Below, in pieces: positions 1 through 40,027 of a DNA stretch of 40,027 nucleotides (within the stretch, counting starts at the first letter, position 1; every line of letters begins with the position of its first letter). This DNA comes from Deltaproteobacteria bacterium (lineage in GTDB: Bacteria > Desulfobacterota > Syntrophia > Syntrophales > UBA6807), in assembly GCA_016935565.1 (NCBI GenBank), contig JAFGQS010000099.1, forward strand, positions 1-40,027, given 5' to 3'. Below the pieces are notes generated by a model. It did no database searches. It was not told the DNA's origin and worked only from the letters and a program-made list of their open reading frames with translations. A program made the position numbers and the translations under genes.

Positions 1-402
1 AATACACTTGAACTGGGCGCCAGTTACGGACTTTCGGAGGACTATCTTCACAAGGGGCCGATCGTTGTTGCGGAAAGCAAGGTTGATCAGAACGCCCTGA
101 AAGGAAAAATGATCTGGATCGAGAATGTCCAAACAGCCGATGATTTTCAATACCGGGAAAAGGCTAAAGCCGAGGGCATCAAGTCAGTTCTTGTACTGCC
201 CCTCATCATTGAAAAAGAAGCCATCGGTGTCTTGCGGGTATATACGGAAGATATTCAGAAATTTTCCGATCGGGATCTAAAATTTCTTGAGGCCGTTTCA
301 AATCTCAGTGCCATAGCAATTGATAACGCCCGCCACCATGAACGGTTGAAGATCAGATGTGATTTAATGACAGAACACAAGTATCGCATTGACGATAATT
401 AA
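1..402 (+). CDS. GAF-domain protein, C-terminal part (5' end outside window)
   Basis: The reading frame is already open at base 1 and ends with TAA at 402, so only the last 133 codons are present. The visible part looks like the second half of a GAF domain: the stretch KSVLVLPLIIEKEAIGVLRV followed by FSDRDLKFLEAVSNLSAIAI is the usual last strands and last helix of a GAF fold. GAF domains bind small ligands or chromophores, often in signalling proteins, but the output domain would lie upstream and cannot be seen. The stop codon overlaps the Shine-Dalgarno sequence of the following GAPDH gene, so the two are probably co-transcribed. A GAF-containing sensor kinase or stand-alone GAF protein is equally possible. 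Confidence 0.75.
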   Translation, partial: NTLELGASYGLSEDYLHKGPIVVAESKVDQNALKGKMIWIENVQTADDFQYREKAKAEGIKSVLVLPLIIEKEAIGVLRVYTEDIQKFSDRDLKFLEAVSNLSAIAIDNARHHERLKIRCDLMTEHKYRIDDN

Positions 403-412
403 GGAGGGTACA

Positions 413-1423
413 ATGATTCGGCTCGGCATCAATGGTTTTGGAAGAATAGGACGACAGGTCCTGAAAGCCGTTATGGAAAGATATCCGGACTCTTTACAGG
501 TAGTCGCAATCAATGATCTTTTCGATGCGGAAACCAATGCACACCTTTTGCAATACGACACGAACTACGGTATCTTTAACGCAGATATCAAGACCAAAAA
601 AGATAACTTTCTGATTAATAATCAAGAGATCAAAAATTTCGCCCTGCGCGATCCTGCTTCTATCCCCTGGGACGATGAAGGCGTGGATATTGTCATTGAG
701 AGTACCGGTCTTTTCAGGACCGGTCCCAGAGCTTCAGCGCACCTCGAAGCGGGAGCAAAAAAGGTTATCATCACTGCCCCGGCTAACGATATAGACCTGA
801 CGGTTGTCATGGGAGTAAACCACCGGAGCTATCAGCCAAAAAGTCACCATATTCTTTCCAATGCTTCATGCACCACAAACTGCCTGGCTCCTCCGGCCCT
901 TGCCGTACACAGGGCTTTCGGCATTGTTAAGGGGATGATGACGACGATCCATTCCTATACCAATGACCAGCGAATTCTCGATCTGCCTCACCGTGATCTT
1001 CGACGGGCACGGGCAGCGGGACAGAATATCATTCCCACATCGACAGGAGCCGCCCGAGCGCTTGCCCTCGTTGTTCCCGATCTGGCTGGACGATTCGACG
1101 GGTATTCCCTGAGAGTTCCCACACCAACGGTCTCGGTTGTCGACTTTACAGCGCAATTGAAGAAAAAGGCTACCTCCGATACGTTGAGGGAAACGCTGGT
1201 GAACGCATCCCGAAGAACCTTCCGGGGCATTATGGCCTGTGAATGGAAAAAGCTTGTTTCCTCAGACTATATTGGCAATGCCCACTCATCCGTTATTGAT
1301 CTTGAATTCACGCAGGTATTGAACGGCACGATGGCCAAAGTCGTGGCGTGGTATGATAACGAGTGGGGTTATTCATGCCGCGTGGCAGATCTTGCACAGT
1401 ATATGGCTGACAAGGGACTGTAA
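413..1423 (+). CDS. gap: Type I glyceraldehyde-3-phosphate dehydrogenase
   Basis: Phosphorylating GAPDH of glycolysis and gluconeogenesis, interconverting glyceraldehyde-3-phosphate and 1,3-bisphosphoglycerate with NAD(P). At 336 residues it has the usual length. The N-terminal Rossmann motif INGFGRIGR is present, the catalytic Cys is residue 153 in SNASCTTNCLAP, and the C-terminal AWYDNEWGYSCRV signature is intact. An AAGGAGG ribosome site at 401-407 fixes the ATG at 413; a frame opening at 389 is an unlikely start because it precedes that site. It follows the GAF gene closely and a DUF362 remnant begins 9 bases after its stop. Confidence 0.96.
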   Translation: MIRLGINGFGRIGRQVLKAVMERYPDSLQVVAINDLFDAETNAHLLQYDTNYGIFNADIKTKKDNFLINNQEIKNFALRDPASIPWDDEGVDIVIESTGLFRTGPRASAHLEAGAKKVIITAPANDIDLTVVMGVNHRSYQPKSHHILSNASCTTNCLAPPALAVHRAFGIVKGMMTTIHSYTNDQRILDLPHRDLRRARAAGQNIIPTSTGAARALALVVPDLAGRFDGYSLRVPTPTVSVVDFTAQLKKKATSDTLRETLVNASRRTFRGIMACEWKKLVSSDYIGNAHSSVIDLEFTQVLNGTMAKVVAWYDNEWGYSCRVADLAQYMADKGL

Positions 1424-1432
1424 GAAGAGAAT

Positions 1433-1678
1433 ATGCCGAAGGTTACCATAAGGAAATCATCGTATAACTACGAGGAACTGCGGATACAACTGTTTGAAAT
1501 TCTAGATGAATATTCTGGTACCTCCTTCGGAAAGGGTTCGCGGGTAGTCATCAAGCCAAACCTGCTCTCTCCTGCCGCACCGGAATATGTTTTATCAAAG
1601 GGAGCGAAACCGTGTATCTCAGACAGTCCAGCCATGGGGGCCTTTGAATTGAACACCGTAATACTTGATAGTATGTGA
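1433..1678 (+). pseudogene. DUF362 protein remnant
   Basis: An 81-codon frame matching only the N-terminal part of DUF362 proteins, which usually have several hundred residues. The family-like segments VVIKPNLLSP and AKPCISDSPAMGAFE are recognisable. In family members these are separated by a longer stretch with a TTHP-type motif, whereas here they are almost adjacent, so an internal deletion of roughly a dozen codons is inferred. After GAFE the sequence loses family resemblance and stops at TGA 1676-1678. An intact DUF362-ferredoxin gene lies 5 kb downstream. The start has only a weak purine-rich site (AAGAGA). Called a decayed gene; expression of the short peptide cannot be excluded. Confidence 0.65.
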
Positions 1679-1762
1679 GCCATACACATACCGACCTTGA
1701 TTTTCAATCAAACACCGTGTAAAGGGTTCAGAACGGACTACTTATTACAACAGGACCTCTTG

Positions 1763-2824
1763 ATGGAGATTATTCGCTGGGTTGGCAACGAAACAGCTTT
1801 GCACAACGCAATTGCGGGATTCCCGGCAATAATCCTGCTGCTTCTGATCGTTATTTGTCTCATCATCCTGGCAAAAGGAGCTGACTGGATGATAGACGGG
1901 GTGGTCTACCTCGCTAAGCGAACCGGTCTGTCACGCATTGTCATAGGCGCAACAATCATATCACTGGGAACAACAACACCCGAAGCATTTGTATCGGTCA
2001 TGGCTGCCTGGATGGGTAATTCCGGATTAGCTTTGGGAAACGGCGTCGGTTCCATAATAGCAGACACGGGGCTTATTTTCGGTCTGACCTGCCTCCTGGG
2101 CTCTGTTCCGATAAACCGGTACATACTCAACCGCACCGGTTGGGTGCAGGTAGGGGCGGCAGTGCTGCTCGTCGTTATTTCCGTGATTGCATGGATTATT
2201 GCTCCAGAAAAGCCGGTGCTTAACCGATTGATCGGTGTTTTTTTTCTGATTTTGCTCACGGGATATCTCTATGCCACATACACATGGTCGCAACAGAGCG
2301 GCGAATTGATATGTGCAGACGAAACAGAAATGACTGAACGAAAAGCCATGACGCTCGCACAATGCTGGCTTATGGTGATCGGCGGATTGATTCTCGTGGT
2401 TTCAAGTGCCCGTGTGCTTGTTCCCTGCGCGGCGGAAATCGCTTCCCGAATCGGAGTCCCCGACGATATTATTGCCGCCACACTGGTTGCCCTCGGAACA
2501 TCACTCCCCGAATTGATAACTGCGGTAACCGCCATACGAAAAGAATGTACGGATATTGTAGTTGGTAATATTGTCGGCGCCGATGTGCTGAATTGTCTCT
2601 TTGTAATCGGTGCTGCCGCAGTGGCAAAACCGTTGACAATCACACAAAATTTCTTCACATTTCACTTTCCGGCAATGCTTATCATACTGTTTTCCTTCCG
2701 TATCTTTATCTTCATGAATCGGGACAACCGGTTCAGACGATGGCAGGGATTGTGGCTTCTGAGTATTTATGTGATATACATTGCTCTCCAGTATAGCCTC
2801 AAGCTCGGCACATCATTCGGGTAG
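1763..2824 (+). CDS. Calcium/sodium antiporter (CaCA family)
   Basis: Inner-membrane cation exchanger of the YrbG/CaxA-like CaCA family, 353 residues with about ten hydrophobic segments. Both signature alpha repeats are visible: GATIISLGTTTPEAFVSVMA near the N-terminal third and ATLVALGTSLPELITAVTA in the second half, each followed by a GN(G/I)VG(S/A) motif. The acidic Glu in TPE and PE is the expected ion ligand. The frame is open back to a TTG at 1697, but ATG 1763 preceded by AGGACC and directly followed by the first hydrophobic segment is the better start. It exchanges Ca2+ against Na+ (or K+/H+); the exact ions cannot be read from sequence. Confidence 0.9.
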   Translation: MEIIRWVGNETALHNAIAGFPAIILLLLIVICLIILAKGADWMIDGVVYLAKRTGLSRIVIGATIISLGTTTPEAFVSVMAAWMGNSGLALGNGVGSIIADTGLIFGLTCLLGSVPINRYILNRTGWVQVGAAVLLVVISVIAWIIAPEKPVLNRLIGVFFLILLTGYLYATYTWSQQSGELICADETEMTERKAMTLAQCWLMVIGGLILVVSSARVLVPCAAEIASRIGVPDDIIAATLVALGTSLPELITAVTAIRKECTDIVVGNIVGADVLNCLFVIGAAAVAKPLTITQNFFTFHFPAMLIILFSFRIFIFMNRDNRFRRWQGLWLLSIYVIYIALQYSLKLGTSFG

Positions 2825-2835
2825 GTCTTGTCTTT

Positions 2836-4797
2836 ATGATATCGCTCAACAACCTTTCAAAACAATTCAACGGCAAGTCACTTTTTCACGATGTGTCGAT
2901 CCATATCGGAAAGGGTGACCGCGTGGCCCTTGTGGGCCCAAACGGAGCGGGTAAATCAACCCTCATGAAAATTATTGTCGGCCAGATCGTTGCCGACACG
3001 GGCACAATAAACCAATCTCGTTTCAATACGGCAGGATATCTCCCACAGGACGGAATATACCATGCAGGAAAGACGCTCTTTGAAGAAGTTGCCACCGTCT
3101 TTAAGGATATCAATTCCCTCCAGGAACGAATGACAGAAATATTTCATGAATTACAATTACTTACAGAGGGCGGAACCGCGAACTCACCGGAAATTGCAGA
3201 ACTGGTTGAGGAACTCGGAAAAGCTCAGCACACCATAGAGCATCATAACGGATATGCAATAGAGGCACGGATCAAACAAATCCTCTTCGGTCTGGGATTT
3301 ACCGAAAGCGATTTAAAGAGGACGACCGATGAATTCAGCGGCGGCTGGCAGATGAGAATTGAAATTGCCAAGTTACTGCTTATGGAGCCCACGATACTCC
3401 TCCTGGATGAACCAACCAACCATCTCGATATTGATTCGCTTGAATGGCTTGAAACATACTTACAATCGTACAAGGGTGCCGTCATTCTTGTCTCTCATGA
3501 TAGCCGGTTCCTGGATAATCTTGTAAATAAAATCATCGAAATATCAATGGGAAACGTTACTCAGTATACCGGGAATTTTTCCTCCTATATAAAACAAAAA
3601 GAACTTCGGGACAAACAGATAAGCACTGCGTATGAACAACAACAAAAATTAATTGAAAAAACGGGACGATTCATCGGGCGGTACCGATATGACAAGAAAA
3701 GGGCAAAGCTGGTACAAAGCCGGCTGAAAACGCTTGAAAAGATGAAAATCATTGAAAAAGAGCACGATGATAAAACCATTTCGTTTGATTTTCCCGAATC
3801 TCCGCGGACCGGACGTGTCGTGATGGAACTGAATAACCTGACAAAATCATACGGCAGCAATACCGTGTTTAAAGACATTTCCCTCCGGATCGACCGGGGA
3901 GACAAGATTGCGCTCCTGGGAATCAATGGGTCGGGAAAATCGACCCTGGCACGCATCATCGCCGGCACCGAACCTTTTCAGGAAGGAGAACACAAACCGG
4001 GGCATAACGTGATGATATCATACTTTGCTCAGAACATGGCAGATTCAATGAACCCGGATAGAACAGTCCTTGAGACTGTCGATACTGCCGCCCCGTCAGC
4101 ATCGCCTCAGAAGTTACGAACCATGCTCGGGTGTTTTCTCTTTTCCGGTGATGACGTTTTCAAGCCTGTCTCGGTGCTTTCGGGTGGAGAGAAGAGCAGA
4201 CTTGCCCTGGCACGGATGCTCCTGATCCCGGCAAATTTTCTCATCTTTGACGAGCCCACGAACCACCTCGACGCACAATCAAAGGTGGTCTTACAGCGAA
4301 GTCTGCAACAATTTGTTGGTAGTTATCTTATCATATCGCACGACCGGGACTTCCTTGTACCTCTCATTAATAAAGTAATGTATCTGAAAAACGGGAATGT
4401 TACGCTTTACCCGGGAACGGTCGATGATTACCTCTTTCGAGCAAAACGGGAAGATGACGAAGGCTACCAAACAAAAGAACTTGCAAAGAAAAAGCCTTCT
4501 CAAAATTTTGAAAAAACACAGAAGCGGAAAGCGGCAGAACAACGGCAGGAACTCTACCGGCAACTGAAGCCTCTCAGGGATGCACGAAACACAATTGAAG
4601 TTGAAATATCCCGTGCAGAAGGGAGGAAAGGGGAAATTGAAAAAGCTTTTGCCGATACAAAGACATATGAAGATGAAAAATTTATCCAAAACCTTCACAT
4701 CGAACACGATAAGGTCGCATCTCAGCTTAAGGACCTTTACGACCAGTGGGTAGAAATCGAGGGGAAAATCGAACAGATCGTGAAAAAATACATGTGA
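2836..4797 (+). CDS. ABC-F family ATPase (Uup/YheS-like)
   Basis: A 653-residue soluble protein with two ABC ATPase domains and no membrane segments, the layout of ABC-F translation factors that act in the ribosomal E site. Domain 1 has Walker A GPNGAGKST, signature FSGGWQMR and Walker B LLLDEPTNHLD. Domain 2 has GINGSGKST, LSGGEKSR and LIFDEPTNHLD. Between them is the charged interdomain linker (about residues 250-330), and the C-terminal hundred residues form a Lys/Glu-rich coiled coil as in Uup and YheS. All catalytic residues are intact. It starts 11 bases after the antiporter gene, suggesting co-transcription. Its subfamily is not certain from sequence alone. Confidence 0.93.
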   Translation: MISLNNLSKQFNGKSLFHDVSIHIGKGDRVALVGPNGAGKSTLMKIIVGQIVADTGTINQSRFNTAGYLPQDGIYHAGKTLFEEVATVFKDINSLQERMTEIFHELQLLTEGGTANSPEIAELVEELGKAQHTIEHHNGYAIEARIKQILFGLGFTESDLKRTTDEFSGGWQMRIEIAKLLLMEPTILLLDEPTNHLDIDSLEWLETYLQSYKGAVILVSHDSRFLDNLVNKIIEISMGNVTQYTGNFSSYIKQKELRDKQISTAYEQQQKLIEKTGRFIGRYRYDKKRAKLVQSRLKTLEKMKIIEKEHDDKTISFDFPESPRTGRVVMELNNLTKSYGSNTVFKDISLRIDRGDKIALLGINGSGKSTLARIIAGTEPFQEGEHKPGHNVMISYFAQNMADSMNPDRTVLETVDTAAPSASPQKLRTMLGCFLFSGDDVFKPVSVLSGGEKSRLALARMLLIPANFLIFDEPTNHLDAQSKVVLQRSLQQFVGSYLIISHDRDFLVPLINKVMYLKNGNVTLYPGTVDDYLFRAKREDDEGYQTKELAKKKPSQNFEKTQKRKAAEQRQELYRQLKPLRDARNTIEVEISRAEGRKGEIEKAFADTKTYEDEKFIQNLHIEHDKVASQLKDLYDQWVEIEGKIEQIVKKYM

Positions 4798-4818
4798 CTA
4801 TGAGAGGCTCTACGTTAT

Positions 4819-5945
4819 TTATTCTTCTCGTGTCGAGACATCCCCCGCAGCGGTAATAAAACATGGTCCGCCACCGGATCCGCCGGGAGGATACGCAGCA
4901 GTCTCAAAGGTGACGTCTTCTCCGTAGTTCGTGCCGACACATCACCGGAACCTGATACGGCTGCTGTGGATGATCCGTATCCGAACGTCGATCCATACTC
5001 AAAATAATACATCGTGCTTGCATTGTTGGGATTCGTAACCCCCTGTAACGTGGCGGTATTCAGGCTTACATTGCCGGCGGTGCCTGTCGTAGCAGACGGT
5101 TCTATGGCATAGACAAGGTAGGCAATGGCACAGGCAACATGAGCAGCGTTATACCGTATCCGCATATAGCCGCTTTCTCCCCACGCCGGCCCCCAACAGT
5201 TCCGCAATATCCAGCATCCCCCTCCCCCTTCCGGAGGATTATCATCCCAGCCAACAAGAGCAACAGCATGATTGGTGACTGCATAATAACAGGGTATTTC
5301 ATCACAGGTGGTATTGCTATCTTCGTAAACCCCGCTGCCGTATGCCTGAAAAGCAGAACCGACATATACGGCGGCATCAACGACACCATAGGTCATAATA
5401 GCTGTCTTTATTGCATCGATATCACCACAGGTAACGCGGTGCCACGACCGGTAGGTTGTCGCGGGATCACTCCAATGGGTACACGAACCGGGATCATCGG
5501 TCATATAGGGAAATTTTTCCCCACAGATACTCCCCTCTCTGGTGAGAGCCTGCAGTTCATAATAGCCATTATCGGCACCGTCGCATCCGCTGAAATGGTA
5601 ATAATAGGGATCATATTCTCCCAGGCACCACACAATAAACGACTCGGAAAAGTCGACACAATTACCGTCGTAGTTATCGGTTGCCTAATTATAGGCGACT
5701 TCGGCGGGGAAAAGGAGCATATGACGACGAAAGAAATACTGTTTCATCTCCGGGTCCATGTCGTAGACCCAGTTGTGATCAACGGTGAATCTGTAACCGT
5801 TGTGTTCGATTTTCTCCCTGATTTCTTCGAGAGTATCGCCAGGTTCGAACTTCAGTATCTCCCCGGGTGCACCGGAAGAAATAACCGGCAGAATAAAAAA
5901 AAGGACTGACAGAATTGAGATGATAAACCGTATCTTCACAGACAT
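4819..5945 (-). pseudogene. Papain-family (C1A) cysteine protease, decayed
   Basis: Begins with a signal peptide (residues 1-25, ending SSGAPG) and 86 codons of pro-region, then TAG at 5687-5685. The same frame continues past it with ATDNYDGNCVDFSESF into a clear C1A half-domain containing NHAVALVGWDD (catalytic His) and ILRNCWGPAWGESGYMR (catalytic Asn). The segment carrying the oxyanion Gln and catalytic Cys (QGxCGxCW/Y) should lie at the TAG and is missing, an inferred deletion of about 60 residues. Near the C-terminus a Fn3-like repeat shifts frame. The other frame ends VTFETAAYPPGG...GPCFITAA, a CFI-type tail common in secreted deltaproteobacterial proteins, at TAA 4821-4819. Three lesions make an active protease very unlikely. 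Confidence 0.85.
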
Positions 5946-6494
5946 AATGAGAAGAGTACCATTTCTTCAATGTAATATCTATCATTACAATAAAACACGT
6001 TAATCGGCAGTTTGGTTTAACTATCAATACTGCATAAGCTTCAAGCTCTGTTTTGCGCAATGTCTGCAACTAGAACCGTAAGTTTTCCACAAGGCTCCTG
6101 GTTTCTGCCAGGGGGACCTTCTTGTGCTGTCCTTGAAAAGGTGCCTGTCTAACAAGTATTTTTATCCATTGCTTCAAGACATTCCTTTGTGCATGAACAG
6201 AGATCATAATTCGAGTTTTCACCTTGACGTGTTGCTCTTTCTTTTCTATACTTACATGACAAGTACAAGAAACTCTTGAAGATATTAAAACATGAATACA
6301 ATGACAATTTTATCAAGACCTGTCAGCTTCCATCACGTGCCAAAATTTACCGATATTAATTTTTACTTGTTCGTTGCTGTATTCGTAGCACCGGATGTAA
6401 CATTACCCTGATTATGTCACTGGATTCATCATGTCAAAGAGAGTATGTGTTTGACGGATTCTCCTTCAATATGACAAAACGTACGAGACTTGAA
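5946..6494. other. Intergenic region with no convincing gene
   Basis: About 550 bases between the divergent protease relic and the DUF362-ferredoxin gene. It holds one good sigma-70-like promoter (listed separately). A minus-strand frame of about 70 codons (roughly 6079-6290) is open and reads protein-like (for example WIKILVRQAPFQGQHKKVPL) but has no ribosome site and no family I can name. It may be a fragment of a lost gene. No RNA gene was seen. Confidence 0.5.
6224..6252 (+). promoter_or_regulatory. Sigma-70-type promoter
   Basis: TTGACG at 6224-6229 and TATACT at 6247-6252 are separated by exactly 17 bases, giving 5/6 matches to each consensus hexamer. It points at the DUF362-ferredoxin gene, leaving a leader of about 235 bases before ATG 6495. 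The assignment is from sequence only. Confidence 0.6.
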
Positions 6495-7538
6495 ATGAAT
6501 AATGATGTTGTTCTATTCGCTCACACCGACGGTACAATCGAGGATAATCTCATTGTCTTGCGGTCGTTTCTCAACAATCTGAAAGTTCCATACCAAAGAA
6601 GTGATTCCATTGGCATCAAGCTACACTGGGGAGAAAGAGGGAATACAAGCTTTCTCCCTCCTCATTATGCTCGGGAAATTGTACAGTGGCTTTTAAGGAA
6701 CAATGTCAAACCATTCATTTTCGACACAACCGTTCTTTACTCAGGTGGTCGTCGAACAGGATCCGATTCCATTGAGACGGCCAGAGAACACGGCTATACC
6801 GAGGCCTTTCTCGGATGTCCCATTGTTATCGGCGATGGACTGGATGGACGTGATGTTGTTGATATTGAAGCGGGATTTAAACATTTCGAAACTGTTCAGG
6901 TTACCGCTCTGATCGAAAAGGCCGATGGATTCTTCATTTTTTCACACTTCAAGGGTCATCTTGAAGCCGGATTTGGTGGAGCCATAAAAAATATCTCCAT
7001 GGGCTTTGCCTCGCGGGCACAGAAGCAGCGAATGCATGCCGATGCACATCCTGTTTTGAATGAGGGCACGTGCACACGGTGCGGCATCTGCGTCGAAGTC
7101 TGTCCAACAGGTGCTGCAGAGTTTCCCGACGATGAAGCATATCCCGAATATGATCTGGACCTTTGTATCGGATGCGCTCAGTGTATTGCACTGTGTCCTG
7201 AACTGGCCCTTAAAATTTTCTGGGCAACGGACATTACGGTTTTTCAGGAAAAACTGGTAGAAACAGCCGCAGCGGTATGGAAACGAATAAAGGAAAAGAC
7301 GTTATTTGTTAATGCTCTCCTCAACATAACGGAAGATTGTGATTGCCTGCCCGGAAAGAATCCAACAATTGCTGAAGATTGGGGATTTCTGGGAGCGTAC
7401 CATCCCGTTATAATCGACAGAGAATCAATACAAAGAATCGGTGAAGAGCCTTTCAATCGAACTCACCCCGGCATCCCCTGGATGAGACAGTTCACCTACG
7501 CCGGTGAGATCGAATTCATTTCGGAAACGGTGAGATAA
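6495..7538 (+). CDS. DUF362 protein with two 4Fe-4S clusters
   Basis: A cytoplasmic iron-sulfur protein of 347 residues. The N-terminal DUF362 domain contains IGIKLHWGERGN, a DTTVLYSGGRR segment and FSHFKGHLEAGFGGAIKN. The C-terminal third has a bacterial ferredoxin domain with CTRCGICVEVCP and CIGCAQCIALCP, both complete Cys sets for [4Fe-4S] clusters. The substrate of DUF362 proteins is not established. Fusion to a two-cluster ferredoxin suggests an electron-transfer or redox-enzyme role. The frame is open back to an ATG at 6414, but ATG 6495 (MNNDVVLFAH) fits the family N-terminus and has a GAG-type site upstream. It appears monocistronic behind the 6224 promoter. Confidence 0.85.
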   Translation: MNNDVVLFAHTDGTIEDNLIVLRSFLNNLKVPYQRSDSIGIKLHWGERGNTSFLPPHYAREIVQWLLRNNVKPFIFDTTVLYSGGRRTGSDSIETAREHGYTEAFLGCPIVIGDGLDGRDVVDIEAGFKHFETVQVTALIEKADGFFIFSHFKGHLEAGFGGAIKNISMGFASRAQKQRMHADAHPVLNEGTCTRCGICVEVCPTGAAEFPDDEAYPEYDLDLCIGCAQCIALCPELALKIFWATDITVFQEKLVETAAAVWKRIKEKTLFVNALLNITEDCDCLPGKNPTIAEDWGFLGAYHPVIIDRESIQRIGEEPFNRTHPGIPWMRQFTYAGEIEFISETVR

Positions 7539-7868
7539 CAATAGATCATCAATCAACGTTGTTCTCATTCGTTTTTCCAAACCAGTGATGACTGCTTCAA
7601 AAACCTTTCTGTCTTCGAACCAGAAGGTGCGGTGAGAGAAGAGAGCATCAGAAAGCATTTTTTCCTTGATTATTCAAGGGAGGATGTGTAAGTCCTTGGG
7701 GAAAGATTTAACTGCACAGTATGTACGGTTATCCGAATGAGCAGTGTGTATCATCTGAATCTCATAAGTAGATTTGCTGAGATGTCGGGTACTTCCTAAT
7801 CTTAAGACGGTTCACATACACCGGTCTTGAGCCAAACGTATTGTATCTTCACAGGCAGGAGATATGTC
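7539..7868. other. Intergenic region, no gene seen
   Basis: 330 bases between the DUF362-ferredoxin gene and the kinase. There is an imperfect hairpin just before the kinase (AAGACGG at about 7805 with CCGGTCTT at about 7821), but no T-run follows it, so it is not a convincing terminator. Only very short frames occur. Confidence 0.4.
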
Positions 7869-9884
7869 ATGAGTCATGAATCCGATGTGGATGAACTCAC
7901 AAAGCGAATCAACGACCTTGAAAGGAAAATTGAAGACCTCAAGCAGGAAAAAGAATCCCTGTTAACGCGTGAACAGAAATATCAGTCAATTTTTAATGAC
8001 ATCGAAGATGGATACTATGAGGTCGATATCGAAGGAAATTACACCTACTTCAATGATGCGGTGTGTCATATTATCGGTTACTCTCGTGAGGAATTGCTGA
8101 AAATGAATAACCGAAACTACACAACACCTGAAGCGGCAAAAAAGATGTTCCAGATATTTAACGAGGTCTACCGATCGGGTGTTCCTGCCAAGGTAACGGA
8201 TTATGAAGTTATCAGGAAAGATGGCACACAACGAATGGTTGAACTCTCCATATCGCTCATGAGAGATGCCGACGGAGCTATTATCGGCTTCCGCGGTATC
8301 GGGCGAGATATTACGGATCGGAAACTGGCAGAAGAGGCATTGCGTAAAAGTGAAGCAAAATACCGGGAACTCGTAGAGAATGCCAACAGTATCATATTGC
8401 GAAGAGATATGGGTGGTCGCATAACCTTTATCAATGAGTTTGCCCAGTCCTTCTTCGGTTATACCGAAGATGAAATACTGGGGCAAAACGTGGTGGGTAC
8501 AATTGTGCCGGAGAAAGACAGTGGTGGGTCCGATCTTGCACAGATGGTAAAAGACATCGGTCTCCACCCTGAAAAATATGTCACGAATGAAAATGAAAAC
8601 ATGCGCAGCAATGGAGATCGCGTCTGGGTAGCATGGACGAATAAGGCCATTTACGACAGAGAAGGAACCATTCGCGAAATGCTCTGCATCGGCAACGATA
8701 TTACCGAGCGCAAGAAGGCCGAGGAAGAAAAAAAGAAGCTTGAAGCAGAACTCTACCAGGCCCGGAAGATGGAAGCAATCGGTACGCTTGTGGGAGGTCT
8801 TGCCCACGATTTTAACAATCTCCTCATGGGTCTGCAGGGGCGCATATCGCTCATGCTCTTGGACCTGGATTCAGGTCATCCTCACTATGAAAATCTCAAA
8901 CAGCAGGAAGCAATTATAAAAAATGGTGCTGATCTTACAAGACAGCTGCTGGGATTTGCTCGTGATGGAAAGTACGAAGTTAAACCGGTTAACATCAATG
9001 AAATTATACACAAGACATCTGATATGTTCGGTCGCACGAAGAAGGAAGTAACGATAAGCAGGAAATTTGAAGATGACATCTGGACAGTAGAAGTAGATCA
9101 GAGTCAGATCGAGCAGGTTTTTGTCAATATCTATATCAACGCCTGGCAAGCCATGCCTGGTGGCGGTCATCTCTATATAGAAACTGAAAATGTAAATCTT
9201 GAACAGAATAAAGTGAGTTCATTTACTATTCCCCAGGGCCCCTATGTTAAAATATCAATAACAGACACGGGCGTCGGTATGGACGAAGCAACAAAGGAGC
9301 GCATATTCGAACCATTTTTTACGACGAGAGAAATGGGACGGGGAACAGGCCTCGGATTGGCCTCCGTGTATGGTATTATTAAAAACCACGATGGCTTTAT
9401 CGATGTGTCGAGCGAAAAGGGCCATGGAACAACATTTTATATTTATCTGCCGGCAATCGAAAAGAAAATCGGAGATGATAAGGTTTCGCCAAAGACAGAG
9501 ATTTTACAAGGGACTGAAACCATCTTGCTGGTCGACGATGAACGAATCATCCTGGATGTCGGCGAGGAAGTTCTGAAAACAATGGGTTATAATGTTTTAT
9601 TAGCAGGCAGCGGCAAAGAAGCTTTAGAACACATGGAAAGATATAAAGAATCCATAGATATGGTCATTCTGGACATGATTATGCCGGAAATGAGCGGAGG
9701 CGAAGTTTTCGATAGAATTAAAAAGATTAAACCCGATATAAAGGTTCTTCTTTCGAGCGGCTACAGTTACCATGATCGTGCACGAGAGATTCTTGATAGA
9801 GGTTGTAATGGTTTTATACAAAAACCGTACAGAATCGAGGATCTATCAAAAAAGATTCGAGAAATTTTAAGCGAAACCGTGTGA
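7869..9884 (+). CDS. PAS-domain hybrid histidine kinase
   Basis: A 671-residue soluble sensor kinase with no transmembrane segments. Order: short N-terminal coiled coil (residues 1-40), PAS/PAC (about 40-155, ending GRDITDRK), second PAS/PAC (about 160-285, ending GNDITERK), HisKA with phosphoacceptor His313 in GLAHDFNNLL, HATPase_c with N-box NIYINAWQAM, DTGVGMDEA and GRGTGLGLASVYGI, and a C-terminal receiver with phosphoacceptor Asp602 in MVILDMIMPE and the conserved Lys in FIQKPY. AGGAGAT at 7856-7862 places the start at ATG 7869; the TTG at 7827 is not supported. No DNA-binding partner is adjacent, so it is an orphan kinase. The ligand of the PAS domains is unknown. Confidence 0.94.
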   Translation: MSHESDVDELTKRINDLERKIEDLKQEKESLLTREQKYQSIFNDIEDGYYEVDIEGNYTYFNDAVCHIIGYSREELLKMNNRNYTTPEAAKKMFQIFNEVYRSGVPAKVTDYEVIRKDGTQRMVELSISLMRDADGAIIGFRGIGRDITDRKLAEEALRKSEAKYRELVENANSIILRRDMGGRITFINEFAQSFFGYTEDEILGQNVVGTIVPEKDSGGSDLAQMVKDIGLHPEKYVTNENENMRSNGDRVWVAWTNKAIYDREGTIREMLCIGNDITERKKAEEEKKKLEAELYQARKMEAIGTLVGGLAHDFNNLLMGLQGRISLMLLDLDSGHPHYENLKQQEAIIKNGADLTRQLLGFARDGKYEVKPVNINEIIHKTSDMFGRTKKEVTISRKFEDDIWTVEVDQSQIEQVFVNIYINAWQAMPGGGHLYIETENVNLEQNKVSSFTIPQGPYVKISITDTGVGMDEATKERIFEPFFTTREMGRGTGLGLASVYGIIKNHDGFIDVSSEKGHGTTFYIYLPAIEKKIGDDKVSPKTEILQGTETILLVDDERIILDVGEEVLKTMGYNVLLAGSGKEALEHMERYKESIDMVILDMIMPEMSGGEVFDRIKKIKPDIKVLLSSGYSYHDRAREILDRGCNGFIQKPYRIEDLSKKIREILSETV

Positions 9885-9956
9885 TTTATTTTCTCCATAC
9901 TGAAGATTCGTAAAAACAGTTGACTTCAACCCAACACAATTCAATTGTCAGCATTT

Positions 9957-10280
9957 TCAGTCTTCAACGTCTATTTCAAGCTCAAGCAAACCATATGAAA
10001 GAGATTTGCCGTGTGCATCAATGGCTAGGGCTGATGAAACACCCCCTGACCTGGTCCCCTGCAAGACAAAATTAAATCCTTTCAGGCTCGGTATATCGTA
10101 GCGGATTACCTCCCCCGCAACCAGCTCGCTAAAGAGCTCTTTTACCTTCTCCGCTGTCACCTGTTGTTCCAGGAGCGGGTAGATTTTTTCATCATAGGGG
10201 AAAAGGCAAATATTGGTAATGGTCCCTTTATCTCCTGCTCGTGCATGGGCAAGCTCGAACAGTTTGACTTTTCTGCTCAT
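9957..10280 (-). CDS. AtuA-partner small protein (AtuA C-terminal-like domain)
   Basis: A 107-residue protein beginning KVKLFELAHARAGDKGT, the hallmark of the small ferredoxin-like domain found fused to, or encoded next to, AtuA/DUF1446 proteins. The RSGDK/ARAGDKG motif near the N-terminus and the TRSGGVSSALAID stretch in the second half are present. Its start overlaps the end of the AtuA gene by 4 bases, which implies translational coupling and a two-subunit complex. AtuA was named for acyclic terpene utilisation, but the biochemical role of this pair outside that pathway is not established. No catalytic function is claimed here. Confidence 0.8.
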   Translation of the reverse strand: MSRKVKLFELAHARAGDKGTITNICLFPYDEKIYPLLEQQVTAEKVKELFSELVAGEVIRYDIPSLKGFNFVLQGTRSGGVSSALAIDAHGKSLSYGLLELEIDVED

Positions 10281-11626
10281 GGCAACTCCACAATATCCAT
10301 CGATGTTTTTACCATATCTCTCGGAATACTCGTTGAAACAATGCCAATTACGGGCCGCACGTACTTCCTGGCTCCACCAGGCCCGGCAGGGCCGTTCAGA
10401 TAAAGATTCTCCACTTCTTCGCCCACCTTTTCAGCATCGTGCATCGTATCGCATTTCGCAGCCACTCTCAGTCGGACCTCGAAAGGATTTACTGCCACTC
10501 GATCCGCTATGGATCCCAGGAGAGCATTATACCCGATAATTTCGGTCTTCATGTCCCGGAATGATATTCTTCGTTTTTTTAAACGCTCCTGCACAATTTC
10601 GGCACTGAGACGAGCCCTCTTTAAGGCACCGTGGCCGGCATATGAAATTTCTCCCTCACCAATATAGCCCTCCCTTATTCCGAGTGACACCTTTAAATCA
10701 TCGGGACGTATCGAGCCGGAGGCACCGCGGATCATGACACGATCAACCCCAATCTCGGTTAACGTAACCTGTGAAAAATCAGCCATTACATCAGGAGTCA
10801 AATACCGGGAAGGATCGTGCACTTCATAGAGAAGCTGCTCTTTACAGGTAGGAACACTCACTGCCCCGCCTGTCCCCGGTACCTTGGTAATGACTCCTTC
10901 TCCACCCTGATAAATCTCAGCAAGGGGGAATCCGATATGGGCTAAATCGGGAACATCTTTCTTCCCCGGGTCAACGAAATACCCACCGGTAACCTGCGCA
11001 GCACACTCAAGGAGATGAGCAATGGCCGTACCGGCCCCGAGATGTGTCCAGCTATCCACAGACCAACCCAACTCATAAATCATCGGGGCGAGATAGAGGG
11101 ACGGATCTGCCACTCTTCCCGTTATGATAACGTTACACTGCTCGGAAAGTGCAGGAAGTATGGTTTCCACGCCGAGATAGGCGTTGGCGGATATTATAGA
11201 ATCGACTAACTCCTTGACCGGTTGTCCCGTCTCCCATACCGGTCTGTTTACAGCGGCAAGGCTTTCCAGAACATCATCACCGGAAATTGCCGCAATTTTC
11301 AGAGGCCGGATATCCAGCCGCTCAGCAATTTCCAGCGTTTTCATCAGTGCCGCGGACGGATTTGCCGCACCGAGATTTGAAATCATGACTAATCCTCTTT
11401 CGGCACAGAAGGGAAGCATAGCTTCCATCCGCGCTTCCAAGAATTGTCCGTAACCCCGGTGAGGCTTGTCCCGTTTTTCAAGCTGTGCAAGCGCTATCGT
11501 CCGTTCTGCGAGACATTCAAAACAGATATACTGAATATTTCCCTTTTCGGCTAATTCAATCGCCGGATCTATTCGATCGCCGGCATAGCCCGCTCCGGAA
11601 CCAATTCGTACGCTTTTGCTTTTCAT
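10277..11626 (-). CDS. AtuA/DUF1446 family protein
   Basis: A 449-residue cytoplasmic protein of the DUF1446 (AtuA) family. Family features include VRIGSGAGYAGDRIDPAIEL at the N-terminus, GNIQYICFECLAERT, ISNLGAANPSAA, a central ITGRVADPSLYLAPM and the C-terminal YLNGPAGPGGARKYVRP. The frame is full length for the large subunit. The small C-terminal domain is a separate overlapping gene. The PHP gene ends 3 bases upstream of this start, so it is probably translated from the same mRNA. Members occur in acyl-CoA degradation clusters, but none of the usual acyl-CoA genes is beside it here, so the substrate is unknown. Confidence 0.87.
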   Translation of the reverse strand: MKSKSVRIGSGAGYAGDRIDPAIELAEKGNIQYICFECLAERTIALAQLEKRDKPHRGYGQFLEARMEAMLPFCAERGLVMISNLGAANPSAALMKTLEIAERLDIRPLKIAAISGDDVLESLAAVNRPVWETGQPVKELVDSIISANAYLGVETILPALSEQCNVIITGRVADPSLYLAPMIYELGWSVDSWTHLGAGTAIAHLLECAAQVTGGYFVDPGKKDVPDLAHIGFPLAEIYQGGEGVITKVPGTGGAVSVPTCKEQLLYEVHDPSRYLTPDVMADFSQVTLTEIGVDRVMIRGASGSIRPDDLKVSLGIREGYIGEGEISYAGHGALKRARLSAEIVQERLKKRRISFRDMKTEIIGYNALLGSIADRVAVNPFEVRLRVAAKCDTMHDAEKVGEEVENLYLNGPAGPGGARKYVRPVIGIVSTSIPRDMVKTSMDIVELP

Positions 11627-11628
11627 AC

Positions 11629-12684
11629 TTATATCACATAGATTGGATTTGAAAATATCCAGGGTCTGTATTTATATAATATTCTGATATATGCCTCGAC
11701 CCTGTACACTCCTTTTTCAGTTATGGTAAATTCAAGTCTTGTGGCTATATCTTCCCGCAGAGTCTCTCCGTCACGTATAACTCGAATCTTGCAATGAGCG
11801 GGCGTCTCGACATGAAGAAGTGCGTTCTCTTTGAGAACAAATTCGTCACCCATCATTGCTGTTGCATTATTGTCAAAAATATAGAGGACAAAACCCCTGG
11901 ATTTCCTGAAGTGTTCCAAGGCAACGTATGCCCGTCCTCCTCTGAGTGCATTGATTATGGCGTTAATGTCTTTGACGTTATCTTTTTCAAAAGGTTTGTC
12001 CAGCAGGAGATGGGTTCGGATAAATCGAAAGGCTTTTTTAAACTTAAAAACACTGATATTCAGACCGCATATTTTTTTGGGAGTATCATGATTGTCAAGC
12101 TCACCGATGCCAACGACCTTCGATGTTTGATTCAAACGATCCCAACGATCAAGCGTCACCTGTCTTGGTCCCCGGAGAAAATGGGCGGGAAAGGCGAAAC
12201 TTAACAATGCCTTCGGGTAATTTGTCAGAGAGGATTGCCAGTCCGTCATAAAATCCCATACCCCTACCCCCGTATATCCGGACACGGACCAGTCCATCCA
12301 GGGAAACTGTTTCACGTGAAACAATTCTGTTCCTTCATGATCGGGATGTGCTATAAAACCGATACCGTCACCCCTTTTGACTTGATCGATGTATTCCTGG
12401 GGCGGTACGGTTGCCTCTTCATCTACCGCAATAGCCTCATCAATACCAAAGGCAATATAGTGATTGAAGCGGGGAGATATCTCCTGACCGACAACGAGCA
12501 GTACATCTTCATTCCATCCCTCCACGCCCCTTTTTCTGGCCTCGAGACAGGAATGATCCGTAAGCATGAGAAAGTCTATGCCATTTTCTCGGGCAGCTTT
12601 TATAATATCACCGATCGGGATTCTTCCGTCCCAAGAATATTCCGAATGAAAATGGATAATTCCTGTATAGTCAAATAATTTCAT
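11629..12684 (-). CDS. PHP-domain phosphoesterase-like protein
   Basis: A 351-residue protein whose first half is a PHP metal-dependent hydrolase domain. Metal-ligand motifs are visible in order: GIIHFHSEYSWDG (residues about 9-21), FLMLTDHS, an acidic VGQEISP segment and IGFIAHPDHEGTEL. The C-terminal hundred residues form a beta-rich region with no clear family. PHP proteins cleave phosphoester bonds or act as editing exonucleases. The neighbouring DNA glycosylase (14-base overlap) makes a nucleic-acid or nucleotide substrate possible, but that is inference. The gene body contains a perfect parS site at 12308-12323, read in this strand as the peptide LFHVKQ. Confidence 0.85.
   Translation of the reverse strand: MKLFDYTGIIHFHSEYSWDGRIPIGDIIKAARENGIDFLMLTDHSCLEARKRGVEGWNEDVLLVVGQEISPRFNHYIAFGIDEAIAVDEEATVPPQEYIDQVKRGDGIGFIAHPDHEGTELFHVKQFPWMDWSVSGYTGVGVWDFMTDWQSSLTNYPKALLSFAFPAHFLRGPRQVTLDRWDRLNQTSKVVGIGELDNHDTPKKICGLNISVFKFKKAFRFIRTHLLLDKPFEKDNVKDINAIINALRGGRAYVALEHFRKSRGFVLYIFDNNATAMMGDEFVLKENALLHVETPAHCKIRVIRDGETLREDIATRLEFTITEKGVYRVEAYIRILYKYRPWIFSNPIYVI
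12308..12323. promoter_or_regulatory. parS centromere site
   Basis: TGTTTCACGTGAAACA, the exact 16-bp palindrome that ParB binds in most bacterial chromosomes. It lies inside the PHP gene, about 13 kb from dnaA and 11.5 kb from parA-parB. It is the only perfect copy I found in this window. Confidence 0.95.
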
Positions 12685-13348
12685 TGTGTTTCATGCTTTG
12701 CAAGGGACAATCTTTACAGAGGGGGGGTTTTCTACAGTAATGCTTCCCTGTCGAGACCAGAAGTGCATGATACTGATTATACAGAATCGCGCTCTCCGGA
12801 AGACAGACCATATAGAGTTTCTGAATTCGGTCATAACTCCAATTATTGCCGATGATTCCGTGTCGTTCCAGAATCCTTCTCGTATACCCGTCCACGACAA
12901 AAATCGGTTTATTTCCTGCATACAGGAGAATACTGTCAGCCGTTTCCTCGCCAATTCCATTGACGCTCAACAGTTTCTTTCTGAGAGTCCACAGATCCGC
13001 TTCAAACATCCGATCCATGCTTCCTGCATATTCTCTATCTAAAAAGTAAAGAAATGCTTTCAGCCGTTTCGTCTTGAGATTGTAGTATCCCGAGGGTTTG
13101 ATTAATGCTGCCACTATATCATCACTTGCTTTCAGGAGTGCTTCTGGAGAGAGAAGACCATGTGATTTTAGTTGATCGATGGCACGTTCAACGTTCTTCC
13201 AGTTCGTATTTTGTGTAAGGATTGCCCCCACAGCTATCTCAAATGGCGTTTCTCCGGGCCACCAGTCAAGGTTTCCAAAATGCCCTTCCAGCACGTCATA
13301 TATTTTTTGCAGGTACTCACCTATCGCAGTCGACTTATCCGATCCCAT
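12671..13348 (-). CDS. Endonuclease III-related DNA glycosylase (HhH-GPD)
   Basis: A 225-residue HhH-GPD protein related to endonuclease III, probably removing damaged bases. The helix-hairpin-helix is LLSVNGIGEETADSILLYAG (residues 126-145) and the catalytic Asp is D153 in VVDGYTRRIL. The Lys that gives E. coli Nth its lyase activity (LPGVGRKTA) is Glu135 here, so a monofunctional glycosylase is expected, as in the MagIII-type 3-methyladenine group. The C-terminal cluster loop has Cys205, Cys211 and Cys214, but the fourth Cys of the Nth motif is missing (Lys220 near that place). The end overlaps the PHP gene by 14 bases. The damaged-base specificity is inference. Confidence 0.85.
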   Translation of the reverse strand: MGSDKSTAIGEYLQKIYDVLEGHFGNLDWWPGETPFEIAVGAILTQNTNWKNVERAIDQLKSHGLLSPEALLKASDDIVAALIKPSGYYNLKTKRLKAFLYFLDREYAGSMDRMFEADLWTLRKKLLSVNGIGEETADSILLYAGNKPIFVVDGYTRRILERHGIIGNNWSYDRIQKLYMVCLPESAILYNQYHALLVSTGKHYCRKPPLCKDCPLQSMKHNEII

Positions 13349-13457
13349 GTTGTTCCCAGTTTCCTGGCGTGTTTGACGTATTTATTATGTGCGGGTGCTA
13401 CAGGTTCTTTACTGTGAACCTTGATGGTGAGATAGTCACTGGACATCACACAAAGAA

Positions 13458-13487
13458 CGGGGGAAGGATGTGTGCTTACTTCCCCCG
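13458..13487 (-). terminator. Hairpin terminator after htrA
   Basis: A perfect 9-bp inverted repeat, CGGGGGAAG (13458-13466) and CTTCCCCCG (13479-13487), with a 12-base loop, placed 10 bases after the HtrA stop. On the minus strand it is followed by TTCTTTGTG, a moderate T-rich tail. It separates the htrA operon from the glycosylase gene. Confidence 0.65.
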
Positions 13488-13496
13488 CATGTCTTG

Positions 13497-14987
13497 TTAT
13501 TTTCGAATAATTACAAAGAATTTGGCGTCCTTCCGTCTTATAGACAGGAGTACACTCTCTTCAGCTTCCGCTTTTGACATTTCTCTTGAATATTCCGTCA
13601 GCGACTGAATCTTCGTCCTGTTAACCTGTAAGATTATATCTCCCGGTTGAATACCTGCTTGATCTGCAGGACCTCCCTGTTTTATCTCACTGACAATGAC
13701 ACCCTTGGTATCGGGAAGCCCGAGGTGTTCTGCGATTTCAGGAGTTATTTCCTGGACGGTCATTCCGAAGAATTCCCCGATCTTTTCTCTCTGTGCTAAT
13801 TGTTCCCTCTCCGGACGCTCTGCAATTCTTACCGTAAATACCTTCTCCATGCCGTCTCTCAATATGGTCATTTTTACGGTCTCACCTACATTGATGCCCG
13901 CAACAATCATTAATAGCTCATGGGTATCTTGAACTTTTTTGCCGTTTAAAGCGACGATGATGTCTCCCGTTTGTATACCTGCCTTATCTGCGGGATCACC
14001 TTTAAATACATCGGCAACAAGCACTCCTTCTTCTGTTTTCAGCTTAAGTCTCTTTGCAATATCTTCCGTGATATCTTGAATTGACACGCCGAGCCATCCA
14101 CGGACAACTTTTCCCTTTGTCTTAAGATCGGGAAGAATCTGATTTGCCATATTGATCGGTATAGCAAAACCGATTCCCTGCCCCTGTGCAACAATTGCCG
14201 TATTGATTCCGACGACTTCTCCTGCAAGATTGAAAAGAGGTCCTCCACTGTTACCGGGATTAATGGATGCATCTGTCTGTATAAAGTCATCATATGGTCC
14301 TGCACCGATGACACGCCCTTTTGCACTGACAATGCCGGCCGTTACCGTCTGGGTAAGACCGAATGGATTCCCGATTGCAATAACCCAGTCACCGACGCGG
14401 AGTTTTGCGGAATTACCCAGTACTGCCACAGGAAGGCTGTTGCTCGGTTTGATTTTTAACAGTGCAATATCGGTGTTCTTATCAGTCCCTACTATCGTAG
14501 CCTCATACTCTTTACTGTCCGAAAGTTTAACGAGGATTTTATCTGCCTTTTCCACAACATGATAATTCGTAAAGATGTATCCGTCTTTGCTGATGATGAA
14601 GCCCGATCCGAGACTTCTCTGTTTGAATTCTCTCCTTGGAACATCGCCGAAAAATCTCTTAAAAAATTCATCACCGAAAAATCTATCAAAGGGGGTCCCT
14701 TCGCCAAAGGGTGGGCTCAGGGTACCTCTTCCGCCGGTTGTTATCGTCTTGGTGGTCCTGATATTAACAACTGACGGTTTCAACCGTTCCGCCAGATCAG
14801 CAAACGATAGTGGCGTCGCTGCGGTCTCTTCGGCAGAAGCAGCGATGGCCCGCTCTGTCGTTGGACCGAGCGATAAATAAGTAATTCCCATGACACTTGC
14901 GACAGATAAAGCAAAAACCCCGATAAAAAACGTTAAAAAGAATGAAAGAAAACGTTTTCGTTTATTCTTTTCCGTATTCATCATCAT
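13497..14987 (-). CDS. Do/DegP-like periplasmic serine protease
   Basis: A 496-residue HtrA-family protease/chaperone that degrades or refolds damaged envelope proteins. It has an N-terminal basic patch and hydrophobic signal or anchor (residues 10-40), a trypsin-like domain with His143 (NYHVVEKAD), Asp173 (NTDIALLKI) and Ser247 (NPGNSGGPL), then two PDZ domains (about 295-385 and 400-490) with GWLGV and DIIVALNG/DIILQVNR motifs. A Gly- and Phe-rich insertion around residues 85-115 resembles the LA loop of DegP-type proteases. It follows the FAH gene by 29 bases and ends in a clear hairpin terminator. No sigma-E-like promoter was found immediately before it. Confidence 0.95.
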   Translation of the reverse strand: MMMNTEKNKRKRFLSFFLTFFIGVFALSVASVMGITYLSLGPTTERAIAASAEETAATPLSFADLAERLKPSVVNIRTTKTITTGGRGTLSPPFGEGTPFDRFFGDEFFKRFFGDVPRREFKQRSLGSGFIISKDGYIFTNYHVVEKADKILVKLSDSKEYEATIVGTDKNTDIALLKIKPSNSLPVAVLGNSAKLRVGDWVIAIGNPFGLTQTVTAGIVSAKGRVIGAGPYDDFIQTDASINPGNSGGPLFNLAGEVVGINTAIVAQGQGIGFAIPINMANQILPDLKTKGKVVRGWLGVSIQDITEDIAKRLKLKTEEGVLVADVFKGDPADKAGIQTGDIIVALNGKKVQDTHELLMIVAGINVGETVKMTILRDGMEKVFTVRIAERPEREQLAQREKIGEFFGMTVQEITPEIAEHLGLPDTKGVIVSEIKQGGPADQAGIQPGDIILQVNRTKIQSLTEYSREMSKAEAEESVLLSIRRKDAKFFVIIRK

Positions 14988-15016
14988 CCTCCATTAGTCT
15001 TTTTACAAAGCTCTGA

Positions 15017-15823
15017 CTACTTTTCTATAATAACCGGGTTTACTAATTCCCCGATCTGTTCGATTATCACTGATATTGTGTCACCTCCCCTGAGAAAGAC
15101 AGGCGGCTCTCTGGTAAATCCTACTCCTTCCGGAGTACCTGTCATAATAATTGTTCCGGGTAACAATGTCAGAGACTGGCTGAGATCGCTCACTATTTCG
15201 GCAACGGTGAAGAACATATCCGATGTACTTGAATCCTGCATAACGGTACCATTCAATACAGACTTTATGTTGAGATTGTCAGGATCTTCAATTTCATCAG
15301 CAGTGACGATATACGGTCCAATAGGACAGAACGTATCGAAGCTCTTTCCCCGTGCCCACTGGTTCTTCTGTTTGTGAAATTGCCAATCCCGGGCACTCAC
15401 ATCGTTGGCACAGGTATACCCGAATATATAGTTCTTGGCCGTGGAAGGTGAAACATTTTTTACTTTCTTCCCGATCACAACGGCAAGTTCCGCTTCATAA
15501 TCGACTTCTTCCGGACCAGCTTTCGGAAGAATAATCGTTTCTCCGGGACCTACAATACTGCTGGTGGCTTTAATAAATACTACCGGTATCTCGGGATACT
15601 TCACATCTGTTTCTTCAGCATGTTTACCATAACTGAATCCGAGTGCGAAAACATTCGGCGGACTTACGGGAGAAAGTATTTTCTTTATTTTCTTTGAACC
15701 TCCCGTCACGGTATAATCTCCGAAAATATCCCCGTCTATAACTTCCGCTTCCTCGGGCCGTAAAGGATCAAATACTCCATACACTATTGTCTCATCGCTG
15801 GAAAGAAATCTTATAATTTTCAA
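15017..15823 (-). CDS. Fumarylacetoacetate hydrolase family protein
   Basis: A 268-residue FAH-fold enzyme of the group containing fumarylpyruvate hydrolase and HpcE-type isomerases/decarboxylases. Evidence: the metal-ligand region PEEVDYEAELAVVIGKK, FGYTCANDVSARDWQ, WARGKSFDTFCPIGP and the C-terminal IIMTGTPEGVGFTREPP. All are typical and intact. It acts on beta-keto acid intermediates of aromatic or amino-acid degradation, but no other pathway genes are nearby, so the substrate cannot be assigned. It is transcribed together with htrA, an unusual partner. Confidence 0.9.
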   Translation of the reverse strand: MKIIRFLSSDETIVYGVFDPLRPEEAEVIDGDIFGDYTVTGGSKKIKKILSPVSPPNVFALGFSYGKHAEETDVKYPEIPVVFIKATSSIVGPGETIILPKAGPEEVDYEAELAVVIGKKVKNVSPSTAKNYIFGYTCANDVSARDWQFHKQKNQWARGKSFDTFCPIGPYIVTADEIEDPDNLNIKSVLNGTVMQDSSTSDMFFTVAEIVSDLSQSLTLLPGTIIMTGTPEGVGFTREPPVFLRGGDTISVIIEQIGELVNPVIIEK

Positions 15824-16138
15824 AATTATCTCCCCTCTCTCGAATAAGCAAATCCATCATATTTATCAACGCTTTTCTTGTATGAATGTATTATTATAGT
15901 CATTTTCACTAAAAACTCAATATACAATTTGAAATAATATACAGGATAAAAAACTTCATCTAATGTAAGAATCCCAGACCGATAAGACAAGCAATTTTTG
16001 TCGTTTTCTGCAATGACGAACATAATTGTGCTGAAAGGCACTGCTATTACATCTGAATCCTGGAGGAGATATCAAAAGTCGTGTTGTCAAAAGTAGTTGA
16101 CATCTCCTGATAATATATTCATATTGCTATGCAATAAC
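15824..16138. other. Divergent intergenic region between FAH and mlaE genes
   Basis: About 315 bases without a gene. It holds a TTGACA at 16097-16102 with only weak candidate -10 sequences downstream, an isolated GGAGGAGA at about 16061-16068, and an 8-base direct repeat TCAAAAGT (16072-16079 and 16087-16094). Both flanking operons must start here, but no promoter stands out strongly. Confidence 0.45.
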
Positions 16139-16942
16139 ATGATTTCGATCAGGCAAATGAAGAATATTATAGAAAATATCGGCAGTTCGACAATCGGAAT
16201 GATATCTTCTTTTTATCATACCATTACCTTTGCCATCCTGATAACGTTTAAAATGTTCGACAGAAAAACGTACAACAGTGCAACGCTATCAGTTATAACT
16301 GCTCAAATATATTACACTTCCGTTGAAATACTCCCTTTGTTTATTTGTGTGTCCGTTATCCTGGGAACACTCGTCATGGGAATACTCCTTGATACCATCA
16401 AGGCACTGGGGCTCGATCAATATCTGGGCACCATACTAATGGGTTTTGCCGTTAACGAACTATCTCCCTTTGTAACGGTTCTACTCCTGGCCCTGCGTTC
16501 GGGATCGGCAATCAATACTGAAATTGCCGTTATGAAAGTCAACCGGGAATTAGATACCTTACAGGCTTTTAATATTGACGAGAATAATTATCTTTTTATA
16601 CCCAGAATCATCAGTGTTATGATTTCTCTAGTGCTGTTGACCGGGCTTTTCTCAATAGTTTTATTGACAAGCGGTGTTTTATTTTCAAATATACTATTCG
16701 GTATGGGATTGAATACATATTCGATGTTGCTGGTAAATTCCATCGAATTTTCCGATATGACTATTCTCTTCTTCAAATGTTTGACCTTTGGTTTCTTTAT
16801 AACCTTAATTCCCATACTATCCGGCATGAGGGCAACATATGAACTAACGAGTATACCCGTATCTGTTTTACACGGTATGATTAGAGTATTTATTGCCATT
16901 ATTATGATAGAGGTGCTGTCATTACTAGCAAGATTTCTGTAA
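16139..16942 (+). CDS. mlaE: MlaE-type ABC permease
   Basis: Integral inner-membrane permease of MCE lipid-transport systems, about 267 residues with five or six hydrophobic segments. The MlaE features are the central LGTLVMGILLDTIKALGLDQY, followed by PFVTVLLLALRSGSAINTEIAVMKVNRELDTLQAF, the coupling-helix region where the ATPase docks. Start choice: ATG 16139 or ATG 16157, the latter preceded by CAGG; the frame is open back to a TTG at 16097. It is the first gene of a plus-strand operon with an ABC-like subunit, MlaD and a lipoprotein, which together should move phospholipid between inner and outer membranes. The motor subunit downstream is abnormal. Confidence 0.87.
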   Translation: MISIRQMKNIIENIGSSTIGMISSFYHTITFAILITFKMFDRKTYNSATLSVITAQIYYTSVEILPLFICVSVILGTLVMGILLDTIKALGLDQYLGTILMGFAVNELSPFVTVLLLALRSGSAINTEIAVMKVNRELDTLQAFNIDENNYLFIPRIISVMISLVLLTGLFSIVLLTSGVLFSNILFGMGLNTYSMLLVNSIEFSDMTILFFKCLTFGFFITLIPILSGMRATYELTSIPVSVLHGMIRVFIAIIMIEVLSLLARFL

Positions 16943-17406
16943 GATTTTTCGAAAACGATCCTGATCTGAAAAGAGCGGTTCAAGAATTTGTCAGTCAAGA
17001 CCGCAATCCGGGCCTGGTTTCTCACGAAATACCGCTTATTTCAAACCTGAACACAGTGGAAAATGTGGCTCTTATTAAACAATATCACCAAAAGGCTTCC
17101 CGGAAGGAGGCACAGAATATTGTTCTTCAGTATCTCAAGAAGTTGAATCTGGAACATATCGCACATGTTCGAAATCCAAACCTTTCTGAAGAAGAGAGGT
17201 TCTGCGGAATGCTGTTACGAGCTGCCATGGTTCAGAGTGGAGTAGTGCTGATATATAGACCTTTCATGCTCCTTCCGGCCAGAATAAATGCAACTTTTAT
17301 ATATAACATCTTGAAAAATATTGATGATTTATATACACAATGTTTCATATTTGACTTTTTGTGGAACAAATATCGATACGGGATGAACGATGTCAAAGAA
17401 TTTTGA
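16921..17406 (+). CDS. ABC ATPase-like subunit lacking all catalytic motifs
   Basis: This occupies the mlaF position between mlaE and mlaD, but is an ATPase-like fragment. Alignable parts are GLVSHEIPLISNLNTVENVA (Q-loop region, Gln replaced by His), KLNLEHIAHVRNPNLSEEER (signature LSGGQ changed to LSEEE) and GMLLRAAMVQSGVVLIYRPF (Walker B DEP changed to YRP). There is no Walker A and no H-loop His. The frame is open from 16885 to the TGA at 17404-17406 without lesions and overlaps mlaD by 17 bases. It has no ATG, GTG or TTG before GTG 17056, yet the similarity begins upstream of that. AGAGGTG 5 bases before ATT 16921 suggests a non-standard start. The protein is either a maintained pseudo-ATPase or a relic. 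Confidence 0.6.
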   Translation: MTSKISVRFFENDPDLKRAVQEFVSQDRNPGLVSHEIPLISNLNTVENVALIKQYHQKASRKEAQNIVLQYLKKLNLEHIAHVRNPNLSEEERFCGMLLRAAMVQSGVVLIYRPFMLLPARINATFIYNILKNIDDLYTQCFIFDFLWNKYRYGMNDVKEF

Positions 17407-18280
17407 ATTCAAAGTTGGGTTGTTTGTCATCATAACGTTGCTTCTTATTATTGCTACTGTTGGATACGTAGCATTTAAGAAAGACGTTTTTTCAAAAGTC
17501 TATACCTTTACGTTTTCTTCAAAATCGGGAGATGGATTCAGTGAAGGAATGCCGTTAGTTTTTGCCGGATTTGAAATAGGAAAGGTACAAAGCCTGGAGT
17601 TGAGCGATAATGGCGTTGTTTTAATAAAAATCAGAGTGCCGGAACGACATATCAAGTGGACACGATCTGACAGCATTTTTATACTCGAAAGACCGCTTAT
17701 CGGTTCACCCAAAATTGTTGTTTATACAGAAAATCTTAATAGTGCCATCCTTACCACCGAAATGAGACCCAAGATTTTTTCCGTTGATAATATCAATGAA
17801 GCCATTCAAAAATTCCGGCCCATTCTTCAAAAGGTAGATACCATCTTAGACAACGTTGTCACTATTTCAACAAACCTGTCCCGTCGAAACACGTTACTGG
17901 AAATGGTCGTTGGCGATCAGGAAAGTGTGAGTTCTATCAATGAACTGCTTAAAAAATCAAAGTATATCGGGTATGAATTGGACGCCCTTCTCAAGAACGC
18001 TCATTCCCTCACCCAAAACACAGATCGACACATTTTCGGCACGGAGGGACTGCTCGCTGCTATTCGCACCATTCTTGTAGATATATCCGGCAAACTTGAA
18101 ACACTGGAAGCCGCTGTCAATGATGTACCGAAAATAAGTTCCAATGTATTGAAATCAACCGGTGACCTTGATAAACTTCGACAGGACATCGATACCACTA
18201 TAGACACGACAAATAAACTCATCACAGATATTGGTAAATTCTTACCGGGTAAAAAAGAACGGGAGATCAAACTTCCATGA
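17390..18280 (+). CDS. mlaD: MlaD-like MCE-domain protein
   Basis: A 296-residue MCE protein with one N-terminal transmembrane anchor (residues 8-28) and a periplasmic MCE domain (about 35-115, with GDGFSEGMPLVFAGFEIGKV), followed by a long amphipathic helical tail to the C-terminus. MCE proteins form hexameric rings that carry lipids across the periplasm. The start overlaps the preceding ABC-like gene by 17 bases and the stop overlaps the lipoprotein start by 4 (ATGA), so the operon is translationally coupled. The tail, rich in Leu and Asp/Thr heptads, resembles longer MCE proteins that build tubes. Confidence 0.88.
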   Translation: MSKNFEFKVGLFVIITLLLIIATVGYVAFKKDVFSKVYTFTFSSKSGDGFSEGMPLVFAGFEIGKVQSLELSDNGVVLIKIRVPERHIKWTRSDSIFILERPLIGSPKIVVYTENLNSAILTTEMRPKIFSVDNINEAIQKFRPILQKVDTILDNVVTISTNLSRRNTLLEMVVGDQESVSSINELLKKSKYIGYELDALLKNAHSLTQNTDRHIFGTEGLLAAIRTILVDISGKLETLEAAVNDVPKISSNVLKSTGDLDKLRQDIDTTIDTTNKLITDIGKFLPGKKEREIKLP

Positions 18281-18960
18281 AAAACCTTTCACGATGCATA
18301 ACTATCGTTGTTGTCGTCTGCCTGGGTTTGGGCGGATGTGCATCCAAGGCGGTTCCCCAGTGGCAAACGGCAAGTTTCAACCACATGGAAACGTTTAAAC
18401 AGCATTACCTGGCCGGCGATGAACAAAATGCGGAGAGATACTTTTCAAAAGCAATTGCTGATATTAAAAAAAGCGGGAGGATAGACATCCTGGCAAAGGG
18501 TTACCTTACGAAATATGCCATCCAAGCAGCAACTCTTGAAGCAATAAGCGGCACTGAATTCCTCGAGATAAACAATGTCCGTCCTGACAGGATAAATATG
18601 AACTTTTACACTTTCTTGACGGGAACTTTCGACACCGTCGATAATGAAATCCTGCCTCCGAGATACAAGCAGTTTATAGTAACCTTTCAAGATGGAACGA
18701 TTAATGAACTCAATCGTGACATCGCTCACATCAAAGATCCCCTGTCACGACTCATCGCCGTGGGCTTGACTATTAAACACAGACGGTATAATGAAGCAAC
18801 ACTGAAAATAGCTCTTAACACTGCCTCTGTTGAAGGATGGAAAAAGGCACTTGTGGCATACCTGAAACAGATACAATCATTGTATGAAAATACTGGGCAT
18901 AAGCAGAAAGCGGAGCAAATTCAAAAGCAATTGAATATCATCATAAACAAAGAAAAGTGA
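18277..18960 (+). CDS. Lipoprotein of the MCE operon
   Basis: A 227-residue protein with a lipoprotein signal peptide: basic start, hydrophobic core and lipobox LGGC, with Cys21 as the lipidated residue. The mature part is mostly helical, with a TPR-like feel (a YLAGDEQNAERYFSKAIADI segment and a C-terminal helix pair). It overlaps mlaD by ATGA, so it belongs to the system, possibly as an outer-membrane or periplasmic partner. It does not show the PqiC/YmbA auxiliary-lipoprotein motif, and I cannot name its family. Confidence 0.75.
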   Translation: MKNLSRCITIVVVVCLGLGGCASKAVPQWQTASFNHMETFKQHYLAGDEQNAERYFSKAIADIKKSGRIDILAKGYLTKYAIQAATLEAISGTEFLEINNVRPDRINMNFYTFLTGTFDTVDNEILPPRYKQFIVTFQDGTINELNRDIAHIKDPLSRLIAVGLTIKHRRYNEATLKIALNTASVEGWKKALVAYLKQIQSLYENTGHKQKAEQIQKQLNIIINKEK

Positions 18961-18979
18961 GTCGATAACGGAGATAACC

Positions 18980-19498
18980 ATGGCAGAAATCAAAAGCACG
19001 CTTGATCTCATTATGGAAAAGACACAAAATATGACCCTCTCGGAAGAAGAAAAGAAAGAGATCAGAAAGCAAGAATTAAGCAGAAAAATCAAAGGGTGGA
19101 TCCGGAAGTATGAGGACGATGTATTGAACCTGAAAACCATTCAGTCTGAAATCGACAAAGACGACGTTGCCCGCCAGACTGAATTGAAAAATGCCTTACA
19201 AAAAGAAGTCATCCAACGTATAGAGCCTGATAAAGATAATGCTATGTATTATCAATTGCTGGAAGAAATTTGTGGTATCGACATACTGACCATCGTCAAT
19301 ATGATACACCAGTTCCAGAATACGATGGAGGATGAACGGGCTATCATACTCAAAGAGCTGAATCGCCGCTTGGAAGAAAAGGAAATTTCGGGTACTGCGG
19401 TAATTCCATCTCTGTATTCCGATGCAGAATGGAACATCCGCTATAATCAATCGATAGAAGATTTCAAGAAACAGATCCGGCTTATCGCAGGTAACTGA
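18980..19498 (+). CDS. Conserved hypothetical coiled-coil protein
   Basis: A 172-residue soluble, highly charged and helical protein that I do not recognise. The N-terminal half (residues 1-75) is rich in Lys/Glu with heptad-like spacing, and the middle has an LLEEICGIDILTIVNMIHQF hydrophobic helix. No signal peptide or membrane segment. GGAG lies about 8 bases before the ATG and the gene follows the lipoprotein by 19 bases, so it is probably the last gene of the MCE operon. Its 3' end overlaps the convergent MBL gene by 17 bases. A cytoplasmic role is likely; no function is claimed. Confidence 0.65.
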   Translation: MAEIKSTLDLIMEKTQNMTLSEEEKKEIRKQELSRKIKGWIRKYEDDVLNLKTIQSEIDKDDVARQTELKNALQKEVIQRIEPDKDNAMYYQLLEEICGIDILTIVNMIHQFQNTMEDERAIILKELNRRLEEKEISGTAVIPSLYSDAEWNIRYNQSIEDFKKQIRLIAGN

Positions 19499-20126
19499 AC
19501 CACGTTTTTTCAACCGCGTCAAAATTGGCCATTACGGCATCTTTTCCCGTCACAATTTCTCCGTGACCGGGAAGAAGATAATCCACATCAAGCTTCGCCA
19601 ACCGCTCAATGCTGTCTCTCAGGATACCCCCCTTCCCTCCCGGTAAGTCGGTACGGCCAATCCCGTTTTTAAAAACGACGTCTCCCGTAAATAATACCTT
19701 ATTCTCGGGCCAGTAAACGCTGATGGACCCCGGTGAATGCCCGGGTGTCAGCAGAATCTGAAATTCATAATCACCTATTTTCAGATCTCCTTCTCGAAGG
19801 AAGAAGTCGACTTTCGGAATTTGAAGATAATTGCAATATCGTTCTTCGTTAAAATGATATTCTATTTCACTCATGGTTAGCAGTGTCGGTTTTTCGAATA
19901 TACGGATTGCCTCCACGTGGTCCGGGTGTCCATGGGTTGCAATAACTAAATCAATGTGCTCCAAAGACACATTCAGCTTCTTCAGTCCCTTTTTTACATG
20001 GTCTATGTGACGCTGATGCCCCGGATCGATGAGTATTTTCTTCGTCCCATTGATAAAATATGCATTACAATTATTTATCATCATTTCCCGCCATATGAAG
20101 GCATGCAAGTTATCGATAATATTCAT
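19482..20126 (-). CDS. MBL-fold metallo-hydrolase (glyoxalase II-like)
   Basis: A 214-residue metallo-beta-lactamase-fold enzyme. The zinc-binding motifs are in order: THGHPDH, then TPGHSPGS, FTGDVVF and LPGHGE. This pattern suits glyoxalase II-like thioester hydrolases. The ligands are complete, so it should be catalytic, but the substrate is not evident. It follows the amidohydrolase gene by 8 bases in the trmJ-hldD-amidohydrolase run. Its 3' end overlaps the convergent coiled-coil gene. Confidence 0.87.
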   Translation of the reverse strand: MNIIDNLHAFIWREMMINNCNAYFINGTKKILIDPGHQRHIDHVKKGLKKLNVSLEHIDLVIATHGHPDHVEAIRIFEKPTLLTMSEIEYHFNEERYCNYLQIPKVDFFLREGDLKIGDYEFQILLTPGHSPGSISVYWPENKVLFTGDVVFKNGIGRTDLPGGKGGILRDSIERLAKLDVDYLLPGHGEIVTGKDAVMANFDAVEKTWFSYLR

Positions 20127-20134
20127 GTATATTA

Positions 20135-20923
20135 CTACTCCTTCTCTTCTGTCGGGTCCGTAATCGTTCGATCATGCTCATCCATAACTCGAATCAGTCG
20201 TAATATATTCCTCCCTGCGATGTCCGCAAAATCCGTCTCGTCGAGTTTCAATGCCTTTACCTTGAGTAATTCATTATAGGGTATGCCGAACGGAAAATCG
20301 CTCCCGAACAGAAGCCTCTCAATACCATACTTTTCAATGAAAACGGTCATCTCCCTGGAGGAGCCAAGTGCTGTATCGGCGTATACATTTTCATGATCCC
20401 AGATACCCTCTCGAAACAAATCAGAAAACCCTCCGTTCAATCCCCCCATATGAGGAATGATGATAGAGGTTCTTCCTCCGACTCGCTCGACAAAATAGCG
20501 GGTATTTCGGAACGATTCCTCGAGGACAATGGGAAGCTGAAGGCGATATGCCTCCTGGAGAAATTCTTCGCATCGGGGGTCATCATAATGATATACAGGT
20601 TCATACTCATGTCGATGCCACTTAATTCCCTTATACCCCTTCCCGAGCTCTTCTTTTCTGAAGTCATTCCAAACAAAATAATAGGCATAAAAGTTTTCGT
20701 TTGTTTCCTGAATCTGTAACAAATAATCGTTCGCACGCTGTCTGCACGACATCCAGAATTGATTATCCTCAAAATTGTAATCGTACCGGTTATAAATATC
20801 TTCAACGGGAGCATACAGACATGCTCCGTGAATACCGCCTCTGGCTAAATAAGCCCTGATGAGTTCTATGGGTTGATCCACGTTCTGGACTCCACAATGC
20901 ATGTGAGAATCGATTATTTTCAC
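20135..20923 (-). CDS. Amidohydrolase-superfamily protein
   Basis: A metal-dependent TIM-barrel hydrolase of the amidohydrolase-2 group, about 262 residues from GTG 20923 (KIIDSHMHCG). Visible ligand motifs are the HxH in SHMHCG near the N-terminus, His in IKWHRHEYEP, IIPHMGGLNGG and the C-terminal RLLFGSDFPFG with the catalytic Asp. The frame is open to 21013, but the extra 30 residues do not resemble the family, and AAAGG before GTG 20923 supports the shorter form. The reaction (hydrolysis or decarboxylation of a small molecule) is not determined. Confidence 0.8.
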   Translation of the reverse strand: MKIIDSHMHCGVQNVDQPIELIRAYLARGGIHGACLYAPVEDIYNRYDYNFEDNQFWMSCRQRANDYLLQIQETNENFYAYYFVWNDFRKEELGKGYKGIKWHRHEYEPVYHYDDPRCEEFLQEAYRLQLPIVLEESFRNTRYFVERVGGRTSIIIPHMGGLNGGFSDLFREGIWDHENVYADTALGSSREMTVFIEKYGIERLLFGSDFPFGIPYNELLKVKALKLDETDFADIAGRNILRLIRVMDEHDRTITDPTEEKE

Positions 20924-21061
20924 GGCCGTTGCGTAACCTTTCTGTTTTCTTTGAAGTCCGTGCATACGTGCACAGGACTTGTTACGTTGCCCATAAAGGG
21001 AAACACATAACAAAGATCGGGGTTGAATATGGCGGGAATTGACCGTTCGTCATGAGAAGCA

Positions 21062-22033
21062 TTACAAGTGTTGTTCATTTTTTTCCAGGTAATTGACAAC
21101 ATAATCTGCAACAGACTCTTCCAGAGATTGAAAGGGTATCGTATTTCCCGCTGACCGCAGTTTATCCATTTTTGCCTCTGTAAAATACTGGTATTGAGGC
21201 TGAATGGATTCGGGCATATCAATATATTCAATCTCCGGTTCACGACCCATAGCAGAAAAGACGGCCCCTACGAGATCATTCCACGTTCGGGCCTGACCGG
21301 TCCCCAGATTAAATATGCCTGCAACATCATGATTCTGAAAAAACCACCACATTATGTCGACACAATCCTTGACATAGACAAAATCCCTCTTCTGTTCACC
21401 GTCCGCATATTCCGCTCGATACGATTTAAACAGTCGAACCTTCCCCGTCTCCGCGATCTGTCCGAATGATTTGTGGATGACACTCCTCATGTCACCCTTG
21501 TGGTACTCGTTCGGTCCGAAGACATTATAGAATTTGATACCGGTAAATCTTTTTTCAAACTGATTTTTCAGAACCCATAGATCGAACACCTGTTTCGAAT
21601 AGCCGTACATATTAATCGGCCTGAGCGTTTCGCTAACGCGATCATCATCGGAAAAACCGAGCGTTCCATCACCATACGTCGCCGCACTGCTCGCGTAAAT
21701 AAAACGGATGTCCTTTTTCACCGCCCATTTGGCAAGTCTGCGACTGTACCGATAATTATTTTCCATCAGATAATCACAATCTCGCTCCGTTGTCGAGGAG
21801 CATGCCCCCATATGAATAATGGCCTCTACGTTAAATGATATTGTATCCTCACAGATCATCCTCAGGAAATCATCTTTATGAAAATAATCGACGTATCTAC
21901 GATTCACCAGATTTTTCCATTTTTCAGATGTTCCGAGGCGATCTACGATGACGATATCATCAATTCCCTCCGAATTGAGCTTCCATACGAAGGCACTTCC
22001 TATAAAGCCTGCACCGCCTGTCACAACAATCAT
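21062..22033 (-). CDS. hldD: ADP-L-glycero-D-manno-heptose-6-epimerase
   Basis: Short-chain dehydrogenase/reductase-type epimerase of 323 residues that converts ADP-D-glycero- to ADP-L-glycero-beta-D-manno-heptose for the LPS inner core. The NADP-binding TGGAGFIGSAFVWKLN, the MGACSSTTERDCDYLMENN segment characteristic of HldD, the catalytic YGYSK and the C-terminal EYIDMPESIQPQYQYFTEA are all present. Its length is usual. Other LPS core genes are absent here. It implies the organism makes heptose-containing LPS. Confidence 0.95.
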   Translation of the reverse strand: MIVVTGGAGFIGSAFVWKLNSEGIDDIVIVDRLGTSEKWKNLVNRRYVDYFHKDDFLRMICEDTISFNVEAIIHMGACSSTTERDCDYLMENNYRYSRRLAKWAVKKDIRFIYASSAATYGDGTLGFSDDDRVSETLRPINMYGYSKQVFDLWVLKNQFEKRFTGIKFYNVFGPNEYHKGDMRSVIHKSFGQIAETGKVRLFKSYRAEYADGEQKRDFVYVKDCVDIMWWFFQNHDVAGIFNLGTGQARTWNDLVGAVFSAMGREPEIEYIDMPESIQPQYQYFTEAKMDKLRSAGNTIPFQSLEESVADYVVNYLEKNEQHL

Positions 22034-22201
22034 TACTATGAGCTCCTTTTGATTATAAGCCTCCGGCGATCTTTATCATTCTGTACGTTTCCTCTGATCA
22101 CTGACTGCTTTCACCGTTTTATTACAAATGCTTTCATTGATAACTATTCGACATGATCGTCCTTTAGTTATGCCGAAAAATAAGGGTACATTCCGGTAAA
22201 G

Positions 22202-22951
22202 TCAAGTTTTTTGTTGCCCTGCATACCGTTCGATATTTCGGCAAATGCCCCTTATAATCTTTACCTCCTTTGAATAGAGCTTTATTCGAGAAAAAAAACG
22301 ACGTATGTACATCATCCAGTAATCGGGATTATCGAGGTTGATAAAATCGATGGTGATGAACGTTGTTTTAAGATGATCGTACATTGCCTCCAATTCAGAC
22401 GATGTGGCCAGACGAGGCGTGAATCTCTCAGCCGATTCGCGTTTGTTCATAAATATTTCATAACAGCAAATCATAACAGCATGAGATAGATTAATAGACG
22501 TGAGTCGATCAGAAGTAGGAATATTTACCAGTACATGGCAATATTTTAATTCATCATTGGTGAGCCCCCTGTCCTCCGAACCAAAAACAAGTGCGATTTC
22601 ATTACGTTTCGATATGTCAACGAGCTGCGATGCCATTTCCCGCGGTTCAACAACCGGCTGTCGTGCACTTTTCGAGCCCATTCTGGCAGTCGTTCCGACA
22701 ATATAGTGAAAATCTGCTACAGCCTCCTGCAAGGTATCAAAATATCTAATATTACCAAGAATATCTGCGGCAAAATGGGTAGCCATTTGCTGCATTGCTT
22801 CCCGGTCCGGCAGCCGGCTTTTGACAACATAGAGCTTTTCAATGCCCATATTCTTCAGACATCGCGCTGTTGATCCGATATTTCCGGAATATTTCGGTTT
22901 ATTCAGGATAATAGTTATATTTCCCGTGTTGACGCTATCATACATAGTCAA
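22202..22951 (-). CDS. trmJ: TrmJ-type SpoU RNA methyltransferase
   Basis: A 249-residue SPOUT-class methyltransferase. The N-terminal motif IILNKPKYSGNIGSTARCLK, the central VFGSEDRGLTNDEL and the C-terminal knot IPTSDRLTSINLSHAVMICC bind AdoMet and RNA. These match TrmJ-like 2'-O-methyltransferases that act at tRNA position 32. The specificity within the family is an inference. It is divergent from rsmG with only 33 bases between the start codons. Confidence 0.88.
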   Translation of the reverse strand: MTMYDSVNTGNITIILNKPKYSGNIGSTARCLKNMGIEKLYVVKSRLPDREAMQQMATHFAADILGNIRYFDTLQEAVADFHYIVGTTARMGSKSARQPVVEPREMASQLVDISKRNEIALVFGSEDRGLTNDELKYCHVLVNIPTSDRLTSINLSHAVMICCYEIFMNKRESAERFTPRLATSSELEAMYDHLKTTFITIDFINLDNPDYWMMYIRRFFSRIKLYSKEVKIIRGICRNIERYAGQQKT

Positions 22952-22984
22952 TCATTCCTTCTATTCTTTTTTGTTGTTCCGGAC

Positions 22985-23695
22985 ATGAGTTTTATCTTAA
23001 AATGCATCATGAATCAAATCGAAGATACAATCAACGTCATGAAAGAGGCTCTTGTTTCGGCTTCACAGAAATTGGACATACATCTGGGAAAGCGTGAATT
23101 TGCTCTCTTTGAAGAATATTACCGTGAACTTTTATTATGGAACAAAAAAATGTCGCTGGTCTCGGTAAAATCTCCTCTTGATGTACCGGTTAAACACCTT
23201 ATTGACTCGCTCACTGTCGTCCCCCTGATTGACGACGAGAAACGCTCTCTCCTAGATATTGGCTCGGGTGCCGGATTCCCCGGAATACCGATAAAAGTTA
23301 TACGGAACTCTCTGGCGGTTACATTGCTGGATTCATCCAGAAAAAAAATTTCCTTTCTAAAAAATATCGTACGCAGGCTGAATCTTGAGGATACACAGGT
23401 TATTAACAAACGTGTCGAACTGTTTGCTGAAGAGATTGCCAATGACACAGCATTTGATGTAGTTATATCGAGAGCCACTTTCAAGCTCCCCGTATTGATT
23501 GAAAAATGTTCTCGTTTCGTATCGAAAAAAGGGATCCTCATAGCCATGAAAGGAAAAGAGATTGATCGAGAAGTGAAAGAAGCGATACAACTATGCGAAA
23601 AGACAGGTATGCGTTTCACGGCTTGTCAAGACATAACGCTTCCCGTTTCGGGAGATCCACGAAAAATTGTCCTGTTTGAAAGACATATCTTTTAG
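22985..23695 (+). CDS. rsmG: 16S rRNA (guanine527-N7)-methyltransferase RsmG
   Basis: A 236-residue AdoMet-dependent methyltransferase that modifies G527 of 16S rRNA. The core motif LLDIGSGAGFPGIPIKV, the YYRELLLWNKKMSLVS N-terminal motif and the VVISRATFKLPVL segment are present and of typical spacing. The start at ATG 22985 is uncertain; ATG 23009 also fits. It precedes parA-parB, as in many bacteria, but mnmG/mnmE, which usually sit before rsmG, are replaced here by divergent trmJ. Confidence 0.93.
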   Translation: MSFILKCIMNQIEDTINVMKEALVSASQKLDIHLGKREFALFEEYYRELLLWNKKMSLVSVKSPLDVPVKHLIDSLTVVPLIDDEKRSLLDIGSGAGFPGIPIKVIRNSLAVTLLDSSRKKISFLKNIVRRLNLEDTQVINKRVELFAEEIANDTAFDVVISRATFKLPVLIEKCSRFVSKKGILIAMKGKEIDREVKEAIQLCEKTGMRFTACQDITLPVSGDPRKIVLFERHIF

Positions 23696-23792
23696 ATAAA
23701 CTTTATTTTATATCTTCTCAATTAATCGTTTTTGTGCTAACCTTTTTCTAATTGTAATGCCGTCGAAACGCCATGGACAGATCATTAAAAAT

Positions 23793-24563
23793 ATGCGAAA
23801 AATCATATGCATAGCTAATCAAAAAGGGGGTGTTGGTAAAACCACAACAGCCATCAATTTATCGGCATCGTTAGCCGCCGCAGAAAAGAAAACCCTTTTG
23901 ATCGATTGCGATCCCCAGGGCAATGCAACCAGTGGTGTCGGAATCGATAAGGCATCACTCAGTGACAAAAACCTTTATCAGGTACTCATAGATAATGTAC
24001 GGATCGAGGATGCGATTTTTTCTACACCGATGCCTACGCTTGACATTATTCCTTCGAACCAGAACCTTATCGGTGTCGAAGTCGAATTTGTCACTCTTCA
24101 GAACAGAGAAAAAAGACTGAAAGGCGCTCTGAAAAACCTGAATTCTTCTTACGAATATCTGGTTATTGATTGTCCGCCCTCGTTAGGCTTTTTAACGGTT
24201 AATTCCCTGGCGGCATCAGATTTTCTTATTATACCTTTGCAATGTGAATATTTCGCGATGGAAGGGCTTGGACAGTTATTGAATACTCTGAAACTTACAA
24301 AAGCTCATTTTAATCCGTCCATATCCCTGGGAGGGATATTACTGACCATGTTCGATACGAGAAACAGGTTGTCACATCGTGTTGCTGATGAGGTAAAAAA
24401 ATACTTTGGTTCGAAGGTTTTTAAAACGGTAATCCCTCGAAATGTAAGACTTTCAGAAAGTCCAAGTCATGGACTGCCTGTCATACTCTATGATATCAAC
24501 TGTCGAGGAGCTATATCATACATGGAACTTGCACGAGAAATATTATCCGATGGGAGGATGTAG
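23793..24563 (+). CDS. parA: Chromosome partitioning ATPase ParA/Soj
   Basis: A deviant-Walker ATPase of about 256 residues that positions ParB-parS complexes and regulates DnaA. The P-loop KGGVGKTTTAINLSASLA with both signature lysines, IDCDPQGNATSGVG and DCPPSLGFLTVN are intact. The start ATG 23793 gives the family N-terminus MRKIICIANQKGG; the frame also opens at ATG 23757, and neither has a strong ribosome site. The stop is immediately followed by parB. Confidence 0.95.
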   Translation: MRKIICIANQKGGVGKTTTAINLSASLAAAEKKTLLIDCDPQGNATSGVGIDKASLSDKNLYQVLIDNVRIEDAIFSTPMPTLDIIPSNQNLIGVEVEFVTLQNREKRLKGALKNLNSSYEYLVIDCPPSLGFLTVNSLAASDFLIIPLQCEYFAMEGLGQLLNTLKLTKAHFNPSISLGGILLTMFDTRNRLSHRVADEVKKYFGSKVFKTVIPRNVRLSESPSHGLPVILYDINCRGAISYMELAREILSDGRM

Positions 24564-25412
24564 ATGTCGAAAAAAGACTCACTCGGAAAAGGTCTTGGAG
24601 CCATATTTTCCGACCTCATTGACGAGACTCCGGATAAACCGAATTTTATTATGTGTGGCATTGAAGAATTAATACCTAACAAGTTTCAGCCGAGAAAATT
24701 TTTTGACGGAGAAGAACAAAAAAACCTTGTTACATCCATCAAGAAAAACGGAATTATTCAACCGATTATTGTTCGAAAACTGGACTCCGGTTACGAAATT
24801 ATAGCGGGGGAACGCAGATGGAGGGCCGCCCAGGCAGCCCAGCTCAAAACAGTACCGGTGATTATCAAAGAGGCTGATGATATTGAAGTCGCTGAACTTT
24901 CTTTAATAGAAAATATCCAGCGCGAGGACCTGAATCCAATAGAAGAAGCTCAAGCATATCTATCACTTATCAATACTTTTCGCTTGTCGCAGGAAGAAAT
25001 TTCCGTCCGGACCGGTAAAGACCGATCTACGATAGCAAACTTCGTCAGGCTTCTCAAACTACCGGCGGAAATACAAGATGCATTAGTTCAAAAAACAATC
25101 TCGGCAGGCCATGCACGAGCCCTCCTCTCTCTTAACTCGAGGGAAGAGCAAGTCTTGGCTTTGAAAGACATCGTAAGGAAGCGACTCAATGTGAGACAGA
25201 CAGAAAACGCGGTCAAAACTATCAAGAGAGTGCCCTCTGACCCTGTAAAGAGGGAAAAAAGTCGTGAAATTATAGATATCGAAAACCAACTATCAAAAAT
25301 AATGATGACGTCGGTAAAGATAAATCAACGAAACAAGGGTGGAACCATTAAGATTAGATATCGTGATTTAGAAGATTTGGATCGACTCATCAGGCATATA
25401 GTGGATGTGTAG
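24564..25412 (+). CDS. parB: Chromosome partitioning protein ParB/Spo0J
   Basis: A 282-residue CTPase that loads on DNA at parS and slides to form the partition complex. The Arg-rich CTP-binding patch GERRWRAAQAAQ, the ENIQREDLNPIEEA motif and the helix-turn-helix (IAR/KDRSTIANFVRLL) are all present, followed by a short C-terminal dimerisation domain. ATG 24564 follows the parA stop with GGGAGG about 8 bases upstream, so translation is coupled. Its cognate site is the perfect parS at 12308-12323. Confidence 0.96.
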   Translation: MSKKDSLGKGLGAIFSDLIDETPDKPNFIMCGIEELIPNKFQPRKFFDGEEQKNLVTSIKKNGIIQPIIVRKLDSGYEIIAGERRWRAAQAAQLKTVPVIIKEADDIEVAELSLIENIQREDLNPIEEAQAYLSLINTFRLSQEEISVRTGKDRSTIANFVRLLKLPAEIQDALVQKTISAGHARALLSLNSREEQVLALKDIVRKRLNVRQTENAVKTIKRVPSDPVKREKSREIIDIENQLSKIMMTSVKINQRNKGGTIKIRYRDLEDLDRLIRHIVDV

Positions 25413-25496
25413 ATTACACTAAAACCGATTTACAGAAAAATGATTGTTGTGTATCAAGAAGAAATCTGGCAGAGAAGAACAGGCTCTAAATAAATT

Positions 25497-25528
25497 CTAT
25501 CAACAGCTGTTTATAAATCTGTTGATAA
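25497..25528. promoter_or_regulatory. DnaA-box cluster before dnaA
   Basis: Three DnaA-box-like 9-mers: CTATCAACA (25497-25505, plus strand), TTATAAACA (minus strand, 25508-25516) and TTATCAACA (minus strand, 25520-25528). The consensus is TTATNCACA, so these are 7-8 of 9 matches, arranged as an inverted set 11 bases ahead of the dnaA GTG. They are probably used for autoregulation of dnaA and origin binding. Confidence 0.65.
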
Positions 25529-25538
25529 GGTATCTATT

Positions 25539-26894
25539 GTGGAAGCAATCTGGAAGAAAAACTTACAAATTATTAGAGAAAAGATAACTCAGCATAATTA
25601 CGAAACGTGGATTAAGCAGATCAAGATCGTTTCTACCGAAGGAAATAATATTTTTCTTTCTGTACCGAACAGGTTCTTTAAAGATTGGATCGCTGACAAT
25701 TATCACAGTATTATCAGCGATTCTCTTTCAGAAGTAATGGGCATTGATGTCAATCTCAACTATGTTGTCAATAAAACGGAAATAATATCAAGACTGCACA
25801 ATACGGATACGAAACAAGACCATAAAGTTCCTCCTCGGAAATCAACGAAAGAACATAGAATACATCCATCATTGAACCCTAATTACAGTTTTGATCGATT
25901 TGTCGTTGGGGCTTCAAATCAATTCGCTCATGCTGCCGCTGTTGCCGTTGCCAAGCAACCGGCGCGTACCTACAATCCACTTTTTATTTATGGTGGTGTT
26001 GGCCTCGGAAAAACTCATCTTCTCAACGCAATCGGTTTTCTCACACTGTCACAATACCCAGACATGAACGTTCTCTATGTTTCGGCCGAAGAGTTTATGA
26101 ATGAACTTATCAATTCTATTCGGTACGACAGGATGCCGAAATTCCGAGAAAAATATCGAAAAATCGATTCTCTTCTTATTGATGATATTCAATTTATTGC
26201 AGGTAAGGAAAGAACCCAGGAGGAATTCTTCCATACCTTCAATACGCTGCACGACTCTGGCAAACAAATCGTAGTGACCAGCGACAAATTCCCGAAAGAA
26301 ATACCAAAATTAGAAGAACGTCTGCGGTCACGATTTGAGTGGGGTCTTATAGCAGATATTCAACCGCCTGAAATTGAAACACGAGTTGCAATAATTGAAA
26401 AAAAAGCACAGGAAAACACTATTGTCCTGCCGAGTAATGTTGCCTACTATATCGCATCAAACGCAAGTGATTCAAACATAAGGGAATTAGAAGGATTTCT
26501 TACTAGAATAGCTGCTTACTCATCTCTAACAGGCAGAGAAATTGATATGGAACTTGTTAAAGAAGTCCTCAAAAAAGTCCTTAAAAAAGATGAAAAAAAA
26601 TCGGTTACCATAGAGGATATCCTAAAAACTGTTACATCACAATTTGATGTTAAAATATCCGATATAAAATCTCCCAAAAAGAGTAAAAATCTCGTTCTTC
26701 CGAGACAAATTTCAATGTATCTTGCAAGGAAATTAACTAATTTTTCGTTTCCTGATATCGGTTTGAAAATTGGTGGTCGTGATCATTCAACGGTTATTTA
26801 TGCAAATAATAAAATTGCCAAGCTCATAACCAACGATGATAAAATCCGAAAGTCGGTTGAAAAGATTGAAAATACTTTATTAAAAAAGACTTAA
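25539..26894 (+). CDS. dnaA: Chromosomal replication initiator DnaA
   Basis: The 451-residue AAA+ initiator that melts the origin. Domain I starts MEAIWKKNLQIIREKITQHN, and domain III has Walker A GGVGLGKTHLLNAIG and Walker B LLIDDIQFIAGKE. The domain IV DNA-binding signature GGRDHSTVIYANNKI is at the C-terminus. Length is typical. The start is GTG 25539, supported by the usual N-terminus and the DnaA boxes just ahead of it. The linker domain II is short. It lies at the centre of the origin block with dnaN 138 bases downstream. Confidence 0.97.
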   Translation: MEAIWKKNLQIIREKITQHNYETWIKQIKIVSTEGNNIFLSVPNRFFKDWIADNYHSIISDSLSEVMGIDVNLNYVVNKTEIISRLHNTDTKQDHKVPPRKSTKEHRIHPSLNPNYSFDRFVVGASNQFAHAAAVAVAKQPARTYNPLFIYGGVGLGKTHLLNAIGFLTLSQYPDMNVLYVSAEEFMNELINSIRYDRMPKFREKYRKIDSLLIDDIQFIAGKERTQEEFFHTFNTLHDSGKQIVVTSDKFPKEIPKLEERLRSRFEWGLIADIQPPEIETRVAIIEKKAQENTIVLPSNVAYYIASNASDSNIRELEGFLTRIAAYSSLTGREIDMELVKEVLKKVLKKDEKKSVTIEDILKTVTSQFDVKISDIKSPKKSKNLVLPRQISMYLARKLTNFSFPDIGLKIGGRDHSTVIYANNKIAKLITNDDKIRKSVEKIENTLLKKT

Positions 26895-26897
26895 CAG

Positions 26898-26929
26898 GCT
26901 TGAGTCATATTACTAACAGCTTGACTCAT
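26898..26929. repeat. Twin TGA(G/C)TCA sites after dnaA
   Basis: GCTTGAGTCAT (26898-26908) and GCTTGACTCAT (26919-26929) differ by one base and start 21 bases apart, close to two helical turns. The core TGASTCA is itself a palindrome, so the pair is also an inverted repeat. A protein-binding role or a dnaA-distal hairpin is plausible; neither is shown. Confidence 0.5.
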
Positions 26930-26961
26930 TCCAACAAATTGTAATAACTTTGTAAAATGAA

Positions 26962-27018
26962 TTATCAACATATAAACAGGGCCTCTTACTAATACTAATA
27001 TTATTTTATTACTAATAG
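26962..27018 (+). other. Putative origin unwinding element (DnaA boxes, GC clamp, DnaA-trios)
   Basis: In the dnaA-dnaN gap: DnaA box TTATCAACA (26962-26970), an adjoining weak box TATAAACAG (26971-26979), a short GC-rich clamp GGGCCTC (26979-26985) and then TTACTAATACTAATATTA (26986-27003). That last stretch is six in-phase NTA triplets, whose complement reads 3'-NAT-5'. An A/T-rich tract continues to 27018. This order matches the basal unwinding system of bacterial origins, in which a DnaA filament grows from the boxes across the trios. The B. subtilis origin has the same arrangement between dnaA and dnaN. Confidence 0.75.
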
Positions 27019-27032
27019 AAATAGGTGATGTA

Positions 27033-28142
27033 ATGGAATTCAATGTTGAAAGAATCACGTTTTTGGAAGGAATACAAAAAACTCTCGGTATTGTGGAAAG
27101 AAAAACAACAATGCCGATACTCAACAACATTCTCATACGGGCCGGTGACAATAAGATCAAGATCATTGCAACAGACAGAGAAATCGGTTTGATCTCCGAT
27201 TACGAGGCAGATGTTGTCGCTTCAGGCGAAATAACGATCGCTGCGCGGAAACTTTTTGAAATGATCAGGGAAATTCAGGGAAATGTTATACATTTTAAGA
27301 AAATGGACAATAATTGGGTAACCATAACCTGCGGAAAAATTATGTATAAGGTTCCTGGTATAGCGGTTGATGAATTTCCGGAAGTGGCTGATGATCAAAG
27401 TATTACCTTTTCGAAGATAAAAAGCAGCTTACTAAAAGAAATGATTAATAAGACGTATTTTGCTACTTCAACAGATGAAATGAGAGTCAATTTAAATGGT
27501 GTCTATTTCAGCGTTGAGAAGGGACTTGCTTTAATGGTTGCCACCGATGGTCACAGACTATCCATTGTCAAAAAACAGATGGAAGATGATGGGTTTTCCG
27601 GTCTCGAGGGTGGTGGGATCATACTCCCGAGAAAGGGGGTCGGTGAAATACGAAAACTTGTCGAAGACGGAACTGATGATATAGAAATCGGGATTCAGCA
27701 AGGTTCGTGTGTGTTAAGAAAAAATAAAACAGTGTTGAGGGTCAGCCTGATAGATTCCGATTATCCCGATTATGAAAAGGTTATTCCCGAGGAAAAGGGA
27801 ATCGATGTTCGGTTGGATAGGGAAACGTTGTTACATTCATTGAAGCGTATGGGTGTCATGTCAAGTGACCGATTCAGCGGTGTAAAAATCGAGCTTGCCG
27901 AGAATAAAATGACACTGAGCTCAATTAATCCTGACGTGGGGGAGGCAAAGGATGAAATAGATATCGTATATGAAGGTAAAGAGTTTGAAATGGGATATAA
28001 TGTTAAATACTTGATAGACGCCATCGATGTAGTCGATGAAAAGAATATATCTATTGAGATGAGGGAAGCACACGGTCCCGGGGTCGTAAGACCTGTTGAT
28101 GATGATAGTTATATGTGTATTATTATGCCGTTGAGGCTGTAA
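27033..28142 (+). CDS. dnaN: DNA polymerase III beta subunit (sliding clamp)
   Basis: A 369-residue ring-forming clamp that tethers polymerase to DNA. It has the usual three-domain length, with the N-terminal MEFNVERITFLEGIQKT, MPILNNILI, the DGHRLSIV segment and a C-terminal YMCIIMPLRL that forms the protein-binding pocket. AGGTG six bases before ATG 27033 supports the start. It is followed by gyrB after 23 bases, with no recF between them. Confidence 0.97.
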   Translation: MEFNVERITFLEGIQKTLGIVERKTTMPILNNILIRAGDNKIKIIATDREIGLISDYEADVVASGEITIAARKLFEMIREIQGNVIHFKKMDNNWVTITCGKIMYKVPGIAVDEFPEVADDQSITFSKIKSSLLKEMINKTYFATSTDEMRVNLNGVYFSVEKGLALMVATDGHRLSIVKKQMEDDGFSGLEGGGIILPRKGVGEIRKLVEDGTDDIEIGIQQGSCVLRKNKTVLRVSLIDSDYPDYEKVIPEEKGIDVRLDRETLLHSLKRMGVMSSDRFSGVKIELAENKMTLSSINPDVGEAKDEIDIVYEGKEFEMGYNVKYLIDAIDVVDEKNISIEMREAHGPGVVRPVDDDSYMCIIMPLRL

Positions 28143-28159
28143 GAGAGGAATAGAATTAA

Positions 28160-30568
<2,409 letters not shown>

Positions 30569-30686
30569 GCACAACACTCGCATTTTTATCCCTTCTGTCG
30601 ATTATTTTTTCAGAAATATTATCCGATTTCAGGTTAAAAAGTAGGATATCAGTCAGAAACATTGCGCTGAGGAGGAATGATTTACC

Positions 30687-33155
30687 ATGGATCAGCTTTA
30701 CCAGAGAAATATTCCGGTAAATATAGAAGACGAGATGAAACGGTCCTATATGGACTATGCCATGAGCGTCATTATAGGACGGGCAATTCCCGATGTTCGG
30801 GACGGTCTCAAACCCGTTCATAGAAGGGCGCTCTTTGCCATGTCGGATTTAGGCAACCGGTGGAACCGGCCGTATAAAAAATCTGCAAGGATTGTCGGTG
30901 ATATTATCGGTAAGTATCACCCTCATGGAGATTCGGCTGCATACGATACAATCGTGAGAATGGCACAGGATTTTGCCATGCGATATCCATTAATAGACGG
31001 TCAGGGCAACTTTGGATCGATCGATGGAGATTCCGCTGCGGCCATGAGGTATACGGAAATTCGAATGAAGAGGATTGCCGATGAAATCCTTGCTGATTTG
31101 GATAAAGATACCGTTGACTTTGTGCCGAACTACGACGATTCTCTTGAAGAGCCGGCTGTTCTGCCGTCCAAAATACCGACGCTGCTGCTGAACGGTTCAT
31201 CAGGAATTGCCGTGGGTGTGGCTACGAATATCCCCCCTCACAATCTCAACGAAGTTGCAGACGGACTCATCGCGCTGATTCAAGATCCCGATATCGATGT
31301 AACCGGGCTCATGCAATACATTCAGGGGCCGGATTTTCCGACGGCAGGATTCATCAACGGAAGAGATGGAATCCTTTCTGCGTATCATACGGGACGGGGA
31401 ATTATAAGAATGAGGGCGAGGGCCCTCATCGAGAGAAATGCCCGGAGTGACAGAGAGAGTATTATCATTACGGAACTTCCGTACATTGTTAATAAGGCGA
31501 ATCTCATTCAAAAGATATCAGATCTGGTAAAAGATAAGAAAATTACCGGTATTTCAGATCTCAGGGATGAATCGGATCGAGAAGGAATGAGAATCGTCAT
31601 TGAATTAAAACGGGATGAGATAGCTGGTGTTATTCTCAATCAGCTCTATAAGCATACACAGCTCGAATCGTCGTTCGGAATTATCATGTTAGCGATTGAT
31701 GATGGTCAGCCGAAAGTCCTGAATCTTAAGGAAATACTCCAGAAATTTATCGATTTCAGAAAAGAAATCATTACAAGAAGAACACTATTTGATCATAATA
31801 AGGCCAAAGCAAGAATGCACATTCTTGCGGGATTGATTATTGCTCTGAATAACATCGATGATGTGATTGCCATCATTAAAGCATCAAGCAGTCCTGCCGA
31901 AGCCGCCGAAACACTTTCGGAAGAGTTTGGCCTGAGCGAAGTTCAGACAAAGGCGATCCTCGATATGCGTTTGCAGAGATTGACCGGTTTGGAACAGAGC
32001 AAGATCAATGAAGAATATGATGAAATATCGGCACTGGTCTTACAATTAGAGGGAATACTTGCAGACCCGCAGAAAGTTTTGAATATCATCATCGAGGAAC
32101 AGGAAGAGATTAAGAAACGGTACGGCGATGCAAGAAGAACGGAAATCGTTGTCGCGAGTGAAGACATCAGTGTTGAGGATTTAATTGTGGAAGAGGATAT
32201 GGTTGTTACCGTATCACATCATGGTTACGTGAAGAGAAATCCCGTAACACTCTACAGAAGTCAACGCCGGGGAGGGCGCGGTAAGGTTGGGATGGGAACC
32301 AAGGAAGATGATTTCGTGGAGCGAATTTTTATAGCATCTACGCATAGTTATGTCCTGTGTTTTACCAATACAGGCAGGGTGTACTGGGTCAAGGTGCATC
32401 AGATTCCACAGGCGGGAAGAGCGGCCAAAGGAAAGGCTATTGTGAATTTGATCGGTATATCAAGCTCAGAACGGGTAACGGCGGTTCTCTCCGTAACAGA
32501 ATTTATCGAGGGGAAGTATGTATTTTTTGCAACGAAGCAGGGAATTGCGAAGAAAACTGATCTTATGGCGTATTCACACCCGAGAATCGGGGGTATTATC
32601 GCAATTACCCTGGATGATGATGATGAATTAATAGCGGTAAAACTGACGGATGGAACACAGGATGTTTTTTTAGGAACGAAAAAAGGCAAGGCTATCAGGT
32701 TTAACGAAAAAGATGTTCGAAGCAGCGGGAGGACGGCCCGGGGTGTTACCGGTATCAGGATGGAAAAAAGCGATGAGGTCATCGGTATGGAGATCCTGGG
32801 TAGCGGCAATTCCGTTGTTACAATTTCAGAGAAAGGTTACGGCAAACGAACCGAAACAGTTGAATATAGAACCCAGACCCGGGGAGGAAAGGGAATCATC
32901 AATCTGAAAACAGTGCCCAAGGTCGGATTCGTGTCGGGGATCAAACAGGTTATCGGAAACGAGGACGTCATGTTGATCAGTAATGCCGGTAAGATCATAA
33001 GGATGAGGGTTGATGAGATATCTCTGCTACATAGAAGTACCCAGGGAGTCAAGTTAATAGAGATAGATCCTGGTGAAAGCCTTGTCGGCGTTGCAAGGGC
33101 AGAAAGGGAAGATGAAGAGAAAGAGGAAATTCTCGACGTCGATGAGATGGAATAG
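30687..33155 (+). CDS. gyrA: DNA gyrase subunit A
   Basis: An 822-residue cleavage subunit. The catalytic Tyr is residue 122 in MRYTEIRMKR. The quinolone-determining positions are Ser83 and Asp87 in HGDSAAYDTIVRM, the drug-sensitive residue types. The GyrA box is present as QRRGGRG at the start of the C-terminal beta-pinwheel, which distinguishes it from ParC. The C-terminal tail is acidic. GAGGAGG precedes the ATG at 30687. It is separated from gyrB by 118 bases in which no gene or terminator was seen. Confidence 0.97.
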   Translation: MDQLYQRNIPVNIEDEMKRSYMDYAMSVIIGRAIPDVRDGLKPVHRRALFAMSDLGNRWNRPYKKSARIVGDIIGKYHPHGDSAAYDTIVRMAQDFAMRYPLIDGQGNFGSIDGDSAAAMRYTEIRMKRIADEILADLDKDTVDFVPNYDDSLEEPAVLPSKIPTLLLNGSSGIAVGVATNIPPHNLNEVADGLIALIQDPDIDVTGLMQYIQGPDFPTAGFINGRDGILSAYHTGRGIIRMRARALIERNARSDRESIIITELPYIVNKANLIQKISDLVKDKKITGISDLRDESDREGMRIVIELKRDEIAGVILNQLYKHTQLESSFGIIMLAIDDGQPKVLNLKEILQKFIDFRKEIITRRTLFDHNKAKARMHILAGLIIALNNIDDVIAIIKASSSPAEAAETLSEEFGLSEVQTKAILDMRLQRLTGLEQSKINEEYDEISALVLQLEGILADPQKVLNIIIEEQEEIKKRYGDARRTEIVVASEDISVEDLIVEEDMVVTVSHHGYVKRNPVTLYRSQRRGGRGKVGMGTKEDDFVERIFIASTHSYVLCFTNTGRVYWVKVHQIPQAGRAAKGKAIVNLIGISSSERVTAVLSVTEFIEGKYVFFATKQGIAKKTDLMAYSHPRIGGIIAITLDDDDELIAVKLTDGTQDVFLGTKKGKAIRFNEKDVRSSGRTARGVTGIRMEKSDEVIGMEILGSGNSVVTISEKGYGKRTETVEYRTQTRGGKGIINLKTVPKVGFVSGIKQVIGNEDVMLISNAGKIIRMRVDEISLLHRSTQGVKLIEIDPGESLVGVARAEREDEEKEEILDVDEME

Positions 33156-33158
33156 AAA

Positions 33159-33185
33159 TTCAGCAATCAGCAGTCGGCATTCAGC
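33159..33185 (+). repeat. Short imperfect CAGCAATCAG-type repeat after gyrA
   Basis: The 27-base stretch between gyrA and archease has three imperfect copies of an (A/T)(T/C)CAGC(A/T)-like unit: TTCAGCAATCAG, CAGTCGGCA and TTCAGC. It ends with TTCAGC, which can pair with GCTGAA at about 33206. It may be a degenerate intergenic repeat. Confidence 0.4.
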
Positions 33186-33227
33186 TTAAAGCTCATGACT
33201 GAAATGCTGAAGGTTACCGATAGAGCG

Positions 33228-33674
33228 ATGAACTCGAAACCCGAAACCCGAAATCCGAAACTGAAATATAGGGTATTCGATCATACGGCAGATCTGGGAC
33301 TTGAAATATACGGTACCGATGAAAAAGATCTTTTTTTAAATGCTGCCATTGCCGTTTTTGATAATATTACAGAACTTGATCATGTAACGGCGCAAGAGAA
33401 GCGGCATTTTACCGTTGAAGGTTCGGATCGAGAAGATCTTTTGATAAATTTTCTGCGGGAAATCCTCTACATGTATAACGGCGAGGGATTTCTTCTGAAA
33501 GACTGTTACATTTCAGACATTGACGACCGTCATGTCGTCGGAGTAGTGAGAGGTGAAATATTTAACCCGGAGAAGCACAGAATAAAGACGGAAATTAAAG
33601 CTGTTACGTATCACCAGATAGAAGTTGAAAAAACCCCGCATGGATGGAAAGGCAGGGTTATCTTTGATGTCTGA
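33228..33674 (+). CDS. Archease, RtcB activator
   Basis: A protein of about 148 residues from ATG 33228 that activates the RNA ligase RtcB. The archease hallmarks are KYRVFDHTADLGLEIYGTDE at the N-terminus, EGSDREDLLINFLREILYM in the middle and the C-terminal EIKAVTYHQIEVEKTPHGWKGRVIFDV, with the metal-binding Asp and His residues. It overlaps rtcB by 8 bases. The start is unsettled: ATG 33195 and ATG 33228 are open, and both lead through four tandem 7-base units (33233-33260) that add an unusual SKPETRNPKL leader before the family's normal first residues. Confidence 0.9.
   Translation: MNSKPETRNPKLKYRVFDHTADLGLEIYGTDEKDLFLNAAIAVFDNITELDHVTAQEKRHFTVEGSDREDLLINFLREILYMYNGEGFLLKDCYISDIDDRHVVGVVRGEIFNPEKHRIKTEIKAVTYHQIEVEKTPHGWKGRVIFDV
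33233..33260 (+). repeat. Four tandem 7-base YYCGAAA units
   Basis: CTCGAAA, CCCGAAA, CCCGAAA and TCCGAAA follow each other without a gap, then a partial CTGAAA. A 7-base period is not a multiple of 3, so gain or loss of a unit would change the reading frame of the archease leader. Confidence 0.85.
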
Positions 33675-35109
33675 TATAACCATGAAAAAATTAGACGAGT
33701 ATCGCTGGATTATTCCACCGGTGGGAGGAATGAGAGTACCGGGAATGATTTATTCCAGTGATACCATGATCGGAGGTATCGGATCGGATGAAAGCCCGAA
33801 ACAGGTATCAAACGTTGCCTACCTGCCCGGTATTGTAAAATATTCGCTGGCCATGCCCGATATGCACTGGGGATATGGGTTTCCGATTGGCGGGGTTGCG
33901 GCCTTTGATCTGAAGGAGGGGATTATCTCTCCCGGTGGCGTTGGTTACGATATTAACTGCGGTGTCCGTCTCATGACAACCCGTCTCCATATCGATGAAA
34001 TCAGGGATCGTCTTCACGATCTTGTTGCAGCTCTTTTCAGAGATATTCCAACCGGTGTGGGCTCGAAGGGCTCAATCAATCTTTCTTTCAGCGAAGAGAA
34101 GAAAGTGTTAAAAGAAGGAGCACGATGGGCGGTCAATCACGGATACGGAACATCGGGAGATCTCCTTGCAACTGAGGATGAGGGTACAATGGAGGGTGCC
34201 GACCCTGATTGTGTCAGCGATAGGGCGCTTGAGCGAGGAAAACAGCAACTGGGGACACTCGGTTCAGGAAACCATTTTCTGGAAATAGAGGTTGTCGAAA
34301 AAATCTTCGATGAAAAAGTCGCCGCAGCCTTTGGATTGGAACGTAACCAGGTCGTTGTTGTCATTCACTCGGGATCGAGGGGGTTTGGGTATCAGGTATG
34401 TGATGATTATCTGGCACGTATGGTGAAAAAAATTGGTAAACTGGGTTTTTTGCTTCCTGACAGGCAATTAGCGTGTGCCTACTTTGATTCTGATGAGGGA
34501 CGACAGTACTTTGCCGCTATGGTATGTGCCGCGAACTATGCATGGGCAAACAGACAGATGTTGATGCACTGGACCCGGGAAATCTTTGAACGGACGCTGA
34601 AAAAATCTCCCCGTGACATTGGAATGAGGCTGGTCTATGATGTTTGTCACAATATCGCAAAAATCGAGGAATTCATCATAGACGGGGAGAAAAAGAAAGT
34701 ATGCGTTCACCGCAAAGGTGCCACCAGAGCTTTTCCGCCCGGCCATCCGGCAGTTCCGGCGGCATATCGTCATGTCGGTCAGCCGGTCTTGATACCGGGT
34801 GATATGGGGACAGGGTCATATGTCCTGGTGGGAACGGAAAAGGCCTTTTCGGAAACCTTCGGCAGCACTTGCCACGGTGCGGGACGAGTCATGAGCCGTT
34901 CTCGGGCGAAGAAAGTGAGCAAGGGGAGATCCATTCGGAAAGAAATGGCAGATAGAAATGTGATTGTCATGGCCACCGGAAAAGGAACCTTGCACGAAGA
35001 GATACCTGAAGCTTACAAAGACATCGATTCGGTTGTTGATGTGGTTCATGAAGCCGGTCTATCCAGGAAGGTCGCCCGGCTTCGGGCAGTCGGTTGTATT
35101 AAAGGGTGA
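33667..35109 (+). CDS. rtcB: RNA-splicing ligase RtcB
   Basis: A 480-residue GTP- and Mn-dependent ligase that joins RNA 2',3'-cyclic phosphate ends to 5'-OH ends, used in tRNA or RNA repair. The metal-binding Cys in GVGYDINCGVRL, GTLGSGNHFLEIE, HSGSRGFGYQV and the guanylate-accepting His in STCHGAGRVMSRSRA are present. ATG 33667 overlaps the archease stop; ATG 33682 is an alternative. The frame opens at 33625, but that start would be inside archease. No intein is present. The overlap with archease indicates a co-translated ligase-activator pair. Confidence 0.95.
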   Translation: MSDITMKKLDEYRWIIPPVGGMRVPGMIYSSDTMIGGIGSDESPKQVSNVAYLPGIVKYSLAMPDMHWGYGFPIGGVAAFDLKEGIISPGGVGYDINCGVRLMTTRLHIDEIRDRLHDLVAALFRDIPTGVGSKGSINLSFSEEKKVLKEGARWAVNHGYGTSGDLLATEDEGTMEGADPDCVSDRALERGKQQLGTLGSGNHFLEIEVVEKIFDEKVAAAFGLERNQVVVVIHSGSRGFGYQVCDDYLARMVKKIGKLGFLLPDRQLACAYFDSDEGRQYFAAMVCAANYAWANRQMLMHWTREIFERTLKKSPRDIGMRLVYDVCHNIAKIEEFIIDGEKKKVCVHRKGATRAFPPGHPAVPAAYRHVGQPVLIPGDMGTGSYVLVGTEKAFSETFGSTCHGAGRVMSRSRAKKVSKGRSIRKEMADRNVIVMATGKGTLHEEIPEAYKDIDSVVDVVHEAGLSRKVARLRAVGCIKG

Positions 35110-35226
35110 CCGGACTTTCAGAGGTCAGCATTCGATGATGAGAGAACGAGCATTATAGCGTCGTATATCGGGGTGTTTGAGTACATATAATCGATAATTA
35201 TTATTGAATTGAATGGAGGGAAAATC

Positions 35227-36192
35227 GTGGCTCAGGTGCAAATTCCGGAAAATGTATATGACGTAATCATCATCGGAGGAGGACCCGGCGGTCTGACGGC
35301 CGGGCTGTATGCATCCCGGTCAAGTCTCAACGTATTATTATTGGAGGGAAGCTCGACGGTCAGCCAGATCAGCCTGACGGACATGATTGAAAATTATCCA
35401 GGCCTGACGGGTGTTACCGGTCTGGAATTGATTGATCGATTTAAGAAACAGGCCGTTTCATTCGGATTGGAGGTAAAGACGGAACAGGTAACATCCATAG
35501 AAAAAAAACAATTAGGCGACGTGAAAGGATGGACCGTTGCAACCGAAACCGGGGAGTATGATACCCTTGCCATCATTGTTTCAACGGGCGCGGAATGGAG
35601 ACATCTGGGTGTGCCCGGAGAAGAAGCATTGATCGGCCAGGGAGTTTCGTTCTGTGCCACCTGTGATGCCCCCTTTTACCGGAACAGGGACGTTGCAGTT
35701 GTGGGAGGCGGAGATACGGCGGTTCAGGAAGCCATCTACCTGACGAAATTTGCAAGCAAGGTGACCATTATTCACCGGAGAGACCGCCTCCGTGCGACGG
35801 GAATTCTTCAGGAACGGGCATTTGCCAATGAAAAGATTGATTTTGCCTGGGATTCGGTTGTAGAGGAAATACTCGGCGACAACGGAGTAACCGGTGTCAG
35901 GATCAAGAATGTAAAGTCACCGGAGGAGGCGAGAGAGATACAGGTTGACGGCGTCTTTCTTTTCATCGGCTTGACGCCGAATACGGATCTTATTGCGGGG
36001 GTTGTCAATTGCGATAAGGATGGTTATATTATTACAGACGGCGACATGACAACATCTGCGGATGGTATCTTTGCCTGTGGAGATTGTATCAGAAAATCTC
36101 TCCGGCAGGTCATTACCGCCTGTGGTGACGGAGCAACGGCAGCAAATTCAGCCGAGCTGTACGTAGATGAACTCAAGGGTCAGTCGTATTGA
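35227..36192 (+). CDS. trxB: Thioredoxin reductase
   Basis: A 321-residue FAD/NAD(P)-dependent thioredoxin-disulfide reductase. The N-terminal dinucleotide motif DVIIIGGGPGGLTAGLYASR, the redox CxxC in CATCD at Cys143 and Cys146, the NAD(P)-binding VVGGGDTAVQEAIYL and the C-terminal GIFACGDC motif are present. GGAGGG at 35215-35220 and spacing favour GTG 35227 over TTG 35209. No thioredoxin gene is adjacent. It could also reduce a thioredoxin-like partner of anaerobic metabolism. Confidence 0.94.
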   Translation: MAQVQIPENVYDVIIIGGGPGGLTAGLYASRSSLNVLLLEGSSTVSQISLTDMIENYPGLTGVTGLELIDRFKKQAVSFGLEVKTEQVTSIEKKQLGDVKGWTVATETGEYDTLAIIVSTGAEWRHLGVPGEEALIGQGVSFCATCDAPFYRNRDVAVVGGGDTAVQEAIYLTKFASKVTIIHRRDRLRATGILQERAFANEKIDFAWDSVVEEILGDNGVTGVRIKNVKSPEEAREIQVDGVFLFIGLTPNTDLIAGVVNCDKDGYIITDGDMTTSADGIFACGDCIRKSLRQVITACGDGATAANSAELYVDELKGQSY

Positions 36193-36298
36193 GGCCGTCA
36201 GGAATCAGCTATGCATACAGTGTACCTTAGTACGGATAGGTGTTTGTATGTATTGACTGATACCGGAAGCTGAATGCTAAAATACCGGAGGGCAGAAG

Positions 36299-36490
36299 AT
36301 GCCGATTTATGAATATAAATGCAAGAATTGTGGTCATGAATTCGAGACCATTGTATTCTCAAGTAATGATGACAGCAAAGTAGAATGTCCCCAATGCGGA
36401 AAGAAAAAGGCCGAGAAAATGATATCCCGTCCGGCACGGGCAGGAGGCGGGTGCGCCGAATCCTGTTCGGCATCATCTTGTTTTACCTGA
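36299..36490 (+). CDS. FmdB-type zinc-ribbon protein
   Basis: A 63-residue protein of the FmdB regulatory family. It begins MPIYEYKCKNCGHEFE, with a zinc-ribbon pair at Cys8/Cys11 and Cys30/Cys33, and ends in a Gly- and Cys-rich tail (GGGCAESCSASSCF). CGGAGGG lies 7 bases before ATG 36299. The family's function is not established; FmdB was first seen with formamide/amide operons. It sits between trxB and lgt, with gaps of more than 100 bases on each side. Confidence 0.9.
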   Translation: MPIYEYKCKNCGHEFETIVFSSNDDSKVECPQCGKKKAEKMISRPARAGGGCAESCSASSCFT

Positions 36491-36668
36491 GGATAAATAA
36501 TGCCGGCAGTTTGTCGGTTTGCAAGTAAGATCTCGTACTATGTGAATAATAATCTAAAAAGGAGCCGGATACGGAAAGCGGGAATACGGGAGGAAATCGG
36601 AATACATATACTGATCGTACTTTTTTATTCTGATTCCTGTGTCATGTCTTTCGTGTGATATTGTTAAC

Positions 36669-37511
36669 ATGGATCGATTGATAGCGTTCTGGCAGCATAT
36701 TCCTCACCATATCAGCCCTATCATTTTTCAGATCGGATCCTTTCAGCTTCGGTACTACGGTCTTATGTACCTTGTTGCCTTCTTTATCACATACATCCTC
36801 GTTGTCTATCGAATAAAAGATGAAGGGTACGACTATTCACACGATACCATACAAGACTATTTTGTATGGGCAATTCTGGGGCTGCTTATCGGGGCGCGTC
36901 TGGGATATGTTATCTTCTACAGCTTCCCCTATTATCTGCACCATCCTTTTGAAGTTATTTTCCCTTTCGACCTTTCCAATGGATTCAAATATGTTGGCAT
37001 TAGCGGTATGTCCTATCATGGAGGGGCTATCGGGGTCTTTGTGGCGACGGTCATGTTTTGCCGGAAGCACACAATAAACTTCTGGAATTTTGCCGATTTA
37101 TTTGCTGCAGCGATACCACTTGGGTATACATTCGGGAGAATCGGAAATTTCATCAACGGGGAACTGTACGGTCGCGTGACTGATGTGCCGTGGGGCATGT
37201 ATTTCCCGTTGGATCCCTATCAACAGCTTCACCACCCGTCTCAGCTCTATGAAGCCTTTTTTGAAGGAATCGTTCTTTTTGCCCTACTCTGGAGCATCAG
37301 GAAGAAAAAATGTTTTGATGGTTTTCTCTTCTCTCTCTATCTGATCGGTTACGGAACAGTCCGTTTTTGCATTGAGTTCTATAGAGAACCGGACCCGCAA
37401 TTAGGTTTTATCTTAGGGACGCTGACGATGGGACAGGTTCTGTGCCTCATTATGATCGCCGTTGCTCTGGTCGTTATTCTGATACGGAAACGGAATCCGG
37501 TGGGTTCCTGA
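36669..37511 (+). CDS. lgt: Prolipoprotein diacylglyceryl transferase
   Basis: A 280-residue integral inner-membrane enzyme that transfers diacylglycerol from phosphatidylglycerol to the lipobox Cys of prolipoproteins. About seven hydrophobic segments are seen, together with the family signature GRIGNFINGELYGR, the YYGLMYLVAF segment near the N-terminus and HPSQLYEAFFEG. ATG 36669 fits the family start better than ATG 36639. The upstream 36491-36668 stretch has only degenerate CGGAAT-like sequence. It is needed for the lipoproteins in this window, such as the MCE-operon one. Confidence 0.95.
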   Translation: MDRLIAFWQHIPHHISPIIFQIGSFQLRYYGLMYLVAFFITYILVVYRIKDEGYDYSHDTIQDYFVWAILGLLIGARLGYVIFYSFPYYLHHPFEVIFPFDLSNGFKYVGISGMSYHGGAIGVFVATVMFCRKHTINFWNFADLFAAAIPLGYTFGRIGNFINGELYGRVTDVPWGMYFPLDPYQQLHHPSQLYEAFFEGIVLFALLWSIRKKKCFDGFLFSLYLIGYGTVRFCIEFYREPDPQLGFILGTLTMGQVLCLIMIAVALVVILIRKRNPVGS

Positions 37512-37550
37512 ATCTGTCATCGTGTTACTTTGAAAAATGTGACTCGATCA

Positions 37551-38702
37551 TTACGGAAGGGAATCTTCCACAATCCTTGTAATGTAGGTTAGTTGTTTCC
37601 CCAAATCCTTTTTCTTGGATGCAAATCCCAAATTAAAGACACAGAAAGGACACGAGGTGACGATTGACTCGTTCGGTATCTTCCGCAAGAGATTTGTCGC
37701 GATTTCCATTGAGAGGTTGCGATATACGGATCTGATACCTCCTCCGGCGCCACAGCACAATCCCTCTTCCCTGTTCCGCTCAATCTCTTCCAGATCGGTC
37801 CCGCACAGTGTCAGTATCTTTCTTGCTTCTTCGTAGATTCCTTCACCCCTTCCGATTCGACAGGGATCATGGTAGGTTACTGTTTTTTCTACCTTATTAA
37901 GAAGATCAGGATTTTCTTCGAGAAGATCATAGATTACCTCCACGGCATGATGAACGGTAAAGCCTGTATCGCCGAGGACATCGGGATAGAAATATTTAAA
38001 GCATTTATGACAGCCGCAGCAGGGAACAACGATTCTCGTGATTCCAAGGGATTTGAATCGCTCGACGTTCCGTTGGAAATACTCTGCAGCAAGATCGGTT
38101 CTTCCCGATTCATAAATGTAAGTGCCGCAGCATCCTTCGTCTTCAAGAACCATAAAGTCGAGCCCCAGTTTTTTCAACACGGTGTATGTTGATGATGCGG
38201 CATCCTTTACCAGGTACGATGGAAGGCACCCCAGAAACAGGAGTGTATCGGACTCATTTTTTAAAAATGCTTCGGGGAGCCAGTCCAAGCGCGTTGCTGG
38301 ATCACCGTTCACTGCATTGCCTCGCTCTATGATTCCCTCGATTACCGCGTTGTGTCTATCGGTTGGGGCAAGGTTCCGTCTGACCAGCTCCTCTCTGGCT
38401 CGATGGACGATAGAGGTGATATCGATTTTAAGGGGGCACGCCGCTTCGCACTGCATACATTTTGGGCAATTATACATGCTTTCCAGCATGAGCGGCGTCA
38501 CATCTTCTCCCTCAAAGATCTTAACTGCAGTTTGAAGCCGGTGCAGGGGAGAAAACATAGGTTCTCCCGTCATTTGATAGGTAGTACAATAATCCATGCA
38601 TAATTCGCACTCCGTGCATACCGATGCCTGATCGACGATCCTCCTTGGTTTTTTGATTCTTCGATCATGTAATCCCTTTCTTTGTTCCTTGAATTCTCGC
38701 AT
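37551..38702 (-). CDS. (Fe-S)-binding CCG-domain protein (GlpC/HdrD-like)
   Basis: A 383-residue cytoplasmic redox protein. The N-terminal part has two [4Fe-4S] motifs, Cys29-32-35-39 (CTECELCMDYC) and Cys79-82-85-89 (CPKCMQCEAACP). These are followed by two CCG domains with DEGCCGTYIYESG and GLCCGAGGGIRS. This is the layout of GlpC and HdrD-type proteins that pass electrons to a heterodisulfide or quinone. No catalytic HdrA/FAD subunit is adjacent. AAGGAAA precedes ATG 38702. It is divergent from the selenocysteine disulfide reductase gene, 374 bases away, hinting at a thiol/disulfide electron pathway. Confidence 0.92.
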   Translation of the reverse strand: MREFKEQRKGLHDRRIKKPRRIVDQASVCTECELCMDYCTTYQMTGEPMFSPLHRLQTAVKIFEGEDVTPLMLESMYNCPKCMQCEAACPLKIDITSIVHRAREELVRRNLAPTDRHNAVIEGIIERGNAVNGDPATRLDWLPEAFLKNESDTLLFLGCLPSYLVKDAASSTYTVLKKLGLDFMVLEDEGCCGTYIYESGRTDLAAEYFQRNVERFKSLGITRIVVPCCGCHKCFKYFYPDVLGDTGFTVHHAVEVIYDLLEENPDLLNKVEKTVTYHDPCRIGRGEGIYEEARKILTLCGTDLEEIERNREEGLCCGAGGGIRSVYRNLSMEIATNLLRKIPNESIVTSCPFCVFNLGFASKKKDLGKQLTYITRIVEDSLP

Positions 38703-39076
38703 GATTTCCTTCCCATCTGCCCTGAATGTTAACGACCTGTACCGTTATCGCATATAATGGTACGGCATACAATTGTAATGTTTAACAGATTTCCGCATAA
38801 CATATTGTCTACTAATTTCCAAATATTAATTTGCGTCTTGCGACCATGTAACCGGTCGTATCCTGATGACATCGTTGTTGTGCTTACCTGAGGTTCGTGA
38901 CGTCGGTCATATTTCGCTTTCAGATTGCAGAGGATCAATATTTTTGTTAGCATGACTACCATAAACAGGTCTGAACCTGACCAAACACGGAATGCGTGAT
39001 AGAAGACAAAAGCGTAAATGTACGATCATACAGAAGGCTTGGGTGATTTAACGTTTCGGAGAAAGCGAGAGGTTCT
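38703..39076. other. Divergent intergenic region with a palindrome
   Basis: 374 bases with no gene. It contains a 25-base hairpin-capable palindrome (38739-38763, listed separately), a CGACC...GGTCG pair near 38850-38867, and an AGAGG site before the ATG of the reductase. No clear promoter hexamers stand out. Confidence 0.5.
38739..38763. promoter_or_regulatory. Palindromic operator-like site
   Basis: GTACCGTTAT (38739-38748) and ATAATGGTAC (38754-38763) form a 10-bp stem with one G-T wobble and a CGCAT loop. It lies 37-61 bases upstream of the Fe-S protein start, where a repressor or redox regulator could bind. No known motif was matched. Confidence 0.4.
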
Positions 39077-40027
39077 ATGAGCAGAAAGGTGGTTATCGTC
39101 GGAGGCGGTGCGGGAGGTCCGTCAAGCGCTGCTGAGGCGAAAAGAAGAGATCCATCCCTGGATATCACTATTGTCGAAAAGGGCGAATTTATTTCTTACG
39201 CAGCCTGACCGATGACATATTACATCGGTGATGTAATAAAAGATGAGAAATTGCTGATTGCCAGAACACCTGAGGCGTTCGAAAAAACCGGAGTGACGGT
39301 GAAAACGAGAACCGGTGTTGAGGCAATTGATCCGGGAAAAGGGGAGGTTCGATTGGATAATGGAGCAAACCTCCCTTACGATATACTCGTTCTTGCCACG
39401 GGATCGAAGGTTTTTTTACCTGACATGCCGGGAATACATGAAGAAGGCGTTTTTAAGCTCAAGGATCTCAGAGACGGCATTAATATAAAGTCCTATATTC
39501 AGAATAAACAGTGTGGAAGTGATAAGTGTCGCAAGGCAGTCATTCTGGGAGCCGGCTTTATCGCCATGGAGTTATGCGAGGCAATGAGGAATTTAGGTCT
39601 CGAAACCAGTGTAGTCTACAGGGGTGAACTTCCCATCAAAAGATGGGATAATGAGTTTTCGAAACTTGTCCTGGGAAAACTTACCGAGAATGAAGTTGAC
39701 TTCATACCGAATACACTGCCCGTTGCGATCGAAAAAAAGAAAAACAAACCTGGTCTCCGCCTGATTACCGATGATGGCGAGATGGAGGCAGATATCATTA
39801 TCTTTGCAACGGGAGTGAAGTCGAATATAGCGCTTGCCGAACAGATTGGCCTGAAAATCGGTAACACCGGTGCGATCATGGTCGATTATTCCCAGCGTAC
39901 CTCGCGGGAAGAAATCTATGCTGTCGGTGATTGCTGCGGCGTGTATCACCGGATAAAACAGCAGTGGGTTCACATGCCGTTAGGTGACATTGCGAATAAA
40001 CAGGGAAGGGTTGCCGGTGCCAACATT
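39077..40027 (+). CDS. CoA-disulfide reductase-like selenoprotein (3' end outside window)
   Basis: FAD/NAD(P)-dependent disulfide reductase of the CoA-disulfide reductase/NADH oxidase type, 317 codons visible. N-terminal RKVVIVGGGAGGPSSAAEAK, the NAD-binding KAVILGAGFIAMELCEAM and IYAVGDCCGVYH are intact. The active-site stretch reads ISYAA-(UGA)-PMTYYIGDVI. In the family it is SYA(N/A)C(G/A)LPY, so the in-frame TGA at 39206-39208 is codon 44, exactly the catalytic Cys. Reading continues without another stop to the window end. A SECIS-like hairpin follows. AGAGG precedes ATG 39077 by 5-6 bases. The substrate (CoA-disulfide, persulfide or O2) is not settled. It needs SelA/B/C/D encoded elsewhere. 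Confidence 0.87.
39218..39238 (+). promoter_or_regulatory. Bacterial SECIS-like hairpin
   Basis: TATTACATC (39218-39226), loop GGT (39227-39229) and GATGTAATA (39230-39238) form a perfect 9-bp stem. The loop begins 18 bases after the UGA (39206-39208) and opens with G, meeting the bacterial SECIS rule of a small G-containing apical loop about 16-37 nt downstream. It lies within coding sequence, as bacterial SECIS elements do. Confidence 0.8.

Follow-up and report, generated by a model that had tools for sequence, protein, structure and literature searches.

The window analysed here comprises 40,027 nt and is an entire contig of a draft genome. At its 3' end lies a frame encoding an FAD/NAD(P)H-dependent oxidoreductase, which starts with an ATG preceded by a Shine-Dalgarno-like sequence and is interrupted by a TGA at codon 44 (Table 1). 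This TGA is the sole stop in the frame from 39077, which then stays open to the contig end; an earlier note on this DNA, made from the letters alone, had described a single in-frame TGA followed by no second stop, and the translation confirmed it. Around codon 44 the translation reads MSRKVVIVGGGAGG...FISYAA-UGA-PMTYYIGDVIKD... Because the window is the whole contig, the gene ends at position 40027 and approximately 130 codons are missing, so that the C-terminus is not seen; full-length relatives have 444–450 amino acids. A Pfam search with the translation identified Pyr_redox_2 (E 1e-56) and Pyr_redox domains, and the FAD and NAD motifs were found intact, as the same note had stated. The genes encoding a thioredoxin reductase, a prolipoprotein diacylglyceryl transferase and a CCG/4Fe-4S protein are located upstream. 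Elsewhere in the window, a papain-family (Peptidase_C1) frame (4815–5945, minus strand) is broken by a TAA/TAG stop at 5685–5687 and is probably a decaying gene. Between an MlaE-like permease (16097–16942) and an MlaD-like protein (17390–18280), a position at which one expects an ordinary ABC ATPase, only an ATPase-like remnant of 116 amino acids was found (17056–17406, plus strand), which, read by eye, lacks Walker A and has LSEEERF instead of the ABC signature.

Table 1 Position of the predicted selenoprotein gene, its sequence elements and its neighbours in the window
Feature	Position	Strand	Basis and remarks
trxB, thioredoxin reductase	35209..36192	+	TIGR01292 above cut-off; conserved syntenic neighbour, upstream of the oxidoreductase in relatives
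lgt, prolipoprotein diacylglyceryl transferase	36639..37511	+	TIGR00544 above cut-off; usually directly upstream of the oxidoreductase in relatives
CCG/4Fe-4S heterodisulfide-reductase-like protein	37551..38702	-	Pfam CCG and Fer4; between lgt and the Sec gene
Shine-Dalgarno-like GAGAGG	39067..39072	+	4 nt 5' of ATG 39077-39079; read from the sequence
Predicted Sec-containing FAD/NAD(P)H-dependent oxidoreductase, CDS	39077..40027	+	Translation with TGA = U; 317 of ~450 codons, cut by contig end
FAD-binding motif GGGAGG, residues 9-14	39101..39118	+	Translation
UGA codon 44, predicted Sec replacing the catalytic Cys	39206..39208	+	Structure alignment and codons of homologues
Putative SECIS hairpin	39218..39238	+	9-bp stem UAUUACAUC / GAUGUAAUA, GGU triloop 39227-39229; 8-bp core 39219-39226 with 39230-39237
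NAD(P)H-binding motif GAGFIAME, residues 158-165	39548..39571	+	Translation; invariant among near relatives
GDCC motif, residues 284-287	39926..39937	+	Extra Cys adjoining the FAD-binding Asp

Codon 44 aligned with the active-site cysteine of the Thermus NADH oxidase/CoA-disulfide reductase (CoADR; 6ruz), the Archaeoglobus persulfide reductase (6pfz) and the Pyrococcus CoADR (5l1n, 4fx9, 3kd9), the very column to which the TGA had been assigned before. A search for TGA/TGC homologues, also proposed there, revealed that this column holds Sec or Cys only: among 144 distinct homologues the codon was TGA in 101, TGC in 23 and TGT in 20, and no others were found. Within the family, five of six genomes, including the source genome, contain the gene, in each case with TGA at codon 44; the four other orthologues share 86, 62, 62 and 56% identity with the window gene. 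Throughout the order, a homologue (E <= 1e-60) was detected in 144 of 155 genomes and the best-scoring ones mostly have exactly one in-frame TGA. Named records of the group belong to Syntrophaceae, Smithella, Syntrophus and Deltaproteobacteria MAGs; in the plasmid collection, only distant homologues with 34–36% identity were found among the matches listed. Some genomes (e.g. G026) have the Sec and the Cys form together. The source genome also encodes a distant Cys-type CoA-disulfide reductase paralogue (L020, G000:C100) with one in-frame TAA, a possible pseudogene or assembly error.

Since the TGA recurs in independent genomes, a misread TGC at 39206 was excluded, and a sequencing error is ruled out by the TGA in four further genomes of the family and in 101 distinct homologous genes. 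If the TGA were a true stop, the gene would be a pseudogene or begin at a later Met, and an ordinary gene caller indeed yields an ORF of 272 amino acids from the ATG at 39212. As had been predicted from the sequence, this start loses the FAD motif, which argues against it, as does the occurrence of the TGA in that many distinct genes from many families. Moreover, constraint is strong on either side of the TGA; of the 43 codons 5' of it, 12 show synonymous differences to the nearest relative and only 2 change the amino acid, and therefore this region is under constraint at the protein level. Together with a conserved hairpin that tracks the TGA (see below), this conservation refutes the pseudogene reading, which we consider highly improbable. 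Decoding of the TGA as another amino acid (Trp, code 4; Gly, code 25) or non-specific readthrough would also leave the frame open, but TGA ends many genes of the window as an ordinary stop (13 of the 31 genes listed, with TAA in 11 and TAG in 7), from which we take it to be an ordinary stop elsewhere in this genome. Furthermore, sel genes are present, and homologues have Cys in this column, never Trp or Gly; these Cys-only replacements refute such a recoding, which is hardly conceivable.

The motif after the Sec is UPMT in the window gene and U-P-[MT]-[PT], or UPxP, in the clade to which it belongs (U-P clade). Downstream of the UGA a putative SECIS hairpin was found with a spacing of 18 nt from the UGA to the loop and an energy of -7.3 kcal/mol. 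The bSECIS model in the literature (PMC13188914) requires 3–9 nt in the loop, with G at its first two positions, 4–16 bp, 16–37 nt and an MFE of <= -7.5. The GGU loop, the 9 bp and the 18 nt lie within these ranges, whereas the energy just misses the threshold. In the U-P clade, the distinct Sec genes form all eight core pairs without exception (56/56), as against 4 of 29 Cys genes. The codons of the stem are fixed in the Sec genes of this clade (I50 ATC and D52 GAT in 56/56, V53 GTA in 54/56) but not in the Cys genes, and the third bases of G51 in the loop and of I54 past the stem core vary freely in the Sec genes. Covariation in the hairpin amounted to 0.135 versus 0.079 after shuffling, slid controls were all far lower, and three hairpin pairs were altered on both sides by compensatory changes (28 sequences). 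After synonymous randomisation, the MFE of the stem region alone was significant (0.45% as low), that of the full 48-nt stretch 3' of the UGA was not (25% as low). A scan of the window against Rfam gave no match. In the window sequence alone, a nearer hairpin (CCGAUG/CAUCGG) folds better, with -9.9. We do not take this candidate for the SECIS, because genes with the codons CCC AUG, CCG ACG or CCC CUC do not conserve it and its loop is too near to the UGA; the ribosome would, as we judge, melt it.

A search for the selenium machinery, by which the earlier note had proposed to check its claim, revealed selB (368 bits, above cut-off), selA (617 bits) and a tRNA-Sec (selC; anticodon TCA, 75 bits, in agreement with ARAGORN) in the source genome. 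The gene for the tRNA-Sec extends no further than 106 bases into its contig. A selD gene (TIGR00476) was found neither in the source draft nor in the nearest relative; since the draft consists of 196 contigs, a gap is the likely cause. A Sec-type selD, itself containing a TGA, is present in three genomes of the same family (3/6). Across the order, selA was detected in 137 of 155 genomes and, among genomes with >=90% completeness and <=5% contamination, in 91 of 92; the exception, G145, carries the Cys form (L151) and is a natural control. We conclude that the frame is very probably, as the earlier note had read it, a selenoprotein gene that functions in a bacterium of the Syntrophales type and encodes an FAD enzyme. 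Sequence evidence shows the Sec decoding, the catalytic position of the residue, the fold and the orthologous Sec/Cys locus beside trxB and lgt. UGA codon 44 would be decoded as Sec by SelB and tRNA-Sec, guided by the hairpin downstream.

The gene order trxB, lgt and then the oxidoreductase is common to most Sec and Cys copies and, therefore, the two forms are orthologues at one locus. The CCG/Fe-S gene in the gap between lgt and the oxidoreductase is shared by the window and its nearest relative only (L013/L037) and is missing elsewhere; thus, it probably does not belong with the Sec gene. A tree of 138 sequences, which was rooted by eye and whose ancestral states did not come from a tool, requires 13 switches between Sec and Cys, at least 11 of which are forced by well-supported (starred) branches. 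Cys copies are nested repeatedly within Sec clades, and Sec is also the residue of the sister groups (U-E-T-P and others); therefore, most switches in the U-P clade look like changes from Sec to Cys that left decayed hairpins behind. On one contig (L135; G122:C58:67000-80000), U-P and U-A Sec oxidoreductases are encoded approximately 5 kb apart, so that two Sec subfamilies coexist. Phylum-wide, further Sec subfamilies with the motifs U-E-T-P, U-D/E-L-P, U-S-E-P and U-L-M-P were observed in other families (L176-L189, L204-L207); the published catalogue has UGxP only.

To which enzyme the gene corresponds was judged from fold, motifs and curated models. For the nearest full-length relative, the AlphaFold model (pLDDT 90.7) matched 6ruz, 5l1n, 4fx9 and 6pfz best, with TM scores of 0.92–0.93, and CoA-disulfide and persulfide reductases in general with 0.92–0.94 over the full length; it has the redox residue just ahead of the helix 46–50. 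Identity to solved structures was 33–36% for the best CoA-disulfide/persulfide reductases and 26% for the enzyme of S. aureus. In the latter, C43 is the single redox-active residue that follows the first FAD motif, and it corresponds to Sec44; the C43S entry 4eqx was among the matches. The mutated tyrosines of the S. aureus CoADR are Y361 and Y419 according to the PDB titles 4eqr and 4eqs, and we take Tyr361 to lie in the YYPG and Tyr419 in the YAPP motif. The tyrosine of YAPP/YSPP is retained in nearly all members. In the YYPG stretch, Tyr is kept by the U-S, the U-E/D and most U-G/C-G members, but is missing in 80 of 80 members of the U-P clade. GDCC was found in 50 of 54 Sec and 22 of 26 Cys members of the U-P clade, GDCA in 14 of 14 members of the U-G type.

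The best NCBIfam model for the Sec gene is CoA-disulfide reductase, yet the full-length nearest relative (L037) remained below the cut-offs of both NF007123 (370.6 versus 458) and TIGR03385 (370.4 versus 578.8). Because of these scores and the missing YYPG tyrosine, "CoA-disulfide reductase" is best read as a superfamily label that does not imply function. A true NAD(P)H-dependent CoA-disulfide or CoA-persulfide reductase with Sec is nevertheless a possibility, which we put at somewhat below even: besides the best model, the closest structures, the YAPP tyrosine and the trxB neighbour agree with it, but the scores under both cut-offs, the exchange of G for P adjoining the redox residue and the loss of tyrosines that most other clades keep argue against it. 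Since the YYPG tyrosines are lost, the standard mechanism of CoA-disulfide reductases is disfavoured. An NADH oxidase or peroxidase, in which Sec would serve as a peroxidase-like selenol in a selenenic acid cycle and shield the anaerobe from oxygen or peroxide, is rather unlikely. Both enzymes are structural neighbours, their single cysteine cycles via sulfenic acid, and Sec is typical of peroxidases, but they are more distant, with only 22–26% identity as compared to the values given above for the best reductases. Tentatively, and with some doubt, the U-P-x-P clade may instead be a separate enzyme that, with the YYPG tyrosines lost and the residue next to the redox centre changed, has moved past CoA-disulfide chemistry, in which a selenol of low pKa, possibly together with the cysteine of GDCC, reduces another substrate, and which switched repeatedly from Sec to Cys at one fixed locus.

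Judged by its superfamily, to which CoA-disulfide and persulfide reductases as well as NADH oxidases belong, the selenoprotein would be a FAD enzyme of the homodimer type in which electrons pass from NAD(P)H via FAD to the redox centre at Sec44. The selenolate would then attack a sulfur substrate (disulfide or persulfide) or a peroxide, and the resulting selenosulfide or selenenic intermediate would be reduced again via FAD. That the substrate is a low-molecular-weight disulfide or persulfide has, in our estimate, an even chance.

Sec forms of this enzyme are already known, as the earlier note had suspected: a Sec "NADH oxidase" was reported in Geobacter metallireducens in 2006 by Zhang and colleagues (PMC1794560), the protein WP_011365774.1 of this organism is catalogued as FAD-dependent oxidoreductase (CoA-disulfide reductase) with the motif UGxP (PMC9312934, PMC13188914), and one more Sec copy came from the GOS metagenome (PMC2398784). 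The G. metallireducens type belongs to the same superfamily and, judged by the published motif, has Sec in the same column, but this motif, UGxP ([U/C]-G-x-P), sets it apart from the U-P-x-P clade. UGxP homologues that were retrieved have Sec in the same column, lie on other branches of the same tree and differ by GDCA from the GDCC of the U-P clade. The solved CoA-disulfide/persulfide reductases (Thermus 6ruz, Archaeoglobus 6pfz, Pyrococcus 5l1n/4fx9, S. aureus 1yqz) share the fold over the whole length, the domain order, the FAD and NAD motifs and the redox position with the Sec protein; unlike it, they have Cys, followed by G-[LI]-P, and YYPG is kept in 6ruz, 5l1n and 4fx9. The Cys orthologues of Smithella, Syntrophus and Syntrophaceae MAGs share the trxB-lgt locus, the PxPYYIG motif and the missing YYPG, but have TGC or TGT for TGA and a hairpin that is decayed in 25 of 29. 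The NADH-dependent persulfide reductase (Npsr) has a C-terminal rhodanese domain of approximately 100 amino acids (PMC7969121). No such domain is present here; the relatives end at 444–450 amino acids, and Pfam found Pyr_redox domains only. Genome G078, which presumably is that of Syntrophus aciditrophicus, carries the Cys form (L150), and this may be the reason why the U-P clade was overlooked. The selenoprotein list published for S. aciditrophicus in 2006 has no such protein (PMC1794560). In the literature searched, no paper describing the U-P-x-P clade was found, and the window gene apparently belongs to a large, undescribed subgroup of the known Sec forms.

In sum, a selenoprotein family with very few sequences in the surveys consulted was found in most genomes of the order, and standard gene callers truncate its Sec oxidoreductase and drop the FAD motif. 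Close relatives have either a Sec or a Cys orthologue at one and the same locus, and the hairpin decays on loss of Sec; this provides matched natural pairs for the role of selenium in an active site of the flavin disulfide reductase type. If the U-P-x-P clade is indeed a separate enzyme, the repeated switches at a fixed locus would be a natural test of what selenium gains for an anaerobic flavoenzyme.
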